DNA of 64,000 nucleotides from a virus. Location: positions 1 to 64,000 of IMG/VR virus record IMGVR_UViG_3300042543_000618; one strand, written 5' to 3'. Made by a program: the position numbers and the translations under genes. Positions 1 to 64,000 of this stretch are shown piece by piece. Position 1 is the first letter of the stretch. The number at the start of each line of letters is the position of its first letter. The notes under the pieces were generated by a model, which searched no databases, was not told the DNA's origin, and was given only the letters and a program-made list of their open reading frames with translations.

Positions 1-1514
1 CCGGTTCCTGCGCCCGAAGTAGTCCATGAATAGGTTTTCTGTGCTGCGCCGTTCCATGCAGACGTTAGGTTTGGATAATAAGTGGCCCAGTCAATATTTT
101 GTCCGTTTAACGTATCTCTAGATGCAACTTTAACGCCAGATAGCGCAGTCCCAGCGATATTTTTGATTGAATGATTAACTTGTTTAGAGAAGATCAAAAA
201 CCCACCTGTCGCTGGGAAGCCGTCAACAAATTGCGATACTCCGGTTCCTGAACCTAGCGTTGTATTGCGCCCTGTAATGTAAATGTTCCCAACGCCTGTG
301 GCTCCAACCCCGGAGCGTAAATTAAATGCAGTGGTTTGCAAAGCTGCTGATAGATCTGAATAGGTAACGTTGTTAGCGGCTCCAACGTCTATTGCGTTAG
401 CGCCAATTAACGTAATATTTGAGAGAGTTGCGCCTGGAGTTAGGCTCCCAATAATCCAGCGATAACCATTAATAGTTATCCCGTTATAGGTGCCATCAGT
501 ATATAATACATTTCCAGAACCTCCCTCTGCTCCATCGGAATTAATAAAAGTTGCATTATTGTACGTAGCCGAAGTATAAATGAATGAAGCGCCCTGAATA
601 GCAGCGCTATTAATTGTCAAAGTGCCTGAAACGGTAGAAATACAGGTATTACCAAAGCTTTGATCGCCTTGAATAGAGGCAATTAAAGCCGGTGTTGGGC
701 ACACTGCTCCACTCCCTAAACCCCAACTAGATCTGCTCCCGTTGATAGTAATTGTTCCGGCAAAAATCAATTGGGCAGTGGTAGCTGATGATGAATTTTG
801 TCCAATCTGTGCTGGACAATTAGCCGCCAATACTAACTGCTCTGCCCAAGCATTCCAGGTAAGGGTGCCGGTAACCCGAACACGGGTAGAATTCACCGTG
901 TAAATATCAAGCCCCGTACTGCCATTGCCGCGACTGACCAGCACTCCAGGGGAGATGAACGTAACTGCTGCGCCGTTTGCAAGGTTTCCGGAAGTTGGGA
1001 GCGCCGGACTAAAGGTGACGGTATTGGTGCCAGAGGTCCAAGCAACTACCCGATGAACCGAATCAGTTGCACTCCTGAAAGTACTTAGTAGTGGTATGGC
1101 TTGCACAGGGGCAGAGATCGTCATTGTGGTGGCACCAACAGCCACCGCTGCCGTTGTGGTGACGTTGACGATTTCACTCCTGAAGGCTGCTAGGCCAGCA
1201 AACGCTGTCCCGATGGTGGTGTCTGTCCCAGTTTGCAGTAGCGGGTTTTGAAAAGTAAGCGATGTGCCAGAGGTGACAGACGGGACTGCTACACCCGTTT
1301 GAGGGAATAAGGTGACAACTGAGTTTGTTGCACTGCTGACCGCAGTGACACTGTAGACCGCGCCACTAATGACAACCTGAGCCCCGATCTGTAGTGCAGG
1401 GGTAGCGGTAGCTAGGTTGCCCGTAAACGTAATGTTTGCGCTGGAAGTGGCATTAGCGCCAGCAGTTGAAGTGGTGTTTACGGTAGCCGTGACGGTGGTA
1501 AAAGCCCATGCCAT
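1..1514 (-). CDS. Tail-fibre-like protein, C-terminus beyond the left edge
   Basis: An open frame begins at ATG 1514 (MAWAFTTVTATVNTT) and stays open to base 1, giving about 504 residues with no stop, so the C-terminus is outside the window. A GGGGTG stretch about 8 bases upstream can serve as ribosome site. The protein is very rich in Thr, Ser, Ala, Gly and Asn with short alternating hydrophobic stretches (for example ATLSNITLIGANAIDVGA), the look of a beta-helical or beta-rich adhesin. It follows the portal and its neighbour on the same strand. No HIP1 octamer is seen in it and its distal part is more AT-rich than neighbouring genes, as often found in exchanged receptor-binding genes. Role inferred from composition and context; no specific family recognised. 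Confidence 0.6.
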   Translation of the reverse strand, partial: MAWAFTTVTATVNTTSTAGANATSSANITFTGNLATATPALQIGAQVVISGAVYSVTAVSSATNSVVTLFPQTGVAVPSVTSGTSLTFQNPLLQTGTDTTIGTAFAGLAAFRSEIVNVTTTAAVAVGATTMTISAPVQAIPLLSTFRSATDSVHRVVAWTSGTNTVTFSPALPTSGNLANGAAVTFISPGVLVSRGNGSTGLDIYTVNSTRVRVTGTLTWNAWAEQLVLAANCPAQIGQNSSSATTAQLIFAGTITINGSRSSWGLGSGAVCPTPALIASIQGDQSFGNTCISTVSGTLTINSAAIQGASFIYTSATYNNATFINSDGAEGGSGNVLYTDGTYNGITINGYRWIIGSLTPGATLSNITLIGANAIDVGAANNVTYSDLSAALQTTAFNLRSGVGATGVGNIYITGRNTTLGSGTGVSQFVDGFPATGGFLIFSKQVNHSIKNIAGTALSGVKVASRDTLNGQNIDWATYYPNLTSAWNGAAQKTYSWTTSGAGT

Positions 1515-1573
1515 CAAGCATCACCCCGCTGGCTTAGTCCAAATCTAGTCCAGTCACGGCACAGCTCCACCGC

Positions 1574-1595
1574 AACCCCGCTATAGTCAGGGGTT
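1574..1595 (-). promoter_or_regulatory. Short hairpin between two minus-strand genes
   Basis: AACCCC and GGGGTT arms enclose a 10-base loop in the 111-base gap between the 499-residue gene and the tail-fibre-like gene. No T tract follows on the minus strand, so this is not a clear terminator. The plus-strand loop contains GCTATAGTCA, which matches the recurrent CGCTATARTC box discussed in the findings. Function unknown. Confidence 0.25.
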
Positions 1596-1625
1596 TCAGG
1601 CGTTGAATAGTTGCGGGGAGAGCAG

Positions 1626-3125
1626 TTAGGCATTACTCAACACCTCCATCAATCGCTGTTGTGCCATCCTGGCGATCGCAGGCGTCACCATATCCCAAAT
1701 CATCGTCACCTCGTTAGGTAGTCCCGATGGTTCAAAGCAGCAACGATAATCTTCAGCCATGCACCGAACGATCGCAGCGCGATCGCCCCAGTACTGAATA
1801 CCGCGGGCGGCTTGCAGCGATAGGTAGTCCTGCCAGGGGCCATAGTCAGCGCTAGTGAGTAGGTCATGGCGGCTAGCGATCAAGCACGCTCCGATAAACC
1901 GCCGTAGCAGACACTCTAACCACCATTGGCTAGTCATCTTTAGCCCGGACTGGAGGGTATCCATCGCCTGGGCATAGGTGATAATGCCATCGCTAGCCGC
2001 GTCCTCTAGTTGGCGGCTGAGCATCAATAGCCGGTCCATTAAGGCATCGGCGGGGTCGTGGTCTACCAGGTAGATAACGCCGGTGGAGGGGTGACAAAAG
2101 GCTTTGCAATGGCGGGGTAGCCAGTTGGGGGCGCTATCAATCAGTTGAATGGTGCAACTGTCTAGCGGTAGCCCATCCGCACGACAGCGATCGCAGGCAT
2201 TCCGCAGCAGGCGACGGCTAAGCAACCCACGGGCGCGGCTGGTGGTGGCGGTGGCTAGGGGCGTGTCAGGAAATAGGGTAACCTTAGCCGCCTTGACAAG
2301 CGCCTGGGGGGAGGGTGGATCGCCAATAGGGGATAGTTCCAGGTCCAGCGTCCAATGGTCGTCAGCGGCAACAAAGGAGGATAGGCGATAGCTAAAGTTT
2401 GGCCCGGAGGGAACGATGCCGGAATCGGCAATCAGCCCAAGCACCTCGATGTCAGCGGGCGATCGCAGGAACAATAACGAGACGCGATCGCCTTCAGTTT
2501 GCACCACACCCCGAACGCCCTGGCGATCGAGGGTGGTGGTCAGGTCCATGGCGAAGTTATCCTCGATGGCGTAAAACTCATCGTCGCTGATGAGTTGGGC
2601 GGGTGATAGGTTGAGCCGCACCCGTAACTTGGCGTAGCCCTGGGGCGTATCGAGGACAGGAAGATAAACACCCCGGCCATAGTCGCCATCGCCTAGGGGG
2701 AAACGATAGTCACCAGGCGGGGGTGGCGTGGCATTGTAGCGCTGCCAGCGGTTATTGGCATTAAACACATAGGCGCGTCCCTGAGCATCGCGCTTGAGTG
2801 CCCCACGGTTCACCGCCTTGGTCAAGGAGCCTAGGCTATAGTCCTCCAGCCAATCATGGCGGCAGCCAGGGGTGCAGGTATGGTCATCGGTCCATAGTGC
2901 CTTGGCCAGGGGCGCTTCACTGAAGGTTTTACTACCCGCCTCCCGCAGCAGGTCCAGCAATCGCTTTTGCCGTTGGCTAAGCATTTGTTGGATCGGGTTA
3001 TCGTCTAGCTGCTGCACCGTTATTTCAGCACCACCGCCGGCGTCAACGCCCAAAGATTTACGCAGCTGTAGCGCGATCGCCTGGGCGTCAGAGGGTTGCC
3101 AATCACCGATAAATTCTAATTCCAT
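1626..3125 (-). CDS. Portal-adjacent hypothetical protein, 499 aa
   Basis: Starts inside the last codons of the portal gene (10-base overlap), so it is almost certainly translated with it and probably belongs to the virion or to head assembly. No domain is recognised. It has scattered Cys and Trp in the C-terminal half (for example WWLECLLRRFIGAC) and no membrane segment. Near its N-terminus (about residues 22-38) is RKSLGVDAGGGAEITVQ. This closely matches KSLGISDGGGAEVTLQ at the N-terminus of the major capsid protein encoded 53 kb away, suggesting a shared assembly or processing signal. What it does is unknown; head-related minor protein is an inference from position. Confidence 0.75.
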   Translation of the reverse strand: MELEFIGDWQPSDAQAIALQLRKSLGVDAGGGAEITVQQLDDNPIQQMLSQRQKRLLDLLREAGSKTFSEAPLAKALWTDDHTCTPGCRHDWLEDYSLGSLTKAVNRGALKRDAQGRAYVFNANNRWQRYNATPPPPGDYRFPLGDGDYGRGVYLPVLDTPQGYAKLRVRLNLSPAQLISDDEFYAIEDNFAMDLTTTLDRQGVRGVVQTEGDRVSLLFLRSPADIEVLGLIADSGIVPSGPNFSYRLSSFVAADDHWTLDLELSPIGDPPSPQALVKAAKVTLFPDTPLATATTSRARGLLSRRLLRNACDRCRADGLPLDSCTIQLIDSAPNWLPRHCKAFCHPSTGVIYLVDHDPADALMDRLLMLSRQLEDAASDGIITYAQAMDTLQSGLKMTSQWWLECLLRRFIGACLIASRHDLLTSADYGPWQDYLSLQAARGIQYWGDRAAIVRCMAEDYRCCFEPSGLPNEVTMIWDMVTPAIARMAQQRLMEVLSNA

Positions 3126-4660
3126 CGGATCACTAGCCTCCTGGCGCTTTTCTCTAGCTCGGGGTTACCCTCCGGTGGTTGGCCGGGTTGCGGTTGATCA
3201 GGTTGTTGGTTAGAGTCCTCCTGCCCGGGCGGCGGCGGGGCCATCATACCTTGGGCCTGGGCTAGCATCTGCTGGGATTGTTGCTTCTCCTGTGCCCACA
3301 TGGGCGGCGGCTGGAGGGGCGAGTCACCCCACTCGACGGCATCGCGTCCACCCCATTTAGAACGGAGTTCGTTAATGGTCATCGCGCCCATGGTGACTTC
3401 ACCGGCATCACGCTGGTATTCTTGCTGCTCCGCCGGGGTTTGGGATTGGGTGAAGGCAAACTCTAGGTCCTCCCACCCACAAACACCGTGGATCACCTGT
3501 TCAGTATGGATAGAGGACAAGCTGCGCAGCAATGGCGCGACACCCTTGGACTCCATCAAGTCCACCTGGGTCTCAGCTACCCCAGAACCGATGCCGCCGG
3601 TCACCTCATCAGTAAAGCCGATCTGGCTAGCTGAGATGCGATACAGCATCGTGATGCGTCGCACCACATGGGTCAGCAATTCAGTAAACTGCATCTCCCG
3701 GTTAGACACCGATGACAGGGGCACCAGGTCGAATACCTGCTGACTCTTGCCCTCAGCGTCCCGGGCGGCCCGGAAAGCGTGGATATTCCACGGGTTGTCC
3801 TGGCTGGTCTGCCTCATCTGAGACATGAGGCTACGGAACTCAGCCGATGACAATCCCATCACCGCCAGCAATGCCGGGGGGATGCCGTTCTTTTCAAAGA
3901 AGCTGGCATTGTACCGGTTAGCGTTCAGGTCGCTAGCGATGCTGACGTAGGCGGTCTCAATCGGAGAGATGCCGTAGGGACTCCAGGACACCGGGTTGAG
4001 TCGGATATAGGCTAACTCCTCCGGCTCAAACCGTACATGGGTCTTGACGTTATAGCTTTGCCAGTAGGCCAGCGGGATACCCGTATCGTCACAGTCGATC
4101 TCCACCGTATCGCCCGCGATCGCGCCCAATTCCAGCGGCAGGCGGTGGCCATTTACCTCAGCAGTCACGATCTCGTAGGCCGCCGCGTCGTAGATTAGTA
4201 AGTCCCGCAGTATTAACCGGTGGAACTGGTCCAGGTTGTAATGGTTGGCCGGGTGGGTAAAGAATCTCTCTAGCCAGCGGATGCGCTTTTTGAGAACTTT
4301 GTACTCATCCGGGCGGCGATCGCGCAACCACCGGCTTTTCTCTTCGTCAATGGGGCGGATTGTCCAGTCACAGCCGCAGACTAGCTCCACCAAGGTATCG
4401 ACACAAGCCCTGACTACCTCAGAGCGCATATAAACCATCCGCATCACCTCGGGGCTAAGGAAGCCCTGACGGGGTTGGCCGCGTCCCTCGAAGGTGCTCC
4501 AGATATTAGGAGTGGTGCGATAACGGCGACCGGGCTTTTTGTCGATGCCATCATCCCAACCACGGCCATTGGCGCGTTTGGCTAACTCCCTCGCCCGGGA
4601 TAGGGGTAGATCCAGGTCGGGGGAAGTCTCTAGGTGGCGGTGGAGGCGGGTGAGGTCCAT
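3116..4660 (-). CDS. Portal protein
   Basis: 514 residues, in the usual size range for phage portals. The features match SPP1/HK97-type portals: an N-terminal arm, then conserved blocks such as FLSPEVMRMVYMRSEVVRACVDTL, YIRLNPVSWSPYGISPIETA, and NANRYNASFFEKNGIPPALL, and a Pro/Gln-rich C-terminal tail. Portals form the dodecameric ring at one capsid vertex through which DNA is packaged and ejected. The gene is minus-strand and followed with overlap by the 499-residue gene. It is unusual in being about 9 kb from, and opposite to, the terminase, and over 50 kb from the capsid and protease genes. Family call is confident; the exact subfamily is not. Confidence 0.88.
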   Translation of the reverse strand: MDLTRLHRHLETSPDLDLPLSRARELAKRANGRGWDDGIDKKPGRRYRTTPNIWSTFEGRGQPRQGFLSPEVMRMVYMRSEVVRACVDTLVELVCGCDWTIRPIDEEKSRWLRDRRPDEYKVLKKRIRWLERFFTHPANHYNLDQFHRLILRDLLIYDAAAYEIVTAEVNGHRLPLELGAIAGDTVEIDCDDTGIPLAYWQSYNVKTHVRFEPEELAYIRLNPVSWSPYGISPIETAYVSIASDLNANRYNASFFEKNGIPPALLAVMGLSSAEFRSLMSQMRQTSQDNPWNIHAFRAARDAEGKSQQVFDLVPLSSVSNREMQFTELLTHVVRRITMLYRISASQIGFTDEVTGGIGSGVAETQVDLMESKGVAPLLRSLSSIHTEQVIHGVCGWEDLEFAFTQSQTPAEQQEYQRDAGEVTMGAMTINELRSKWGGRDAVEWGDSPLQPPPMWAQEKQQSQQMLAQAQGMMAPPPPGQEDSNQQPDQPQPGQPPEGNPELEKSARRLVIRWN

Positions 4661-4733
4661 GGGTAGCCAGTCTCTAGGCTAATTTTAGCGGTTCTCCCCC
4701 GGGTTATCGCTTATTGCAAATAGGCCATGCTAA
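4661..4733. repeat. Imperfect direct repeat, copy A (partner 4867-4940)
   Basis: The first 30 bases (starting GGGTAGCCAGTCTCTAGGCT) are identical in both copies and the rest is clearly related, ending TATTGCAAATA..GC.ATGCTAA. Copy A touches the portal start codon and copy B lies in front of the 71-codon plus-strand gene. The pair brackets a tiny membrane-protein gene. It may be a duplicated promoter/operator region. Confidence 0.7.
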
Positions 4734-4833
4734 TTAAGCCGCGCCTGCCACTGCCCGCTCTTCGCCTAGCTGCATCCTGAATCCAAGCACTTGCCAAAAG
4801 AAGGATTAGAAAGCCAGCGATCGCTTTTTTCAT
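4711..4833 (-). CDS. Tiny membrane peptide, 40 aa
   Basis: ATG at 4833 is preceded by GAGGAGAATAGCGATA, giving a good ribosome site. The peptide starts MKKAIAGFLILLLASAWIQD, a Lys-Lys start followed by one hydrophobic helix, then a short basic tail (AARRRAGSGRRG). It could be a single-pass membrane peptide, for example a small holin, antiholin or signal-like peptide, but I recognise no family. It lies between the two copies of the direct repeat and upstream of the portal on the same strand. Confidence 0.55.
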   Translation of the reverse strand: MKKAIAGFLILLLASAWIQDAARRRAGSGRRGLISMAYLQ

Positions 4834-4866
4834 TATCGCTATTCTCCTCAAGCTGTTAAGGGTTAT

Positions 4867-4940
4867 GGGTAGCCAGTCTCTAGGCTAATTTTAGCGATCG
4901 TCCCTCTGGGTTATTGCGTATTGCAAATATGCTATGCTAA
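4867..4940. repeat. Imperfect direct repeat, copy B (partner 4661-4733)
   Basis: Second copy of the 73-base element. It ends in TATTGCAAATATGCTATGCTAA, an AT-rich stretch that may hold the promoter and operator for the gene starting at 4994. The GCAAATATGC box recurs upstream of other small genes (see findings). Confidence 0.7.
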
Positions 4941-4993
4941 AGTAAATATGCAACAAAGGTTGCAAACTTCAATATCGTTTAGGAGATATGGCC

Positions 4994-5203
4994 ATGGTTG
5001 ATCAAAAGGAAATCGAGCGTCGGGCTAAGGCGCTGATGGAAGACGGGTTAGGAGTTTTGCAAGCCTGGAACCAAGCTTGCCGAGAAGTCGGGGTGCTAAA
5101 TGCGCCCGATCCTTTGGCTGAGACGGATGTAGTGCGAATTGTCCGCGCCCTAGATGCACAGGGGACTGCTCGGCTAATGGAAGACCTGCGCCAAGCGGGT
5201 TAA
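4994..5203 (+). CDS. Small hypothetical protein, 69 aa
   Basis: AGGAG at 4981-4985 sits 8 bases before the ATG at 4994 and only 2 before the ATG at 4988, so 4994 is the better start (MVDQKEIERR). Predicted to be helical and charged with no membrane segment or recognised domain. It opens a short plus-strand operon of three small genes ending at the hairpin near 5590. Confidence 0.65.
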   Translation: MVDQKEIERRAKALMEDGLGVLQAWNQACREVGVLNAPDPLAETDVVRIVRALDAQGTARLMEDLRQAG

Positions 5204-5209
5204 GTGTTT

Positions 5210-5222
5210 CACTCAAAAGACC
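5210..5222 (+). repeat. CACTCAAAAGACC motif, copy 1
   Basis: The same 13-mer occurs at 9286-9298 and 25022-25034. Here it lies 20 bases upstream of a GTG start. In the second copy it forms one arm of a terminator, and in the third it abuts a start codon. Confidence 0.5.
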
Positions 5223-5241
5223 ACTTTTACGGAGGATAAGC

Positions 5242-5403
5242 GTGACTAACGAAATTGAACGGGCTGGAGAGATAATTGCAGACTCTGATGAACAAGCCAA
5301 AAGAGCAGTGCTTGAAGCCTGCGAAAAGCTGGAAACCTTGCGCATCGCAAGGGTCGCACTTGAAAACCTTGTGCAGGAGCTTGCACCCTATGAAAACGAC
5401 TAA
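5242..5403 (+). CDS. Small helical hypothetical protein, 53 aa, GTG start
   Basis: GTG at 5242 follows a strong GGAGGATAAGC ribosome site. The product (VTNEIERAGEIIADSDEQ...) is acidic and heptad-like, likely a short coiled coil. It overlaps the next gene by 14 bases, suggesting translational coupling. No family recognised. Confidence 0.6.
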   Translation: MTNEIERAGEIIADSDEQAKRAVLEACEKLETLRIARVALENLVQELAPYEND

Positions 5404-5548
5404 TAGCACTACCGCCCAACCCGCTGACACCCCTAGCCCGCAGCCCTCCCAAGTGCCCGGCACCGTGGAGCAAGCGTTCCTTTATGCCGCCACTGGGGCG
5501 GCGATACTGGCCTCGGCTGCCTCAGAGAAGGCGAAGGGTAAGATCTAG
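5390..5548 (+). CDS. Small membrane-associated protein, 52 aa
   Basis: Begins MKTTNSTTAQPADTPSPQPS at ATG 5390, with GGAG in the upstream gene as ribosome site. A longer frame opens at 5276 but its upstream part overlaps the 53-residue gene out of frame, so the short form is preferred. A Pro/Thr-rich N-terminal half is followed by one hydrophobic segment (FLYAATGAAILASA) and a Lys-rich end. The plan resembles the 106-residue protein at 25036. Confidence 0.55.
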   Translation: MKTTNSTTAQPADTPSPQPSQVPGTVEQAFLYAATGAAILASAASEKAKGKI

Positions 5549-5555
5549 AAACCTG

Positions 5556-5590
5556 CACCCTGGCGGCCCCGTGGCTGCTGGGGTGCTTTT
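5556..5590 (+). terminator. Intrinsic terminator
   Basis: CACCC...GGGTG arms with an inner GC-rich stem including G-U pairs, followed by CTTTTG. It closes the small operon 4994-5548. Confidence 0.6.
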
Positions 5591-5613
5591 GTAAATTACC
5601 TTGGGAAAAGACG

Positions 5614-5847
5614 ATGGATAAAAACGTTTGGTGTCTGGTAACAAAGCCGTCTGATGACGGCACCCTGGGAATCGGCAACATTTTTAAGATTGACTATCAG
5701 GGTTTCCTTCACTGCAAGCGGGCGGGGACACTCCTGCCCGATGAAGCCATGGACGCCCTTGAGGGGGTGGAATTCATCAAGGTGGCCGATATTGACATGG
5801 AAGCCCTTGCCGCTGTTTGTGCCTGGCCCTCGCCGGGGGTTTTGTAA
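5614..5847 (+). CDS. Small hypothetical protein, 77 aa
   Basis: ATG at 5614 (MDKNVWCLVTKPSDDGTLGI). No strong ribosome site is visible (GGGAAAAG upstream). No recognised domain. Its last residues (CAWPSPGVL) are encoded by a GC-rich hairpin with a T tract that is repeated 56 bases downstream, so its 3' end doubles as a terminator. Confidence 0.5.
   Translation: MDKNVWCLVTKPSDDGTLGIGNIFKIDYQGFLHCKRAGTLLPDEAMDALEGVEFIKVADIDMEALAAVCAWPSPGVL
5822..5844 (+). terminator. Terminator-like hairpin, copy 1, inside a gene end
   Basis: CCTGGCCCTCGCCGGGGGTTTTG, essentially identical to the hairpin at 5878-5906. It overlaps the last codons of the 77-residue gene. Confidence 0.5.
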
Positions 5848-5877
5848 GGCATCTAACCCTACCGCTTTTCACCCTTA

Positions 5878-5906
5878 CCCCTGGCCCTCGCCGGGGGTTT
5901 TGTTTT
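5878..5906 (+). terminator. Terminator-like hairpin, copy 2
   Basis: CCCCTGG...CCGGGGG stem followed by TTTTGTTTT, a duplicate of the preceding hairpin. It separates the plus-strand genes from the convergent minus-strand 84-residue gene. Confidence 0.6.
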
Positions 5907-5908
5907 GG

Positions 5909-6163
5909 CTACAGGTCGTAGTAATTTTCCTCCACGTCCTCACCCGCCATAAACCGCTGCCAGTAGTCGCGCTGGGCTTCTACCACCGCCCTATCCCGTG
6001 GGTCGCTCGGGTCGCCCACGTAGCCGCCTGGGTGCTCCGCATTGGCCGCCTCTAGCAAGAAGGCTGCTATGGCTTTCACCTGGGGCGTATTGCCAGTGGT
6101 ATCTTTGATAGCCCTGAGCGCTTGTAGGGCGTTGCGGTAGGAGGTGCGATCGGCTAGGGGCAT
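5909..6163 (-). CDS. Hypothetical protein, 84 aa
   Basis: Starts MPLADRTSYRNALQALRAIK. Mostly helical, soluble, with Trp/Tyr-rich C-terminus (RDYWQRFMAGEDVEENYYDL). No family recognised. Its 5' end and upstream 15 bases are duplicated at 6810-6856, where the frame stops after 12 codons. The duplicate therefore looks like a remnant left by insertion of the intervening 177-residue gene. Confidence 0.55.
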   Translation of the reverse strand: MPLADRTSYRNALQALRAIKDTTGNTPQVKAIAAFLLEAANAEHPGGYVGDPSDPRDRAVVEAQRDYWQRFMAGEDVEENYYDL

Positions 6164-6177
6164 GGGGAGGATGGGGT
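6131..6177. repeat. 47-base direct repeat, copy A (partner 6810-6856)
   Basis: The two copies differ at one base. This copy includes the start of the 84-residue gene. The pair flanks the 177-residue gene exactly on the downstream side and by about 100 bases on the upstream side, as expected for a recombination or insertion scar. Confidence 0.8.
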
Positions 6178-6710
6178 TAAAGCAAGGATGTAACGTCTAA
6201 CAAAGCTTGGTAGTCAGGATGGCGATCCATAAAGCTCTGCACCGTAACTGTTCCCGTTCTGGCCATGCCAGCGATCGCGGTTAAAGGGATAATAGCCTGA
6301 GCCTGTCCTCGTTTGATGCGTACCTTATAAGTCCCGTCGGCAACCTCAGCCCGCAGGTTACTAATTGCCTTGATGATGCGATCGTCGGCAGCACCTTTGC
6401 AGGTTTGTCCATTTGCCCCAGATGCGGCATTGGTAATAGCTCTCTGGCAAGCAAAGTCAATCCCTTCGTTAATTAGGTCTGCGGCAGTCCTGCCAGTCAT
6501 GTTTGCAGCCGTTCGTACCAATTCAGCCTGGGTCATGGTAGTTGTCATGCCTTGGCTCAATAAAGCGGCTTCAATCAGCGGCTTTCTGCTTTTATCTGAA
6601 AGAGTCTTAAAATACTCTCTCCTGTGGACGCTATCAGGGATAAACGTTAGCTCAGCACTGGAGCTATAAAGGCGATCGACAAGTCCAGTCACGGTAGCAG
6701 GCTCAGTCAT
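6177..6710 (-). CDS. Hypothetical protein, 177 aa
   Basis: Begins MTEPATVTGLVDRLYSSSAE. The middle part (TQAELVRTAANMTGRTAADLINEGIDFACQRAI) reads like a helix-turn-helix-rich segment, and a basic region follows (TYKVRIKRGQAQ). DNA binding is possible but not shown. It lies between two copies of a 47-base direct repeat, so it may be a recently inserted cargo gene. Confidence 0.65.
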   Translation of the reverse strand: MTEPATVTGLVDRLYSSSAELTFIPDSVHRREYFKTLSDKSRKPLIEAALLSQGMTTTMTQAELVRTAANMTGRTAADLINEGIDFACQRAITNAASGANGQTCKGAADDRIIKAISNLRAEVADGTYKVRIKRGQAQAIIPLTAIAGMARTGTVTVQSFMDRHPDYQALLDVTSLL

Positions 6711-6809
6711 AAAAAATCGTGGACTTTGCCACGATGCGAAAAGTCGCCTTTAGTATAACAAGCTATTGCCAACAAGCTACCGTAGTGTTAAAAGCCAATA
6801 ACTTTAGCC

Positions 6810-6856
6810 GTTGCGGTAGGAGGTGCGATCGGCTAGAGGCATGGGGAGGATGGGGT
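6810..6856. repeat. 47-base direct repeat, copy B, with gene remnant
   Basis: Carries the duplicated start of the 84-residue gene (MPLADRTSYRNG then stop). On the minus strand it is preceded by TTTACATTATACCCC, a possible -10 region, so this copy may retain the original promoter that now serves the inserted 177-residue gene. Confidence 0.7.
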
Positions 6857-6947
6857 ATAATGTAAATGCGCTCCACCGCTTGCGCCAACAAACGATGGAA
6901 CGGCTACCCCGATTGTTAATCTCGCTAACAAATGAGGCACAAATATT

Positions 6948-7307
6948 ATGAGCCAAAATCAGAAGATACTGGCAGTCCTGCTGCAAATCGAGCAAGTTGT
7001 ATCTCGTTACTCTGACGATGAGCTATCAGAGAAGTGTAGAGAGGCAGGCAAAGATTTTTTTGCGTTCATGCAGTCCCAAGGGGTTCACCCTGGCTGGTGT
7101 CAAAAGTTGATCGTCGATACCCTGGGTATTCATCCGATGAAGCTATGGCGCATTCGTGACATAAAATTGCTGCGGAAGGCGATTTATGCCTATTGCAACA
7201 CCATGGGCGTTACGCCAATTCGCCGGGACGATCAGCCCCACAGGCCGCCCTATCGGGTGGCCCAGGACACCGCCAATTTTTTCTTTGGAAGGACTGACAA
7301 GCCATGA
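6948..7307 (+). CDS. Hypothetical protein, 119 aa
   Basis: Begins MSQNQKILAVLLQIEQVVSR. Soluble, basic C-terminal half (FFFGRTDKP end). The segment around residues 45-75 (GWCQKLIVDTLGIHPMKLWR) could be a helix-turn-helix but I do not assign a family. It overlaps the next gene by 4 bases (ATGA), so the two are co-translated. Confidence 0.65.
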   Translation: MSQNQKILAVLLQIEQVVSRYSDDELSEKCREAGKDFFAFMQSQGVHPGWCQKLIVDTLGIHPMKLWRIRDIKLLRKAIYAYCNTMGVTPIRRDDQPHRPPYRVAQDTANFFFGRTDKP

Positions 7308-7834
7308 GCTTAGCTACTGCCTACATGGAAGCCCAGGCCGCCTCAGCAACGGCGGCGGACGATTGGGAGCTATGGTTCGACACTGACCTGGACCAGGAGA
7401 CCCTAGAAACCGTCACCGCCCACATTGACGCCTTGGAGGTCACTGGCTACCCTACCGATGCCCTAGAGGCCATGCTTGAGGCCGGGGAGGCGCTGTGGTG
7501 GTGCCCCGCCTGGGTGCGAGACCTGCGGGAGGTGTTCTACGGCTGGCTATGCCATGGCCAGGAAATTAAAGCCCGCCTGGTGGCAGACTGGCTGCTGTCT
7601 ACCCTACCCCCTGACCCCATCGACCCTGACACCGCCCAATACCTTGCCCTGGTGGCCAGTGGGGATGCCCTGGAGGCAGAGCCCGGACTGTGTTGCTTTT
7701 GGCCAGCTAGGCCCCGGCTTTACCTCGATAGACTGGATCTGGCCATGGCTGAAGTAGCGGCGGATGCCCTAGCTAGCTATAACGCTGATGTGGATGCACG
7801 GGCGATCGTGGCTGGCGGGAAGGCGATCGCTTAG
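7304..7834 (+). CDS. Hypothetical acidic protein, 176 aa
   Basis: Rich in Ala, Leu, Asp, Glu and Trp (ALWWCPAWVRDL; LCCFWPARPRLYLDRLDLAM). Strongly acidic and helical, with no recognised domain. Encoded in an ATGA overlap with the 119-residue gene, and convergent with the DinD-like gene 12 bases away. An acidic DNA-mimic or inhibitor role is conceivable but unsupported. Confidence 0.65.
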   Translation: MSLATAYMEAQAASATAADDWELWFDTDLDQETLETVTAHIDALEVTGYPTDALEAMLEAGEALWWCPAWVRDLREVFYGWLCHGQEIKARLVADWLLSTLPPDPIDPDTAQYLALVASGDALEAEPGLCCFWPARPRLYLDRLDLAMAEVAADALASYNADVDARAIVAGGKAIA

Positions 7835-7846
7835 AGGCATGGGAAG

Positions 7847-9193
7847 CTACACGTCAAACAATTTGATTTGATGTGATACGCAAAGCTCTTGCTCTTCCCG
7901 TCTTTTAACGAAACTTACAAACTCCTTAATGACTGATTTTTCCTCGTCAGTCAGTTCGTCAGCTCTTTTGTATGTTTTCCGGCGATGGGTTTCCCTGCTC
8001 ATAGGGACACAGTTGACTACCTTGTTGCAGATAGTGGCAGTATCCCAATGATCAAAATCACAGGCATCTGTCCAGGTGCCATCGGCTCTGACAATCGTTG
8101 TCCGATCTATTAGATCACACCCTGGTGTATTGGGAAAATTTAACTTTGTAAACTCATAAAGATATTTTGCGGCTTTTTGCTTGACAGACTTGGTAAAACC
8201 CTTGACGCGCCCAGTATTAGCCCCGTCCTTCATTTCACTTAGCCGCTGACTCAATCCTTGCATGGCCGACAGAAAGGTGTTTGTAAGGGAGTCAATCTGA
8301 TCGGCTAACTGCTCAATACCTTCCTCAACTACTTCAGAGTTTTTGCTGACCTTCTCTTCTAATCCCGTGATTAACCTGTTAATCTCTTGAGTTCTCTCAA
8401 TTCTAGTCAACCCTGCGTCCATCAGCTCGGCCCGGCGCGTCTGGATACTAAAGTAAGCCTGGGCCGCCGCAATCTCAGGCTTTCTGGGGTCGCCGTTTTG
8501 GGCGATCAAATGGCAAGCATGGCGAGAGAGTCGGTAATCCGTGATTTCCCGCATTGCATCACTCCCTAAGGAGACCATTTTCGCGGCGCCGCGAAAATGG
8601 TCTTCATGAGAGAGGCCATATGTATCAAGGCTTTCAGCAGCTCGGTGAATAGCTTGCTCAAATTTTTCCCAAGTTTCATACCCCAGGAGTGTCTGCAGCT
8701 CTCTAGCCAGCCAATACTCTTGAAGCTCGGGATCTGATTGGATTTCATCAAAATGGCGAATAGAGTCAAACGGGCTTGCAAGAACCGCATCGTCAGCCCT
8801 TTCAAGCGCCACAAAGCTTTCGCTGGAGTTATCTTCACCTGCTCCAGCAACCTCTAAGCCGCTTTCACTCGCGCTGTTTACAGACTCTTGCGCTTGTTCA
8901 CGGCTTTCTGGAAGGATAAACCTTTGAGTGCCCCCTGGGAGTAAAGCCTGCTCAACAATCTTCGCTAAGAACCGTAGCGATATTTTTCGAGACTTCAATA
9001 CTCTACGCAAGCCCTCAAGGATGTCAGGCTCAATGCCCTGCATCTTGCTGACTTTCCACAAAGCCAAGTGGAAGCTTTTAACGCTTTTGTAATTTAACTT
9101 GTCTCTACTCTTGCAATAGACAAATTGACGGGCCTGCTCCAACGACACGGTGTCATCCATGGCTGTATCAATAGCGAGTCTAATCAAGCCCAT
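7847..9193 (-). CDS. DinD-like (BRO-N) protein with HNH-like C-terminus, possible antirepressor
   Basis: 448 residues. Residues about 155-260 contain the DinD/BRO-N signature: YWLARELQTLLGYETWEKF, then DHFRGAAKMVSLGS, then DYRLSRHACHLIAQNGDPRK and YFSIQTRR. An N-terminal 130-residue helical region and a low-complexity linker precede it, and a coiled coil follows (about 262-330). The end has CDFDHW...N...PMSRETHRR, an HNH-nuclease-like arrangement of D-H, N and H, less certain. DinD of E. coli is SOS-induced and affects RecA; BRO-N proteins in phages are often antirepressors. The second-to-last residues read QIKLFDV, resembling a sliding-clamp-binding pentapeptide. The gene contains a perfect 32-base palindrome. 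Confidence 0.8.
   Translation of the reverse strand: MGLIRLAIDTAMDDTVSLEQARQFVYCKSRDKLNYKSVKSFHLALWKVSKMQGIEPDILEGLRRVLKSRKISLRFLAKIVEQALLPGGTQRFILPESREQAQESVNSASESGLEVAGAGEDNSSESFVALERADDAVLASPFDSIRHFDEIQSDPELQEYWLARELQTLLGYETWEKFEQAIHRAAESLDTYGLSHEDHFRGAAKMVSLGSDAMREITDYRLSRHACHLIAQNGDPRKPEIAAAQAYFSIQTRRAELMDAGLTRIERTQEINRLITGLEEKVSKNSEVVEEGIEQLADQIDSLTNTFLSAMQGLSQRLSEMKDGANTGRVKGFTKSVKQKAAKYLYEFTKLNFPNTPGCDLIDRTTIVRADGTWTDACDFDHWDTATICNKVVNCVPMSRETHRRKTYKRADELTDEEKSVIKEFVSFVKRREEQELCVSHQIKLFDV
8572..8603. repeat. Perfect 32-base palindrome inside the DinD-like gene
   Basis: Two 16-base arms (first arm AGACCATTTTCGCGGC) meet with no spacer. It encodes the DHFRGAAKMVS part of the BRO-N domain, so it is coding, yet a perfect inverted repeat of this length is not expected by chance. 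It could fold as a hairpin in mRNA or act as a binding site. Confidence 0.9.
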
Positions 9194-9289
9194 CTTAACG
9201 TAAATTATTTATTGCACATAGGCCCTACAAAAGCATATCCGCAACAGCCATCTACAGAAAAACCCCAGGGTTTCCCCCAGGGCATCACT

Positions 9290-9327
9290 CAAAAGACCTT
9301 CGTGAAGCGATCCACGGAGGTCTTTTG
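9290..9327. terminator. Bidirectional intrinsic terminator
   Basis: CAAAAGACCT and AGGTCTTTTG arms with an inner CGTG/CACG pair and an 8-base loop. There is an A tract on one side and a T tract on the other, so it can terminate in both directions. One arm contains the repeated CACTCAAAAGACC motif. Confidence 0.75.
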
Positions 9328-9330
9328 ATC

Positions 9331-9462
9331 TTACCTTTCTCCTGGCTCCCTAGCCTGCCAGTAGCAGGCGCTAGCCAAAGTATCATCAATCCAATGGGCC
9401 AGGGCTTCCAGGGACCGTCCTAGGCGGCGCATTAACCAACGATAAACAGCGGAACGTGGCAT
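9331..9462 (-). CDS. Possible small protein, 43 aa
   Basis: MPRSAVYRWLMRRLGRSLEA to stop at 9331, basic with several Trp. No convincing ribosome site upstream. It sits directly beside the terminator at 9290-9327. Retained as tentative because the frame is clean and the gap otherwise holds nothing. Confidence 0.35.
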   Translation of the reverse strand: MPRSAVYRWLMRRLGRSLEALAHWIDDTLASACYWQAREPGER

Positions 9463-9485
9463 AACAAAATTTGGTAAGGACAAAT

Positions 9486-9506
9486 CCCCCTCGCTACGCT
9501 GTGGGG
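9486..9506. repeat. Short hairpin repeat, copy 1 (partner 9804-9824)
   Basis: CCCCTCGCTACGCTGTGGGG followed by a GGCGG-rich tail. A near copy with one extra A lies at 9804-9824. Each copy sits just downstream of a small minus-strand gene and may act as a transcript end or processing site. Confidence 0.5.
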
Positions 9507-9532
9507 TGGCGGCGGTAGCCTAAGCGGCTAGG

Positions 9533-9775
9533 CTAGGGGTTAGCGAACACGTATGACTCGATCAGGTTGAGGCGTTCTTCCAGCCTCAGAATATAGTCAG
9601 CTAAGCGAATGTTGGGTGCCCCTGTCCGTGTGGCTACCTCTTCAATGGCCTTGAGGTAAACCGTTTCCTCGTCAGAGCTTCCGATTTCGTAAAGGTTCCA
9701 ACATTTATCTTTAAACCAGCCAGAAACTAAATTCATGTCAGATAGTTTGTCCGGGGTTATGGAAAAACGGTTCAT
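9533..9775 (-). CDS. Hypothetical protein, 80 aa
   Basis: MNRFSITPDKLSDMNLVSGW with TGAGGATCACGCC before the ATG giving a fair ribosome site. Acidic and helical at the C-terminus (YILRLEERLNLIESYVF). No family recognised. It lies in the minus-strand leftward transcript starting at the repressor region. Confidence 0.6.
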   Translation of the reverse strand: MNRFSITPDKLSDMNLVSGWFKDKCWNLYEIGSSDEETVYLKAIEEVATRTGAPNIRLADYILRLEERLNLIESYVFANP

Positions 9776-9803
9776 GGCGTGATCCTCAGTGTAAGTGGTT
9801 AGT

Positions 9804-9824
9804 CCCCTCGCTAACGCTGTGGGG
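9804..9824. repeat. Short hairpin repeat, copy 2
   Basis: CCCCTCGCTAACGCTGTGGGG, partner of 9486-9506. It lies between the 81-residue and 80-residue minus-strand genes. Confidence 0.5.
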
Positions 9825-9838
9825 CGACGGCGGCAAAA

Positions 9839-10084
9839 CTACAGCAGGCTATCTCGGCGGCACTGCCAAAACTCCAGCACCGCCAGCCCTGGGAATTGCT
9901 CCTCAACAGCAGCCTCAATCCGCTGCCGGTCTTCCAGCCCCATGTAGCTGTCTTGAATTTCGACAACTTCGACAGTAAAGGTAAACTCGCCGTCCACCTC
10001 CCCAACCAGGGAAACAAAGAATTTGACAAGGGTAGGGGCGGTGGTGGTTTCAGGGGTGCGGGCTTCAACAACTTGAGCTACCAT
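9839..10084 (-). CDS. Hypothetical protein, 81 aa, divergent from the repressor
   Basis: MVAQVVEARTPETTTAPTLV, with AAGG upstream. Contains alternating beta-like stretches (EFTFTVEVVEIQDSYMG) and an acidic helix. It is the first gene of the leftward transcript whose promoter carries the repressor operator, the position of a Cro- or early-gene product in temperate phages. It has no obvious DNA-binding motif, so its function is unknown. Confidence 0.65.
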   Translation of the reverse strand: MVAQVVEARTPETTTAPTLVKFFVSLVGEVDGEFTFTVEVVEIQDSYMGLEDRQRIEAAVEEQFPGLAVLEFWQCRRDSLL

Positions 10085-10163
10085 ATCGATAAACCTTTTT
10101 GGTGAGTGGTTTTACTTCCCCGCTTGGGCTGCAACCCGGGCGGGGCTTGCTTTGTCATGCTCA

Positions 10164-10193
10164 ATAATAGCGTAAAGAACTTTACGGTGTCAA
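10164..10193 (-). promoter_or_regulatory. Leftward promoter with operator in the spacer
   Basis: On the minus strand, TTGACA (10193-10188) and TATTAT (10169-10164) are 18 bases apart. The inverted repeat CGTAAAG-AA-CTTTACG (10171-10186) fills the spacer exactly, the classic place for repressor occlusion. A related TATCTTACGA stands just upstream (10195-10204) and recurs at 16482-16491. It drives the 81-residue gene and is probably controlled by the adjacent Cro/CI-type protein. Confidence 0.7.
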
Positions 10194-10257
10194 CTATCTT
10201 ACGAAAAGCTATTTACGCTATAGTCTTGGTATAAATCACGTTATGGGAGAGATACCA

Positions 10258-10476
10258 ATGTCACGGGTCGCCGAGCTGCGCAAAGCTAAAACCCTCACTC
10301 AGAGGGAGTTAGCCGATCTTGTTGGGGTTACAGAAACTACGGTCAGGAATTGGGAAAATAATCGGTCTGGCGTCGATTGGTTTGATCGGATAGCCAAGTT
10401 ATGTCAAGCGTTAGACTGTTCTCCCCAGGATCTAATTCAATACGTTGATCCCACCAAAGACAGTCCGCTACCATAG
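10258..10476 (+). CDS. Cro/CI-family (XRE) repressor, 72 aa
   Basis: The helix-turn-helix XRE fold is plain: SRVAELRKAKTLTQRELADL, then GVTETTVRNWENNR, then LCQALDCSPQDLIQY. At 72 residues it is a DNA-binding domain only, without the C-terminal cleavage domain of lambda CI, so it is not a RecA-cleavable repressor. An ATG at 10243 is in frame, but GGGAGAG before 10258 supports the later start. It is divergent from the 81-residue gene across an operator-bearing region and is the best candidate lysogeny switch regulator in the window. An antirepressor-like gene lies 1 kb away. Confidence 0.85.
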   Translation: MSRVAELRKAKTLTQRELADLVGVTETTVRNWENNRSGVDWFDRIAKLCQALDCSPQDLIQYVDPTKDSPLP

Positions 10477-10497
10477 AACCACGCGCTGTATTGCATG

Positions 10498-10516
10498 GCC
10501 CCCTCGGGGGCTTTTT
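10498..10516 (+). terminator. Intrinsic terminator of the repressor gene
   Basis: GCCCCC-TC-GGGGGC followed by TTTTTG, 22 bases after the repressor stop codon. Confidence 0.85.
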
Positions 10517-10517
10517 G

Positions 10518-10539
10518 TTGCTTATCCGCTATAATCACC
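10518..10539 (+). promoter_or_regulatory. Promoter-like box, copy 1
   Basis: TTGCTTATCCGCTATAATCACC with a consensus TATAAT. It is repeated almost exactly at 10688-10709 and related to CGCTACAATAGCC at 10621. Copies 1 and 3 each lie directly behind a terminator. Confidence 0.6.
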
Positions 10540-10540
10540 A

Positions 10541-10686
10541 CCGTTAGATACACCTTGATACCCGCGATCGCGCCCTAGCTAAGTGCGATCGCGCTTCCTC
10601 CGCCTTCCTCCGCTGGCATCCGCTACAATAGCCCCATTCTCCTAACACTGCGCCAAAGCTCCCGGCATTGCCCATGGGAGCTTTTC
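10541..10686 (+). ncRNA. Candidate small RNA (promoter to terminator, no gene)
   Basis: No credible reading frame occupies this stretch. It begins just after a TATAAT box (10530-10535), contains a hairpin built from two HIP1-type palindromes (around 10563-10594), and ends at the terminator 10656-10686 (AAGCTCCC...GGGAGCTTTTC). An RNA of about 140 nt, or a shorter one from the box at 10621, is plausible. Purely an inference from signals. Confidence 0.3.
10656..10686 (+). terminator. Intrinsic terminator
   Basis: AAGCTCCC and GGGAGCTT arms with a 12-base loop and a short T run (TTTTC). It lies directly before a second TATAAT box and the 50-residue membrane gene. Confidence 0.7.
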
Positions 10687-10687
10687 A

Positions 10688-10709
10688 TTGCTTATCTGCT
10701 ATAATCACC
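10688..10709 (+). promoter_or_regulatory. Promoter-like box, copy 2
   Basis: TTGCTTATCTGCTATAATCACC, nearly identical to 10518-10539. It is 23 bases upstream of the 50-residue gene and is probably its promoter. Confidence 0.6.
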
Positions 10710-10731
10710 GGCAAACTTTCGGAGGCTTGCT

Positions 10732-10884
10732 ATGAGTGATGATCAACTAGCCCAGGTGAAGGCGATCGCTACCCAGATAGCCCGTCATGAAGTCATGCTG
10801 CATGAAATCCGCTTCACCCTATCCGGCGTGGTGGTGGGTGCCGTGGTGGCCCTGGCGTGGTTGGCAGCTGCGGGGAAGCTGTAG
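10732..10884 (+). CDS. Small XhlA-like membrane protein, 50 aa
   Basis: GGAGG 6-10 bases before ATG 10732 is a strong ribosome site. An amphipathic helix (QVKAIATQIARHEVMLHEIR) is followed by one hydrophobic C-terminal segment (FTLSGVVVGAVVALAWLAAA). This is the plan of the haemolysin XhlA family of phage lysis accessory proteins, but the protein is shorter than usual, so the match is by architecture only. It may work with the other membrane proteins as a holin helper. Confidence 0.6.
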   Translation: MSDDQLAQVKAIATQIARHEVMLHEIRFTLSGVVVGAVVALAWLAAAGKL

Positions 10885-10982
10885 TCAACACGTTTCGATT
10901 GTGATCACGCTCTCAGGTTGTCAAAACGATCGCACCTCCCCCTATTCGATACGATAGGGCTAGTGGGTATTCGCAATAATCA

Positions 10983-11345
10983 ATGGCAACCTATAGCCCG
11001 TCACAGCTTGGCTTTCTGCTCCAGCAATGGGGCAGTGGCAACCTGGACAACATCATGTCCCCGGGCCATATCGTCTCCGGGGTGCCCAACCTGGTGCTAA
11101 CCGGCCATGGCTTCAGGGCAATGGGGCTGGCGGAACGGTTCACCAATGCGGATATTGAGCAAGCCATAACGTCGTTGATGGTGCGCGATCGCGGCGCGGC
11201 GGTGATGCTGATTGCCATTCACCTACTGGGTTGGACGATGGAGCGCCTAGGACGGGCGCTAGAGCATCCAGACACCAGCCATACCCAAACAGCGCTGATG
11301 CTGGCGGAGGGCTGCTTTATGGAGGTGCTGCTCAATGCCAACTAA
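10983..11345 (+). CDS. Hypothetical protein, 120 aa
   Basis: MATYSPSQLGFLLQQWGSGN. Soluble, with helical C-terminal half (LIAIHLLGWTMERLGRALEH). No clear ribosome site in front, so the transcript may be short-leadered. First gene of a plus-strand operon of five overlapping genes up to 13186. No family recognised. Confidence 0.65.
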   Translation: MATYSPSQLGFLLQQWGSGNLDNIMSPGHIVSGVPNLVLTGHGFRAMGLAERFTNADIEQAITSLMVRDRGAAVMLIAIHLLGWTMERLGRALEHPDTSHTQTALMLAEGCFMEVLLNAN

Positions 11346-11799
11346 GCATAAGCGGATCAATTTACTGGTCCCCGAGGCGATCGCGGCCCGGGTGAGGCAG
11401 GAGGCAACCTTTTTAAGGTTAAAGTCGCGGGTAACGACAGAGGACGGGCGGGAGCTAGCCAGCGTTGCCGACCTGGTGCGGTGGACCACCGACCTTTATA
11501 TCGAAGCTTGTGAGGCGGGCGGGACGCTGGAGTGCGAGCCGGTTGATAACGATGGCACCATTCCCTTTACCTTAGATTCTCATACCCGTGGCCGGTGGGA
11601 GTACGCGGTGAAGTATCGCTATGCCCGCGACTACCACGAACTAACAACGATCGCCCTTACTCGGTATTTTGACGGGCTAGACGCTCGGGCACAGCGCGAT
11701 CGCCGGTTGCTGGATAGCCTAACCAGCCTGCCAAGCCGAGAAACATTGCAACTAATCAACGCTGGAACCTATGTACCAACTACCGTCCCCTCTCTTTAG
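11335..11799 (+). CDS. Hypothetical protein, 154 aa, possible RHH-type N-terminus
   Basis: Overlaps the previous gene by 11 bases. The start (MPTKHKRINLLVPEAIAARV) resembles the strand-plus-helix opening of ribbon-helix-helix DNA-binding proteins. The rest (RWEYAVKYRYARDYHELTTI) is unrecognised. Confidence 0.65.
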   Translation: MPTKHKRINLLVPEAIAARVRQEATFLRLKSRVTTEDGRELASVADLVRWTTDLYIEACEAGGTLECEPVDNDGTIPFTLDSHTRGRWEYAVKYRYARDYHELTTIALTRYFDGLDARAQRDRRLLDSLTSLPSRETLQLINAGTYVPTTVPSL

Positions 11800-12244
11800 C
11801 TGGGCCTGGAGCGCTCAGTTTTTATCCTTGGCGACAGAGAGTGAGTCGGGGTTAATTTTGCCTGGCCAGCAACAAAAGGAACCGGCCTATTGCCACTTTT
11901 CCAGGCTATCGGCGGAGGGTGAGGAAGAAAGCTGGCTGTGGTTGTTTCCAGGCACTAGGCAGGCCGCTAGCCTGCGCCTGATGCAACGGATTAATATCGA
12001 CGATCGCCTGCGGGACTTGGTAGAACTAACCATCCCAATGAGCTTACCGGATTGTACCTACCCTACCTACTTACAAGTGGTGGACCTGGACCACCTACGC
12101 CGCGCACCGTTAGAAGAATCTGGCATCGTCGAGGTGTGGATCGGATTTGACTATCGGAAATATGCCAGCGATCGCAGGATGCGGGCTGCTGTTGATACCA
12201 TCCTTCCCACCTCGGAATTTGTCCGAAAGGCAGCCCTAACGTGA
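11771..12244 (+). CDS. Hypothetical protein, 157 aa
   Basis: Overlaps the preceding gene by 29 bases and the next by 4. Contains Trp-rich stretches (ESWLWLFPGTRQ) and a C-terminal helix (RKYASDRRMRAAVDTIL). No domain recognised; role inferred only as part of the operon. Confidence 0.6.
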   Translation: MYQLPSPLFSWAWSAQFLSLATESESGLILPGQQQKEPAYCHFSRLSAEGEEESWLWLFPGTRQAASLRLMQRINIDDRLRDLVELTIPMSLPDCTYPTYLQVVDLDHLRRAPLEESGIVEVWIGFDYRKYASDRRMRAAVDTILPTSEFVRKAALT

Positions 12245-12597
12245 AATACCTTGACTTCCTGTGCCGTCGCTTGGACTCTATCGAAAAGCATTTAAAGCTA
12301 ATTAATGAAAAGTTGCAGGAGCTACAAGAGCGACAACTGAAGCTAATGAAAAGCGATCGCGAGCAATCCCGTAAGCTCAAGACCCAGCAACGGTTAACCC
12401 TGGGCTTTAGCACTGCGGTGATCATTGGTGCCTTGATGCTATTCAACTGGTCGCCAGAGCATCAAAAACAATTGCGAGACTTGGCGGTGAGCATTATCAG
12501 CATCGGTGCCGCCGGGGTGCTAGGCACCAACGCGATGCCCCGCGAATCATCCTCAGAGGAGGACCCAGACGATGAAGGTGGATCGGATAGTCAGTGA
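12241..12597 (+). CDS. Coiled-coil plus two-TM protein, holin candidate, 118 aa
   Basis: GTG start at 12241 overlaps the previous stop (GTGA). Residues 10-48 form a charged coiled coil (LDSIEKHLKLINEKLQELQE). Two hydrophobic segments follow, about 51-68 and 80-98, then an acidic tail (EEDPDDEGGSDSQ). Small size, two membrane helices and a charged tail suit a holin or a lysis accessory protein, but the endolysin is 29 kb away, so this remains a candidate only. Confidence 0.65.
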   Translation: MKYLDFLCRRLDSIEKHLKLINEKLQELQERQLKLMKSDREQSRKLKTQQRLTLGFSTAVIIGALMLFNWSPEHQKQLRDLAVSIISIGAAGVLGTNAMPRESSSEEDPDDEGGSDSQ

Positions 12598-13186
12598 ACT
12601 GCTTAACTACGTAGACCGCTGTAATTGGTGGCGGGAGCGACAGGTAAAGCAACGCCCCTACCGCATCTTGCAAACTTGGCGGCTAGCAGGGCGCGGCCTA
12701 TTACACCGCGTCCAACGACCCCGCACCCTATGCCCGCGTCATGTGGATGCCTACATTTTTGAACCCTACCGCCAGGAGGGTGGTGTCAGAGATATTCATG
12801 TCACCTGTGACCACTTAGACGGCATGAAGGCACCGGCTAGGGGTAGGGGTAAGGTACGCTCCACCCACCGGCTGACTATCCTGGTTGCTGACCATTGGAT
12901 TAATGACGATGGGCGCTACAACGCTGAGCAGATCTATAGCATCGATGACGACTGGCAGGGTAACCAACCCGAACGGGACGCCTACGCGATCGCGATTCTT
13001 TACCAAGTAGCGATGGCTTTCTACCAGGATGCCACTGATTGGACCTGGGAAATAGACACCGCCAAGCGGCTATGGATGGGCCAGCACTATACCCCGACGC
13101 TTAGCCCCAACCGCCATAGCGTTGATACCGTCGCTTGGGCATTGCGCGATCGGGTGAGGCGGACAAAGCTGGGGGCAGGGCAATAA
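12572..13186 (+). CDS. Hypothetical protein, 204 aa
   Basis: Starts within the last codons of the holin candidate (26-base overlap). Rich in Arg, Trp, Tyr and His (NWWRERQVKQRPYRILQTWR), basic N-terminal half, with a beta-rich middle (STHRLTILVADHWINDDGRY). No family recognised. Last gene of the 10983-13186 operon. Confidence 0.65.
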   Translation: MKVDRIVSELLNYVDRCNWWRERQVKQRPYRILQTWRLAGRGLLHRVQRPRTLCPRHVDAYIFEPYRQEGGVRDIHVTCDHLDGMKAPARGRGKVRSTHRLTILVADHWINDDGRYNAEQIYSIDDDWQGNQPERDAYAIAILYQVAMAFYQDATDWTWEIDTAKRLWMGQHYTPTLSPNRHSVDTVAWALRDRVRRTKLGAGQ

Positions 13187-13204
13187 AAAACCCCAGCCAT
13201 GGGG
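13185..13204 (-). terminator. Intrinsic terminator for the leftward paralogue pair
   Basis: CCCC-ATGGCT-GGGG followed by TTTTTTATT on the minus strand. It overlaps the stop codon of the convergent plus-strand gene and may serve both directions weakly. Confidence 0.6.
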
Positions 13205-13231
13205 AGGGCGGCGGGGTGGTGGTGTAGGACA

Positions 13232-13492
13232 CTAAGGGCTTATCAGGCTTTGAAGCTTATACTTGACATCTTTTTGTCCCGCCCTGAAGCCCAAATGATA
13301 AGCATTGTGCGCTAATCTCAGCGCCTGCTTAATGTCTTCTTCTGTCCAAGTAGCCGGGACTCGCGCCAGCTCATCGCCTTCACTGCTCCAGTCCAACACA
13401 ACGCTTTGATCTTCTCGACCTGAGTCGTAATCTCTAGCATTCACTATCTGGAGATCTTCTAAGTCAGGCCAGCTTGAAAAAGGTGTTTGCAT
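13232..13492 (-). CDS. Tandem paralogue 2, hypothetical, 86 aa
   Basis: C-terminal part ALRLAHNAYHLGFRAGQKDV...L..LI matches the neighbouring protein (ALRLEGVWKLGFEAGQQDV...L..LI), so the pair arose by duplication. The N-terminal halves have diverged. Small, acidic, soluble. Function unknown; the conserved LGFxAGQxDV block is probably the functional core. Confidence 0.65.
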   Translation of the reverse strand: MQTPFSSWPDLEDLQIVNARDYDSGREDQSVVLDWSSEGDELARVPATWTEEDIKQALRLAHNAYHLGFRAGQKDVKYKLQSLISP

Positions 13493-13534
13493 AATTTGTT
13501 TCCTTCACTGCAAGCGACTCAATACTTATCCTTG

Positions 13535-13780
13535 TCAACTGCCAATCAATTTCCGTAGCTGATGGTGGACATCTTGCTGTCCTGCCTCAAATCCAAGCTT
13601 CCACACTCCTTCTAGCCTAAGGGCGACTGACCAAATATGCTCGTTAGACATTTCACGGGGAAATACAAACAACACGGTGCCGTCGCAGTCAACCAATACC
13701 TTAGGGTTTACAGAAGAATATCCATAATCTTTGCCGTCTTCAATTGTTAACTCATGATGGCCTTCAAACGGGTTACTCAT
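13535..13780 (-). CDS. Tandem paralogue 1, hypothetical, 81 aa
   Basis: First gene after a strong leftward promoter (13811-13839), with AGAGAGGA as ribosome site. Shares the LGFxAGQxDVxxxLxxLI C-terminus with the 86-residue protein. The same promoter element occurs once more, in front of the candidate structured RNA at 33 kb, so both may be expressed under the same control. Confidence 0.65.
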   Translation of the reverse strand: MSNPFEGHHELTIEDGKDYGYSSVNPKVLVDCDGTVLFVFPREMSNEHIWSVALRLEGVWKLGFEAGQQDVHHQLRKLIGS

Positions 13781-13810
13781 TGGTCTGTCCTCTCTGCCGT
13801 GTACATTTAC

Positions 13811-13839
13811 ACTCTATCAATCCCTTATCGTATTGTCAA
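13811..13839 (-). promoter_or_regulatory. Sigma-70-type promoter, copy 1 of a duplicated element
   Basis: On the minus strand TTGACA (13839-13834), 17-base spacer, TAGAGT (13816-13811). The surrounding 35 bases (13818-13852) match 33625-33659 with two differences. Inverted TATCG/CGATA half-sites bracket the -35 box and could bind a regulator. Confidence 0.75.
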
Positions 13840-13893
13840 CACTTTTCGATAGTGATTTTACAATGGGGTTGGGCATTGCGCGATCGCGGGGAG

Positions 13894-13931
13894 GATCAAC
13901 TATAGTTGATCTACGGATCTACGGTAGATCC
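13894..13931. promoter_or_regulatory. Two adjacent inverted repeats upstream of the terminase operon
   Basis: A perfect 18-base palindrome GATCAACTATAGTTGATC (13894-13911) and GGATCTAC-G-GTAGATCC (13915-13931) are linked by tandem GATCTACG units. They end 17 bases before the small-terminase start codon. This is a likely operator or, since small terminases bind DNA near their own gene, a packaging recognition site. Confidence 0.6.
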
Positions 13932-13948
13932 ATTAACGCTACAAGCCT

Positions 13949-14404
13949 ATGCCTGCTAAGACTCCAGAGTTGATCCAAGCCAGAATTAAGAAGCTCTATG
14001 CTGAGTCCGGCAATACGATTGAGGATATTGCCCAGATTTGTGGCGTCTCCACTGGCACCGTTAAGCGGGTAGTCAAAGACGGCAAGCTGAGCCGGACCCC
14101 TACCCGCAGCGCTAATCAGGTGGTCGCTGACGCGATCGCGGCGGGGGCGAAGGTTACCATCGATGGCCTCGACGTAAATGACTACATGACCCGCACTATC
14201 AAGACCCTGGCGGGTGCAGTCAACGAGGCAGAGGCCAAGTCCCTGGAGGGCGTAGCTACGGCGCTGGCTAGGTATCTGCAGCTATACCGGGAGATGAACC
14301 CGACCACGCTGGAGGAAGCAACGATCGCGCTACTGAACCGACCAGACTTTGACGCGCAAGCCTTCCACCGCATCCTACAACGCCATGCAGAGAAAGCAGG
14401 GTAA
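13949..14404 (+). CDS. Terminase small subunit (probable)
   Basis: 151 residues with an N-terminal helix-turn-helix (ARIKKLYAESGNTIEDIAQI CGVSTGTVKRVVKDG) followed by a helical oligomerisation-type region. This is the usual plan for small terminase subunits, which recognise viral DNA and load the large subunit. It directly precedes and overlaps the large subunit gene. The family call rests mostly on the HTH, size and context. Confidence 0.75.
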   Translation: MPAKTPELIQARIKKLYAESGNTIEDIAQICGVSTGTVKRVVKDGKLSRTPTRSANQVVADAIAAGAKVTIDGLDVNDYMTRTIKTLAGAVNEAEAKSLEGVATALARYLQLYREMNPTTLEEATIALLNRPDFDAQAFHRILQRHAEKAG

Positions 14405-16256
14405 CGCGATCGCGCTATTGGAGCTAATGAGCCAGGGCCAGGAACCAACGGCGGGTGACTCCCCCTGGCTAGAGAACCCCTTACCCCTAGCTGAGTTCTG
14501 CCGCGCCTACCTGGACGTTACCCCTTGGGATATTCAGCAACAGGATTTAAGCCAGTTCCTAGGTACAACGGCGGCGGATGCTAAAGCACTATTTACCCAA
14601 GACCCGCCGACCCTTTACAATTGTGGCATTTTGTGTTATGGCAAGGGAGCGGGCAAGGATACCCTAGCCTCCGTCTGCCTTGTGTGGTTTGCCCATGTGC
14701 TGCTATGCCTGAGAGACCCCCAAGACTTTCTAGGACTTGCCCCCCAGGAACCCATTGATATTGCTCTAGCTTCACCTACCCTGCGCCAGACGCGGCGGGT
14801 AACCTTCACCAAGCTAAAGAACCGACTGCGGACCTGCACCTGGCTAAAAAGCTACCTAGCGCGTTCAGAGTTTGCGATCGCAGACGTTGACCGGTATATC
14901 AAAAAAGCAACTGACGCGGCGGACTATATTGAACTACCCCACAATATTCGGATCCACAACCTACCGCTGATTAGCAGTAGCGCAGAGGGGTTTAACCTAC
15001 TGGCATTCGTGATTAGCGAGTTTGCAGGGCTAGAGTCAGAAGCCCAGGGGGCCACGGCGGAGGCATTGTTCAATACCTTTGTCACCTCCTGCCGCACCCG
15101 CTTCAGAAAGGCATGGAAAGGTTTTCTAACCAGCTTTCCGCGTAGCGTATCGGACCCGCAGGAACAGTTGATTGAAGCCCACCAGGAGGGACGGTTCCCT
15201 GAACTATTTGTGGTGCGTCGCCCCACCTGGGAAGTCGTGCCCCACCTGGAGTACAAAGACTTTGAAACTGAATTTATCAGAGACCCAGAAGGATCGGCGG
15301 CTAAGCTAGCGGCCCAACCTCGGGCGGCGACTGAAGCCTACTTTAGATCGCCTGAACTAATTGTCCGTCATGCCAGTGGGGGGACATCCGACCTACTGAA
15401 GCGCTATGGCGTGACGGGTAGCGATCGCAGCCCTGACCCCATCCTAGAGCGCGACCTATTTGGTGACGTGGTACTGGATAGCTATGGCTTTCCGATGCTA
15501 GCCAACTGGTTCAAGGGCAAGCCCGAACGCGAGTATTACATTCATATCGACCTGGGGCTATCGGGTGATAGTGCCGGGTTTGCCATGGCCCACCTGGAGC
15601 CGGTGGGCGATCGCGCGGACCGACTGATACCGGCATTGGACCTATCCTTTCGTTGGAAGGCGGCCCACTTTACCGGACGCGGCCAGTTGCAGCGCATTAA
15701 CTGGGAGGGCGGCGATTTCACAACTGTGGACATCCGCCAGGCGGAGATAGACTTGCAGACACCGGTGGAATTTGTATTGCTGCTGAGCAAGCGGCTAGGG
15801 TTTGCGATCGCGCGGGTGACGTTCGACCAATTCAATAGCGCTACGGCTCGACAGCTGCTATACCACTATGGCGTTAGCAGCCAGAATTTTTCGGTGGACC
15901 GTAACCCAGGTTATTACGATGAACTAAAGGCGCTTATTTATGCCAGACAGTTGGTGTACCGCATCGACCCGATCCTGTTCGGGGAATTGCGGAAATTGGT
16001 GAGGCTATCGACCGGACGGATTGATGCCCCCCGTACCGCCTTAGGTAGTGACGTGGATAGCCATAAAGATATTGCCGATGCAGTAGCGTCGGTCGTGGGG
16101 GCACTGTGCAAGCTATCAGCCGCCTCCGGTGAGTTCTATAGCCTGCCAGAGCCAGAGGTGGTAGAAGAGGGCACAGAAGAGCCCTCAGGGCCGATAGAGC
16201 TTGGGTCTGACTACAGCAAGACCCAGAGCGAAATTATGAAGGAGTTTTTTGAATAA
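14385..16256 (+). CDS. terL: Terminase large subunit
   Basis: About 623 residues. The ATPase part has a Walker A-type CYGKGAGKDT (about residues 85-93) and a Walker B-like LLAFVISEF. The C-terminal nuclease has the RNase H-fold acidic residues in YYIHIDLGLSGDSAGFAM, FDQFNS and DSHKDIADAV. Together these are the packaging motor and headful or cos nuclease. The frame is open from 14349; ATG 14385 overlaps the small subunit by 20 bases and is chosen, with ATG 14427 (GGAG just upstream) as an alternative. On the plus strand, opposite the portal and capsid genes. Confidence 0.9.
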   Translation: MQRKQGNAIALLELMSQGQEPTAGDSPWLENPLPLAEFCRAYLDVTPWDIQQQDLSQFLGTTAADAKALFTQDPPTLYNCGILCYGKGAGKDTLASVCLVWFAHVLLCLRDPQDFLGLAPQEPIDIALASPTLRQTRRVTFTKLKNRLRTCTWLKSYLARSEFAIADVDRYIKKATDAADYIELPHNIRIHNLPLISSSAEGFNLLAFVISEFAGLESEAQGATAEALFNTFVTSCRTRFRKAWKGFLTSFPRSVSDPQEQLIEAHQEGRFPELFVVRRPTWEVVPHLEYKDFETEFIRDPEGSAAKLAAQPRAATEAYFRSPELIVRHASGGTSDLLKRYGVTGSDRSPDPILERDLFGDVVLDSYGFPMLANWFKGKPEREYYIHIDLGLSGDSAGFAMAHLEPVGDRADRLIPALDLSFRWKAAHFTGRGQLQRINWEGGDFTTVDIRQAEIDLQTPVEFVLLLSKRLGFAIARVTFDQFNSATARQLLYHYGVSSQNFSVDRNPGYYDELKALIYARQLVYRIDPILFGELRKLVRLSTGRIDAPRTALGSDVDSHKDIADAVASVVGALCKLSAASGEFYSLPEPEVVEEGTEEPSGPIELGSDYSKTQSEIMKEFFE

Positions 16257-16458
16257 CCTCGCCGTCGATAAGGCTTAATTCAGCCCTGGCAAGCCGCTCT
16301 ATAAATTCAGAACGAGATAAGCCTGCCTGCGCCGCCAGGGTGTTGAGGATAGCCCACGCGGTAGGCGTCAAGCTAAGCTGTCCCCGCTTCTTGTGTTCTT
16401 CGTAAAAGGACTGCTTGGGTGTCAAGTTGTCCAAGCAAGCCTGGGGACGCCAAGCCAT
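16234..16458 (-). CDS. CopG/RHH-like small regulator, 74 aa
   Basis: Ends with LTPTAWAILNTLAAQAGLSRSEFIERLARAEL, a ribbon-helix-helix-type helix pair (GLSRSEFIERLAR). N-terminal region is basic and proline-containing. Convergent with and overlapping the 3' end of terL by 23 bases. Likely a small DNA-binding protein; the TATCTTACGA box in its upstream region is shared with the XRE operator region. Confidence 0.65.
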   Translation of the reverse strand: MAWRPQACLDNLTPKQSFYEEHKKRGQLSLTPTAWAILNTLAAQAGLSRSEFIERLARAELSLIDGEVIQKTPS

Positions 16459-16604
16459 AATGCCTCCGGTTCTATTTGTGTATATCTTACGATAACACTT
16501 CAGTTTAAGCTAGCTGCGCCATAGCTAGAACTCTGAGCAATTCTCACCATGGCACCTCCCTTTAGAGGCGACGTAGTACGCTGAAATTGGAGAGGGGATT
16601 GACC
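16459..16604. promoter_or_regulatory. Divergent control region between RHH gene and recombinase
   Basis: Contains TATCTTACGATAACAC (related to the repressor operator region at 10195), an imperfect inverted repeat around AGCTAG (16509-16528), and a 10-base direct repeat ACCATGGCAC (16548 and 16602). Serine-integrase attP sites are usually beside the gene, so this is the first place to look, but no crossover site can be defined from one sequence. Confidence 0.35.
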
Positions 16605-17945
16605 ATGGCACACTATCAACTTTGCTACGGGCGGGTATCGACTGAAGAGCAAAGCCTGGAATTACAGGTGCAGCAATTCCAGCAACAGCTTGAGTTTGAT
16701 GAACTGTTTGCTGAAAATTTGTCAGGGCGTAGGCGCGATCGCCCTGAATTTTTGCGCATGGTAGAACGGGCATTAGACCTCCGTGGTCAACGTCATCAAG
16801 TTACAGTATGGGTCATCGAGTGGACGCGGTGGGCACGGGATACGGTTTATTCGATGGAAAGCTTGGCCCAATTGGAAGCGGCGGGCGTACAAGTGAAGGA
16901 GCTAACCACCGGCCAGGAGATCACGCTACAGACCGCCTCAGGGCTGCTCACCACTGGCGTTAAGTCGCTGATGGCGCATTATTACTCAGTAGAACTAGGC
17001 GAGCGCATCCAGCGTGCCTATGCCCAGATGAGGCGGCAGGGGCGCCCCATGTGTGGCCCGCCTCCCTTCGGCTACCAGCGATCGCCGGATGGTAGCCGCT
17101 ATGAACCGGGGCCAGAGTGGGCAAAGGCAAGGGCGGCGATAGAATTTTACCTAGAGCACGGCAACCTGATGGCATTGTCAGCCCACATGGAGGGGCGCTA
17201 CGGGTTTTATAAGTCGCGGGCGGGTTGGCGGTGGTGGCTACGTAGCGCGGCGCTACGAGGGCATTTGCACTATGCCAAAACTGATGAGTGGCGCTACAAC
17301 ACCCACCCGGCACTGATCACCGAAGAAGAGTACAAGCGTATTGAATACCTGATTAGCCTCAACCGTCAGTTGCGCGGCAACAATCAAGGACGCATCCATG
17401 CGGTGCCGCCTATTGTGTCCTGTGTTTGTGGCTGCCGGTGCCGTGCGCTTATCCGCCGGGGCCATCGCTATTTTGCCTGTGCGGCCAAAGCTGACTACCA
17501 TGACCGGGAATGCTCCTACACCCGTTCTTGCCGCCAGGATGCCATTGAAGCAGCCATTCAGGAGGCGTTGGTAGAGGCCGCTGAAGCGATCGCGGCGGAT
17601 ATGCTACAGCCCTCGACGGTGAACCCGCAGGCGATCGCGTTGGAGCGGGAACTAGAAGCACTTCGTCCTTTGGCGCACCGGGCGGCGATCGCCGAAGAAA
17701 TTGCTGCCATCGAGGCGGAGCTACAAACCTTAGCTGGGATGGCAAGCCATGTCAGTGCTAACCAGCAAGAGCTACGGGAAAAAACAATGGCGATCGCGCA
17801 GGCGGACCTGAACCTATTGCCGGTGGTAAGGCGCCGGGAAATCTACGCGGAATTGGTGGAGCGGGTGATCATGCAAGGGAAAGAAGTAGTGGAGGTGCGG
17901 CTAAAGTTTATTGGCAATAAGCAACCGTCAGACAGCAGGTTCTAG
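16605..17945 (+). CDS. Large serine recombinase (phage integrase)
   Basis: 446 residues from ATG 16605 (GGAGAGGGG upstream; an in-frame ATG at 16587 is less well placed). The N-terminal resolvase domain has YGRVSTEEQSLELQVQQF with the nucleophile Ser. The recombinase domain follows (PPFGYQRSPDG...; WRWWLRSAALRGHLHYAKTDEWRYNTHPALI). Next come a zinc ribbon (CVCGCRCRALIRRGHRYFAC...C) and a C-terminal coiled coil. This is the architecture of serine integrases and of XisF-type excisases of cyanobacterial elements. It mediates integration and excision, supporting a temperate phage. Confidence 0.9.
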   Translation: MAHYQLCYGRVSTEEQSLELQVQQFQQQLEFDELFAENLSGRRRDRPEFLRMVERALDLRGQRHQVTVWVIEWTRWARDTVYSMESLAQLEAAGVQVKELTTGQEITLQTASGLLTTGVKSLMAHYYSVELGERIQRAYAQMRRQGRPMCGPPPFGYQRSPDGSRYEPGPEWAKARAAIEFYLEHGNLMALSAHMEGRYGFYKSRAGWRWWLRSAALRGHLHYAKTDEWRYNTHPALITEEEYKRIEYLISLNRQLRGNNQGRIHAVPPIVSCVCGCRCRALIRRGHRYFACAAKADYHDRECSYTRSCRQDAIEAAIQEALVEAAEAIAADMLQPSTVNPQAIALERELEALRPLAHRAAIAEEIAAIEAELQTLAGMASHVSANQQELREKTMAIAQADLNLLPVVRRREIYAELVERVIMQGKEVVEVRLKFIGNKQPSDSRF

Positions 17946-18791
17946 CGATACAGTAACGCCTGACTGGCGATCGGGGGTAAGCTTTAGCCAGACGCCGCCG
18001 AGGCTTTTCGGCATGACAATGCGCTCCACCGCCCAGCCATTACCGCCTTCAAATTCTTCTTTGTAGGTGCCGGTCTGTACATGGTATCGCGGGGTTACCT
18101 TTACCTTGCCGGTCTCCGCCAAGCGATAGCAAGGGTGGCTGACAATGCTGCGTTCGTGGTTATGGCCATTGACGATAATATCGGCATCTGGGGCGATACT
18201 GGCGTAGCGACCGCCGCCCATGGTGCCCTTGGTGATGATGCCGCCCCAGGCGCCATGGTGAAAAAACAGGGTGCAGCGTCGCACCTTCTCAACGCCATTG
18301 CCGCGCTGCTTGTAGAACACAAAGCGCACCCAGCCCTGGTAACCCATGTGCTCAGTAACCGCCTTATGGCGATCGCGCATCTGCTGCACTACGTTAGCGA
18401 GTGGGTCCACCTCCTGGTGGTTGATGATGGCAGTTTCGTGGTTGCCATTGCCCATCATTAAAATTTCTTTGCCGTAGGGGCCAAGAATATCGGCAGACTC
18501 CTTGAATACCAAGTCAAAATAATTGGCCCCCTGGTGCTCGGGGCGAATACTGGCCTTGCTGCCCCGCTTGTCGCGTTTGCCCTGCATCAGGCATAGCACG
18601 TCGCCAAAAAATAAGGCCCTGCCACCCAGAGCCTTCATTTTATCGAGGTGAGAGAAGAATAGCTTGCGATCACATTTTGGGTTATCCAGGTGAATGTCGC
18701 TGGCCAGCAAAAAGTGCTGGGTCTCCTCCCCGGTGTAGCGCATCCGGATTTCGAGAAGTTCATCTGATAAGCGCTTTACGTCAATGTCCAT
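17928..18791 (-). CDS. Calcineurin-like metallophosphoesterase
   Basis: Metal-binding motifs in order: SDIHLD (DxH), FFGDVLC (GD, with the usual second Asp replaced by Cys), MMGNGNHE (GNH), FFHHGAWGG and NGHNHE (GHxH). About 287 residues from ATG 18791; a GTG at 18833 would add 14 residues with no ribosome site. Such phage phosphoesterases hydrolyse nucleic-acid or nucleotide phosphodiesters; the substrate here is unknown. Its 3' end overlaps the convergent recombinase by 18 bases. Confidence 0.8.
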   Translation of the reverse strand: MDIDVKRLSDELLEIRMRYTGEETQHFLLASDIHLDNPKCDRKLFFSHLDKMKALGGRALFFGDVLCLMQGKRDKRGSKASIRPEHQGANYFDLVFKESADILGPYGKEILMMGNGNHETAIINHQEVDPLANVVQQMRDRHKAVTEHMGYQGWVRFVFYKQRGNGVEKVRRCTLFFHHGAWGGIITKGTMGGGRYASIAPDADIIVNGHNHERSIVSHPCYRLAETGKVKVTPRYHVQTGTYKEEFEGGNGWAVERIVMPKSLGGVWLKLTPDRQSGVTVSLEPAV

Positions 18792-18840
18792 CTCTCTAAC
18801 GAGAGTGCATAGCCCCAGTCTATCGGATGTCACAAATAAT

Positions 18841-18870
18841 TAACAAAACGCCACGGGATGCCCATGGCGC
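18841..18870 (-). terminator. Intrinsic terminator, minus strand
   Basis: CGCCATGGG-CAT-CCCGTGGCG followed by TTTTGTTA. It ends the leftward operon that starts with the replication genes. Confidence 0.85.
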
Positions 18871-18888
18871 TTAATGTTAGTCACCTGT

Positions 18889-19056
18889 CTATGCCGCCTC
18901 TTTCAACGGCCTCAATAACTTCTCCGCCAGTTGTCGCACTTTAGGGGGTGCATCCGGCATTTTTAACACCGCCTCGGCAAGTTGATAGGCAACTTGTTTT
19001 TCCTGCTTGGTTAGCGCGATCGCTAACTCAAGGTTCTGTTTTACCTGGGGGCTCAT
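18889..19056 (-). CDS. Small hypothetical protein, 55 aa
   Basis: MSPQVKQNLELAIALTKQEK to stop at 18889. Amphipathic helices throughout. ATGA overlap with the upstream 81-residue gene supports it as real and co-translated. No family recognised. Confidence 0.65.
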   Translation of the reverse strand: MSPQVKQNLELAIALTKQEKQVAYQLAEAVLKMPDAPPKVRQLAEKLLRPLKEAA

Positions 19057-19298
19057 AGCTGTTCCTCTGTTTGGGATAGCACCGACTCAGCCAGCTTGCG
19101 TTGATCCGCGGTAGATTCAGTGTCACCAGCATCAGCCAAAGCCAAAGCCAGTGCAGTGATCAAGTTGTCCAAGCTAGAAACCTCTCCCACAGGCTCTAAT
19201 GCTTGTGCTAACGGGCTTTTCCACAAAATGAGACAAGTCAATGCCTGGGTCAAAATTTCACCAGTAGTAGGGCTATTAATCTGTTTTTGGAAGCTCAT
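19053..19298 (-). CDS. Hypothetical protein, 81 aa
   Basis: MSFQKQINSPTTGEILTQAL. Helical, with an Ala/Leu-rich middle (LDNLITALALALADAG). In a chain of 4-base overlaps with both neighbours. Function unknown. Confidence 0.6.
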   Translation of the reverse strand: MSFQKQINSPTTGEILTQALTCLILWKSPLAQALEPVGEVSSLDNLITALALALADAGDTESTADQRKLAESVLSQTEEQL

Positions 19299-19516
19299 GG
19301 CTGCTCCTCCACCTGAAACACATCCCCAAAAACAGCCTGCAAATACACCCGGGCCAACTCAGGATCACCTGAATTGCTACCCTGCAACAAAAACATAGCG
19401 AGAGCGGCGTTGACGACGCGATCGCAGTCCCACTCCCGGTGGCTATCGAGGTAGGCCGCGATCGCGGCGGCCACTGGTGGCTTAACGTCTGCCACCATTG
19501 AAATTGGTTCATTCAT
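19295..19516 (-). CDS. DUF2811-like protein, 73 aa
   Basis: The block ISMVADVKPPVAAAIAAYLD SHREWDCDRVVNAALAMFLL has the pattern of DUF2811, a small family of cyanobacterial proteins (…YLxxHPxWDxDRVxxAALxxFLLQ). The family has no assigned function. Its presence supports a cyanobacterial host. ATGA overlaps on both sides. Confidence 0.65.
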   Translation of the reverse strand: MNEPISMVADVKPPVAAAIAAYLDSHREWDCDRVVNAALAMFLLQGSNSGDPELARVYLQAVFGDVFQVEEQP

Positions 19517-20034
19517 GCCGTCACCTCAGCATGAATGGACTTGTAGCCGTTGCAAGACAGGTGAGCCTGCCATAGCTGCCGGTAGGGCACCGTACACCGT
19601 TGAGAGGCACAGAACCGGCCCTGGCTGTCTCCGTCACCAGAGTAGACACAGGTGGGACAACCTTTGCCGACCGCCATGGGTTGACGGCTGACGGTATCGA
19701 TGAAGTACTCATCAGCCTCCGCCAGAGTGCGGAATAGGCGGCTATAGCCGGTACATTCAAACTTAAAACGGTAAGTGGCCACTGTCCGCCCCAGGGGAGC
19801 GAAATAACCAAAGTAGCCGTAATCGGCATAGGTATTTTGAAGCCTGCCGTAGTCATAGCCTGCTTGATAATCAGCCAAAATTTTCCGCACCAACACCTTG
19901 GTTAGGGGACGCTGGGCTTGTTGTACTTCTTGGGCGGCTAAGGCAGCGATCGCCAACAGGCTATCGTAAGGCACGCCCTTAAAAGCAGCATGGGTGGCCA
20001 CTTGGGCCAATTTATCTGGAGTAAGTGTAATCAT
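19513..20034 (-). CDS. Hypothetical Tyr/Cys-rich protein, 173 aa
   Basis: The N-terminal 70 residues are helical. The middle is Tyr-rich (YDYGRLQNTYADYGYFGYF) and the C-terminal part holds several Cys (KGCPTCVYSGDG...FCASQRC...LSCNGY) that could bind a metal. It belongs to the replication-side operon; no family recognised. Confidence 0.6.
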   Translation of the reverse strand: MITLTPDKLAQVATHAAFKGVPYDSLLAIAALAAQEVQQAQRPLTKVLVRKILADYQAGYDYGRLQNTYADYGYFGYFAPLGRTVATYRFKFECTGYSRLFRTLAEADEYFIDTVSRQPMAVGKGCPTCVYSGDGDSQGRFCASQRCTVPYRQLWQAHLSCNGYKSIHAEVTA

Positions 20035-20297
20035 AAAAAACTCTCCACAACGGATTGAAATTTGCGGTCAAGTGCCTCTAATGCCTCGTAGGACATCAGC
20101 GACAGTTGACCCATGGGGGATGTACCCTGCAGGCGTTGGATAGCTTCTTCCTCGCTTACACCGTCCTCAAGGACAATGGAGCGCACGGCTACCCGGTAGA
20201 TGTAACCTTCTACCTTGGCGCGGTCTTGATTAAACAATTCCAGTGTCATCTTAAAATTGCACTGGATACGCGCCAAAAAAACGTCAATGCAGTCCAC
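20031..20297 (-). CDS. Hypothetical protein, 88 aa, GTG start
   Basis: A GTG at 20297 preceded by GGAGG with 6-base spacing fits far better than the longer frame opening at 20333. Product is charged and helical (EEEAIQRLQGTSPMGQLSLM). Overlaps the next gene by 4 bases. No family recognised. Confidence 0.55.
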   Translation of the reverse strand: MDCIDVFLARIQCNFKMTLELFNQDRAKVEGYIYRVAVRSIVLEDGVSEEEAIQRLQGTSPMGQLSLMSYEALEALDRKFQSVVESFL

Positions 20298-20372
20298 TGG
20301 CGGCCTCCAGGCGATCGCTAAAGGCAGCCTCATCTAACGCCTGTCCTAACATGACTGGCACCATAACATCGC

Positions 20373-20783
20373 CTATGCTAGAAAACCCTCCCACCCGGGT
20401 AGTGGGTAGTTTGCCCTCCCGGTGAAATTGGGCAAATTAGCCTTTAACTTTTGCTTGGCTAGTTGCTGAGCCGCAATGTAAGCGTCTTTCTCGCGATCGC
20501 TCATATCGGCATATCGCTTGTAACCACTAGGCACCGCTGAAGCCTTACGCTCTAACTCCTGGCGCACCAGTTGCTTGACGCTGGCCAGTAATTGAGCCGG
20601 GCTTAAAAACGGCTCAGCATAAGCTTTGCCAAACAACTTAACCAGCTCATCAAGCGAACATTGGCGGCAATAGTCAAACAATCGTTCCATGGCATCGTCA
20701 TCAAGCCGAAACTTGCTGCCATGCCAGGTTTGCATTTCCTCCATCAAGGACCGTAGCCCTTCCATGGTTAACTCATCGTCCAT
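20373..20783 (-). CDS. Hypothetical replication-module protein, 136 aa
   Basis: MDDELTMEGLRSLMEEMQTW with GGGGGAA before ATG 20783. Entirely helical, acidic at the N-terminus and basic near RYADMSDREKDAYIAAQQLA KQKLK. It follows the replisome-organiser gene, where phages often encode a helicase-loader partner, but no ATP-binding motif is present. Role unknown. Confidence 0.6.
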   Translation of the reverse strand: MDDELTMEGLRSLMEEMQTWHGSKFRLDDDAMERLFDYCRQCSLDELVKLFGKAYAEPFLSPAQLLASVKQLVRQELERKASAVPSGYKRYADMSDREKDAYIAAQQLAKQKLKANLPNFTGRANYPLPGWEGFLA

Positions 20784-20848
20784 TGGTTCCCCCGTACTAG
20801 ATGTTTATTTACACTAGCATCGCTTAGAGCAAATATGCAACAGCTAGG

Positions 20849-22036
20849 CTAAAAAATAGCGCCGCTCATCAGGCGATCGCGTTCCTGCCTTAGGAATGCG
20901 GCATAGTCAGCGGAGTCCTCCGGCCCTAGCTGGGTTGATAGTTGCTTGCCGGTGCGGGCTTGCCAGTCCTCCGGCAATAGCACCGTCCGCCGTAGCTCCA
21001 TCAGCAACCCCGTAATTTCTACCTGCCCATCGCGTTTTGCTTGGGGGCGAGCGGGTGATTGGAATGCAGGGGCAGGCTGCGATCGCTTGTCGTCCAAGGC
21101 ACTCTCCCATAGTCGGCCAGACAAGAAGCGACAGCAATGGGGAGCGCCATAAACCTTGCCTTTGGCTTTCATCATTCGCAGGGTAAGCTCAAACCACGCC
21201 TGAGTGCCGTCTAGAATCGCCTCTAAAGGCACTCCAGAGGCTATCAGGCTGTCCCATACCTTAATCGCTTCTGGGCGCTTCTGGGTGACCCAGACGTTGC
21301 TTTCAATCGCCTTTAGGTGATCGCGGTAGTCATTCCAAAATTTCGCGAAGGCTTCTGGATGGTGTTGGGCTTCGGTTTTGGTTTTGCCGCCGGCGGCAGA
21401 TTTTTTTCTTGTCCGGGATTTCGGCTGAGAACTAGATTTCTCTGCCTGGCTATCCAGAGGGGTAACGATATCGGCTTCCTGTTTAGCCGGTTCGAGTTCT
21501 TTGGTTTTTGAGATGGAAGCGCGATCGCGTAGCGCGTCAGCGCTACAAAGCGGTTCGATGTCCGGACACTCAGGTATAGAACTTTTTAATAGATCTTGAT
21601 CGATCTCCGGATCTGAATCTGGATCTGTATCTGTATCTGTATCTGGGGGCGTTGCATTAACGTTACTGAAACGTTTCACTCCCGTTTCTTTTGTCGTAGC
21701 TGTAGCTAAACGCTTTTGTTCACGGTGCTTTCGCACTCTTTCGGTGGAGTTGTCAGATTCAAACTGGCGTCTTGCCCAATGGGTGATCTTGATTCCCGTC
21801 TCATCCCAATCGATCATGCCTTTTACTTTGAATTTAGCTTTTAAGGTTTGCCAGTCCTCGACCGGCATTCTGATTTGGTAGGCAATTTCTTCGTCGGTCA
21901 GGTTGTCAATCCTTCCTCGTTCTGAATTGTCTGAAGCAAGGCATAGGAGGATGATGAAAGCCCACTGGTGGTGAGGGGTCATCAATGACAACTTGGGGTC
22001 GCATCTAAATTCACTGTAAAAACGAAACCATTGCAT
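20849..22036 (-). CDS. Phage replisome organiser-like replication protein
   Basis: The N-terminal about 110 residues (MQWFRFYSEFRCDPKLSLMT, then FIILLCLASDNSERG, then LTDEEIAYQIRMP) match the winged-helix replisome-organiser N-terminal family of phage initiators. A low-complexity acidic linker follows, with a DT repeat (TDTDTDPDSDPE) encoded by repeated GTATCT units. A helical C-terminal domain (about 230-320) comes next. Such proteins bind the phage origin and recruit the helicase loader, so an origin is likely nearby, often inside this gene. Confidence 0.75.
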   Translation of the reverse strand: MQWFRFYSEFRCDPKLSLMTPHHQWAFIILLCLASDNSERGRIDNLTDEEIAYQIRMPVEDWQTLKAKFKVKGMIDWDETGIKITHWARRQFESDNSTERVRKHREQKRLATATTKETGVKRFSNVNATPPDTDTDTDPDSDPEIDQDLLKSSIPECPDIEPLCSADALRDRASISKTKELEPAKQEADIVTPLDSQAEKSSSQPKSRTRKKSAAGGKTKTEAQHHPEAFAKFWNDYRDHLKAIESNVWVTQKRPEAIKVWDSLIASGVPLEAILDGTQAWFELTLRMMKAKGKVYGAPHCCRFLSGRLWESALDDKRSQPAPAFQSPARPQAKRDGQVEITGLLMELRRTVLLPEDWQARTGKQLSTQLGPEDSADYAAFLRQERDRLMSGAIF

Positions 22037-22037
22037 G

Positions 22038-22607
22038 TTACAGACCTCCTAGCCATTCTTGTGGTGTGCGAGCGTGTTTTCTGCTGTTGCAGGAGCGGCA
22101 GCAGGTGGCCAAATTGTCTGGCTCATCAGAACCACCCTTGCTGTAGGGAATCACATGGTCAAGGGTTAAATCCTCCGTCGCGCTGCAGTAAACACAGCAA
22201 TACCCATCGCGCTCGAAAACAGCATCTCTGTGTCTCCTGTACGCTCCGTCCCTGTGCAGCGGCGGCAGCCCTTGCTCTCGCCTGGGTAACGACCTGATGT
22301 AGGCGACCCTTTCCGCGATCGCGGGGCAATAAAGGATTCTCTCCGCCCATAGCTGACGGTCTATCAGTCCAACCCCCGCCATGGTGTCGAATACCCGACA
22401 AAGGTCTTGAACGCTTGGGATTTTTAAGTCTTCAGCCAAGTCTTCTAACCAAAGAGAGTCGGCAACAATCTGAAAGCTGCCCTCCTCGGCGTGTAATTTT
22501 TCTAACAATACGCACCATATGCCATAGCCCGCTATACCGTGCTCCCGAAGTAATTTTCGGATTTTGCGGTTGCGAAGCATATTTGTATCATGCTGAAACC
22601 ATTTCAT
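22038..22607 (-). CDS. Winged-helix (DUF4373-like) protein fused to an HNH nuclease
   Basis: From ATG 22607 with GGAGG upstream. Residues 1-100 (MKWFQHDTNMLRNRKIRKLL, GIAGYGIWCVLLEKLHAEEG) match the DUF4373 / Lin1244-type N-terminal domain found in phage replication proteins. The C-terminal 60 residues carry an HNH endonuclease: CCVYC, LTLDHVIPYSKGG, DEPDNLATCCRSCNSRK. Both zinc Cys pairs and the DH residues are intact, so it should be active. It stops 2 bases before the replisome-organiser start. Confidence 0.8.
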   Translation of the reverse strand: MKWFQHDTNMLRNRKIRKLLREHGIAGYGIWCVLLEKLHAEEGSFQIVADSLWLEDLAEDLKIPSVQDLCRVFDTMAGVGLIDRQLWAERILYCPAIAERVAYIRSLPRREQGLPPLHRDGAYRRHRDAVFERDGYCCVYCSATEDLTLDHVIPYSKGGSDEPDNLATCCRSCNSRKHARTPQEWLGGL

Positions 22608-22683
22608 GGTAAAATTGCCTCCATTGGTGTTACCTCTACCGGTTGGTTGTTGCTCTAACTGGTGGTTATTGGCAATAAACAAC

Positions 22684-22719
22684 AAAAAGGCGATCGCATA
22701 ACCGGCGATCGCCTTTTTT
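22684..22719. terminator. Bidirectional terminator built from HIP1 palindromes
   Basis: GGCGATCGC and GCGATCGCC arms flanked by AAAAA and TTTTTT. It terminates the gene at 22721-23080 (minus) and could also stop plus-strand transcripts. Confidence 0.85.
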
Positions 22720-22720
22720 A

Positions 22721-23080
22721 TTACGCTGCCCCGTCGTAGGTAGCCTTGATGGCCCTAAAGCCTGACTCTATATCCCTAAATGCTCTGGGCAATAAATACT
22801 TCACGGCAAATTGTGGAGGGTTCAGCCCCTCGATCTGAGCGGCTGTCCGGATCGTATCATAGCCCTCCTTGGTAAAGATCAAGGCTAGGTTGGGCTCACC
22901 GGGCTTGCGGGCGATCGCCTTAAATCCTTTACCGTCCGGCCCCGCTTCAATCACCTTCTTTGCCGCTGCCACCAGGATTTTCTCCTGGTAAGCGATCGGC
23001 TTCATGTTCCTTAGTGCGGCAGCGCCCATTACTACCCGGGTATAGCGCCGGGGCAATGCAATCCGTCTGTACTCGGCCAT
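22721..23080 (-). CDS. Hypothetical protein, 119 aa
   Basis: Start at ATG 23080 (MAEYRRIALPRRYTRVVMGA) with AGGTGAT in front; an upstream ATG at 23119 has no ribosome site. Basic N-terminus and an FTKEGYDTIRTAAQIEGLNP segment. No family recognised. Divergent from the 114-residue gene across an inverted repeat. Confidence 0.6.
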   Translation of the reverse strand: MAEYRRIALPRRYTRVVMGAAALRNMKPIAYQEKILVAAAKKVIEAGPDGKGFKAIARKPGEPNLALIFTKEGYDTIRTAAQIEGLNPPQFAVKYLLPRAFRDIESGFRAIKATYDGAA

Positions 23081-23117
23081 ATCATCACCTACAACTAACT
23101 GCGCCCTATTGTAGTGC

Positions 23118-23139
23118 AAATGTGCTAGGTTTCACATTT
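23118..23139. promoter_or_regulatory. Inverted repeat between divergent genes
   Basis: AAATGTG-N8-CACATTT lies 38 bases upstream of one start and about 57 of the other, the position of an operator in a divergent control region. Confidence 0.5.
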
Positions 23140-23195
23140 TTACAACTGGGGTTTAGAATTGCGATAGACCGGGTGTTACTTGTAGGTAGTTGAAA

Positions 23196-23540
23196 ATGGC
23201 TGATGAACGAAAAACGTATGTCACTGATGAGGGCAACCGCAATTTTAAGCGGTTGGTTGATGCTTTAAGAGCAAAACGCGACAATCTGCCCTGGACAGAC
23301 TTTACCCAATGGATAAGCGATCGCTCTGGCATCCCTCTTTCAAAAGACATCCTTTACCGTGGGGGGCGACTGGCGAAGACGCCCGCCTGGATCGTTTTGG
23401 TTGCTCTATCCAGGGTGCCGGAGTTCACTTTCCTTGAGAGTACGGCCCGTCCATCGATAGATGACCTGACAAAAGTGCTGTTAGGTGAGATGGACGTTTA
23501 TGGCCACACCATCAGACGGGAGGCGAACCACAGCTCTTAA
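23196..23540 (+). CDS. Possible regulator, 114 aa
   Basis: ATG 23196 (MADERKTYVTDEGNRNFKRL), GTAGGT upstream. The region around residues 20-60 (LVDALRAKRDNLPWTDFTQWISDRSGIPLSKDILYRGG) reads like a compact helix-turn-helix, and the divergent context with an operator-like repeat supports a regulator. No family can be named. Confidence 0.55.
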   Translation: MADERKTYVTDEGNRNFKRLVDALRAKRDNLPWTDFTQWISDRSGIPLSKDILYRGGRLAKTPAWIVLVALSRVPEFTFLESTARPSIDDLTKVLLGEMDVYGHTIRREANHSS

Positions 23541-23898
23541 GAGCAAGGTCAATCCTTCCGTCCACCAGTTTCGTCTCATCAGGGTATAGCTTTTCTAGCC
23601 GTGCTGCATCTACCTTCAGCTCAAACCCTCCCCTGATTTCGACAGAGGTCAGGGGAATTATGTTTTTAGTAATACCAATAATTGCCAAAAGATTATTTGC
23701 AATAAGAGTGCCAACGGTAGCGTTAGCTACATAAAAGTAAATTGTATATCCCCCTTTGGGGTGGCGCTTTAGCTGCATATCACAGCCGGCGGGCACAAGC
23801 GGGCCAAGGTTAGCCGCTATCAGTTGCGCGATCGCGCTTAATGGAGGCGGTGGTAAAAATGCCATAGAAGTAAGTAGAAGTACTGAATCAATTATCAC
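23512..23898 (-). CDS. Hypothetical protein, 128 aa
   Basis: Overlaps the upstream gene by 11 bases and the convergent gene at 23540. A Pro-rich start (MAFLPPPPLS, possible alternative start at 23865) then alternating hydrophobic strands (GGYTIYFYVANATVGTLIAN). No strict membrane helix or known domain. Confidence 0.55.
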   Translation of the reverse strand: MIIDSVLLLTSMAFLPPPPLSAIAQLIAANLGPLVPAGCDMQLKRHPKGGYTIYFYVANATVGTLIANNLLAIIGITKNIIPLTSVEIRGGFELKVDAARLEKLYPDETKLVDGRIDLALKSCGSPPV

Positions 23899-24136
23899 CA
23901 GTTTTGTCTGCCTTGACAGAATCCCTAAGTAATTTCCTGCTAACTAAAATTTTGTTGTACCGTTCCGCAAGGCGATAGACTCCATCCATCCATACGTCGC
24001 GGTGGCCATCGCCATCAGTAACCCCGATCGCTTCAAACAATCGCTGGGCGTCTTCCAGTAAATCCTCGGGGACGTTGATCTTGATTTCTTTCAGTCTCCG
24101 CTTGCTAGCAGGCATCGGTTCTGTGATGGGGAACAT
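23888..24136 (-). CDS. Small hypothetical, possibly DNA-binding, 82 aa
   Basis: GGAG 9 bases before ATG 24136. Basic N-terminus (PASKRRLKEIKINVPEDLLE) resembling the opening of ribbon-helix-helix regulators, then VTDGDGHRDVWMDGVYRLAE. Divergent from the iteron-associated HTH gene. Confidence 0.55.
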   Translation of the reverse strand: MFPITEPMPASKRRLKEIKINVPEDLLEDAQRLFEAIGVTDGDGHRDVWMDGVYRLAERYNKILVSRKLLRDSVKADKTGDN

Positions 24137-24189
24137 CTGATTTTACTCCATCGGGGTAGTGCGCCCATTTTAGCGCCTTCTCCCTACTT

Positions 24190-24208
24190 AACCCCTAGAT
24201 AGGGGGTT
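24190..24208. terminator. Hairpin AACCCC...GGGGTT
   Basis: A GC hairpin without a good T tract, directly adjacent to the TTGACA box that follows. It may insulate the divergent genes. Confidence 0.35.
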
Positions 24209-24236
24209 GACAGGGAGAATACAACGGAACTACAGT
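24207..24236 (+). promoter_or_regulatory. Sigma-70-type promoter for the HTH/membrane cassette
   Basis: TTGACA (24207-24212), 18-base spacer, TACAGT (24231-24236). Immediately downstream come the GTGGAAGT inverted repeats, which probably regulate it. Confidence 0.65.
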
Positions 24237-24251
24237 ACAGGAGTCCTAGAG

Positions 24252-24360
24252 CGTGGAAGTTCCACGAAGTTCCATGGAAGTAACCGTCACCTACACCTAC
24301 ACCAAACTCAAAGCCTTGCTGGCAGAGAGTTTGAGCCGTGGAAGTATTCCTACTTCCACG
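24252..24360. repeat. GTGGAAGT iteron-like inverted repeats
   Basis: Three nested palindromes: CGTGGAA-G-TTCCACG (24252-24266), TTCCATGGAA (24270-24279) and CGTGGAAGTA-TTCC-TACTTCCACG (24337-24360). All are built from the same GTGGAAGT half-site and straddle the start of the HTH gene. This is typical of autoregulatory operators or replication/partition iterons. Confidence 0.8.
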
Positions 24361-24642
24361 CTATCCCGGTGGATGGCAAAACTGGGCTATGAACCTGGTC
24401 AGCCTGGCCGCCGGCGGCAGTGGGATCAGGAGGATGCCCTAGCGCTGGTTTGTTACGGGCAGTGCATGGGCTGGGGTTACACTCACCAAGAAGCCTTGGA
24501 CTATACGCTCAGACAAGTTGAAAAATATCGCTCACATCAGGAGACGAACGATGGCTCTCAATACCGACAAGCTCAACCAACCCCGCAATCCGGGGGCGAC
24601 TGTACCCAACTGTACCCAGTCGGGGCCGACTGTACCCAGTGA
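24274..24642 (+). CDS. HTH DNA-binding protein, 122 aa
   Basis: Residues 8-55 (TKLKALLAESLSRGSIPTST then LSRWMAKLGYEPGQPGRRRQWDQEDALALV) form a MerR- or phage-repressor-like helix-turn-helix with a basic wing. The start at ATG 24274 lies within the repeats it probably binds; a frame start at 24253 is less likely. Its 3' part contains three ACTGTACCCA units. First gene of a plus-strand cassette leading into several membrane proteins. Confidence 0.65.
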   Translation: MEVTVTYTYTKLKALLAESLSRGSIPTSTLSRWMAKLGYEPGQPGRRRQWDQEDALALVCYGQCMGWGYTHQEALDYTLRQVEKYRSHQETNDGSQYRQAQPTPQSGGDCTQLYPVGADCTQ

Positions 24643-24964
24643 GGCAGGTAGCCTTGCCATATCTCACCCCCTTCAGCTAGCGCTAAAGGAACAGCGGGAC
24701 CATGCCCAAGGCATTCAAGAAGCCGCGATCGCGGCTATTGACCGAGTGGCCCATCAGAACGCTGAGTTTTTGGCCGCTGCTATGAGCGGACAGCTGATGT
24801 GGGGGCGTACAGCGCAGTTGCTTCAGGAGCAATTGGAAACGCTCCCAAAGTCCACGGCGGCAGTGGCCCTGGACCTAGAACCACTGCCCGCGTTGTCTTG
24901 GAAGCAAAGCAGGGCAACTTTGAGCCCTTCCTCCGCCTCATCGGTGGATTGCAAGGCTGAATGA
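24551..24964 (+). CDS. Hypothetical helical protein, 137 aa
   Basis: AGGAG 7 bases before ATG 24551 (MALNTDKLNQPRNPGATVPN) is strong. Overlaps the HTH gene by 92 bases in another frame. The central part (QRDHAQGIQEAAIAAIDRVA HQNAEFLAAAMSG) is a long helix. No family recognised. Confidence 0.6.
   Translation: MALNTDKLNQPRNPGATVPNCTQSGPTVPSEAGSLAISHPLQLALKEQRDHAQGIQEAAIAAIDRVAHQNAEFLAAAMSGQLMWGRTAQLLQEQLETLPKSTAAVALDLEPLPALSWKQSRATLSPSSASSVDCKAE
24599..24638 (+). repeat. Three ACTGTACCCA repeats
   Basis: Copies at 24599-24608, 24609-24618 and 24629-24638 within the overlap of two reading frames. Iteron-like spacing of 10 and 20 bases, one or two helical turns. Confidence 0.7.
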
Positions 24965-24973
24965 CTGCTCCAG

Positions 24974-25010
24974 GCGATCGCGTAGCGCTTTCGTTGCGCG
25001 ATCGCTTTTC
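24974..25010 (+). terminator. Terminator built from HIP1 palindromes
   Basis: GCGATCGCG and CGCGATCGC arms, loop about 14 bases, then TTTTC. It separates the HTH pair from the membrane cassette. Confidence 0.75.
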
Positions 25011-25035
25011 TGACTAACACTCACTCAAAAGACCG

Positions 25036-25356
25036 ATGGAAGATAACCAATGCACGGAGTTTGAATACGCGGATGGCACGACTAGCGAGTGCTTGTCTGC
25101 AATAGACATTGAGCAACGTGGGTTGCGCAATTGCGACACCCACGTACAGGTAGATAGCCAGACCTATTGCGCTGGGCAAGAGCCTAGGCAGGCAGAGGTG
25201 CTAGGCATCCCCCAGGGCGCTACGGCGGTTGATACACCGATGGCTGGGCCGGTGTTAGATCCTGGCATTTTGGTCGCTGGTGCCGGGCTTACAGCGGCGG
25301 CATTGTTTGCCATGTCTCGCACCAAAAAGGAGGTAAAGAAAAATGGAAACCGTTGA
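25036..25356 (+). CDS. Single-pass membrane protein, 106 aa
   Basis: Starts right after the CACTCAAAAGACC motif, with no other ribosome site. The N-terminal part has four Cys in 50 residues (for example TTSECLSAIDIEQRGLRNCD). A hydrophobic segment (LDPGILVAGAGLTAAALFAM) and a Lys/Arg-rich cytosolic end follow. Overlaps the next gene by 14 bases. Looks like a bitopic membrane protein; function unknown. Confidence 0.6.
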   Translation: MEDNQCTEFEYADGTTSECLSAIDIEQRGLRNCDTHVQVDSQTYCAGQEPRQAEVLGIPQGATAVDTPMAGPVLDPGILVAGAGLTAAALFAMSRTKKEVKKNGNR

Positions 25357-25897
25357 TGTAAAAGCAATTACCCTCGCTAAGCCACAGGAAAAGCTGGCAA
25401 TCGCCCGCCATGCTTGGGAGCAGTTACCTCCTACAAGGCGCAAAGAGGGGAATCTTGCGGTGTTGCAAAATGCGATCGCTGAAAATCCTGTTGCGTTCCT
25501 TCAACTTTGTCGGCAAGAAGGGTTACCGGTTATCGTGTTCAACCACACAACTGAGCACCACCATCACCACGGCAGCAGCCTTGCCCCTGGGGGCCAGGAA
25601 GGCGGTTTAACCGCCGCTGATGTCCTAGCTATCGTCCAAGCGGCCCAGCCCCCTCAGCAGGCGTCTACAGGCGTCTCTGAGATGATGGCGATGGTGGCCC
25701 AGCAGCAGCAGCGTTCTGATGCGTTGTTAGCGGCCATGATGGCGCAATCGCGGCAACAACCGGCTCCCCATATCGAGATAAACCCTAATATCAGCGTCAA
25801 CGTTGATGTTGATGACAACTATACCCACCCGGGTGGGGTAGTGATTATCGCCGGTCTGTTTTTCGGTATTTTGTTTGCCTGCGTCGCGGGGAAATAA
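25343..25897 (+). CDS. Membrane-anchored protein with natural His tract, 184 aa
   Basis: N-terminal helical domain, a run of five His (EHHHHHGSS, about residue 71), a Gln-rich helical middle (MVAQQQQRSDALLAAMMAQS) and one C-terminal hydrophobic segment (GGVVIIAGLFFGILFACVAG). ATG 25343 is preceded by AAAGGAGGT, an excellent ribosome site. The His tract and Gln-rich region suggest metal binding or multimerisation. No family recognised. Confidence 0.65.
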   Translation: METVDVKAITLAKPQEKLAIARHAWEQLPPTRRKEGNLAVLQNAIAENPVAFLQLCRQEGLPVIVFNHTTEHHHHHGSSLAPGGQEGGLTAADVLAIVQAAQPPQQASTGVSEMMAMVAQQQQRSDALLAAMMAQSRQQPAPHIEINPNISVNVDVDDNYTHPGGVVIIAGLFFGILFACVAGK

Positions 25898-25900
25898 ATA

Positions 25901-26548
25901 ATGCAGGGTGCGATCGCTTTTTTTTTCTTTCTTGCTTTGGGTGTTGGTACCGCCAAGCTTGCCCAGTGGGATAACGAGCGAGAGCGGATGGAATTGGTCG
26001 CCAAGACAGGCGGGGAGGGGTCGCCTTGGCTAACAAGTCCGTCTATGACTACCGCCAGAGTTGAGGCAAAGAAACCGTCAGTGCGGGCGACTGCCTCTAA
26101 GCAATTCTGGGATGAGCTGGATCGTAGATATTCAAAAGAAGAAGTCGATGAGATCGAGCGTTATCCCTGGACAGGTGTAGACTCACCCGCCGCCGCCCCT
26201 GAGCCCACCCCCCTACATACGCCTGAAACCCTGGTGCAACCAGCATTTCAACCGGTTGTAGCAACTGGTTGTACAACCGGTGGAGCAACCGGTTGTAGTG
26301 AGGTAGAAACACTACCCTCTAGCGAGTGGTTGGAGCAAAACAAATGCTTTTTTCCAGTGCATTTACCGCCTGCTCAAGTTACTAATTACCGCGATCGCAA
26401 AGCGTTGATTGACGCGTCTGTTTGGGTGGAGCGGGCATTAACCGCAGGGGTTAGTCAAAACAAGATCGTCACTGTCGTGTTTGGCCAGTCCAAAGGGACT
26501 GAAAAGTATAACCGTATTGTTTCTTTGATAAAGGACGTTAAATCATGA
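25901..26548 (+). CDS. Signal-anchored protein, 215 aa, with internal CAACCGGTTGTA repeats
   Basis: A hydrophobic N-terminus (QGAIAFFFFLALGVGTAKLA) anchors it in the membrane. The central region is Pro-rich, and the C-terminal domain (about 165-215: VWVERALTAGVSQNKIVTVV FGQSKGTEKYNRIVSLIKD) reads like a winged helix. The plan resembles DNA-handling membrane proteins of plasmids or filamentous phages, but without an ATPase motif. The gene carries four repeats at 26249-26297 and overlaps the next gene by 4 bases. Confidence 0.6.
   Translation: MQGAIAFFFFLALGVGTAKLAQWDNERERMELVAKTGGEGSPWLTSPSMTTARVEAKKPSVRATASKQFWDELDRRYSKEEVDEIERYPWTGVDSPAAAPEPTPLHTPETLVQPAFQPVVATGCTTGGATGCSEVETLPSSEWLEQNKCFFPVHLPPAQVTNYRDRKALIDASVWVERALTAGVSQNKIVTVVFGQSKGTEKYNRIVSLIKDVKS
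26249..26297. repeat. Four CAACCGGTTGTA-type repeats in a coding region
   Basis: Units at 26249, 26262, 26274 and 26286, spaced 12-13 bases, two of them perfect CAACCGGTTG palindromes. They encode QPVVATGCTTGGATGCSEV. Iteron-like. Confidence 0.8.
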
Positions 26549-27120
26549 CCGCGATAGGCCGCAACCCAATGATTAGCCGTAGCCTAAACTACGGCGCATT
26601 AACCATCGCAGGATTGTTAATGTTAACTAACATTCACTACTCGGCGGTAGGCATAGGCGCAGTGGCCGGTGCTGCTGCAACGACAGAATTTACTCCGGTG
26701 GCCGCCCGGGCGGGTATGGAGGGGCTAATCGCCCGTTATGGCAGCGCGGTGGCAACCGATATGCTTTGCCTAGTGATTAGCGGAATTATTTTTCATCCCC
26801 AGGGGTTGCCACTGGCCTATGAAGAGATTAAGCGGCTAAGCAGCGACAATGCGATTAGTCGCTCTTTGGGCACGATCGTTACTATCGGGATCGTGTTGAC
26901 GCTAGGGTATGGCGGTTTTTGGGCGTATTCTTACAACCTAAAAACGTCCATGCTAGCCTTTGGCGTGCCATCACTTTGGGCGGTATCAGCTTTCCCAGTC
27001 TGGCTAAATGTGGTTGGGCCAGAAATTTTCTTCCATGGCACTCACTTTTATGGCCGCCTACTAAAAGGGAACGAAAATGCTAAGATGACGGGGGGGAATA
27101 GTGGGTATAGGCTCGAATGA
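26545..27120 (+). CDS. Multi-pass membrane protein, 191 aa
   Basis: About four or five hydrophobic segments (near residues 15-32, 34-50, 70-85, 108-128 and 138-155). No signature motif of a transporter or known holin. Overlaps neighbours by 4 bases on both sides. Likely integral to the inner membrane; function unknown. Confidence 0.65.
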   Translation: MTAIGRNPMISRSLNYGALTIAGLLMLTNIHYSAVGIGAVAGAAATTEFTPVAARAGMEGLIARYGSAVATDMLCLVISGIIFHPQGLPLAYEEIKRLSSDNAISRSLGTIVTIGIVLTLGYGGFWAYSYNLKTSMLAFGVPSLWAVSAFPVWLNVVGPEIFFHGTHFYGRLLKGNENAKMTGGNSGYRLE

Positions 27121-27311
27121 CACTAATGCGAATACTTGCCGCCATCCAGGCGGCTTTTGAATGGTCAAAGCAAAGACCCCACAGCCTAGGCTATGGGGTC
27201 TTTTTAGTAATGTTGGCGCAATTTCGCGCTGGGGATGTAATTATGCTTGCCGCTGGCCTAGCCGCGATCGCGGGGGGTGCGATCGGCACCTGGCGCTACT
27301 TCAAGACGTAG
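27117..27311 (+). CDS. Small two-TM protein, 64 aa, with an internal terminator
   Basis: ATGA overlap with the upstream gene. Two hydrophobic stretches (LGYGVFLVMLAQF; DVIMLAAGLAAIAGGAIG) and a basic end (TWRYFKT), like a small holin. The codons of residues 19-30 form a strong intrinsic terminator, so full-length mRNA may be a read-through product. It may instead be a non-gene after the true operon end. Confidence 0.45.
   Translation: MTLMRILAAIQAAFEWSKQRPHSLGYGVFLVMLAQFRAGDVIMLAAGLAAIAGGAIGTWRYFKT
27172..27205 (+). terminator. Strong intrinsic terminator
   Basis: AAAGACCCCA-C-AGCC-TA-GGCT-A-TGGGGTCTTT followed by TT and an overall T5 run. Sixteen-base near-perfect stem. It ends the 24207-27120 cassette before the convergent late genes. 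Confidence 0.9.
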
Positions 27312-27801
27312 CTGCTAACATCCCCTCCGCTGTGATCGCTAGCGGGATATGCTCATCCTCGGCCATGGCGCTGAGGGCATTTAGCTGTGCCTCGGTGAAG
27401 CTATAGCTATGGTGGTTCCATAGCGCTATCAAGGGCTCCGGGTCGCCCATCGCCCCACCATTGCGTAAGGTTTGCAGGCGGCCCACCAAGGCAGGGAATA
27501 ACGGGTTAGTGGCCAGGATAGCCAGGATGTCGATGTCGGCCACTAAGCGATCTGCTAGGTTGCCCCAGTTGGGCAGTACTGGCGGGGGTGGAGGCGGGGG
27601 TGGCTCCTGCCAGGTGTTGGTGCCATTGTCCCAGTAGGCGGTATCGCTGGGGCGATCGGGTTTGAACTGAATGGCGGTACCGTCGTAATAGAGATCGTCG
27701 CGGCTAGCGTCTGGCCCCTCGACGGCTAACCATCCACCGGGGGCAAGTGCGATCGTTGATAGCCCAGCAATTTGGCCGGTTTCATCGATTAGGTAAAACA
27801 T
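27301..27801 (-). CDS. Tail fibre assembly-like protein, 166 aa
   Basis: Follows the tail fibre gene with adjoining ends. N-terminal beta-rich part (MFYLIDETGQIAGLSTIALA), polyproline bridge (EPPPPPPPPVLP), helical C-terminal region. This plan fits small fibre-tip or fibre-assembly proteins encoded directly after fibres. Assignment from architecture and position. Confidence 0.55.
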   Translation of the reverse strand: MFYLIDETGQIAGLSTIALAPGGWLAVEGPDASRDDLYYDGTAIQFKPDRPSDTAYWDNGTNTWQEPPPPPPPPVLPNWGNLADRLVADIDILAILATNPLFPALVGRLQTLRNGGAMGDPEPLIALWNHHSYSFTEAQLNALSAMAEDEHIPLAITAEGMLAATS

Positions 27802-29165
27802 TAGGCAACCTCCTTCCAGGTGCGTTGGATGACTATGCCGGTGCTACCGGTCGTCCCGGCGGTAGCACCTCCCCCATTGGTGCCGCCATTGCCACCATAG
27901 CCAGCGCCGAAGCCACCACCAGGAGATCCGCCGGGGCCAGAACCGCTACCACCGGTGCCGCCACTTGCGCTAATAGTCGCGCCGCCTTGGTAATTGATTG
28001 TTGGTGCGGTCAGAAATATCCATCCGCCACCGCCACCGCCACCGCCACTGAGTGGCCATGATGCTTCGGCTGTTCGCGCCCCAGTGCCGCCATTACCTCC
28101 CCTGACGGTGATAATCGCGGTGCCGGTATAGCCATTCTGGTTTAAGGTGATTGTAACTAGGCTGGATAGGCTAACCAGTCCACCGCTGCCTCCGCCTCCG
28201 CCTGATGCCACACCTGTGCTGCCAGTGGTTCCGGTTACCGCTCCATTGGTGCCGTTACCGCCATCGGCTGCAATGCAAGGATTGCTTTCATTCTGGGTGA
28301 GCGCGATCGCCCCTGCCGCTTCGATAATCAATCCACCACCGCCGTCGCCGCCGTAGCCTGCCCGCAGGTCATTCTGTCCAGTGCCGCTGATATAGCCTGC
28401 TGTGCCACCACTGCCGAAAAGTTGGGCGCTTGGTGGATAGCTGGTGCCAGCTAGCCCGTAGGCACTTCCTGCTGCTGCAGGTCGTTGGCCGCCAATGCCA
28501 AAGCCAGGTTCGCCGCCCAAGGGGCCAATTGGCGAGTTGACGTAGAATAACCCTACCCCTCCGGGCGCTGCTGTAGTGACCGTTATTTTGCCATTGATGG
28601 TAACGGTGCCAGTGCAATGAATTCGAGCAAATTTGTTGACGGTGACGGTGTGGCCCGCATTGATAGTTAAGTTCCTGTAAAAGTATGTACCCTCGTTAAG
28701 GGTCACATTTCCAGTAGTACTAAAGTCTGTATTGGTCCCTCGGGCATTGCCACCAAACAACCTCACCCGATCGCTGACCGCCCAAGTGCCTGCCCCAGTC
28801 CGCTCGATGGGTCCGGTGGTTGAGATGGCGGCGATCGCATCCAGGTCCGCATCCCAGGCTTGAACATTAGAGCCAATGGTTAACCCCAGTGCGGTTCGTT
28901 GGGCGGCGGCATCAGCGGCCCCTGTCACCGCCTCCCCGGCATTGGTGAGGGGGAAGGTGGTCCAAGTATTAGCGCCGGTGCGCTTGATACCCCCGGTGGT
29001 AGTGATAGCCGCAACGGCGGCGAGGTCCGCGTCATAGGCTTGAACGGTAGAGCCGATCGCGCCGGGTTGGAGGGCACTATCGGCCAGCGTCCCCTGGGCT
29101 TTGCTGGCAAAGTAGCGCCGTAGTTCTTGCAGGATTAGGGGAATATCCCCAAAGTTAAACGCCAT
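27801..29165 (-). CDS. Tail fibre with glycine-rich C-terminal adhesin region
   Basis: 454 residues. The N-terminal 120 hold two repeats of the VQAYDADLAAVAAITTTG type, common in phage tail fibres. The middle is beta-helical (TLNEGTYFYRNLTINAGHTV). The C-terminal 200 residues contain many Gly runs (SGGGGGGGGW; GGTGGSGSGPGG), as in glycine-rich fibre-tip adhesins of T-even-like phages. Likely recognises the host surface. Confidence 0.8.
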   Translation of the reverse strand: MAFNFGDIPLILQELRRYFASKAQGTLADSALQPGAIGSTVQAYDADLAAVAAITTTGGIKRTGANTWTTFPLTNAGEAVTGAADAAAQRTALGLTIGSNVQAWDADLDAIAAISTTGPIERTGAGTWAVSDRVRLFGGNARGTNTDFSTTGNVTLNEGTYFYRNLTINAGHTVTVNKFARIHCTGTVTINGKITVTTAAPGGVGLFYVNSPIGPLGGEPGFGIGGQRPAAAGSAYGLAGTSYPPSAQLFGSGGTAGYISGTGQNDLRAGYGGDGGGGLIIEAAGAIALTQNESNPCIAADGGNGTNGAVTGTTGSTGVASGGGGGSGGLVSLSSLVTITLNQNGYTGTAIITVRGGNGGTGARTAEASWPLSGGGGGGGGWIFLTAPTINYQGGATISASGGTGGSGSGPGGSPGGGFGAGYGGNGGTNGGGATAGTTGSTGIVIQRTWKEVA

Positions 29166-29167
29166 GG

Positions 29168-29548
29168 CTATACAGTCACTCGGGTGATAGAGGTCAGGTA
29201 ATAGTTGGGGGCACTACCGGCATAGGCGTAGGTGTCAGTCACCGTATGGCCCGCGCTGGTGCTGGTATAGACGACGGTGGCAATGCGTTGGTTGGCGGTG
29301 CCAGGGTCGTTGTAGGTGTAGGCGATCGCTAGGTCTTCAGCATTAAGGACAAGCTGGGCATCGTTGGCACCGGTTGCCGCGTTGAGGGTATCAACGCCGG
29401 TCTTGATATTGTTGAGGACCGTTAGCTGAGCTGGGATAAGTCGGACAAATTGTCCTTCGTCGAGCGACAAGGGAGCGACAACATCCACCTTGGACGCATC
29501 GTCCAGGACCAGCTTTTTGTAACCATTTTCGACAGTGTATGTGGCCAT
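29168..29548 (-). CDS. Hypothetical tail-module protein, 126 aa
   Basis: MATYTVENGYKKLVLDDASK, beta-rich throughout with no Cys, between fibre and baseplate-wedge genes. Could be a small trimerising or fibre-attachment protein. No family recognised. Confidence 0.65.
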   Translation of the reverse strand: MATYTVENGYKKLVLDDASKVDVVAPLSLDEGQFVRLIPAQLTVLNNIKTGVDTLNAATGANDAQLVLNAEDLAIAYTYNDPGTANQRIATVVYTSTSAGHTVTDTYAYAGSAPNYYLTSITRVTV

Positions 29549-29559
29549 TAGTAATACCT

Positions 29560-31761
29560 TTAGTAATACCTAAAAACATCAATCCCGGCATAGCCAGTGC
29601 TATCGGTGCTTGCCGCTAGGCTGTTGCCGCTACCGTTGAAGGTAAGCACCAAAAACCGATGGTCGCCGTCCTTTTCTAACCCGCAAAAGATCACCAGTTG
29701 ATATGCCTTGCTATTGCTAAGGGTTGGCTTAAATACCCCGATCGCAGTGCCGCTGGCAGTTAGGGTTGCCGCCATGGATCGCGGGTAGGTGGCAACTAGG
29801 TTGGTGACGCTTACCACCTGCCCGGGGCGTAGCCCAGCTAAACCTGCCTCTGGCGTAGAGACAGGGAAAACAACAAAAGGCGCATTGCGGCTAAATAGCC
29901 CACCCAGGTTAATTTCAGCATTGAGGGTATGGTCTGCCACTGCCAGCGCTTCACTATTGCGCGGCAACCGCCACGCGACACAATGGCCCAGCACTTCGCC
30001 GTCCGGCAATGGGCGGCTAGGGGGGTTAAAGGTAGTGCCACCGCCAAGCGAGTGGGCGATCGCGATCGGGGCTGTCGTCACCCGCGCCCCATTTAGCCAA
30101 GTGCGATCTAAGGTACCGGCATAGGCGGGAGACTTTAGCTGAAATTGCCACTGTTCGCCGGCGGGCGGTGCATGGTAGCACAGGATAGAGTATTCGCTGT
30201 TATTGGCAAGCCCGGTGATGACCGGCGCATCCTGGCGCGTCGTGGGGGCATTGGTGCCACTAATCCAGGCGATCTCACCCCGGGCGGTACTGGGTAGGGT
30301 GACGATACCAGAGCCACTGGAGGTAACTGTAAATTTGCGGTAAATCCACTGAATAGCCGCATTATTGCGGTTCATTACCACGATGTAGCTTTCCGCCGCT
30401 GCTGGGTTGGTATAGCCCGCGATGTCTGACTCCCGCACGTTGGCAGGGCTCAGGGCGGTGCCATTTAGGTAGACTTTTTCGATTGCCCCACAGACGGGCA
30501 ACCCTGAACCCGCCGGGTAGGAGATGGCGGGGGCTAGGTAAAGCGTTGTGCCGACCGCAGGCGCACCGGCTGTCGTTGCCGTCCAGGTCAGCGCACCGGT
30601 GCCACCACCGCCGCTAAAGCTACCATTGGCGCTGATATTAGCGCCGGTGCCATCAAAGATGGCATGGCCGCTACTGGCAAAGGTGGCCCCAGTGGGTGAA
30701 TTGCCAGCAAAGTTAATGGTCGCCCGGGCCTTAGCTGGGCTGCTGCCATCACTGGTCGTGGTTAGCGCGATCGCGTAGGTGGTCTGAGTGATCGCCTCAT
30801 TGGTGAAGGTAATGCGCTGCTCATTGGCCAGCATCGTCGAGCCATTGGGGGAGGTGGTTGCCACCCCTGGCGCTGCCGTATTGCTGCCTACCTGCCCATT
30901 GAGCAGGTTATAAACACCTCTCACCTGGGTTGGTGCGTTCTGCAATGGTTCACCGCGCATCAGCCGGTAAACGCTTTCTTGCAGGCGATCGCGCCAATTG
31001 TCCCACCCGTCGCCCACGTACCGATAGGTGGGCTGTAAGTGAATGTCTGCCTCGAGCGGTTGCTCCGTTGGCCCCCACTGCCAGCCATCAAGGGTGGTTC
31101 CCCGCAGCCGCCATACCCGCAGCAGGTTAATTACCTCCGGCGTGCCATTGATGGCGTAGGTGGTGCCATCTGTCAACGTCGTGTCGCTCAAGTAGAGGCG
31201 ACTGGTGCCATAGACCAAGGGCGTTGAGGTGGAGACGGCAATGCTGTTGCCAATAGTGGCAGCGATCGCGGCTGCACTCATCTCCCCCTGGGACACCCAA
31301 ATGCCATAGACAGAACGCAGCCGCGCCGTATTTTCACGGGTAACTGATTGCAATAGGTTGCCGCTACGCCATTGAAACGTAAGTGCTACGTTGGCATCTT
31401 GGGCGGTCCCCACCTGTACCGCCATGGCGACTAGGTAAAGGTAGTCGTAGCGGCTAACAACAGCGCCACTGGGTAAGGGTGGCAGTTCTACCGATGTTGA
31501 CGGGATACTCGTTAACCCAGGGTGGCTATGGAGCCAGGGCGACAGGGAGGATAGGGTTACCGTCTGGCTGCCACCGGTGAAGGTGGGACGGTTCAACAAC
31601 CCGCTGGGGCGCGATCGCCGGGTAGCACTGACATGGCCGCGCATCACATCCTCGGTTGCCGCTAACTCTTCGGCGGTCGGTATCCGGCTATCGGTGTCAG
31701 ACTGCTGCCCCAGCCAGAGGATCGCTAGATCCCGGGCATGACGGTAAACATTCAGGCTCAC
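29560..31761 (-). CDS. Large tail/baseplate-associated fibre protein, 733 aa
   Basis: An N-terminal globular domain (MSLNVYRHARDLAILWLGQQ) with a YDYLYLVAMAVQV block is followed by long beta-rich Ser/Thr/Gly/Ala sequence. It overlaps the upstream P2 gpI-like gene by 4 bases, the place where fibre proteins follow baseplate genes. Likely a baseplate-to-fibre connector or fibre shaft. No specific family recognised. Confidence 0.7.
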   Translation of the reverse strand: MSLNVYRHARDLAILWLGQQSDTDSRIPTAEELAATEDVMRGHVSATRRSRPSGLLNRPTFTGGSQTVTLSSLSPWLHSHPGLTSIPSTSVELPPLPSGAVVSRYDYLYLVAMAVQVGTAQDANVALTFQWRSGNLLQSVTRENTARLRSVYGIWVSQGEMSAAAIAATIGNSIAVSTSTPLVYGTSRLYLSDTTLTDGTTYAINGTPEVINLLRVWRLRGTTLDGWQWGPTEQPLEADIHLQPTYRYVGDGWDNWRDRLQESVYRLMRGEPLQNAPTQVRGVYNLLNGQVGSNTAAPGVATTSPNGSTMLANEQRITFTNEAITQTTYAIALTTTSDGSSPAKARATINFAGNSPTGATFASSGHAIFDGTGANISANGSFSGGGGTGALTWTATTAGAPAVGTTLYLAPAISYPAGSGLPVCGAIEKVYLNGTALSPANVRESDIAGYTNPAAAESYIVVMNRNNAAIQWIYRKFTVTSSGSGIVTLPSTARGEIAWISGTNAPTTRQDAPVITGLANNSEYSILCYHAPPAGEQWQFQLKSPAYAGTLDRTWLNGARVTTAPIAIAHSLGGGTTFNPPSRPLPDGEVLGHCVAWRLPRNSEALAVADHTLNAEINLGGLFSRNAPFVVFPVSTPEAGLAGLRPGQVVSVTNLVATYPRSMAATLTASGTAIGVFKPTLSNSKAYQLVIFCGLEKDGDHRFLVLTFNGSGNSLAASTDSTGYAGIDVFRYY

Positions 31762-33242
31762 GGGCTATACTCCAGCAACAATAAAAAGGCTGTATTCACA
31801 TCAGGCGGCACCACCACGTCAACGGTGCGGTAATGAATGCTGCTACGGCTAGGTAGGTTGGGCGTCAAGGCGTCATTATCCTCGCCTGCTGTCAGAAACC
31901 ATTGATTTTCAAGCGATACCCGCCATTCGTTTGCACTGCTCGGCAAACTCCAGTCCAGCACTGCGTCATAGTTGGTTTGGTCGTAGCCTAGAAGTAGCTC
32001 TAACTGCCGGATCGTTGTCCCGGTGCTGGTCTTGGGCAATAGAAATTCCAGCATTAGGTAACGGACACCCGCCTCGATGATTGGTGTCGGCGATCGCTCT
32101 TCCACGTCGCCATCAGTCCACCATTGCCCCGCCAGGGGTAGGGTAGCGATCGGGTTGGTGATGACGGTCGCTAATGCTTGGCTATTGCCTAGCGCCAACC
32201 GCCATGGCCCGTAGCCTAGCAGTTCATCAGCGCTGTCATCTGGAAAGGGAGGTGTCGGTAGGGTGATGGTGTCAGCCACCAAATGGGAACAATCGTTATC
32301 CTCACCCACATAGAAAAAGGGTTGGCCTGGTTGTTGGGTATAGGCTAGGTTGCGCCATAGCTCCGCCAGCCGCAGGCTATGGTTATTCCAATTGGTACGG
32401 CAAATGAAGCCCAGCACATTACGAGAAAATGGGCTGCTGCTGATGGCGGTCGGGGTGAGCGCGATCGCGGTGATGGTCGTTGGTAGGTCGTAGCTATCGG
32501 CACTGACGGGTAGGTCCAGGGCATCGGCACTGGCCGGTAGGCTATAGGTGCCTAGCGAAACGCCCACCAATTGCTCTAGCAATAGGTCGGTATCAATTAA
32601 GCGTAGTTCATTGATAAAGGCGGGACGCTGCCAAAAGGGCGCTAATAGGTCCGTGGAGGTGGGGAAACGGGTGTAGTAGTCCCATGGGGGCAGGGCGACT
32701 GTCTCAAGCCCCTGGGCGGTTATAGATGCTTTGTAGTTAATGCCATTGGCAACCCATTTGGTAAATAGGTCTTCCAACCACCACCAATCAATGTCAAACC
32801 ATGGATCGGTGGTATCAACGACCAGGGTTAGTTCACCGTAGCGGCTCTTTGAAAAGGCCGTCTCTAGTCGTAGTTCATTGGCGGATAGCCCGCTAAAGTT
32901 GGTTAGCGATAGCTGTAAGCCCTGGCGGGTATTGCGAGACTGGCTAAATTCAAAGCGGTATCGGGTGCGGGCTTGGGCGTCACTCTCTGCACTACGGCGG
33001 TTTAGCCCTAGCCCTAGCAGGTGTAGCGATAGCCAAAAGCCTTCTGCCGTTTGCGGTATCGCCATCGATCGCGCTGAGTCGATGGACTCCCGGGCGCCCG
33101 CGATCGCGCCACACAATGCCCATACCACTGGGTATAGGGGTCCCTGTCGCTGGTGCAATTGCCGAAACCAGGTGGGCGGTAGGTGCCGCTCAAATTCCTG
33201 GAAGGCGTCTAGTTGGTAGGCAGGGTTAACAGGGGTTGCCAT
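31758..33242 (-). CDS. Baseplate protein, P2 gpI-like
   Basis: 494 residues. N-terminal HLPPTWFRQLHQRQGPLYPVVWALCGAIAG and LLGLGLNRRSAESDAQARTR fit the tail-protein-I type found after gpJ in P2-like baseplates. It is longer than P2 gpI, with a beta-rich C-terminal extension. Its ATG lies directly at the T tract of a terminator, so it must be translated from read-through or from another start. Family call is moderate, supported by gene order. Confidence 0.65.
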   Translation of the reverse strand: MATPVNPAYQLDAFQEFERHLPPTWFRQLHQRQGPLYPVVWALCGAIAGARESIDSARSMAIPQTAEGFWLSLHLLGLGLNRRSAESDAQARTRYRFEFSQSRNTRQGLQLSLTNFSGLSANELRLETAFSKSRYGELTLVVDTTDPWFDIDWWWLEDLFTKWVANGINYKASITAQGLETVALPPWDYYTRFPTSTDLLAPFWQRPAFINELRLIDTDLLLEQLVGVSLGTYSLPASADALDLPVSADSYDLPTTITAIALTPTAISSSPFSRNVLGFICRTNWNNHSLRLAELWRNLAYTQQPGQPFFYVGEDNDCSHLVADTITLPTPPFPDDSADELLGYGPWRLALGNSQALATVITNPIATLPLAGQWWTDGDVEERSPTPIIEAGVRYLMLEFLLPKTSTGTTIRQLELLLGYDQTNYDAVLDWSLPSSANEWRVSLENQWFLTAGEDNDALTPNLPSRSSIHYRTVDVVVPPDVNTAFLLLLEYSP

Positions 33243-33271
33243 AAAAATGGGTTCCGCCAGTGACAGAACCC
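33243..33271 (-). terminator. Intrinsic terminator at the end of the candidate RNA
   Basis: GGGTTC-N11-GAACCC followed by ATTTTTAT; the last T-rich bases merge into the ATG at 33242. Confidence 0.85.
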
Positions 33272-33611
33272 GAAGGAGATAAGGAGCGCAATTTACTGCC
33301 TATTTTAACGGGGTTCGCGGTGGTTAACCTTGAGAAGTTTTGCCGTCAATAATAGCGGGGGGAGTACGCAGCATTGAGGATCAAGGGATGCGATCTTGGC
33401 GTCCACCACATTGACCGCCCCTCCCGTTTGTAGCCGATAGTGTGTATCCCCTCTAGGGGGCACCGTCGCTAGGCTCGTTGTACCCTGCCCGGTTGGATCT
33501 TTAAGCGGTGTCTGGCTATCAGCGCTGACCGATGTAGATCTCGTTACTGCGTATCTCCCCCCGCCGGAAGCTTTGACTAGGGGGTAGCATCCCCTCGGCC
33601 CTTTCGGCCAT
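33243..33611 (-). ncRNA. Candidate large structured RNA, about 370 nt
   Basis: No protein-coding gene fits this stretch. A near-consensus promoter (33618-33646) fires into it and a strong terminator ends it. The RNA begins with nested GCAU/AUGC and GGCC-GAAAG-GGCC stems. GGGGGGAG-A-UACGCAG (33565-33550 region) pairs with CUGCGUACUCCCCCC about 190 nt later (33373-33355 region), one bulged A apart. Inside, GCUGAUAG pairs with CUAUCGGC, and CACCG with CGGUG, beside a CCCC-UAGA-GGGG hairpin. Nested long-range helices of this kind point to a folded RNA. I do not recognise it as tmRNA, RNase P, 6S or a group I or II intron. Large phage or transposon RNAs (GOLLD, ROOL, HEARO/omega RNA) are candidates to test. 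Confidence 0.7.
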
Positions 33612-33617
33612 GCCTTA

Positions 33618-33646
33618 AATATATCAACCCCTTTTCGTATTGTCAA
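33618..33646 (-). promoter_or_regulatory. Near-consensus promoter, copy 2 of a duplicated element
   Basis: TTGACA (33646-33641), 17-base spacer, TATATT (33623-33618). The 35-base core 33625-33659 matches 13818-13852 with two differences. It is the strongest promoter seen in the window and points only into the candidate RNA. Confidence 0.85.
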
Positions 33647-33675
33647 CACTTTTCGATAGCAATTTTTCAATAGGG

Positions 33676-34410
33676 TTAGGTATTGGCGCGATCGCGGTAC
33701 GCGCGATCGTTTTCGGCATCGAGTTTCATTTGCATTGCCATACGGTAGAGGCCGTTGGGCATACTTTCTAGGTGCTTGACAATATCTTGCGCTTCAGACA
33801 ATGAACGCCCTTTAGAAACCAGCATTGAAGTAAAATCTTCGCGAATCTTAGCTTCACGCTTTTCTTCCTCCCGCTGCATCCTTGTTTGCCCTTGAGCGTT
33901 AACTTTTAGGCGAACATCGTCAAATTTTTTGCCTGCTTTTTCTTTGGCTCTAGTAGCGCAAGTGGTCCCGAGAAAAACAAATTGGTCTCCACCTTCCCCC
34001 TGCCATTCCTGGGTGGTTTCAAAAACTACCGTTCGCCTTAGTCCTGATTTGCCGCAACAAGAGCAAGTGTCAACCTCGTCTGTAATCCCAACTTGAGCAG
34101 CCAAGGATCTAAATAAATTCTTGGTGGTTTTCTTCTCTGTGCCCTCAATGGTCTTTAAGGCATCTTCCTTTTTAATGACTGGGACGATCTCCTTTGGTTT
34201 GTCGGGCTTGTCCTCTCGTTCCCACCTGCTGTTGGCGTTAAGCCGATAGGTAATGCCGTTTTCTACCTTAGTGTCACCCTCGCTCGGTCCGTCAAATAGT
34301 CCTAGCTGTCCTGGCGACACTTGGCGGCGCCGTCCCGCCTTCCTCAAAACAATGCCGCTAGTGGTCACCACCGGGACGTAGGGCACCCCGGCAAGGGTAT
34401 AAATTTTCAT
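33676..34410 (-). CDS. QLGLF-module protein with zinc-binding domain, 244 aa
   Basis: Residues 1-72 are the module MKIYTLAGVPYVPVV...GIVLRKAGRRR...PGQLGLFD...YRLNANSRWER, shared with the 353-residue protein and with the inside of the protease fusion. A domain with CSCCGKSGLRRTVVFETT...FLGTTCATRAK follows (three or four Cys, probable zinc ribbon), then a basic coiled coil (MQREEEKREAKIREDF). QLGLF fits the clamp-binding QLxLF pattern. It lies between baseplate genes and may be a virion-carried or late DNA-associated protein. Function unknown. Confidence 0.7.
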   Translation of the reverse strand: MKIYTLAGVPYVPVVTTSGIVLRKAGRRRQVSPGQLGLFDGPSEGDTKVENGITYRLNANSRWEREDKPDKPKEIVPVIKKEDALKTIEGTEKKTTKNLFRSLAAQVGITDEVDTCSCCGKSGLRRTVVFETTQEWQGEGGDQFVFLGTTCATRAKEKAGKKFDDVRLKVNAQGQTRMQREEEKREAKIREDFTSMLVSKGRSLSEAQDIVKHLESMPNGLYRMAMQMKLDAENDRAYRDRANT

Positions 34411-34413
34411 GGG

Positions 34414-35769
34414 TTAACCTCGTCTGATAACTTGCGCCGATGCCACCCGAATGATGTAGCCACGCTCCACCGTCACGTTGGTGGCAGGAGAAATTAGCAA
34501 TACCCCACCCGCACCAGGGACGCCTGCTAGGGCACCATAGAGCGCTTCTACCTCTAAGGTTTGGCCCATCCGCAGGGTGCCAACGTAGCTATTGACCGCA
34601 GCGGCTAGGGCGGCCTCCACGGTGCTGGCGGTGTAGCCAGGTTCCAGGGCATAGGACAGGATAAAGGCAACCCGGCTGGTGGTGGGGACGATCACATCAA
34701 CCCCAACCCCTGCCGCTACCCATTTGGTTTCTAGCTCCTGCACCGCTTGCCATACCACCCCCGCGTAGATCACCATCTCCAGGCTATTCAAGTTGCCGCC
34801 ATTTCCCCGGGCATAGAGGCGATTGTTGCTGGTGTCATAGAACCATCGGTAATTACCCTGGGAGACGGTCACCGCTGAGTCAGACGGGTTCCATTGCTCC
34901 CTGCCGTCGGTGGTTTGGCTAACCACACCAAAGCGCTTGCAGGGCCAGCCCGCCTCAATTAACCCCTGGGGCGTTTGACTGGTCACCACGTAATAGGTGC
35001 CGGGCAAGTCCGTCGTCTGCCAGGTGCCTGAGCGAAATAGGTCGCCGCCGCTGGCATCGGCTAGCACTCCTCGCACGTAGCCGGGTAGGTCCGATCGCCG
35101 CTCGGTAATAAAACTTACCACCGACGGGAATAACGCGGGCTGGCCCAGGATTGCCGCCTCGGTGGCTGGTATAGTGGCCCGGTGCAACATTGCTAAATGC
35201 TGGGGCACCCTGGCCTTAATCGACGCGTCCGCTTCCGGGTCGGCACCACCCACCGCCGGGTCCAGGTTCACCACATTATCGATACCCACAATCGGCGATC
35301 GCAGCGCGTTGATGCTGCCCCCAACCACATTACCCACCGTCCCTGGCTGGCTACAGGTGCAAATTACCAAGGTCGAGCTTTGAGCGATCGCCAGCGTTGC
35401 CGATGAATTGGTGGTAAAGACAAGCCCACCACTGGTTTGTACCGCCGTCCCCACAGGGATGGTAACCGCGGTTGTTGTCGCCCCGTAGCGTTCAAAGCGC
35501 ACCGCCGCCACCGCTGCAATGCCCGCATTGGCGCTCATGCCAAAGCCTGCTACCAATTGCCTGAGCCACTGCCCCTCACTGGTGGCTAGGATGCTCATCC
35601 GCAGCACGTGGGAGAGAAACCCATATAATCCCTCCATCGATAGGCTGAAGGCCACCAGGAGGCGCTTAAATAGCTTGCCGGTAAAGTTGGCACGCCATTG
35701 GGGTGGCAGGAAGGATAGCATCTGGTCCAATACTTCCTGCCAGGTGAGAAACCGTACATTGTCAGCCAT
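34414..35769 (-). CDS. Baseplate J-like protein
   Basis: 451 residues. Blocks LTWQEVLDQMLSFLPPQW, ILATSEGQWLRQLVAGFGMS, VRFERYGATTTAVTIPVGTA VQT and GTVGNVVGGSINAL are those of the P2 gpJ / T4 gp6 baseplate-wedge family. It follows the gp25-like gene as in other contractile tails. Confidence 0.85.
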   Translation of the reverse strand: MADNVRFLTWQEVLDQMLSFLPPQWRANFTGKLFKRLLVAFSLSMEGLYGFLSHVLRMSILATSEGQWLRQLVAGFGMSANAGIAAVAAVRFERYGATTTAVTIPVGTAVQTSGGLVFTTNSSATLAIAQSSTLVICTCSQPGTVGNVVGGSINALRSPIVGIDNVVNLDPAVGGADPEADASIKARVPQHLAMLHRATIPATEAAILGQPALFPSVVSFITERRSDLPGYVRGVLADASGGDLFRSGTWQTTDLPGTYYVVTSQTPQGLIEAGWPCKRFGVVSQTTDGREQWNPSDSAVTVSQGNYRWFYDTSNNRLYARGNGGNLNSLEMVIYAGVVWQAVQELETKWVAAGVGVDVIVPTTSRVAFILSYALEPGYTASTVEAALAAAVNSYVGTLRMGQTLEVEALYGALAGVPGAGGVLLISPATNVTVERGYIIRVASAQVIRRG

Positions 35770-35771
35770 AG

Positions 35772-36206
35772 CTATCCCATGAGTTGAAGGGCGATCGGTC
35801 CGAACTGAAATGCGGCACCGCTAAAGCCAAATACCTCTAGTAGTCCGTAGACGTAGATAGCATTAGGCGTCTGGAAGCTATAGTCGGTCTCCAGTTGTCG
35901 CACCCTAAAACGGGTTCTAAAGCTAGGGTGTTGGAGTGCATTGAGGGCCGCTAGTCGGGCCATCCCTAGGCTTACCCGTGGGTCAAAGTTGGTGCCAATT
36001 AACCCCCAGTCGATGCCGTAGGTCGGATCATCCACAAAGCTACCTTTGGGGGTCATAAATAGCCGCTCGATCTCCTCCCGCAGGCTCAGTACCCCCACCC
36101 GGTAGGCTAGGTCCGTCTCCGTGCTACTGGCGATCGCATCGGTTAGCCCGGGCGAAGCATCAAAGGCAATGTCGCTGCCAAAGATCGACTCAATTACATT
36201 AGCCAT
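35772..36206 (-). CDS. Baseplate wedge protein, gp25/gpW-like
   Basis: 144 residues with VGVLSLREEIERLFMTPKGS FVDDPTYGIDWG and the ALNALQHPSFRTR block, typical of T4 gp25 / P2 gpW (lysozyme-like baseplate wedge, without lysozyme activity). Initiates sheath assembly at the baseplate. Overlaps the LysM gene by 8 bases. Confidence 0.85.
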   Translation of the reverse strand: MANVIESIFGSDIAFDASPGLTDAIASSTETDLAYRVGVLSLREEIERLFMTPKGSFVDDPTYGIDWGLIGTNFDPRVSLGMARLAALNALQHPSFRTRFRVRQLETDYSFQTPNAIYVYGLLEVFGFSGAAFQFGPIALQLMG

Positions 36207-36528
36207 CGACGGGTAGCTCCGGTAGGGTTAGCAACTGGCCAGGGGTGACAATGTACGGATAGCTAAGCCCATTCGCCGCCGCGATCGCAGTCCATCGGTC
36301 GGGGGAACCGTACACCTTAGCCGCGATCGTGGGGAGCGTTTCAAAGGTGCCTACCTCGTACTGGCGTACACCCTGGCGGGTTGGGCCAACGGTGGGCGAG
36401 ATGGGTAGGTTGATGCCTTCATCAAGGGCGACTACCTGCATGGTTAGCTGGTTTACGGCAGCCCGTTGCAAAGGTATATCGGCCATCAAGGCTTCCGGGG
36501 AATATTCGCTAGGGAGAAGGAGGGGCAT
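36199..36528 (-). CDS. LysM-type tail protein, 109 aa
   Basis: The C-terminal half (YEVGTFETLPTIAAKVYGSP DRWTAIAAANGLSYPYIVTPGQLLTLP) is a LysM domain as in T4 gp53-like baseplate proteins. N-terminal part is a short linker region; ATG 36486 is an alternative start. Position between the tail hub genes and gp25 supports a baseplate role. Confidence 0.8.
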   Translation of the reverse strand: MPLLLPSEYSPEALMADIPLQRAAVNQLTMQVVALDEGINLPISPTVGPTRQGVRQYEVGTFETLPTIAAKVYGSPDRWTAIAAANGLSYPYIVTPGQLLTLPELPVDG

Positions 36529-37721
36529 TAGATTTTGACTCCCAAAATGCTAAGCGTCTGCACCGCTGCTGATAGCCCATCTACCGCGGCTGGCGACCAT
36601 GGCCCCACCTGCACCCCCGTCTGGCTCAGTACCGCCTGCACGGAGGCGGGGAGGGCCGGATAAACATTTTTTAGTTGCTCAGTCATATTTTGGGTGGCCT
36701 GAACACCTGAAAATTCAGAGCGCCAATAGAGCCGTTGCCCTAACTCAGGGTCATAGGCGCTCCAGCCCTGCTCCATGGCATTGGCAAGCATCTGGGTTTC
36801 CCCTAGTCCAACGGAGTCCATCACCGTATTGATTAAGGGCGTCACGATCGCGCCTACGTTGCCAGGCAGCAAGCCTAGGGTGGTTCGGATCAATGCTACC
36901 TGGGCGGCGGGGTTCAGGGGGAAGTCGGTACTTTTCTTAAGCGCCTCTTCTACCATTTTGCCCTTGTCGCCAATGGGCGCTTTGGTCGGCCCGATGCCGC
37001 CATCAGTCCATTCTTCGAGCGGTTGTACTGCGGTGCCTTCAGCCAGGGGTTGATCTACCTGCCAAAATTCATCCTTGAGGATCTTGCACCGAAAGTTAAA
37101 CCGAATGCGGTAAGGGTCTTGCACCGATTCATCCCAGGCAAAGCTAAGGATTTCAATGCGATAGCACCGGGGTATAAAGCGACTACCCTTGAGGGTCTTG
37201 GCGATGCTGCTCTTGTACTGCCGCTTTAGGTCCACCGCCTTTTGTAGTTGCGCCTGGGTTAGCCCGGGGTTGGTGGGCGGCGTTGGGTCAGTCCCTTGGG
37301 GGAGCCCTGCACCAATGCCGCCATCGGTCCATGGGCTACTGGGCGATGCGCCGTCAAACCAAAGCGTATCCTCGTCCGCCATGTCCATGAAGTAGGTATC
37401 CGCCGGGGAGCCATCCTCCTTGGGCGTGCCGTGGTTGCGCCATATCCATTCCAGCTTTTGTAACTCCTTGCGGTAGCCCGCGCCGGTGTCACATTCAATC
37501 GTCAGGTCCGGTAGCATCAACCCATTACGCTGCGGGTCTTCAGAGTACAGAATTTCTCTGAAGTACCCGCCCAGGGTATCAACTACTGAACCCTTACTTT
37601 GCTGTTGCACACGGATCGCCTGGGGGTTTACGCGAAAGTAAACGTCCTTGGTTTCCTTGCCAACGTGCCGAAAGAAAATATGGTTTGCCCTGGCATAACG
37701 GGCGCGATCGCTTTTACTCAC
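36528..37721 (-). CDS. Tail/baseplate structural protein, 397 aa
   Basis: Directly before the LysM gene. N-terminal YFRVNPQAIRVQQQSKGSVV DTLGGYF and a later FIPRCYRIEILSFAWDES resemble the domain placed next to LysM in tail proteins of the XkdP type. The motif WTDGGIG occurs twice (about residues 131 and 246), perhaps marking a duplicated insertion. C-terminal part is helical. Exact role uncertain. Confidence 0.65.
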   Translation of the reverse strand: MSKSDRARYARANHIFFRHVGKETKDVYFRVNPQAIRVQQQSKGSVVDTLGGYFREILYSEDPQRNGLMLPDLTIECDTGAGYRKELQKLEWIWRNHGTPKEDGSPADTYFMDMADEDTLWFDGASPSSPWTDGGIGAGLPQGTDPTPPTNPGLTQAQLQKAVDLKRQYKSSIAKTLKGSRFIPRCYRIEILSFAWDESVQDPYRIRFNFRCKILKDEFWQVDQPLAEGTAVQPLEEWTDGGIGPTKAPIGDKGKMVEEALKKSTDFPLNPAAQVALIRTTLGLLPGNVGAIVTPLINTVMDSVGLGETQMLANAMEQGWSAYDPELGQRLYWRSEFSGVQATQNMTEQLKNVYPALPASVQAVLSQTGVQVGPWSPAAVDGLSAAVQTLSILGVKI

Positions 37722-38116
37722 TCAGCTAACCCTTGCTCCTTAGCCACCTTGATCGCCTGGATTTTCAGAAAGCTATACAACGACATGCTGACGGTGGCGA
37801 TCTCGTCCGGGCTGATGCCGTCAAGCACTGCTTTTAGGTAAGGCTCACCATGGCGTAACCCCGTCGCGATCGCAGGGCTTTCGTTGGCAAGCTCTTTTAG
37901 CAATTGCAGCAGGTAGCCCTTCAGCAATTTACCCTTGAGCCCTAGCGCGTCATAGCGGACGGAGGTCACACCAACGATCTCGTTTGCCTTGTCGGCAAAG
38001 CTGACGGCGGTGCGGCTAGATGCGATCGCGCTTTTGACGCCATCGGCAATGACAGCGCGAAATTCATCGGTATCGATGACGGTCTTGAGTAGTCCGATCA
38101 GGAATGGCTTGAGCAT
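37718..38116 (-). CDS. Hypothetical protein, 132 aa
   Basis: MLKPFLIGLLKTVIDTDEFR, amphipathic helices throughout, Lys-rich, overlapping the next gene by 4 bases. Located between spike and tail-hub-type genes; may be a small chaperone. No family recognised. Confidence 0.6.
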   Translation of the reverse strand: MLKPFLIGLLKTVIDTDEFRAVIADGVKSAIASSRTAVSFADKANEIVGVTSVRYDALGLKGKLLKGYLLQLLKELANESPAIATGLRHGEPYLKAVLDGISPDEIATVSMSLYSFLKIQAIKVAKEQGLAE

Positions 38117-38166
38117 GGAATACCTCGGCTATAGTAGGGTCAGCATGATTGGAAAAGAGGACAGTG

Positions 38167-38191
38167 GCCCGGCTAAACGCTGGGCTTTTTT
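38167..38191 (+). terminator. Plus-strand terminator between minus-strand genes
   Basis: GCCCGGC-TAAAC-GCTGGGC with TTTTTT on the plus strand. No plus-strand gene precedes it. A TATAGT box at 38130-38135 lies about 35 bases upstream, so a short plus-strand RNA is possible. Confidence 0.55.
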
Positions 38192-38840
38192 ATTGATTAG
38201 AACCCGTCAGCCGATCGCCGCGACTATCCGGCGCACCAACCACCGCTATTTCCTTGCCGTTGATCGCCTGCCCTGCCTCAGTAAAGCTGGTCTGGCCATT
38301 GACGGTAATGGTAGGCGTATTGATTACTAAGGCACTCCCGTCCAGAGTAATGGTGCCATCGGCGGCCAGGGTAATTTGGGCGGCGGGGTTACCCACCGGG
38401 CCAGTGCTTAGCACCCAGCTACCATCGCCCAGCGATCGCGCCCATGCGCCGGAGGGTAGCAATAGGTCGAAGCGGTCCTCGATGGATTCGCCCTGCTCCT
38501 CAGCCGCGATCGCCGGTCCTTGGCTACCAAGAATACCTTTGGCAAAGCCCGTCACTACGGCGGCGCCGTCTAGGTACTCCACCTTGGCTAGGTCGCCCTG
38601 CTGCACCGGGAAGGTTACCCCCCACCGTGGCCCCTGGTCGCTACTGCCCCAGGCACCTGGGTTAACCGGTTGGGTAAGCTGCAATGGGACGCGCTTTTGG
38701 TCCTGCCAATTGCCGCCCCAGGCTAGGATAGGCACGTCGTAGATAATTCCTGACTGACATTGGCTAGCAGGCGCTAGCACACAGGTCTGAGCGATCGGGT
38801 CATAGGTTAATACCCGATACCAGCGACTTAGCTCTTGCAT
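38190..38840 (-). CDS. Baseplate spike, gpV-like
   Basis: 216 residues. An N-terminal OB-like part (YRVLTYDPIAQTCVLAPA) and a repeating beta C-terminus (ITLAADGTITLDGSALVINTPTITVNG) match P2 gpV-type spike proteins. The last residues (GDRLTGSNQ) are typical of the spike tip region. Overlaps the hub gene by 13 bases. Confidence 0.75.
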   Translation of the reverse strand: MQELSRWYRVLTYDPIAQTCVLAPASQCQSGIIYDVPILAWGGNWQDQKRVPLQLTQPVNPGAWGSSDQGPRWGVTFPVQQGDLAKVEYLDGAAVVTGFAKGILGSQGPAIAAEEQGESIEDRFDLLLPSGAWARSLGDGSWVLSTGPVGNPAAQITLAADGTITLDGSALVINTPTITVNGQTSFTEAGQAINGKEIAVVGAPDSRGDRLTGSNQ

Positions 38841-40558
38841 TCTTCCGGCAAATACTCCTGAATCAGCGCGTTATACTCCTCCGCCCCGCCGATCGCTTCC
38901 ATCTTGTTGCCCTTGCGGTTATACCAGTAGTAGAAATCAGGCTCGATGGGGCTGATAAAGTCTTTTAGCTCCTCATCGGTTGAGACTGGCCCGGAGGCGC
39001 GCTCTGGGTTTGCCTCGCCGTCGCCGCCTAGCTGATCCCGGTCTTCGGTTAGCCCGGCGCCCAGGTAACGATTGCGCCGATCGCGGATACATTCTAGCTG
39101 AGTCGTCCAGCTGCCACTGGCTAGCTCTATGCTATGGCTACGGCTAAGGATTAGGTACTGTCCTGGCACCGCCTCTGGGTTATGCCAGTTCTCTGTCACC
39201 TCCACACAGGTATTAATGCGCCAGCCCGGCTCACCCCGCACCGATAGGGTGCAACGCTGCACCGGACGATCGTACCAGCGGATGACTTCGAGGGCGATCA
39301 GGTCCATAAAGGTACTGGCCCGTCCGTCTCGCTCTATGTCAATATCTTTGTTACCGCTATTGACAAGCCTGGCGGGGATGGCAATTTCCATCTTGCGTGG
39401 CCCGCCATACTGCTTGATACTCCCCATGTTGTAGCATTGGCCCGCATCCATAGCCGTGTCGCCAGCGGAGGCGCCCATCTGCCCCTGGAGGGTACAACGA
39501 ACATAGTTAGCAATGCGATCGCAGGACAGCCTATCCGCCCAGGCGATAATGCTAGACGATGGACACTGGACAAAGGGTAGGTCCTCCCAGTTGCGCAGCG
39601 GGCGATCGCTCCATTTCAGGTATTCCGAATCCAGCACCGTCTGACACTTGCCGGAGTAGGGTAGCTTTTCCCACACGATCGCGCCGGTGTGGTCCACAAA
39701 CATTTGAAAGATGCCATTGACGGTTAGGTACTGAAGCGCACTCCAGGCGCTTCCTTCGTTGGCAATCCTGGCAAATACGTCCGGCGGGATCGGGATTGGT
39801 CGGGTTCTAGCCTCCCAGCCGGTTTCGCCTTGCCCGTCGCTTGGGTCAAACCAGAATTGTTCTACCCAGTGGCGCAGGATGCCGTAGTAGATAGGCACGA
39901 CGGTATTGACGTCAACGGTCTGGAACCGTACCTCCAGCGATCGCCCTAGGGAGGTGGGCGCGTTGGTGTCGGTGAGTACTTGGGCATTGCGGTAGATAGC
40001 ACCGTAGGACTCACCCGATAGGGTCAGGGTAGTCTCCGCCCCACCGCCCCCCATCACCGCTGAGGACCGTCCGTAGGCGCTAGTAATGCCACGCATCAGT
40101 AAGTAGGGTGCCTTGTCTAGGTAATCCTCCCAGTCGGGCTCAGGGGGTGGCTTAGGTTGGCCATTGGCAGGCGCGTAGGCATCACTCAAGTTAGAGCCAC
40201 TGCCATCGGCGGTTTGAAATACTACCGGGTTAGTAGCCGGGTCCTGGGGGACAAATGCTTCTACGTTGGTCAACGGGTCCTGGTTGCGAGAGGCATAGAT
40301 TTCAACCACCATGCCCGGGTGGATGCGCTTTAGTAGCGTTTCATTGTCGAGCCGTGCCCTCATTTTCAAGTTCCAGCTACCGGCAGGGCTTTCGACGCTC
40401 AGGGTGTCGTTGTAGCTGAGCAAGTCCTTGAACTCGCCAAAGTCCACCACGGTCTCCCCGGTACGGGTCATAATCCGCAGGTCAAAACGCACCGTGGACT
40501 CATGGCCAGAGGTGACACCCATGCCAGCGGGATTGTAAATGCCAATGGTTCTAACCAT
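38828..40558 (-). CDS. Tail hub protein, gpD/gp27-like
   Basis: 576 residues, directly upstream of the spike gene as in P2-type tails. Contains FGEFKDLLSYNDTLSVESPA GSWNLKMRARLD and RIHPGMVVEIYASR, the start of a hub-type fold, and PGQYLILSRSHSIELASGSW near the C-terminus. Hubs join tube, spike and baseplate. Assignment by motif style and order. Confidence 0.7.
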   Translation of the reverse strand: MVRTIGIYNPAGMGVTSGHESTVRFDLRIMTRTGETVVDFGEFKDLLSYNDTLSVESPAGSWNLKMRARLDNETLLKRIHPGMVVEIYASRNQDPLTNVEAFVPQDPATNPVVFQTADGSGSNLSDAYAPANGQPKPPPEPDWEDYLDKAPYLLMRGITSAYGRSSAVMGGGGAETTLTLSGESYGAIYRNAQVLTDTNAPTSLGRSLEVRFQTVDVNTVVPIYYGILRHWVEQFWFDPSDGQGETGWEARTRPIPIPPDVFARIANEGSAWSALQYLTVNGIFQMFVDHTGAIVWEKLPYSGKCQTVLDSEYLKWSDRPLRNWEDLPFVQCPSSSIIAWADRLSCDRIANYVRCTLQGQMGASAGDTAMDAGQCYNMGSIKQYGGPRKMEIAIPARLVNSGNKDIDIERDGRASTFMDLIALEVIRWYDRPVQRCTLSVRGEPGWRINTCVEVTENWHNPEAVPGQYLILSRSHSIELASGSWTTQLECIRDRRNRYLGAGLTEDRDQLGGDGEANPERASGPVSTDEELKDFISPIEPDFYYWYNRKGNKMEAIGGAEEYNALIQEYLPEECKS

Positions 40559-40808
40559 GGCTCACCCGGCGATCGCGCACCACCTCAAACAAGGGTCGCA
40601 ACTGGCCGCAGATAAGTTGCTCCGCCTCGCTGGTGGCTAGTCGGTTCTCCTGCCAACGGGTCACCCAGTAGGTAATATCCCAATTGGCCGGGTATAGGCT
40701 AAGGCTTTGGCCATTGGGATGACGCAACTCCAGCGGTAGCATGGTGCGGATGAGGTCGCGGTTGTCCATGTACCACTGACAGGCGCGATCGATGTGGGAT
40801 TTATCCAT
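40551..40808 (-). CDS. Hypothetical protein, 85 aa
   Basis: MDKSHIDRACQWYMDNRDLI from ATG 40808, overlapping both neighbours. Trp- and Arg-rich, soluble. A frame opening at 40850 would lie mostly within the previous gene. Probably a small tail-assembly protein; no family recognised. Confidence 0.55.
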   Translation of the reverse strand: MDKSHIDRACQWYMDNRDLIRTMLPLELRHPNGQSLSLYPANWDITYWVTRWQENRLATSEAEQLICGQLRPLFEVVRDRRVSHG

Positions 40809-41862
40809 GGGAACCGGCTCTGCCCATAATGGAGTCGAAGGCGGCATCATCTTGCGCCAAGACTTTGGCTATCTTCCTGGCGGTTGGGCTTGTTGCAAGC
40901 ATGTGAATCCGTTGCTGCGCGATCGCGTCTTGCTTGGAGTCTGCATCAAAGAAGTTTTCGGGTAGCTTCTCATAAAAAGACTCCATCTGGCTTGTAGCTT
41001 TTTTGATGGCTGGCAGTGTATTGATGACGCTATCCAGCAAGCCAAGGGCAAGCTCTGCTTTGCGTTTAGACGCTTGATCAGTTGTGGAGTTCAGATCACT
41101 TACAAAATCTTCCCTAAGGGCTTGGAGTGATGGCTTGTCTTCATAGGCATAGCCCCAGGCTTCCTCGAGCGGGTTGATGCCGTGTTGGCTAAGTTCAGAA
41201 AAGTTTTGGGCGGCACCGGCTACGGCGTCGTAGACAGCTTTTGTATAGGCGTCCTTTGGAGGTGGGCTTTTACCTCTAAATACTTCAGCAAGATCGTCAG
41301 GTGTGCAAATGTCTTCTATGCTTTGAACGCCAAAACTATCATAGGCTTTAACAGCAGACTCCCATTCCTTTGCTTGTTGCCTGCAGGAACTAACGGGCCA
41401 CTCAGTAAGCAGTTCAATTAACATATCTGGGTCGCCAGACTGCTTGAGAAAGTTTACAAATTGCCCAGCCTCTGGGGATGCACTGTTAAGTGCCGCTTTG
41501 GGGTCAATTCCCGCTAAGGGGTCTTGCTGCTCGCCTTGAACACCCTGGGAGACTTGTTGGTGTAGGGCATGGAGTCCTTCCATCGTCGGCGCTTGTTGCT
41601 GCGCCTGTGGTTGGGCTTGGGCGGCGGGCGTAGCGGGTGCTGCAGGCGTCGCCCCCTGACTTCCAGCAAGGTGCCACCGTCCGCCTTGCAATACCTCCTG
41701 GTGTCCCGCTTGGTTGGTGCGGGTTTCACCTTCTTGGTGTTGAGCGTCAAATAGTCCTAGCTGCCCTGGGGCAGGCGATCGCTTGCCCGCTTTCCTCAAG
41801 ACGATGCCGCCAGCGGTCACCACCGGGACATAGTGCACCCCAGCGAGGGTATAAATTTTCAT
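40801..41862 (-). CDS. QLGLF-module protein, 353 aa
   Basis: The first about 65 residues (MKIYTLAGVHYVPVV...GIVLRKAGKR...PGQLGLFD) are the same module as in the 244-residue protein and the protease fusion, here followed by a Gln/Ala/Pro-rich linker (PAAPATPAAQAQPQAQQQAP). The C-terminal 230 residues are all helical with no recognised domain. Situated between endolysin and tail hub. The module carries the QLxLF pattern of sliding-clamp ligands. Confidence 0.7.
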   Translation of the reverse strand: MKIYTLAGVHYVPVVTAGGIVLRKAGKRSPAPGQLGLFDAQHQEGETRTNQAGHQEVLQGGRWHLAGSQGATPAAPATPAAQAQPQAQQQAPTMEGLHALHQQVSQGVQGEQQDPLAGIDPKAALNSASPEAGQFVNFLKQSGDPDMLIELLTEWPVSSCRQQAKEWESAVKAYDSFGVQSIEDICTPDDLAEVFRGKSPPPKDAYTKAVYDAVAGAAQNFSELSQHGINPLEEAWGYAYEDKPSLQALREDFVSDLNSTTDQASKRKAELALGLLDSVINTLPAIKKATSQMESFYEKLPENFFDADSKQDAIAQQRIHMLATSPTARKIAKVLAQDDAAFDSIMGRAGSHG

Positions 41863-41864
41863 GG

Positions 41865-42608
41865 CTACCTAACCCCTGGGTAGGTCCACCGGGCACGGCT
41901 GCCACGGCAGTCGACATGAATAAACCCATTACCCCGGGCAAGCCCACCTTGGCCACCCCACCAATGATCCAACTCGTTATAAATGTCCGCCAGGGACAGC
42001 CCAGGGATATTAAAGTCCACCGCATGGCCCTTCATGTGGGTAGAAAAACGAGCGCCCCCCACGCGGGCATTAGTAGCCGGGTTCCGATACCAGGAATTGA
42101 TCTTGATGGGCCGCTTAAACCGCTCCCGAATGTCCTGCATCACCTCCGCCACCCGAATGATGCCGTACACCACGGAGGCATTCTCAGGGTGCCGGTAGCT
42201 ACCATCGGCGGCAACATGGAGCGCTTCACCCCAGGTGAAGTTAGGCGCTTTTGACGAGATCGGCTGAGTACTGGAGCAGTCGTTCTCAAACCCTGGCAGG
42301 ATAATTCGATGACCGTCCCGGCGGGTTGCGGGTTCATCCTTGGGGTCATTGCCTGAACCAAACCCTGATGGGTCACTGGCATGGTCCGCATATACCCACC
42401 AAGTATTCCTGCCTGATGGGTGCAGGTTCACCAAGTCAAACCGCTTCGGGTCAATGGTGAAATGCACATGACCGTGCAATAGCTGATAGGCCAGCAAGGG
42501 GAACGATCGCCCTTTGCCGATATTCACTACCGCTGCCTTATCGTAGGCGATCGCTTGCTCCGGCCCTGGCTTTAGGACCGTGTTCTCAGTAATTTCAAGG
42601 ACTAGCAT
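41865..42608 (-). CDS. Endolysin, peptidase M15-type
   Basis: 247 residues. The C-terminal domain has INSWYRNPATNARVGGARFS then THMKGHAVDF and GFIHVDCRG, the metal-binding His/Asp/His arrangement of M15 D-alanyl peptidases (VanY/M15A) used as phage endolysins. The N-terminal 100 residues are a separate beta-rich part, perhaps for wall binding. It cuts peptidoglycan cross-links at lysis. The nearest holin candidates lie elsewhere in the window. Confidence 0.85.
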   Translation of the reverse strand: MLVLEITENTVLKPGPEQAIAYDKAAVVNIGKGRSFPLLAYQLLHGHVHFTIDPKRFDLVNLHPSGRNTWWVYADHASDPSGFGSGNDPKDEPATRRDGHRIILPGFENDCSSTQPISSKAPNFTWGEALHVAADGSYRHPENASVVYGIIRVAEVMQDIRERFKRPIKINSWYRNPATNARVGGARFSTHMKGHAVDFNIPGLSLADIYNELDHWWGGQGGLARGNGFIHVDCRGSRARWTYPGVR

Positions 42609-43400
42609 TTATGCTCCTAGGTCAATGCCGATAGACTTCATGCCAAGCAGGGACGCTACCCGTCCGGTGGTGCCGGTGCCAAAGTAAGGGTCTAGCACCG
42701 TCGCTCCGGCCACTGTGGCGCTAGACAATAGCTCATGGACTAATGAATCAGGGAATGGGCAGGGGTGGCTAGAATGGCCACAGGGACGATGTACCAGCAC
42801 CGACGATCGCAGTGGTTTGGTATTCAACATCGGTCGCCCATTCTTGCCGCTTTTGCCCAGCATCAGGACATACTCATGGGTTTCCGGTGGCGCGTCACCC
42901 TTGCCCACTTGGCTGCTTTGCCCCTTATCCCAAATCAAGATCTTCCGCATTACCCAGCCATCAGCCCGTAGTCGCTCCGCCAGGCGGATAGGCACCAGTA
43001 AGGGTTCTTTCTCGCGGTAGTCGTCCTCCAGGCTACGGCGGTAGAGCCAGTCTCCTGCTTGTCGCCGTTGCCCCTTGGCGCGTATCGGGCTGTAGTTGTT
43101 GCTGGTATCGCCTATCACAATCCAGCACACCCCGCCTTCTGCTAACCCCTGGTACACCAACCTAAAAACCTGCTGCAACGTATCCAGGTAGGCGTCAAGG
43201 CTATCCTCTAGCCCGTGTTGCCCTTCGTGGCCATAGTCTATCTGGCTGTAATAGGGAGGGGAGGTAAGGCAATAGTCCCAGCGATCGCCTGCCGCTAGCC
43301 GTCGCTTCAGGACCGCGATCGCGTCGCCACGGTAGAACCGGATGCGATCGTCCGCCATTGGCTTGAGGTCAATGGTATTGAACAGGGCTAGCTGGTGCAT
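42609..43400 (-). CDS. DNA methyltransferase (SPPY type) with N-terminal QLALF
   Basis: 263 residues. The catalytic LTSPPYY (residues about 45-51) precedes the AdoMet site DPYFGTGTTG (about 238-247), the beta-class order; an S/TSPPY motif suggests N4-cytosine rather than N6-adenine. The very first residues, MHQLALF, match the sliding-clamp pentapeptide pattern QLxLF, which could tether the enzyme to the phage clamp. Probably protects phage DNA from host restriction. Target sequence unknown. Confidence 0.85.
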   Translation of the reverse strand: MHQLALFNTIDLKPMADDRIRFYRGDAIAVLKRRLAAGDRWDYCLTSPPYYSQIDYGHEGQHGLEDSLDAYLDTLQQVFRLVYQGLAEGGVCWIVIGDTSNNYSPIRAKGQRRQAGDWLYRRSLEDDYREKEPLLVPIRLAERLRADGWVMRKILIWDKGQSSQVGKGDAPPETHEYVLMLGKSGKNGRPMLNTKPLRSSVLVHRPCGHSSHPCPFPDSLVHELLSSATVAGATVLDPYFGTGTTGRVASLLGMKSIGIDLGA

Positions 43401-43499
43401 TTTTCTGGAAAGCTGTAGGGCTATTGATTAGACGATGCCCACCCTAGTTCTAGGATACTATCGGTTCGCGCAGATTGGCGATAGGGTTGTAAATTTGCT

Positions 43500-46400
43500 T
43501 TACCCATACACCGGCGATAGGTTGCCACTATTGCGCGGGTTGCGATCGCGGCTACCTTGGCGGGTTTGCTCAAATTCGTCCAGGTAGGGCCGGGCGGCGT
43601 GGATGGCGTTGGTTACCTCCTGTCGGGTGCGGGCGGGGTCAGTGGCGCTAGCGATATTGACGGTGATGTTAGTGGTGCGGTTGTTGGTTTGGTTGCCGCG
43701 TCCCATGGATGCTACTAGCTCCCTGGATGGATCGCCAGCGCTGGCCCGTAGGTTAACAGGGCGCCTGAATAGGTCAGCTTCCATCTGCCGCCGGCGGGTA
43801 AGCCCCGGGAGAACTTCGCCGTCAGCTTTATTCCATCGTCTGAATTCATTGGCTGCTCCAGCGTAGTCGCCCCGGTTCAGGCGGCGTAGCAGGGTAGAAC
43901 CGGCAAACCCGTCCTCCCCGCCGCCAACATTGTAAATAAACGACTGTAGGGCGGTGCGCTGGTTTTCGTTTAGTGGCACCGTTACAAGTTCGTCAATTGT
44001 TCGGTTGACGCCTGCTAGATGTCGCTGTAGTTCCGCTTCAGCTTGCTCGCGGGTGATTGAGCCATGGGCGCCGGGGGCGCGGGTGCCATAGCCCCAACTA
44101 TATTGCTGATGATCCCAATAGGGTGTTGGGTGGAAGCCCTCGAACTGCTTGATAAAGTCTGCGGCGCTGGCAGTACCACCGCCACCCGCTGCCGCTGGCT
44201 GACTGGGGAACGTCCTGCCTTGGGGGCGATCGCGGCGGTTATCCCCATGTCCGGTTTTAATAATTAAGTTGCCGTTCTCGTCGTAGATATTGGCATAGTT
44301 CCCATAATTCCCTGTAGTGCCATAATTTACCCGCCCGTCTGGCACAGTAGGCAGGTAAATTTCAGCACCGGCGGAGCTGCTTCCGGGCGCAGTGCTGCGG
44401 GCATCATTACCCATAGGGATGAAGTAGTCAAAGCTGTACCAGCCTTCATGTTGACTATGGCTATGAGCGGCGGCGGCGCGTTGCAATAACCGAATGCGTT
44501 CAGCTTGTGGAGCGCTTGGATCGTAAACCTGCCCAGAAACAGCATCATTGCTAAATTCTATCCGTCGCCCTTGCTCAGTGTAGGCTTGCGCCATTTGCAT
44601 GAAATAACCGTCAATTTCCTCCCAGGACAGGGTTGTTCTGAATTTGCTGTCAATATGGTTAGATGTGCTGCCGCCGATAAATTGACTAGGGCCAGTGAAC
44701 AACCCGGAAGCAAAAGCGCCACTGGCCCCACCGCCACCACCACCTGCTCCACCCATCACTGAGTTAAGCGTTGACACCAATGCTTCCCGTACGGAGTCCA
44801 CCGCTGAAATTAGTTGGGGAAAGAAGGCTTGCATCATCTGGATGATGCTGGGTAGTTGCCGCTGGGTGTTGATTTCAGAGTTGACGTGAATCAATAGGTC
44901 GGTCTTTAGGATGTCGTTGGTTACGTCCTGCAATAGTTTGCGCTGTTCGCTGGCGGTCTGGTACGCCTGGATGTCCATCAGGTTGGACTCTCGAAGCACC
45001 TGAAAAATATCAGTCAGGGTAGCGCCGCCACTGGTGCCACCCATGCGGGCGGAGACAATATCCCCGGGGGCGAACTCAAAAACGTTATAGCCAGGTCCAG
45101 CGGTAACGCTGCCGGGGGTGTCGTTGAAAGCACCATCAATCAGTCCGCCAATGTAGTTTGTAGCACTTCTCAAAGCCCTAGGGATTATCCGCCTAGCGGG
45201 TTCGCCAAAGGGTCCATGGCGCCGAATGTACTCAGCGCCTTGCTGCGCATTTTCAACACTTATGGCTTCAGGGTTCTCCTCCACGGTCCGAACGATATTG
45301 GCCGCCGTTGCTATAGAGCCAATAGGTCCGGGCAATCCGGCGGCAAAAGAAAGTGCTGCGGATCGTCCTACTGGGCTAGAGATGGCGCTGCCAACCTGTT
45401 CTCCGATTTCCCTTGAATTGGTGTCACCCCCAAAGATCAGCTTACCGATCGCGCTATTCCTGAAGTCATTCATCGTATCCCTGAGCTTATGGAAGGCGGA
45501 TATGCCTTCTTTAACTAGGTTGGCGATCTGTGGTCCCGCCTCACGAATGAATTTAAGTATTCCGTCTATGGCTGCCGTAAGTCCTTCGCCGATCTCTTCA
45601 AGAGGTAACCCATTGAGCTGCTTCAATAGCTCCACCTGGGTCTCCTTCATCTTTAGCGACGCCTCATTGAGGTTAGACATCGCTTTGATGGTCAGGTTAT
45701 GCGCCTCCGCCTCTAATTTCCGCGCTTGGTCGCCTGGGCTTTCCTGTAGCTGGGCTAGCAATTGCTCCACCCGTCCGCCATCACCGCCCGGGCCGGTTGG
45801 CAGCCGTCCGCCATTGGCGGCGCTGATATTGGCCAGTTCTTCAAAGGTGCGGAGGTCCTGGGCGGTGGCTTGTCGCCCCAGGATGCCTTGCAGGGTGGCT
45901 GAGGTTTGCCGCTGTAGCCCTGAATTGCCAGCAATTAGGTTCTGGACAAAGTTGGGATCACTAGCCGCCGCCGCCCTGAATTCATCGGCACCCATCCCGG
46001 AGATGCCCTGCACCCGATTGGTGGTCATCCGCAGCACCCGCTGCGCATTGGACATCATCTGCTCGGGTGAGTTAAACCGTGAATCTAGGGCCGCCTCATC
46101 AACGCCTGCTAGCCTCAGGTAGGCCGCACTGGTGCCATAGGGGTCAGCGGTGCCACCGTAGGACAAGAAGCTCTGTAAGCCCGCCCCAGCCATCTGCACG
46201 TTATCCCTAAACAGGGCGGAGGTGCGGGAATTGCCGCCGGTTAGCCCTGCCATTACGTCCTGGAGCAAGCCAAAGGCGCGATCGCTCATCCCCTGGCCGG
46301 TCTGCTGTACCGCCTGCATGCGGGCGCTGCCCATCATGTCAGCGTACTGCTGAATGTTGGATTCAAACCCGGCGCGGATAGCGCCACCTACCACGTCGGA

Positions 46401-47417
46401 TAGGTAGCTACGAACGCCCTCAGCGCCCTTCTCGCCGCCGGTGCGGGAGTAGATGCCAGCCATATTGGCGGTGGCCTCTACGTTGAGCCCTAGCGCCCGG
46501 GTAAGCTCCTGGATGGTATTAACCAGGGGTCCAGCCATGGCCGGATTGCTTAGGGCTCGGTTTTCCCGTAGCTGGTCAATGAGCCCGGCAGTTTCTTCTA
46601 CCCTAAACCCGTTCTGGGTGCCTAGTTCAAAATTACGCAGCCTGCCAACGCCACCTACACCAAAGCGCTGGTTAATGTCCGCGATCTGGGTTTCGTAGGC
46701 AAGGGATTGATCAGCGCCTCGGACAAGGCGATCCACCATGCCACCGATGCCACTACCGATGGAGGCACCTACCCCTAGCCCGGTCATCATCCCGGCAGGG
46801 CCGCCCAACATGCCAAGCAGTCCGCCGATGCCTGCCCCCACGGCGCCACCGGCAGCGGCGCCGATATTGCCCTGCATGGCATTGCCAGCTACCGATGAGC
46901 CTACGTTGACGGCGGTTTGCATGATGGCTAGATTTTTCATCCAGCCAAGCAAGTCGTTAGTGCCGTCTTTCTTTTTGCCGTCCTCCTGCAATGAATTGCG
47001 TAGTTCCCGCAGGGAGTTGATCAGATCCTGATAGTCCTTGGCGCTATCCGGGTCCTTCAACGACGCATGGAGGATTGAGGTTTGCAGGCGAGAGGCGGCC
47101 ATATTGGCCACGTCCGGCGCATTGGGCGCGATCGCTTGCACCGCTTGCACTCGTTGCTGGAAGTCGCCTAGGGTGCCCCTGTCGGTGGTTGGCTGCGGGG
47201 GCGGTGGCAATGCCCCACCGGTGTCGGTGACAGGGCGCGGCAATGGCTCAAAGGAACCCCCACCACCTGCCGCTGAGGCTGCCGCCGCTGAGGGCGCACC
47301 GGTGCTGAAATGGCGTTCTAGGTCCTGTTGCTTATTGATGGCGCGTTCTGCCCCTTCAATGAAGCCACTCGGGTCTAGGTTTAGGACGTACTCTAACTTA
47401 TGTTCTTGGTCAGCCAT
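43500..47417 (-). CDS. Tail tape measure protein with GH24 lysozyme domain
   Basis: 1305 residues, the largest gene, directly after the chaperone pair. The N-terminal part has Gly/Ala-rich hydrophobic stretches (GNIGAAAGGAVGAGIGGLLG) as in tape measures that insert into the host membrane, followed by long helices. About residues 1085-1225 are a phage-lysozyme domain: FIKQFEGFHPTPYWDHQQ, YSWGYGTRAPG, IYNVGGGEDGFAGSTLLRRL. The Glu in QFEGF is the expected catalytic acid. It sets tail length and cuts peptidoglycan during DNA entry. Confidence 0.9.
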   Translation of the reverse strand: MADQEHKLEYVLNLDPSGFIEGAERAINKQQDLERHFSTGAPSAAAASAAGGGGSFEPLPRPVTDTGGALPPPPQPTTDRGTLGDFQQRVQAVQAIAPNAPDVANMAASRLQTSILHASLKDPDSAKDYQDLINSLRELRNSLQEDGKKKDGTNDLLGWMKNLAIMQTAVNVGSSVAGNAMQGNIGAAAGGAVGAGIGGLLGMLGGPAGMMTGLGVGASIGSGIGGMVDRLVRGADQSLAYETQIADINQRFGVGGVGRLRNFELGTQNGFRVEETAGLIDQLRENRALSNPAMAGPLVNTIQELTRALGLNVEATANMAGIYSRTGGEKGAEGVRSYLSDVVGGAIRAGFESNIQQYADMMGSARMQAVQQTGQGMSDRAFGLLQDVMAGLTGGNSRTSALFRDNVQMAGAGLQSFLSYGGTADPYGTSAAYLRLAGVDEAALDSRFNSPEQMMSNAQRVLRMTTNRVQGISGMGADEFRAAAASDPNFVQNLIAGNSGLQRQTSATLQGILGRQATAQDLRTFEELANISAANGGRLPTGPGGDGGRVEQLLAQLQESPGDQARKLEAEAHNLTIKAMSNLNEASLKMKETQVELLKQLNGLPLEEIGEGLTAAIDGILKFIREAGPQIANLVKEGISAFHKLRDTMNDFRNSAIGKLIFGGDTNSREIGEQVGSAISSPVGRSAALSFAAGLPGPIGSIATAANIVRTVEENPEAISVENAQQGAEYIRRHGPFGEPARRIIPRALRSATNYIGGLIDGAFNDTPGSVTAGPGYNVFEFAPGDIVSARMGGTSGGATLTDIFQVLRESNLMDIQAYQTASEQRKLLQDVTNDILKTDLLIHVNSEINTQRQLPSIIQMMQAFFPQLISAVDSVREALVSTLNSVMGGAGGGGGGASGAFASGLFTGPSQFIGGSTSNHIDSKFRTTLSWEEIDGYFMQMAQAYTEQGRRIEFSNDAVSGQVYDPSAPQAERIRLLQRAAAAHSHSQHEGWYSFDYFIPMGNDARSTAPGSSSAGAEIYLPTVPDGRVNYGTTGNYGNYANIYDENGNLIIKTGHGDNRRDRPQGRTFPSQPAAAGGGGTASAADFIKQFEGFHPTPYWDHQQYSWGYGTRAPGAHGSITREQAEAELQRHLAGVNRTIDELVTVPLNENQRTALQSFIYNVGGGEDGFAGSTLLRRLNRGDYAGAANEFRRWNKADGEVLPGLTRRRQMEADLFRRPVNLRASAGDPSRELVASMGRGNQTNNRTTNITVNIASATDPARTRQEVTNAIHAARPYLDEFEQTRQGSRDRNPRNSGNLSPVYG

Positions 47418-47430
47418 GGCCGTAAATAAG

Positions 47431-47469
47431 AAAAGCCCCCGTCGTTACGAGGGAGGTAACAACGGGGGC
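47431..47469 (-). terminator. Terminator/attenuator between chaperones and tape measure
   Basis: GCCCCCGTTGTTAC and GTAACGACGGGGGC arms (14 pairs, one wobble), loop CTCCCTC, then TTTT. It probably lowers expression of the tape measure relative to tube and sheath. Confidence 0.85.
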
Positions 47470-47491
47470 ATCTTGCGGGTGCAACTTAAAG

Positions 47492-48102
47492 CTATTTCCC
47501 ACGCATCTGGTCGAGCATCTCAGGCGTTACCCCAAGTTCCCTTAGCTCTTGCTGGTAGCTATCGTCGTGGAATTCGTTATTGTCTGGATTGCCGTCGGCA
47601 TTGCGTTCTTGCTCAAGCTCAATCACTTGCCGATACTCTAGGATCACCTGAGCCTCTGTCATTGCTAACCATCGAGGGTCAGTTGGGAGGAGTCGGTAGC
47701 GATCGCGGAGGATGAAACAGATTTTGTCCCATCGTCCGTTGTCGCTACCGTCCCAGATTTTTTTGCTTGGGCATCCTCAACCTGCTGGTCCAGCCAGGCG
47801 GAATACTCTTCAGCAAATTTGCCAAAAAATTGAAAGTCCTCTGAATTGGTAGAGGTTAGCAACTGGTCCACAAACCCGACTGGTTCTACAATTACCGCCT
47901 GGGCGATCGCTACCACCAGGGCGTTATACCGTAGCTGGTCGCCTGCGTCTACCCCCTCAATGCCTGCCTCCGCCAGGGCACGGTTAATGAACCGGTCCTG
48001 GTAAGCAGGAATTAAAAACATGGAGTCGTTAAAGGTGCGGGGTCGAACGACTAAAGTACCTAGCCGCTCAAACCCCGTCACGGTCATTGTTACGGTCGTC
48101 AT
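47492..48102 (-). CDS. Tail assembly chaperone G-T fusion made by -1 frameshift
   Basis: The 145-residue upstream frame contains GCA AAA AAA, a slippery A7 run at 47764-47758. A -1 shift there continues in an open frame, IWDGSDNGRWDK...RLLPTDPRWLAMTEAQVILEY..., to the stop at 47494-47492, giving about 203 residues. The DPRWLA...EYRQ block is typical of the T part of lambda-like G-T chaperones, and the arrangement directly upstream of the tape measure is conserved in long-tailed phages. An ATG at 47662 could also start the last 56 residues alone. Confidence 0.85.
47665..48102 (-). CDS. Tail assembly chaperone, gpG-like, unshifted product
   Basis: 145 residues, MTTVTMTVTGFERLGTLVVR. Follows the tube gene and precedes the tape measure, the standard position of the G protein. 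The region after residue 115 is low-complexity Ser/Thr and probably only relevant to the unshifted form. The slippery site lies at codons 113-115. Confidence 0.85.
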   Translation of the reverse strand: MTTVTMTVTGFERLGTLVVRPRTFNDSMFLIPAYQDRFINRALAEAGIEGVDAGDQLRYNALVVAIAQAVIVEPVGFVDQLLTSTNSEDFQFFGKFAEEYSAWLDQQVEDAQAKKSGTVATTDDGTKSVSSSAIATDSSQLTLDG

Positions 48103-48122
48103 TTTGCACTCGCATTAAAGAA

Positions 48123-48689
48123 CTAGGGAAGCGCGATCAACCCGCCGCCATCGCTTAGGGTTTGGTCAATCGCTGAGAAGGACACGTTTTCCATGATCAA
48201 GGTGTCCTGGGCGGTGAAATTACACTCCCAGGAGTTGATCACACAACCAAAGATCGTGCCAATGATGCCGCCACCACCGGACAGGTCCTGGGGGCCTTGG
48301 GTGGGGGCATAGAGCTGAGGGACGCCTACCCCGGCACTGCCCCGACGGGCAATCACAATGTCAAACTCGGGCATGTTGGTGATGGTCGCCGCTCGGCTGG
48401 TGCGATCGATGATGCCACCAGACACCGATGCCAAGCGTTTCATCAAGTCGCCATACTTGAGCAGCATGGAGCTGATTCGCCCTTGGTATTGTTTGATGCC
48501 AGGGACAAATTCGACAGCGCGATCGCTGCCAATTTCGATAGCGGGTCTTGCCTGGGTTTGGGCGGAGATCGAAATCGACTGGATTCGCCCTAGGCGTAAC
48601 CCGTTGATGACTAGAGCAATGTCAAGGCTGTATTCAGCCCTAGCAAGGACAGAATTTTCAACCCTGCTGTATTGGGTACGGAAGGCCAA
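48123..48689 (-). CDS. Tail tube protein
   Basis: 188 residues immediately after the sheath gene. Contains a beta-rich fold with FVPGIKQYQGRISSMLLKYG and a C-terminal FGCVINSWECNFTAQDTLIM ENVSF, resembling myovirus tubes of the XkdM type. Polymerises into the inner tail tube. Confidence 0.8.
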   Translation of the reverse strand: MAFRTQYSRVENSVLARAEYSLDIALVINGLRLGRIQSISISAQTQARPAIEIGSDRAVEFVPGIKQYQGRISSMLLKYGDLMKRLASVSGGIIDRTSRAATITNMPEFDIVIARRGSAGVGVPQLYAPTQGPQDLSGGGGIIGTIFGCVINSWECNFTAQDTLIMENVSFSAIDQTLSDGGGLIALP

Positions 48690-48725
48690 AATAACACCTC
48701 CTGGGGTGAATAAGGTTGGTTAGGC

Positions 48726-51140
48726 TTACGCGGCCACGGTGGCGGTATCTGGCACCGGCGCCAGGATTTGCGAGTTCAGGATAAAGTCGATCGCGGGGGC
48801 CGGGTAGATCTTGTAGGTCACGTCGATCGCGCTGCGGTTGGTTTGGTTGAGCGTCGCCGCCGTAAAGCTGGGGTCGTAACCGTAGATGATGGCCTGACTG
48901 CTAAGCCGGTCTAGGGTAAGGTTCACCGCCTCGCGGATGAGCCCCAGGGTGGTGCCATCTAACGCCTTGCCGATGAATAGGGTTTCCTCCAGGTCGCGTA
49001 CCGTCTGGGCCACGTAGTCGCTCTGGTTGATAATTGAGATTTGCTCAAATACGACAGAGGAACGGGCGGTGGTAATGGCCCGGGTCACACGGAAGCCCCG
49101 GGACTCCCGCACCAGGGTAGGGTCACGCTCGATAGTTAGAATGCCGGAGACGATCGCATCATCTAGCTCGGTACTACCGGGCTGGTACTCAAATTCAGCA
49201 GCGGTGATATTGGTTAGGAAGGTATGGGTAATCGGGTCAGAAACGCCATTGCCTTCAGCCGCTAGCATTCCCGCCACGATCGCGGTAGTGGCATAGGCAG
49301 AAGAATAGGTACGTTGGCTGCCGGTCACCAGGTCCGCCATGCGTAGCCCGGGGGAGACAAATACGACCCGTTCGCTGTTAAAGGTTTCCGCCCTGGCCCG
49401 GATTTGTGATTGGGTCCAGCCTAGGGCATGGCCCAAGATACAGATCCGCTCCCGCCGTTGGGCGGTAGTGGACATCAACCGGCAATGGTCGGCAAAGGCG
49501 GCTTGAACGCCTGCATCGGTGACGCCAGCGGGCACTAGGTAGCGCAGGGGCGTATATTTCACCTTATCGAGGGCTTCCAGCCATCGTTGCAGGGTGGGAA
49601 CAGAGTCAAAGCCATTGCTAAGGATAATGGAGCCGGAGGGCGGCAATGGGTCAATGCCACCGGCTAGGGACACACCACCGGCGGCCACTAACACCGTCGT
49701 CTGGGTGTTAACCAGGATATTAGTTTTCCAGCCATTGGCACTGATGCCCGGGGGTACGGCGGTCAGGGTGATGGTGCTGGTGTAGGTGCCTGCATTGTAG
49801 GCGGCACTGGCAACAGCGTAGGCGCTCCAGTCATTGGACTCGTTGATCAGTCGGGCCAGCTCGATACCTACCGCCTGGATGGTATCGCCAGGCAGGGTGG
49901 AGTAGAACACCGTTAGGGGGCCTTCGGCGCGATCGCTGGGGGTAAGCGACAGGCTCAGGTATTGGCCACCCCGTTGCAGGATGCCATTGGCGGGTAGCTG
50001 GGTCTCGATCGCTTCAGTGGCAGGCTGGGAGGGCGGATCTACCACCAGGGTTTGCCGGAACACTAGGGACGCACTAGCGGCGGTGCCAGCGGCAATGGTG
50101 CCAGCGTCTAGCTTTTGCACCGTGCGCACCCGGTCTAAGCCGGTGCCATCCCATTCGTAATGAACAATCTGATAGGTGCCGGCGTAGTCACCGGAGGCGA
50201 TGGTAAAGGTAGAGCCAATAATACCTTTGTTGGTGGCATGCTGCCAGGTTTGGCCACTAGGCAGGGCAAAGCGGTAGATATTAGCACCATAGGCGGTGGT
50301 GGTGACCACCATGTTAGTAACCGCTTGGGTGTAAACGTTCTCCTTGCGGACAACGTTGTAGGTGCCATTGACAGTGGCGGGCAGGGCCGCTGATACCGTC
50401 ACGGTGGCAGGCGTTGGGGTTAGGTTAGTCCCATCCCAGGAGAAGGCGAGCGAGTCGGTGGTATTCACCCGCAAGCTAGCCGGGTATTGGTAGAAGAATG
50501 CGGCATTGGTAATCTCACTAGCGCCGGTCAGTGTTGCCTTGCCGTCACTGGTGGAGGTAGCGATCGTTAGGGTCTGGGTTGCCTTGGTGCCGCCAGCGGT
50601 GGCCCGCACCGATACCGGTGACTCAGCATTTAAGCGCTCAAGCAACTGGGAGACAGAGGGGACATTGTCAATGGTCTGCTTATAGGCTGTCCCATTGAGT
50701 TGGGTGCCAGCAATCACCGCCTGGGTACCCTGGATGGAGCCGGGTAAAAACTGAACGCTGAAGGTATTGCCGTAGCCGCCAAAGTCCTTAAATTCACCCA
50801 CTAGGGTGGTGCCATTGTTGGTGAGGGTGCCGGAGGCTTTGGCGGAATTGTCCGCCCGTACCCCTAGCACTAGGGGCGCACCGCCCTTGACGCCACCGCG
50901 AAAGGTAAGGGTGATGGCATCAGCCAAGGGTGAACCAGCACCAAATACCTGCTGGGCTTGGTTAGCATTTTTGAATGCGTAGGTGGTCAGGGGCGTGCCA
51001 CCTAGGGCTGCACCTAGCACACAAACAACATTGGGGGCAAATTCCTGGGCCAACTCCAGGGCGGAGGCATCCACCTGGGTGTAGGCGCCGGGTTGCAGAA
51101 TACGGCTAACGGGCCGACCGAAAACAACACTAGAAGCCAT
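48726..51140 (-). CDS. Tail sheath protein
   Basis: 804 residues. The N-terminus (VSRILQPGAYTQVDASALEL, VLGAALGGTPLTTYAFKNAN QAQQVFGAGSPLADAI) and C-terminus (ESRGFRVTRAITT, QTVRDLEETLFIGKALDGTT) carry the conserved contractile-sheath fold. A long beta-rich insertion of about 350 residues sits between them, making it larger than most sheaths. It identifies the phage as a myovirus type. Confidence 0.9.
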   Translation of the reverse strand: MASSVVFGRPVSRILQPGAYTQVDASALELAQEFAPNVVCVLGAALGGTPLTTYAFKNANQAQQVFGAGSPLADAITLTFRGGVKGGAPLVLGVRADNSAKASGTLTNNGTTLVGEFKDFGGYGNTFSVQFLPGSIQGTQAVIAGTQLNGTAYKQTIDNVPSVSQLLERLNAESPVSVRATAGGTKATQTLTIATSTSDGKATLTGASEITNAAFFYQYPASLRVNTTDSLAFSWDGTNLTPTPATVTVSAALPATVNGTYNVVRKENVYTQAVTNMVVTTTAYGANIYRFALPSGQTWQHATNKGIIGSTFTIASGDYAGTYQIVHYEWDGTGLDRVRTVQKLDAGTIAAGTAASASLVFRQTLVVDPPSQPATEAIETQLPANGILQRGGQYLSLSLTPSDRAEGPLTVFYSTLPGDTIQAVGIELARLINESNDWSAYAVASAAYNAGTYTSTITLTAVPPGISANGWKTNILVNTQTTVLVAAGGVSLAGGIDPLPPSGSIILSNGFDSVPTLQRWLEALDKVKYTPLRYLVPAGVTDAGVQAAFADHCRLMSTTAQRRERICILGHALGWTQSQIRARAETFNSERVVFVSPGLRMADLVTGSQRTYSSAYATTAIVAGMLAAEGNGVSDPITHTFLTNITAAEFEYQPGSTELDDAIVSGILTIERDPTLVRESRGFRVTRAITTARSSVVFEQISIINQSDYVAQTVRDLEETLFIGKALDGTTLGLIREAVNLTLDRLSSQAIIYGYDPSFTAATLNQTNRSAIDVTYKIYPAPAIDFILNSQILAPVPDTATVAA

Positions 51141-51149
51141 GGGAGTTTC

Positions 51150-51302
51150 CTATTGAACTGGAGTGAGTAATGCCCGTTGCCATAGCCGTCGCCATTCGTC
51201 TAGCGATCGCGGCTCGGTGTGGCCTGCCAGCGTTGCCAGGGCGGCGGCGCGTTGATGGTCTGACAGGTATTGATTAGCGAATAATTCAAGCGTTATCGGC
51301 AT
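51150..51302 (-). CDS. Small hypothetical protein, 50 aa
   Basis: MPITLELFANQYLSDHQRAA to TPVQ, stop at 51152-51150. Overlaps the end of the 251-residue gene by 17 bases and ends 10 bases before the sheath start codon. Helical, no family recognised; the tight packing supports expression. Confidence 0.55.
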   Translation of the reverse strand: MPITLELFANQYLSDHQRAAALATLAGHTEPRSLDEWRRLWQRALLTPVQ

Positions 51303-52041
51303 AGAGTCTATCCGGGGAAATGATGTCGTTAAGTTGGTTCAACCCTTCGCCTGCTGCACCAGCCCAAATGCCGCCGGGGCCAAAATTCTCCCAGGCGAAA
51401 GCGTATTGCAATCGGTCTACGTCGGTCACTACCGATAGGTCGTAGGTGGCAGCAAAGGTCAGGCGGGACACGTAAAATTCAAACCCTGGCTGGCTTTGGG
51501 TGCCTTGGTATTCCACCTGGTCGTCGGCGGCATTAGTACAGTTCAGTTGGTAAAAGCCCAGTGTCCTCAATTGTGGAAGTGCCCATAGGGTGGCGTCTAG
51601 GCAATATTGCTGGAACCAGATGTGCAGGTCATCGCGTAGACGTTCGTTAGTACAACAGATGGCCGCCTCTAGTTGGTCGTTGACCAATAGCCCTGAAAAT
51701 TTACGAACCGTCAGCCCACGCCCGGGCAGTTGTACAGACTCCTCGTGCCAGTCCAAGTCCACCCCGGTGGGTTTGTTGGTCGAGCCGAGCCGGAGGATAG
51801 CGATGCGCGGGCAGTGCTGACGGGCGGTCGGATAGGCGCTAGTCACATCCAATGGCAACCATTGGTTAGCGCGACTATCCCCATGGTCTGCCTTGAGACG
51901 CCTGACGGCAGCCTCATTAACGTCCTTGGCAAATTGTCGGGCAATGTCCAGTAAAACGGTCTTTCCATCACAGGGGTAGGGAAACCGTTCACCAAAAAGG
52001 GCGCTTTCACCCCCAGCTAGGTTGCTATCCACTGATGGCAA
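51286..52041 (-). CDS. Neck/tail-terminator-type protein, 251 aa
   Basis: Uses a TTG start at 52041 with no clear ribosome site. The protein (DIARQFAKDVNEAAVRRLK; VSRLTFAATYDLSVVTDVDR) has mixed helical and beta parts. Located between the gp10-like protein and the sheath, where tail terminators and completion proteins are found. Family not established. Confidence 0.6.
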   Translation of the reverse strand: MPSVDSNLAGGESALFGERFPYPCDGKTVLLDIARQFAKDVNEAAVRRLKADHGDSRANQWLPLDVTSAYPTARQHCPRIAILRLGSTNKPTGVDLDWHEESVQLPGRGLTVRKFSGLLVNDQLEAAICCTNERLRDDLHIWFQQYCLDATLWALPQLRTLGFYQLNCTNAADDQVEYQGTQSQPGFEFYVSRLTFAATYDLSVVTDVDRLQYAFAWENFGPGGIWAGAAGEGLNQLNDIISPDRLYADNA

Positions 52042-52093
52042 TCTCGAAGACGAGGATAGCTAAAAGTGCGGCGATCGCAATAAACCACAACAT
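52025..52093 (-). CDS. Possible membrane micropeptide, 22 aa
   Basis: ATG 52093 overlaps the TGA of the 197-residue gene; the peptide LWFIAIAALLAILVFEIAIS is a single transmembrane helix. It reads into the TTG start of the next gene, so translation may simply couple the two genes. Tentative. Confidence 0.35.
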   Translation of the reverse strand: MLWFIAIAALLAILVFEIAISG

Positions 52094-52686
52094 CAGAAGC
52101 CATGCTCCTTTAGAACGTCTTGAACCGCCGCCGCGATCGCCTGCTGGATTTCCGGGTCCGCCCGGTTGACGGCTGACTCGAACCAGTATTTGCCAGCCAT
52201 TGGCGGTAACGTCGTGGCAAAGAAATAACGGCCACTAATGCCCCTAAAGCCGTTCTCGCCATTGACAAGCTGATGATTACCGCCTGGGATCGTAAGTCGT
52301 GCTTTGGACGCATAGCCAGCCTTAGCGCTAGGGGTGTACTTAGGGCGCACCTCACCCCGGCCTGTCTCCAGGATGGCGAGGTAATTCCATTCCTCCGGGT
52401 TGTCCGCATAGCGGGTCATTGCAGAGGCATAGATGCGAGAGCGAAAAGGAGAACCGTAGGGGTACTCCGCCTGGACGCTAGCGGCACCGCGTCCGGTGCG
52501 CTTTTGGATGACATGGCCACCAGTACGGCTATTGAAGGGCACACCGCTTAGGTGTTCCTTGCCGTAGGTGGCAACCAGGTCGGAGGCATCCTGGATCGCT
52601 ACCTTGGCAATCTCAGGGATAAGTTCTTTCACCTGGGTCAGCCCAAACTGGCCAGATTTCAGGTTGATGGCATAGCGGTAGGCCAT
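52093..52686 (-). CDS. Neck/head-tail joining protein, gp10-like
   Basis: 197 residues: KVAIQDASDLVATYGKEHLS GVPFNSRTGGHVIQKRT at the N-terminal half and YFFATTLPPMAGKYWFESAV near the end. The pattern fits HK97 gp10-type minor neck proteins. Context between connector and sheath genes agrees. Moderate confidence. Confidence 0.6.
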   Translation of the reverse strand: MAYRYAINLKSGQFGLTQVKELIPEIAKVAIQDASDLVATYGKEHLSGVPFNSRTGGHVIQKRTGRGAASVQAEYPYGSPFRSRIYASAMTRYADNPEEWNYLAILETGRGEVRPKYTPSAKAGYASKARLTIPGGNHQLVNGENGFRGISGRYFFATTLPPMAGKYWFESAVNRADPEIQQAIAAAVQDVLKEHGF

Positions 52687-52892
52687 TATTTAGCCGGTGC
52701 TTCCTTAGCAGGCTTGGGAGCGGTGATTTCTTCTACCGTGAAGCGATCGCCATAGAGGGCGTTTAGCTCCTCCTGGAGGGCCACTACCTGTACACCCACC
52801 ACCGGTTCCCCGATCGCCACTAGCTTAGCCACCGGCAAGTAGATAGAACCGGACTCAATTTCACCAGTGGTGTCAATAACGCGATAACCCAT
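52686..52892 (-). CDS. Small hypothetical protein, 68 aa
   Basis: MGYRVIDTTGEIESGSIYLP, short strands and a Lys/Pro/Ala tail (APKPAKEAPAK). Overlaps neighbours. Possibly a small connector or decoration protein; not recognised. Confidence 0.6.
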   Translation of the reverse strand: MGYRVIDTTGEIESGSIYLPVAKLVAIGEPVVGVQVVALQEELNALYGDRFTVEEITAPKPAKEAPAK

Positions 52893-53382
52893 CTTCCTTT
52901 ACTCCAAACCGTTCGCGGGATAGAAAAACTTGAAAGGCGGCAACGGTATCACCCATCTGGCACGGCATCACCGGCGCGGTGGCGTAGTAGATGCCGCCTG
53001 CTATCTGAAACCGGTCCTGACGCTTTGGGCGATCGTCGACCACCACAAATACCTCGCCCGGATCTTGCACCAGGTAAAGGCTTGCCTCACCCTGGTAGTA
53101 GATGCCGCCCTTGTCCTGGAATGGCGTTTGTTTGGGCCTACAAAAAATGCCCTTCAGTGGGTTGTTTGGGTTGGGCCGGTAGTCGATGCCGGAGTCAAAC
53201 AACCCGCTTGTGGGCGCTAGGTAGTCAGGCTGCCCAGCCTCGTTATAGGTCGCCTGCTTAGCCTCCACCGCCTTCCAATGGTAGACAGTGGTGCCAACCA
53301 TTGGACTGGATGCGATCGCGGCGATCGCCTGGCGGATAAAGATGCCTTGCGGCGTCTCTGTAAAACCGAGGCTGGGCTGCAT
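52873..53382 (-). CDS. Head-tail connector-type protein, 169 aa
   Basis: MQPSLGFTETPQGIFIRQAI, with beta-rich GIFCRPKQTPFQDKGGIYYQ GEASLYLVQDPGEVFVVVDD. The Asp/Arg-rich beta barrel style and position after the capsid-side genes suggest a neck stopper. Inference from context. Confidence 0.6.
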   Translation of the reverse strand: MQPSLGFTETPQGIFIRQAIAAIASSPMVGTTVYHWKAVEAKQATYNEAGQPDYLAPTSGLFDSGIDYRPNPNNPLKGIFCRPKQTPFQDKGGIYYQGEASLYLVQDPGEVFVVVDDRPKRQDRFQIAGGIYYATAPVMPCQMGDTVAAFQVFLSRERFGVKEDGLSRY

Positions 53383-53384
53383 GG

Positions 53385-54203
53385 TTAGAACATTTCCAGG
53401 ATAGCCATCACCTCGATGGCCCCACCGGCGATCGCGGTGGAGGTGTCGGTCTGGTTGTACTGGAAGGATAGGGAGGGTACATCGTACCAGGACAGGGCGT
53501 CAGCACTAGCAGCCACATCTCGAACGATGGTGCCAGCGGTTACTAAGTCAGCGTCGTCAATGGTGACTAAGCTAACGGCGCTAGCGGTGCCTTGCTTCAC
53601 CTTGAAGATGAAGTCATCACCAGCGGTATTGCCAGCGGTAGCCGCGATCGCCACTCGGGCATGGGCATAGGTTAGCCGTACGTTTTTTAGCCCGATGGCA
53701 GGGACGCTCCAGGTGAAAAAGGTAACGTCTGAACCCTTGGTGCACTTGGCCAGGTTAACGACACCCCGTACGCCAAAGCGGCAAGCGCCATAGTTGTACT
53801 GCTGGCCAATGTGCAGGATCGAGGCGGTGGCTTCATTGTCGGTAGAGAGGCTACCGATTAGCACATCGCTGACCAGGGGCGCGGCATTGTTGGTATCGCC
53901 GTAGGTGAGCCCCTTAAGGCCGAAGTAGATATTTTTGTTGCTGAGGTTCTTGGCAGCCGCGGCGGTCACCTTAGGGCCGTAGGGGCCGATTACCTTATCG
54001 CCCTCGACGATGACGCCAGAGGTGAGGGTAGGGGTCAGCCCGGTGGTAATGGCACCGCTACTGAGCGGTAAGCCTAGCTCTAGCCCGGCGCGGATGCCTT
54101 CACCGGGTTGCAGGTATTCCAGGCTTTTGCGTAGGCTATGCTCCCAGCCTTGCTCGGGCTGAGAGATGGGGGGGAAGGGAGAGGTTTGGGGATTGAGAGG
54201 CAT
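53385..54203 (-). CDS. Structural protein, 272 aa
   Basis: N-terminal QGWEHSLRKSLEYLQPGEG, then beta-rich Ala/Thr/Gly sequence (AITTGLTPTLTSGVIVEGDK). Placed between neck genes. May be a capsid decoration or tail protein. No family recognised. Confidence 0.6.
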   Translation of the reverse strand: MPLNPQTSPFPPISQPEQGWEHSLRKSLEYLQPGEGIRAGLELGLPLSSGAITTGLTPTLTSGVIVEGDKVIGPYGPKVTAAAAKNLSNKNIYFGLKGLTYGDTNNAAPLVSDVLIGSLSTDNEATASILHIGQQYNYGACRFGVRGVVNLAKCTKGSDVTFFTWSVPAIGLKNVRLTYAHARVAIAATAGNTAGDDFIFKVKQGTASAVSLVTIDDADLVTAGTIVRDVAASADALSWYDVPSLSFQYNQTDTSTAIAGGAIEVMAILEMF

Positions 54204-54213
54204 GGTCGTTTCC

Positions 54214-55551
54214 TTACAAAATGTCTAGGTCAAGTCGAGCGTAGCTATCCAGTATTAAGTTGGCCGATAGTTGCCAGCTTGGTGAAAACTGGGTGAACAG
54301 TTGTCCAAAGTTCAAATTCACACAACCAATCGAAAGCGCTTGCATCCCCTGGGTGAGCGCTTGTTGCCAGAAAATTGCTTGCCGGACGGCGGCCATGTTG
54401 GCGATCGCCTCAGCAATGTCGGTGGGGATCTTGTCAAACCCGGCGGTGTAGGTTAACTCCACGTTGTTTAGTCCGGGCGGTAGGGTGGCAAAGGTGCCAA
54501 TGCCAATATCAGCGCCGACGGCGAACCCCCAGTCCCAATAGTCCCAAATATTTTGGTTGATGGTAATCACCCCGGTTTCCGCGTCGCCGTGGAGTAATTG
54601 GGCGCCGCTGCTGCGGATATTGAGCGGGTCAAAGTCTTTTTCGGTATAGCGCCTGAACAAAGTGCGGCTATAGCTGAGCGCATCTATCTTAAAAAACTCA
54701 TCAGCAACAAAAGGACGTTCGCGTAGGTGGACCTGTCGTTGGCGATTAAGGCCATTGTACGCCTGACGGATGTATCGCCACTTGGCAAAGCGTCTGCCGG
54801 TGCGGCGTTCGCCTTCGGCGGTCGCTTCCTCCAAGCACCGCAACACATAGCGGCTATAGGCGGTCTCCACATAGGTGGTAGCAAGGTTCTCCGGTCCGTT
54901 GTAGTAAAGGGTGTTGCCCACCCTGGCCCAGCTTCGTTCGTAGCGGGTGGCTAAATCCTTGTAGTCCACCTGGGCGGCGTGTTGGTCATCCACCCATAGC
55001 CCATACAACACTTGGTCGTCCGCTAGTTCCGCCTCCCAGTAACCTAGGGCATTTAGTTCCCAGTCCAGCCCCACCAGGGGGACGGCAATCTGAACCGATG
55101 CGCCAGGGACACTCCCTAGTACCTCTAGCACCTCCCTAGGGGCGGCATAGACTAGAGCACCGTTGACACAGTAGCTAGTTGCCGCAGGCGGCGTAGCGGT
55201 GGTGAAGGGCTCACTATGCTGAAGGGTACCATAGGCGACTACCTCCAGCGTATAGCCTTGGTCAAGTTTGATCTTGTCCCAGATACTTTGGTCTGGCACC
55301 ACCCGCACCACGCCCCGCTTGGCATGGCGGATGCTAATTACCGTCGTACTACTGACAGCGATCGCATTGTTGCCATCCCGCCAGCGTACTGTCAATGCCC
55401 TAGGGACACTTACCCCCAGGACGGTAATAGTAGCCGGTGTTAGGTCGAGTTCATCGCCCGGTCCCCGGTTGGAGTTGGCCCACAACTGTATGTCAATGGG
55501 CCAATTATCCAACCAGGGATACTCGAACGAGGTGCCATAGGTGACAGGCAT
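54214..55551 (-). CDS. Structural/neck protein, 445 aa
   Basis: An N-terminal half of immunoglobulin-like beta sequence is joined to a C-terminal half with helix-rich TGRRFAKWRYIRQAYNGLNR QRQVHLRERPFVADEFFKID and ELTYTAGFDKIPTDIAEAIA. The latter resembles head-completion (gp6-like connector) proteins. Probably a fusion of a decoration domain and a connector. It shares its first base with the end of the upstream gene. Confidence 0.6.
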   Translation of the reverse strand: MPVTYGTSFEYPWLDNWPIDIQLWANSNRGPGDELDLTPATITVLGVSVPRALTVRWRDGNNAIAVSSTTVISIRHAKRGVVRVVPDQSIWDKIKLDQGYTLEVVAYGTLQHSEPFTTATPPAATSYCVNGALVYAAPREVLEVLGSVPGASVQIAVPLVGLDWELNALGYWEAELADDQVLYGLWVDDQHAAQVDYKDLATRYERSWARVGNTLYYNGPENLATTYVETAYSRYVLRCLEEATAEGERRTGRRFAKWRYIRQAYNGLNRQRQVHLRERPFVADEFFKIDALSYSRTLFRRYTEKDFDPLNIRSSGAQLLHGDAETGVITINQNIWDYWDWGFAVGADIGIGTFATLPPGLNNVELTYTAGFDKIPTDIAEAIANMAAVRQAIFWQQALTQGMQALSIGCVNLNFGQLFTQFSPSWQLSANLILDSYARLDLDIL

Positions 55552-56057
55552 TAGCTAAGGATGCTAAGGAGTTCCTGTGCCTTTTTCTCAACACCCTTGC
55601 TTGTATCTGCGTCGATTACCGCCTGTAGGTAGGCGCGGCGCAGTTCAACCGGCAAGGTTTCATTGAGAGCCGTATTTTCAACGATGGGCGTCGATTGGGC
55701 GATCGTTAGTCCCTTTAACTTTTCCACTTCCACCTGGATTAACTCCAGGTCATCGGTAGATAGGACAAAGGGTTCTGCCGAGGATTCCTCGGCAACTGGT
55801 TCCGGCTCAACCGGGGCGGCGATCGCTACCGCATCCGTACTTAGGTCCACCAGCGATAGGCGGAAATGGCGTTGGATGCGCGGCTCGAAGGACTCAAGCA
55901 ACGCGGCGATCGCGGCGGCGGTGTCATCGCTTACCTCGTAGGGCACATCCACCGCAAAGGTGAATGAACCCTTCTCCCCAGGCTTGCCGCCCGGCACCTG
56001 CGGAACCGGCGCGCCTAGCCCAGGGAAGCGATCGCTATGTAGGGTTAACTGTTTCAT
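55551..56057 (-). CDS. Hypothetical head-module protein, 168 aa
   Basis: MKQLTLHSDRFPGLGAPVPQ, an acidic Ala/Glu/Pro linker (EPEPVAEESSAEPF) and a C-terminal helical pair (LPVELRRAYLQAVIDADTSK). It follows the capsid gene. Resembles head-fibre or small capsid-associated proteins only in position. Confidence 0.6.
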   Translation of the reverse strand: MKQLTLHSDRFPGLGAPVPQVPGGKPGEKGSFTFAVDVPYEVSDDTAAAIAALLESFEPRIQRHFRLSLVDLSTDAVAIAAPVEPEPVAEESSAEPFVLSTDDLELIQVEVEKLKGLTIAQSTPIVENTALNETLPVELRRAYLQAVIDADTSKGVEKKAQELLSILS

Positions 56058-56059
56058 GA

Positions 56060-57049
56060 CTACGGTTGAGACGGAACGTTGAGAATCTCGACAATAGCTT
56101 CAGGATACCTTACAGTAAAGGCTAATCTTTCACGAGCCCTGATACCCACTTGGTCCGTTTGGCTTAGCAGTTCCTGATATACCCTGATGTTAAATCGCTG
56201 CCAGTCGCCAATGGCAAAGGCTGATTGGTTCATTACCAGGGCTTTTCCGTAGGCGTCACCGGGTTGCGCATCCAGGAAGGTGGTAGCGATGACCGGGGCG
56301 CCAGCTAGGCGTCCGATCTCACCGGTGAAGATACCAGCGCCAGAGCCATAGGCGTAGCTGCTCATGGTTTGGAAGCTACGGTTACGCAGGAGGGCTTCCT
56401 CCCAGGCTAGGCCCACCATCACCACTACGTCGCGCTTATTGCGTCCGTAGATGCCCAGGTAGCGCATGGCGCGTACTAGGTTGCTAGTGGCGGTGCTGGA
56501 GTCCACCGAATTGGTGCTGGAGTCCAGTGTGGCGTCGTAGGTGTAGGGCGTCGCGGCGGCCTGGGCGAATAGCCCATTAAAGACATTCTTAGGGTCGCCG
56601 GGGCCATGGTCGACGGTGGTATCACCTAGCAGGAAGGCCAGTTCTTCCGCCTGGGCGAATTCCCGTGCCATTTCCTCTTTCAGCATCCCTTCAATATCTC
56701 GAATGGTGCTGTCCTCGAATACTTCCTGGTCCACGGGTAGCCAGGTCATCAGCTTTTCGGGCACCAAGTCGATACTATCGAGCCGTGCCTTAAATTCCGG
56801 CGCCGGTTGGCCCGCTTTGACGCTGTAGGCACCCTGGGCGCGTACCAGCTTGGGGATGCGGATCTTGGGCTTGGTCATATTGATCAGGCTTTTGCTGCGG
56901 TCAGCGATCTGACGCATAAAGCATTGTTGCCGGATCAGGGGGATCACCTCGGAGGCGATCGTGGTTTGGAGGGTAACCTCGGCACCACCACCATCGCTAA
57001 TGCCTAGCGATTTCAGTAGCGCCCGACGGGTCAGGGCTGCGTTCGTCAT
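56060..57049 (-). CDS. Major capsid protein, HK97-type
   Basis: 329 residues. Contains LVPEKLMTWLPVDQEVFEDS, EEMAREFAQAEELAFLLGDT, and C-terminal QSAFAIGDWQRFNIRVYQELLSQTDQVGIRARERLAFTV, all standard for the HK97-fold capsid family. It follows a scaffold and protease gene. The short N-terminus includes KSLGISDGGGAEVTLQ, almost repeated in the 499-residue portal-neighbour protein. Confidence 0.9.
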   Translation of the reverse strand: MTNAALTRRALLKSLGISDGGGAEVTLQTTIASEVIPLIRQQCFMRQIADRSKSLINMTKPKIRIPKLVRAQGAYSVKAGQPAPEFKARLDSIDLVPEKLMTWLPVDQEVFEDSTIRDIEGMLKEEMAREFAQAEELAFLLGDTTVDHGPGDPKNVFNGLFAQAAATPYTYDATLDSSTNSVDSSTATSNLVRAMRYLGIYGRNKRDVVVMVGLAWEEALLRNRSFQTMSSYAYGSGAGIFTGEIGRLAGAPVIATTFLDAQPGDAYGKALVMNQSAFAIGDWQRFNIRVYQELLSQTDQVGIRARERLAFTVRYPEAIVEILNVPSQP

Positions 57050-57079
57050 GGTTTGGGGTCCTTATGTCGTAGCTAGAAA

Positions 57080-57886
57080 TTAATCGTCGTCAGCCTCATC
57101 GGCTGAAAATGGCAGTGGCTCACCCGCTTGTTGTGAATGGTATTGCAGCAAAAGGGCATCACCGAAGGAGACGGGGCGGTCCAGGTCATCGCCGTCCCAG
57201 CCAAGGCTGGCAGCACTCTTTACTAGGTCCTCATCGCTGACGATCGCACCAGCGACGCCCTTACGACTGCCATAACGCTGGCCCTTGGCTGCCTTGCGCA
57301 TCTGGCGTAGGTCGGGGATAGCGTCCGGGTCTTCGTTGTCCTCCGGGTCACGGGCGGCGATCGCTTGTTGGATGCCGGATTCAATCGCGCTCTTGATCAA
57401 GTTCTCTAGCGGGATTTCGTCCGGCGCTTGGTCCTGGGCGCGTTGGCTGATGCCTGCTGCTTTCTCTAATTGGTTGACGCGATCTACTAGGGGGCCTTCG
57501 TACTCGGTGCCAAGGATAGTTTCTTCGAGGGCAGCGACGGCATCAAGCAAAGAACCACCCCGGGCGCTTTTCTTAAGGCCAGTGTGGTTCTCTAGCTGAC
57601 TGACGCGATCGTGCAGGGAGGAGCCACCCATGCCGCTGTCGTCCATGTCATCCTCGTCATCGGCGTCCATGGCTTCAGGGGCATCCATGTCCTCGTCATC
57701 CTCTTCCATCATGTCCTCGTCGTCGGGGTCCATAGCGGGAGGGGCACCGGCGGCCATGGGTGGGGCACCATTGGCGGCGGGGGCACCAGCGGTCGGGGGC
57801 GCACCGGCACCCGCCTGGGCAGATTGCAGAATTTGTAAGCCTTGTTGGAATACTCCCATCAAGGCTTGTAGGGTTTGTGGGTCCAT
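57080..57886 (-). CDS. Capsid scaffolding protein
   Basis: 268 residues, strongly acidic, beginning with an Ala/Gly/Pro-rich stretch and an Asp/Glu/Met block (DPDDEDMMEEDDEDMD). Two coiled-coil-like repeats follow (SLHDRVSQLENHTGLKKSA and PLVDRVNQLEKAAGIS) and a basic-acidic C-terminus. Position between protease and capsid plus this composition indicate the scaffold that templates the prohead. Confidence 0.75.
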   Translation of the reverse strand: MDPQTLQALMGVFQQGLQILQSAQAGAGAPPTAGAPAANGAPPMAAGAPPAMDPDDEDMMEEDDEDMDAPEAMDADDEDDMDDSGMGGSSLHDRVSQLENHTGLKKSARGGSLLDAVAALEETILGTEYEGPLVDRVNQLEKAAGISQRAQDQAPDEIPLENLIKSAIESGIQQAIAARDPEDNEDPDAIPDLRQMRKAAKGQRYGSRKGVAGAIVSDEDLVKSAASLGWDGDDLDRPVSFGDALLLQYHSQQAGEPLPFSADEADDD

Positions 57887-57901
57887 TTTCTAGTTACCTA
57901 G

Positions 57902-60856
57902 CTAGGAGTAAATAACGTACTGTTGGGGAAACTGAACGTCGATGCCGACAACGCCGGGTGAACCGGCAGGGCGCAAAGGTTTCCCCTTTAGCTCCTCAGG
58001 CATCTTTTCTACAAATTCGTCCAGTGCTTTGGTTAGGTCGGCATTCATCGCCTTCACCGTCCCCGCCGCTTGGTAGTCGTTCATAAACGGCAATTCTTGA
58101 GCGAAACGGGTGCAGTATTGCAGGAACCGGACAAAGTTCACCATCGGGTCCGTCGGGGTGTCGGTCATGCCCGCGATCGCCCTGGCGCTGTCGGTCAAGA
58201 AAGAAACCGTCTCCGGGCTGCCCCAGGCGTCCTTGTCCATATAACAAGCCTTGGCTAGGTTGCGGGTTAGTTGGGTGATGGTGATACCGAATACATCAGT
58301 GGGGGGCATACCGCCGGAAGAGTAGGGGCGATGGGCCTTGGGTTGCTTGCCACCGATACCCTTACCGGCATGGGCACTACCGGACTCATCCATTTGTACT
58401 TTTTTACCACCCTTAGGCTGTGGGCTTTTGGCGTCAACCTTACGACCCATCGCCGGGATGCCCGTATCCCGCCATGAGCCAGAGCCAAACTCACGCCCAG
58501 GATTACCCAGGGCTTTGCGGAGGAAGTTATCGATAGTCATGGGGGTGCCTGTCTTGTTAAGTTGGTTTCGCTGGGCAACTTCTTCGTCAATTCTTCGTAG
58601 TGCTTGATCTCGCTTTATTTCTGCGTTGAAGCGGTAAAGCGCTCTGTCTGGCCCAGAAAGGTGGAGCCCTAGCCTTTCTTCCCGGGCTAACCTTGTCGCT
58701 TCTGCTAGTTGAGCGTCAAGCATGTCTGTGTGGTTTTGGTCCGACTCTTGCATTCGGACGCCTTTGGCCCAGTCAATGATCGCACCGAAAACTTTATTGA
58801 AAGGGCGTTGATACGCGCCGTCATTGTTTTGCCAAATTTCTCCTGCTACTTCTTTCTCAAATAGCCTATAAACGTTATCAATTTTTTTGTTGATCTTTTC
58901 GACAAATTCCCGCTCTGGCACGGCATCCATTTTTACTGCCGTGGAAATGACTTGATTGAGCCGCGACTTAAGTTTTTTGTTAAGTGCGTCGGGGATCTTA
59001 GTGCCGTCACCCCTGCGTAGGTCTAATGAAGCGACAAGCGCCTTCAGGCTTGCAGGTGTTGCGATCGCGTCATCCTCCGGCATCGCGCCATCATCCGCCC
59101 CCTCCATCGCCTCACCCTCAGGCATAGGGATATCGCTTTGGTTCAAGCTGGCCAGATATTCCCCAATAGTTTGGATCTTGAACTCAGGTTTAACCTTTCT
59201 CAATAAATCCCTATTTTTTCGCGTGTTTGGGACTTCTCTTATTACGTTGCCATCAGCATCTCGAATAATATAAGACGCTGGCGTTTGCCCTCGCATCCCT
59301 GTAATTGTTTCTTTCATCGGGATTTGACGCCCACCCTCGCCCTCCTCCTCCGCCGCCGCCGCTGGTTCGGCCTCGGGCATGGCCATGGGGCGATCGCTGA
59401 TCTTTCTCGCCAAATCGTTATCAAACCTAATGGGCTTGATATTTAGCTTTTTGTACTTGTTTCCGTAGGTGGTTGAAACGGATACGTTGAACATCTCTCC
59501 GTTAGGATTGATCAGCGTTGCGGCGGGCTTGTCGCCAGAAAACCAGACCAATGCAGGCGTCTCGTTTCCGTCAAAATTTATCGTCCTGACTACTCCTTCG
59601 GATGGACTTCTAGGAATGCCGCCAGCTTCATTGATAATGCGGGTTCGTTCGCCCCCCTCAAAGTACTGAAGGATAGACCGAGCCATCTGGGCAGCCTTAC
59701 CCCGATGCTGCTGGCTTTTACTTCTTCTTTCCTTGGACTCATCCAGAGAGGCAATATTAGCACCATCATCCCCACCCGCAGGCTCATCCTCCGCCGCCGC
59801 TGGTTCAGCCTCGGGCATGGCAGCATGGTAGGGGCTTGGCGCATCATCCCCACCCGCAGGTTCACCCTCAGGCATAGGCTCATCCGCGATCGCGGCTTGC
59901 TGCTGCTCTAGCATTTCGCCAACGGTGGGTTCGGGGTCCTGGGCGGCGGGTTCATCCTCCACCACCGGGACGATCGCGGGCTTTTCCGCCTTCTTCTTCC
60001 CGCCAGACGGCTTACCGCTGGCTTTGGGTTTGTCCATCCGTTCCCAGCGGCTATTGCTATTCAGCCGATAGGTAACACCGTCCTCTACTTTGGTATCGCC
60101 CTCATTGTGGCCACCAAACAAGCCTAGCTGGCCCGGGGAGGGTGCCCGCCGCCGTCCTGCCTTGCGGAGGACAATGCCATGCTCCTCGCTAGGGTGAGCG
60201 GTATAGGCGATGCCATTCAGGTAGATGTAATGCTGTTGCTTCTGAGCGAGCATGGTATTACCCACAGATTTAGCAAGCGCGGTGATGTACGCGCCATTGT
60301 CGGGGGCCTCGGACTCAATTAGTCGATTAGCCGGGTTGTCAGTGATGCTGAGCTCATCGAGCCGCACGTCGGTAATGAGGTTACAGGTCCGCCCGATCGC
60401 ATCTCTACCGGGGCGTACACCGTTGATCTTGCCACCAACGCTAACGCCAAGGTGAACCATGCCCTCTTTGAGCATATTCCACACCACCCGGGCGATGGGG
60501 TTAGCACCAGATAGGACACCCCGCCAGCGGGTAGTGCCATCGCTATCGACACTCATCTCAGTCACCCGGCCCAGGGGGAGCGCGATCGCGGCAAGTAGCC
60601 CCACTTGCTGGTCGTAGGGAATATTAAGGGCAGAGATGGACTGCTTTAGAAATCGCTCCCAAAAGCCATGGTGCAGGCGAATGGGGCCACCCTTTAGCCC
60701 GTCCGGGCCACGGGTTGCCATGAAGCCAGGGATAGCGCGTTGAATCGCGTTCGGGCAAATGGCATCGCCGTCAAGATCTCTAAAAAAATTGGAGGCTACC
60801 CCGCCCACAACCATATCGGCTGACTTGGACAGGATAGCCTCCAGAGGAAGAACCAT
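57902..60856 (-). CDS. Prohead protease fused to QLGLF module and long C-terminal region, 984 aa
   Basis: Residues 1-195 are an XkdF-type prohead serine protease: FRDLDGDAICPNAI, GGPIRLHHGFWERFL (His), EGMVHLGVSVGGK (Ser about 139), TDVRLDELSITDNPANRLI. Residues 208-280 are the QLGLF module (GIVLRKAGRRR...PGQLGLF...YRLNSNSRWER). The remaining 700 contain acidic repeats (PMPEGEPAGGDD, AMPEAEPAA), several helical blocks and a conserved-looking C-terminal domain (SSGGMPPTDVFGITITQLTR). Far larger than ordinary proteases; no ribosome site is visible before ATG 60856, only its complement CTCCTCC. The tail may be virion-internal protein or scaffold. Confidence 0.8.
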   Translation of the reverse strand: MVLPLEAILSKSADMVVGGVASNFFRDLDGDAICPNAIQRAIPGFMATRGPDGLKGGPIRLHHGFWERFLKQSISALNIPYDQQVGLLAAIALPLGRVTEMSVDSDGTTRWRGVLSGANPIARVVWNMLKEGMVHLGVSVGGKINGVRPGRDAIGRTCNLITDVRLDELSITDNPANRLIESEAPDNGAYITALAKSVGNTMLAQKQQHYIYLNGIAYTAHPSEEHGIVLRKAGRRRAPSPGQLGLFGGHNEGDTKVEDGVTYRLNSNSRWERMDKPKASGKPSGGKKKAEKPAIVPVVEDEPAAQDPEPTVGEMLEQQQAAIADEPMPEGEPAGGDDAPSPYHAAMPEAEPAAAEDEPAGGDDGANIASLDESKERRSKSQQHRGKAAQMARSILQYFEGGERTRIINEAGGIPRSPSEGVVRTINFDGNETPALVWFSGDKPAATLINPNGEMFNVSVSTTYGNKYKKLNIKPIRFDNDLARKISDRPMAMPEAEPAAAAEEEGEGGRQIPMKETITGMRGQTPASYIIRDADGNVIREVPNTRKNRDLLRKVKPEFKIQTIGEYLASLNQSDIPMPEGEAMEGADDGAMPEDDAIATPASLKALVASLDLRRGDGTKIPDALNKKLKSRLNQVISTAVKMDAVPEREFVEKINKKIDNVYRLFEKEVAGEIWQNNDGAYQRPFNKVFGAIIDWAKGVRMQESDQNHTDMLDAQLAEATRLAREERLGLHLSGPDRALYRFNAEIKRDQALRRIDEEVAQRNQLNKTGTPMTIDNFLRKALGNPGREFGSGSWRDTGIPAMGRKVDAKSPQPKGGKKVQMDESGSAHAGKGIGGKQPKAHRPYSSGGMPPTDVFGITITQLTRNLAKACYMDKDAWGSPETVSFLTDSARAIAGMTDTPTDPMVNFVRFLQYCTRFAQELPFMNDYQAAGTVKAMNADLTKALDEFVEKMPEELKGKPLRPAGSPGVVGIDVQFPQQYVIYS

Positions 60857-60890
60857 GGAGGAGATACGGACTAGGAAAAAATAAATTATG

Positions 60891-60917
60891 CCTACGCTAT
60901 GCCTATCTTAGCGTAGG
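60891..60917. terminator. Hairpin before the protease operon
   Basis: CCTACGCTA-N9-TAGCGTAGG, perfect 9-base stem on both strands. On the minus strand ATAATTTATTTTTT follows. It may be a terminator of the clamp-gene transcript or a control hairpin of the capsid genes. Confidence 0.55.
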
Positions 60918-60929
60918 TTCGAGAAATGG

Positions 60930-61109
60930 TTAGAATGGTGGCCCAATCAAACCACTGTCAATGTCCACCGTGACAATTCTGGACGTGTTGCCGCCCAGGG
61001 GTAATTTAACCATCACCTTGTCGTCAATGGCCGCAAAGACAAACGCCTGTTGCCAGGGTTCCTCCGTGGATGGACGGTAGGCGATCGCGTAACCAGGTTT
61101 CAGGTTCAT
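60930..61109 (-). CDS. Small hypothetical protein, 59 aa
   Basis: MNLKPGYAIAYRPSTEEPWQ to stop at 60930, with ATGA overlap with the 150-residue gene. Beta-rich; contains VTVDIDSGLIGPPF at the end. Third gene after dnaN. No family recognised. Confidence 0.65.
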   Translation of the reverse strand: MNLKPGYAIAYRPSTEEPWQQAFVFAAIDDKVMVKLPLGGNTSRIVTVDIDSGLIGPPF

Positions 61110-61558
61110 ACCGCCACCTCCTGACTAGCTTTTAAGATCAATCCCGGGATCATCCATCCGACTTCCGCAAAAGTTTCGCAGTAGCCGTAGAAGTGTTTCC
61201 ACACGAAATAGGGAAAGTCTTCGTCGGTGTCAAGGCTTGCCACGTCAATCCGGATGATGATGCCGGTGAGGTTTAACCCCTCCTTGTCAAGCAGGATATT
61301 CAGGATCTCTTCAAAGTCCAAATCGTCTTTGTCTAAGGTTTCTAGTAACCCCTGTCCGGTAGGAGATTCTCTGCTAAAGTTGCCTATTGTTGGCCGGTAG
61401 TTAACTTGACGAAAGAACTCAGCCCAGTCCACCTCTTCAAGCAGGTGAGCCAGCGGCGGCCAGTTGCCTAGCCAGTCCTCCATGTCGTTGTCTAGGCTGA
61501 TTAGCGACAGCGGCAGGATTAGCCCTACCGCCATGTTGTCGGGTAGTTTGATGTTCAT
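61106..61558 (-). CDS. Hypothetical protein, 150 aa
   Basis: Acidic protein (PPLAHLLEEVDWAEFFRQVN; DKDDLDFEEILNILLDKEGL) with aromatic C-terminal part (YFVWKHFYGYCETFAEVGW). Lies two bases after dnaN, so co-transcribed with it, and may be a clamp-associated or DNA-mimic protein. No evidence beyond context. Confidence 0.65.
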   Translation of the reverse strand: MNIKLPDNMAVGLILPLSLISLDNDMEDWLGNWPPLAHLLEEVDWAEFFRQVNYRPTIGNFSRESPTGQGLLETLDKDDLDFEEILNILLDKEGLNLTGIIIRIDVASLDTDEDFPYFVWKHFYGYCETFAEVGWMIPGLILKASQEVAV

Positions 61559-61560
61559 GG

Positions 61561-62682
61561 TTATTCCCTAATCTGAATGGGCATTACCAGATAGGTCGCC
61601 GGGGACCCATCTGTAAAAACCACTGGCTTAGTCGGCTCGTTCATCTCCACGGTGAAGACTTCGCCAAGGATCGCGTTGGTTAGCGCCTCCTTGATATACT
61701 TGCCATTTCCCGCCAGGGTGATGGGTTCGCTACAAGTTACGCCCTCGACATGCTCCTGAGCCTTGGCCGCCTCTTTTGCCTCCGCACTCATTACCAGCCC
61801 GGCGGTGTCAAATTGAAGTTTGACAATATCCTTGCTTTCGCCTGCTACCACCAGGGTGCGATCTAGGGCGGCTAAAAAAGGCTTGCGATCGCAGGTCGCG
61901 ATCTTGGCAAACACCTTAGGAAACAATTGCCGATAGTTGGGATACTGGCCCTCCAGGACACGGCTATAGAGCTCGGTGTTGCCGCATAGGGCATGTACAG
62001 ACACGTCATCAAAGGTTAATTTGACGATGCCTTCGTAGCCCTTCAGGACGGTTAGCAATTCCCTCAGGCTCTTCCCGGGTAGGGTGACGGGGCGATAGTC
62101 ATCGGGGATGACAACGCTACCGGGTAGCGGGTAGGCGATCATCCGATGGCCATCGGTGGCCGCTAACTCTATCACCCCTGCCTCCCTTTCTTCGCCGGGG
62201 GTAACGGAGAAGTGAACGCCGGTAAGTACCTGCTTGCTTTCGTCAGTACTGGCACAGAACACCGTAGCCGCGATCGCGGCCCGTAGTTCTTCTGAGGATA
62301 TGGACAACTCCACCGGGGTGCCGTCCACCTCGGGCAGGTTGGGGTAGTCCTCAGCCAGGAGGGTATTAATGCGGTACTCACCGCCCAGGGTGGTTAGCAC
62401 CAGGACAGGGTATTGCAGGTCTAAGGCTACCTGCCCTGATAGGCGCTCCAGGATGGGCTTTAGGTAGGTTGGGGATATGCAACAATCACCGGATTGCTCC
62501 ATATCCACTGGCAAGGAAAAGCTAATCCCTAGCGCCTCGTCAAACCCTTTTAGGATAAGACTGCCATTGTCTAGCTGCATCAGCATATGCCCCAGGACAG
62601 GGCGGCTAGGGCGCTTAGGGATAGCGCGATCGCATAGCGCGATCGCCTCTGCCAGATCACCCGCATCAACTGAAAATTTCAT
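61561..62682 (-). CDS. dnaN: DNA polymerase III beta sliding clamp
   Basis: 373 residues, the standard length of bacterial clamps, with three repeated domains. Conserved blocks: RAIPKRPSRPVLGHMLMQLD, FDEALGISFSLPVDMEQSG, TDGHRMIAYPLPG, YSRVLEGQYPNYRQLFP, AGNGKYIKEAL and the C-terminal ATYLVMPIQIRE. It encircles DNA and tethers polymerase and other proteins. GGGAG precedes ATG 62682, which overlaps the upstream HAD gene by 4 bases. The window holds several QLxLF peptides that could bind it. It may substitute for or compete with the host clamp. Confidence 0.93.
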   Translation of the reverse strand: MKFSVDAGDLAEAIALCDRAIPKRPSRPVLGHMLMQLDNGSLILKGFDEALGISFSLPVDMEQSGDCCISPTYLKPILERLSGQVALDLQYPVLVLTTLGGEYRINTLLAEDYPNLPEVDGTPVELSISSEELRAAIAATVFCASTDESKQVLTGVHFSVTPGEEREAGVIELAATDGHRMIAYPLPGSVVIPDDYRPVTLPGKSLRELLTVLKGYEGIVKLTFDDVSVHALCGNTELYSRVLEGQYPNYRQLFPKVFAKIATCDRKPFLAALDRTLVVAGESKDIVKLQFDTAGLVMSAEAKEAAKAQEHVEGVTCSEPITLAGNGKYIKEALTNAILGEVFTVEMNEPTKPVVFTDGSPATYLVMPIQIRE

Positions 62683-63221
62683 TGCAATACTCCCGCTTTT
62701 TCAATGAAATAGGAACCGTGAATAAACCTTTTAATGCCTGCATCGGCGGCGGCATAGTAGGCTTCTGTTTGCAGCCCCACCATGGTGGTCTGTTCAGGCG
62801 TCACCCTAAACCAATCCATGGCCGATAGGATCATGCCTGGCTGGGGCATCCGGTAGCCGGTGTTGGCGTACTTTTGACATTGGCTGTACACCTTGGGAGA
62901 GAACGGCATGGTCATCTGGACAGCATAATTTCCAGAGCCACCCCGGGCCAAAGGGCAAAACCAGATGGCTTGAACCCAATAGTTAGACAGCTCAAACATG
63001 GCCCCGAATAGGCTTTGACACGCACCGAAAGCCAAGTGGCCTTTCTCAACGCCGCCTTGGTTGCTACAGATAGCGACACTGTAGCCCTTGTCAACGTAAG
63101 GCTCCAGTGCACCTAGGATGCCTGGGACCAGGATCATGTCCTCCCGGTTGTTGATGTAGACACCGGGTCCGTTTTTGTGCTGCACTAGGGCGGTGTGGTC
63201 TAGCAAGAGTAGTCGCTTCAT
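62679..63221 (-). CDS. HAD-superfamily protein with degenerate active site
   Basis: 180 residues, like the HisB-N/GmhB/PNK-3'-phosphatase type: LLLLDHTALV, SNQGGVEKGH, MPQPGMILSAMDWFRVTPEQ TTMVGLQTEAYYAAADAGIK. Of the catalytic set, the first Asp and the SNQGG loop are kept. The second Asp of DxDGT is Thr, the KPxPGM lysine is Gln, and both Asp of GDxxxD are lost, so phosphatase activity is doubtful. GGAGGGAG precedes ATG 63221. Co-transcribed with dnaN. Confidence 0.7.
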   Translation of the reverse strand: MKRLLLLDHTALVQHKNGPGVYINNREDMILVPGILGALEPYVDKGYSVAICSNQGGVEKGHLAFGACQSLFGAMFELSNYWVQAIWFCPLARGGSGNYAVQMTMPFSPKVYSQCQKYANTGYRMPQPGMILSAMDWFRVTPEQTTMVGLQTEAYYAAADAGIKRFIHGSYFIEKAGVLQ

Positions 63222-64000
63222 CGTTCTCCCTCCATGACTGCTGTAATGAATTGGGCGGCTTGCTGGGGAACGATGGCGTTTCCGTAGCCGCGTAGCCTCA
63301 TGGTTCTGGCTTCCGCCGTTTCATTTGCCGGTATGCCAGGATTGCTGCCACACACCAGATCGGCGGGAACCCCATTAACCAACGGGAAAATGCTGCGTTG
63401 AGCTGGCCGGGCTTTTCCGTCGGCGCAGGGGAGCCAGTCGGGGTGTTGCCATGGGTTAACCTGGCTACCTCGTTCAAGGGTCTGACATTGTCCCCATGTT
63501 TGTTGCTGGCGCTGGATTTCCAATCCCTGGCCGCCGGCGTCGGCCAGGGAACTAACATCACCTGATCGTTGAGAGATCGCCCGTGAACGTTTTTCACCCA
63601 CCGACGGCTGTAGCCGCCCTTGTTGTCCTTGGCTTGGGGTGTTGACCAAGGTGCCAACCCAGTACAGTCGCTGGCGCAGATGGGGCGCACCGAGCCCCGC
63701 AGCGCATAGATCGACTGCCCCGCAGGCGTAGTCCGCTGCTTCCAGGTCAGTTGATACAACATCCCACCATCCAAGGGCATCGCTTGATGCAACTTGCTCA
63801 CCAAAGACGATCTCAGGGCGACACTGGCTAATGAGCCAAAAGAACGCTGGCCATAGGTGCCGCTCATCAGCAGTCCCTTTTCCTTTGCCTGCCGCGCTGA
63901 AAGGCTGGCATGGGCAACTACCGGTCCAGACGGGTCGGTCCTCTGGCCATCCGGCAAGTTGCAAGGCATAGGGCCACCCACCGATACCGGCGAAGAAGTG
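63218..64000 (-). CDS. DNA cytosine-5 methyltransferase, N-terminus beyond the right edge
   Basis: The frame is open to the window end. Motif I FFAGIGGWPYALQLAG, motif IV SCPCQPFSAAGKG (catalytic Cys), motif VI-like FGEQVAS (the usual ENV is EQV), motif VIII RQRLYWVG and motif X GYGNAIVPQQAAQFI are present in the expected order. The target-recognition region is about 100 residues. A solitary methyltransferase in a phage typically protects against restriction. The start codon lies outside the window. Confidence 0.85.
   Translation of the reverse strand, partial: HFFAGIGGWPYALQLAGWPEDRPVWTGSCPCQPFSAAGKGKGTADERHLWPAFFWLISQCRPEIVFGEQVASSDALGWWDVVSTDLEAADYACGAVDLCAAGLGAPHLRQRLYWVGTLVNTPSQGQQGRLQPSVGEKRSRAISQRSGDVSSLADAGGQGLEIQRQQQTWGQCQTLERGSQVNPWQHPDWLPCADGKARPAQRSIFPLVNGVPADLVCGSNPGIPANETAEARTMRLRGYGNAIVPQQAAQFITAVMEGER

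Follow-up and report, generated by a model that had tools for sequence, protein, structure and literature searches.

Gene setting of the locus

The window analysed in our study comprises bases 1-64000 of the 76,903-base virus record IMGVR_UViG_3300042543_000618, which was compared with ten related virus records (G001-G010). A DnaN-type beta sliding clamp of 373 aa with an intact peptide-binding cleft is encoded at 61561-62682 (minus strand). Other proteins carry pentapeptides of the clamp-binding type, and a residue-level check located these where the initial annotation had placed them, namely QLALF at the N-terminus of a DNA methyltransferase, QIKLF near the C-terminus of a DinD-like protein and QLGLF in a repeated module.

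Tail-sheath, baseplate, portal, major-head and terminase genes were recognised in the record. The replication genes seen comprise a DnaD-like helicase loader (20849-22036), an SSB-like protein and DnaN; the SSB-like protein lies outside the window and ends, as judged by eye, in DWDEEIPF. Among the proteins searched we recognised neither a DNA polymerase nor a clamp loader, and replication of the phage therefore probably depends on the host Pol III. The genes for DnaN, a 180-aa HAD-like protein (by eye), a C5 cytosine methyltransferase and two small ORFs follow each other with successive 4-base overlaps (61561-64000 and L002:4141-4589). Because of these overlaps, translation of the clamp is probably coupled, within a single block, to that of a second DNA methyltransferase, the C5 cytosine enzyme.

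The octamer GCGATCGC is HIP1, a cyanobacterial sequence element. It was found 118 times in the window compared to 1.1 expected, which is the density of a cyanobacterial chromosome, and the host of the virus is therefore almost certainly a cyanobacterium. In the mosaic relatives G1097, G1098 and G1099 the count of GCGATCGC is 0, which suggests another host or another relation to HIP1 methylation. As the QLGLF module matched nothing in 386 cyanobacterial genomes or in a scan of genome contigs, no prophage host was found, although such an empty answer is weak. The second DnaN of the cyanobacterial genome G012 was considered as a prophage clamp and set aside, since its neighbours are ordinary chromosomal genes (groES/groEL-like by eye) and it is probably not part of a prophage.

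The sliding clamp and its cleft

The three Pfam clamp domains PF00712, PF02767 and PF02768 were found in order at residues 1-117, 128-249 and 251-369, all above the curated cut-offs. Moreover, the protein matches PHROG 947 ('DNA polymerase processivity factor') with 1.3e-62 as well as 55 clamp sequences of the PDB. Judged by these matches, the ORF at 61561-62682 is a complete bacterial-type beta clamp, which confirms the DnaN of the initial annotation.

We compared 19 positions of the peptide-binding cleft. Some of these are positions which we take to contact the peptide in the E. coli clamp. The main contacts are those described for that clamp, i.e. V247, L177, V360, P242, M362, G174, P363 and H175 (PMC3716654). 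Overall, the phage protein is 24% identical to E. coli DnaN. At 10 of the 19 positions the residue is the same (L155, T172, G174, H175, R176, P242, N320, Y323, M362 and P363) and most of the others are conservative, among them L177M, V247L, V360L and M364I; further differences are R152K and R365Q. Cyanobacterial DnaN is nearer, with an identity of 37-38% in the search and 35-37% in the alignment, than the best clamp of an isolated phage (only 30%). The phage cleft equals that of cyanobacterial DnaN at 16-17 of the 19 positions, and the differences concern 177, 364 and, in one copy, 241. Going by this agreement, any peptide that fits the phage clamp should fit the host clamp as well. The earlier proposal of a 'phage-specific' clamp interactome is therefore not supported.

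The agreement of the clefts also bears on the idea that the motifs block the clamp, in that they would fill the cleft of the host clamp and drive out polymerases or repair factors of the host, leaving the phage clamp for the replication of the phage. Blocking of the clamp cleft is known for the SocB toxin (PMC9690074), and with matching clefts the peptides should indeed occupy the host clamp. The same match, however, means that phage replication would be blocked too. The phage, without a recognised polymerase or clamp loader among the proteins searched, probably needs the host Pol III. Besides, the motif carriers are enzymes and large late proteins and not small inhibitors. We regard blocking as very unlikely.

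Occurrence and pattern of the pentapeptides

Motifs of the form Q[LI]xLF occur six times in the 24,139 aa of the record, where 0.49 are expected, and this number was not reached in any of 300 shuffles. Four of the six are paralogous copies of the module, which leaves three independent cases with a Poisson probability of about 0.014 by our own arithmetic. Counting only strict motifs that lie no more than 12 residues from a protein end, we found two compared to 0.048 expected (p=0.001). Across the 11 related records Q[LIM]xLF appears in 13 distinct contexts, whereas 15 other residues at position 1 gave 0-6. The total motif count in distant DnaN-encoding records is not significantly raised.

None of the six motifs matches the strict pattern QL[SD]LF, since position 3 is G, A or K. 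All three motif types fit Q-[LIMFP]-x-[LMI]-[FLW]. Across families position 3 is variable (G/A/E/S/D/K/R/N) and Q, L/I/M/F, L and F/W are kept; within the motif Q, L/I, L and F persist through synonymous codon turnover while position 3 varies (G/E; K/R/N). Freedom at position 3 with fixed Q, L and F is the reported behaviour of real clamp motifs (PMC3716654). The positions, too, are as the initial annotation described them, in that the motifs are terminal (residues 3-7 of the methyltransferase and 442-446 of the 448 residues of the DinD-like protein) or lie in a linker, which is unstructured in the aligned AF2 model of the module.

These numbers have to be weighed against the possibility that the pentapeptides are chance matches or functionless linker residues. 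Three independent motifs compared to 0.49 expected in 24,139 aa are only modestly improbable, and the looser pattern Q[LIM]x[LIM][FL] was found 8 times compared to 4.1 expected. Nevertheless, the terminal placement (p=0.001) speaks against chance, and so does an excess that is specific for Q over 15 other residues. The invariance through synonymous change and the move to the other terminus in the DinD-like homologues also speak against it. Chance is already disfavoured by the conservation and seems highly improbable to us. Lack of conservation in homologues had been named beforehand as a result that would speak against the motifs; they are kept in the DinD-like family, in the module paralogues and in a helicase of sister phages.

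We also asked how far such motifs extend. In nine ART-PolyVal proteins from three phyla QLxLF was found 0 times compared to 0.23 expected, and the notion that clamp motifs are general in polyvalent proteins was dropped. From the records compared, the set of several tagged clients is a property of this cyanophage lineage, while the tag of the DinD-like protein is wider.

The methyltransferase and QLALF

The METHYLTRANSFERASE (42609-43400, minus strand, 263 aa) is an SPPY-type N6/N4 DNA methyltransferase of family PF01555 (E=9.6e-30) with the SPPY motif (TSPPYY) and the SAM-binding motif (DPYFGTGTT). It has an N-terminal extension of about 15 residues, MHQLALFNTIDLKPM, which is missing from five distant phage homologues and holds the proposed clamp-binding motif QLALF at residues 3-7 (43380-43394, minus strand), as seen by motif scan and comparison with close relatives. 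All these relatives have QLALF unchanged, although synonymous codon differences (CTA/TTA, CAG/CAA) are seen within it and residues beside it are exchanged (H2Q, L12N). The relatives are 94-98% identical, and at this identity conservation of the motif is weak evidence when taken alone.

Among 160 distant homologues five tail motifs were found compared to about 0.9 expected, and 11 control letters stayed near expectation. A few of these homologues carry similar motifs in an N-terminal tail (QLPLF, QLSLL, QMRLF, QPTIF) or at or near the C-terminus (QIDMF, QLVMF, QVNLL, QLDLL). The nearest one, a cyanobacterial protein of 46% identity, ends in ...GFQPSLFCFP. Where homologues have QxxL[FL] in the core of the enzyme, it lies inside the fold and was left out of the count of clamp motifs. 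Because most of the 160 homologues have no such motif, the tag is sporadic among these sequences and not a feature of the family.

The DinD-like protein and QIKLF

The DinD-like protein (7847-9193, minus strand, 448 aa; PHROG 8036) consists of a DinD/Bro-N-like domain and a C-terminal domain that looks HNH-like by eye. It is 45% identical to E. coli DinD, only over 119 of its 448 aa (residues 141-259); the C-terminal domain shows no match to E. coli DinD, the C-terminus of which is without QxxLF. The proposed C-terminal clamp-binding motif QIKLF occupies residues 442-446 (7856-7870, minus strand), as placed by alignment with homologues. The C-terminal domain recurs in a 729-aa protein of G003 with 38% domain identity, where HQPSIFGD is the counterpart of the tail HQIKLFD in the alignment. 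No such domain was found in isolated phages, plasmids or cyanobacterial genomes.

A search with the domain, which was not directed at the motif, revealed three more distant DinD-like homologues, and all of them have QI[KRN]LFD. In these predicted proteins the motif lies at residues 9-13 and hence at the opposite terminus, and their C-terminal ends are of the YQPG[LS]LLDTQL type. The codons around the motif differ synonymously, and inside it only the amino acid at position 3 changes. Two of the three records encode a DnaN of their own which is 36-37% identical to that of the window. Among the alignments made here, the DinD-like family is the strongest conservation evidence for clamp motifs.

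Two small genes adjoining the DinD-like gene (6948-7834) are about 86% identical to genes of G1097, where a different DinD-like protein stands beside the homologues. Judged from this arrangement, the cassette is a shared and recombining one.

The QLGLF module

The initial annotation counted three copies of the module. Three are indeed present in the window, and a fourth QLGLF copy lies outside it (record 67367-68458). Copy 1 belongs to a protein of 984 aa (57902-60856, minus strand) which comprises a putative head maturation protease region (PHROG 9427, a weak match with E=7e-5), a leader, the module and a variable C-terminal part. By alignment and the AF2 model of copy 3, this copy is built of leader hairpin, QLGLF linker and RW hairpin (60023-60235, minus strand), with QLGLF at residues 243-247 (60116-60130, minus strand). 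In the second protein (40801-41862, minus strand, 353 aa) the leader is N-terminal and QLGLF occupies residues 34-38 (41749-41763, minus strand); no family match was obtained with Pfam or PHROG. The third protein (33676-34410, minus strand, 244 aa) likewise has an N-terminal leader, and its cargo is not conserved in relatives (Pfam, PHROG and relatives were compared). Here QLGLF occupies residues 35-39 (34294-34308, minus strand). Motif scan and alignment located copies 1 and 2. No Pfam domain was found in the module proteins of the window. Their classification as polyvalent proteins was rejected, since they have no recognised domains and only proteins of related records qualify as such.

For structure prediction we used the 70-residue unit of leader, QLGLF and RW hairpin of copy 3 (34201-34410, minus strand) with an alignment of 16 sequences. 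AF2 predicted two beta-hairpins (strands 4-24 and 47-65) with QLGLF in the unstructured linker between them; the mean pLDDT was 74 and that of the block 31-40 was 53. A single-sequence model of the 244-aa protein placed QLGLF in a short helix at low confidence (mean pLDDT 60), and both models are only moderately confident. With Foldseek the module model came closest to the 34-residue phiKZ capsid chain 8y6v_I, a match which with E=0.26 is not significant.

The aligned copies keep PGQLxLF with G or E at position 3, while the surroundings vary and synonymous turnover inside the motif is extensive. The element upstream of QLGLF differs as well: some copies have a TLAG leader, others an RLN hairpin or a helix. 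Conservation covers leader and module and often does not extend to the remainder of the protein; of the 984-aa protein only the N-terminal ~310-325 residues are conserved in relatives. The family thus has the appearance of a common N-terminal address with a swapped, rapidly changing C-terminal cargo (33676-34410, 40801-41862, 57902-60856 and, in the record, 67367-68458 and 72516-75134). The last of these (L002:12516-15134) is an 872-aa protein with a ferritin/Dps-like domain, a module-like RW hairpin without QLGLF and long K/P-rich repeats. A 573-aa protein (record 75144-76865, L002:15144-16865) has a leader-like stretch FTLMGVPYIFD...VLRKAG near its end, followed by CWEGYEAVGMKKKRGKMVPNCVPTN; this CWEGYEAVGMKKKRGKMVPNCVPTN part matches several PHROGs of unknown function. 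In isolated phages the RW hairpin gave only weak matches, to Pseudomonas N4-like portals and a Bordetella phage methylase, and the one that was inspected has no adjoining QLGLF.

In sister phages a polyvalent-type strawberry-notch/SNF2 helicase carries QLGLF about 40 residues before the next hairpin. The sequence QLGLFGG of G001 and G002 is replaced by QFDLFGG in G003, where an inserted linker provides a second motif, QLGLFGQ. Giant multidomain proteins of G002, G003 and G005 combine SNF2, N6_Mtase and ART-PolyVal domains and have QLxLF in linkers. One polyvalent-type protein of the distant record G005 has QMDLF, QLSLF and QLGLF in its linkers. This protein of at least 3185 aa (L034:9841-19395) contains ART-PolyVal, a sigma-70 factor directly after the QLSLF linker and four RW-hairpin repeats GDTKxxNGxTYxLNxNxRWxR. 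Neither its ART domain nor its hairpin was found in isolated phages.

The main rival explanation for the module is that the leader beside QLGLF may, by analogy, be a capsid-targeting signal. The leader of about 26 residues and the linker would then direct late proteins to the prohead and be read by the head protease, PGQLGLF would be part of this signal, and the motifs of the methyltransferase and the DinD-like protein would be separate matters. Leader and PGQLGLF are indeed found on unrelated, poorly conserved C-terminal cargo and on the putative head maturation protease itself. In P1 it is the first 30 residues that guide the packaged antirestriction protein DarB to the capsid (PMC9024508), and the match to the phiKZ capsid chain, although not significant, points in the same direction. 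However, QLGLF persists after three different upstream elements and, in the helicase, without an adjoining RW hairpin. The exchange of G to E at position 3 and of QLGLF to QFDLF obeys the rules of clamp motifs, and the same motif type occurs in non-structural proteins without the leader. As an explanation of the motif we hold a capsid signal to be rather unlikely; the two roles are compatible, and clamp binding could go along with a leader signal. All copies of the module amount to a single event, and because its motif adjoins a possible packaging leader, its conservation could serve something else.

Proposed role of the tagged proteins

We consider it probable that QLALF, QIKLF and QLGLF are genuine clamp-binding motifs on flexible tails and linkers, which together with the phage beta clamp tether their proteins to DNA-loaded clamps. 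As read from the sequences, the tags are most likely of a known motif kind on unusual clients. The observed basis comprises the identity of the clamp, the conservation of its cleft, the presence of the motifs, their terminal or linker position and the conserved motif pattern; from these we infer binding, the clamp partner and all downstream functions. Tails and linkers would present the peptide so that Gln and Leu-Phe dock in the clamp cleft, be it that of the phage or just as well that of the host, and a docked motif would hold its protein at clamps loaded on DNA. Docking of the methyltransferase would link its activity to phage DNA that has just been replicated, in analogy to the recruitment of eukaryotic DNMT1 by PCNA. 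The DinD-like protein, a probable DNA-stress factor, would be placed at forks. The module proteins resemble head or late proteins in which a conserved leader is joined to a variable C-terminal cargo, and they may enter the head; as late or packaged proteins they would be tethered to clamps at phage DNA.

A further-reaching reading, which we think unlikely, takes clamp binding as a general address label of the lineage. The methyltransferase, the DinD-like protein, head-packaged and possibly injected proteins as well as the DarB-like methylase-helicases of sister phages would then all be labelled, and those proteins that enter together with the phage DNA would attach to host clamps at first and to phage clamps later on. 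If clamp binding is confirmed, the phage clamp would have a set of clients of its own which are not polymerases, among them a DNA methyltransferase coupled to replication in analogy to DNMT1-PCNA. This would give a hint as to how phages gather modification and late proteins at their own DNA.

Comparison with known systems

Clients of bacterial sliding clamps are mostly polymerases, repair proteins and transposases. The pentapeptide QL[SD]LF of Pol II, UmuC and IS transposases resembles the motifs described here in its pattern, its free terminal or linker position and the conserved cognate cleft. The clients differ, as they are here an SPPY methyltransferase, a DinD-like protein and phage late or polyvalent-type proteins. 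QLGLF is itself the groove-binding motif of E. coli Pol II (PMC5731819, PMC3716654); a QLGAA mutant stays on the clamp for a shorter time (PMC5731819), and a co-crystal of the clamp with the Pol II peptide TLMTGQLGLF has been described (PMC3716654). QLxLF is also found in transposases, so that mobile elements, too, make use of this motif (PMC4549789).

No report of clamp-tagged SPPY methyltransferases or of clamp-tagged DinD-like or polyvalent-type phage proteins was found in open-access PubMed Central, and such reports may exist elsewhere. Polyvalent proteins and P1 DarB, an injected methylase-helicase, are like the giants of G002, G003 and G005 with their linker QLxLF. Unlike these three, ART-PolyVal giants elsewhere are without QLxLF, and a survey of polyvalent proteins (PMC5512222) does not mention sliding clamp, DnaN or PCNA.

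DNMT1 is also a methyltransferase with a clamp-binding peptide, and its interaction with PCNA favours methylation of clamp-bound, newly replicated DNA (PMC9690074). In our case an unrelated N6/N4 amino-methyltransferase would act with a bacterial clamp, so that the analogy is a functional one only. In the late transcription system gp45-gp55-gp33 of T4, a phage clamp likewise serves clients other than polymerases as a platform (PMC9690074, PMC2988020). This system differs in that gp45 is trimeric and has a sigma factor and a co-activator as its clients. No protein of this record was recognised as a sigma factor, while QLSLF stands next to a sigma-70 domain in the distant G005, an arrangement that recalls T4 gp55. 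Compared with all these systems, the motif and its mode of action are already known and the clients are unusual.
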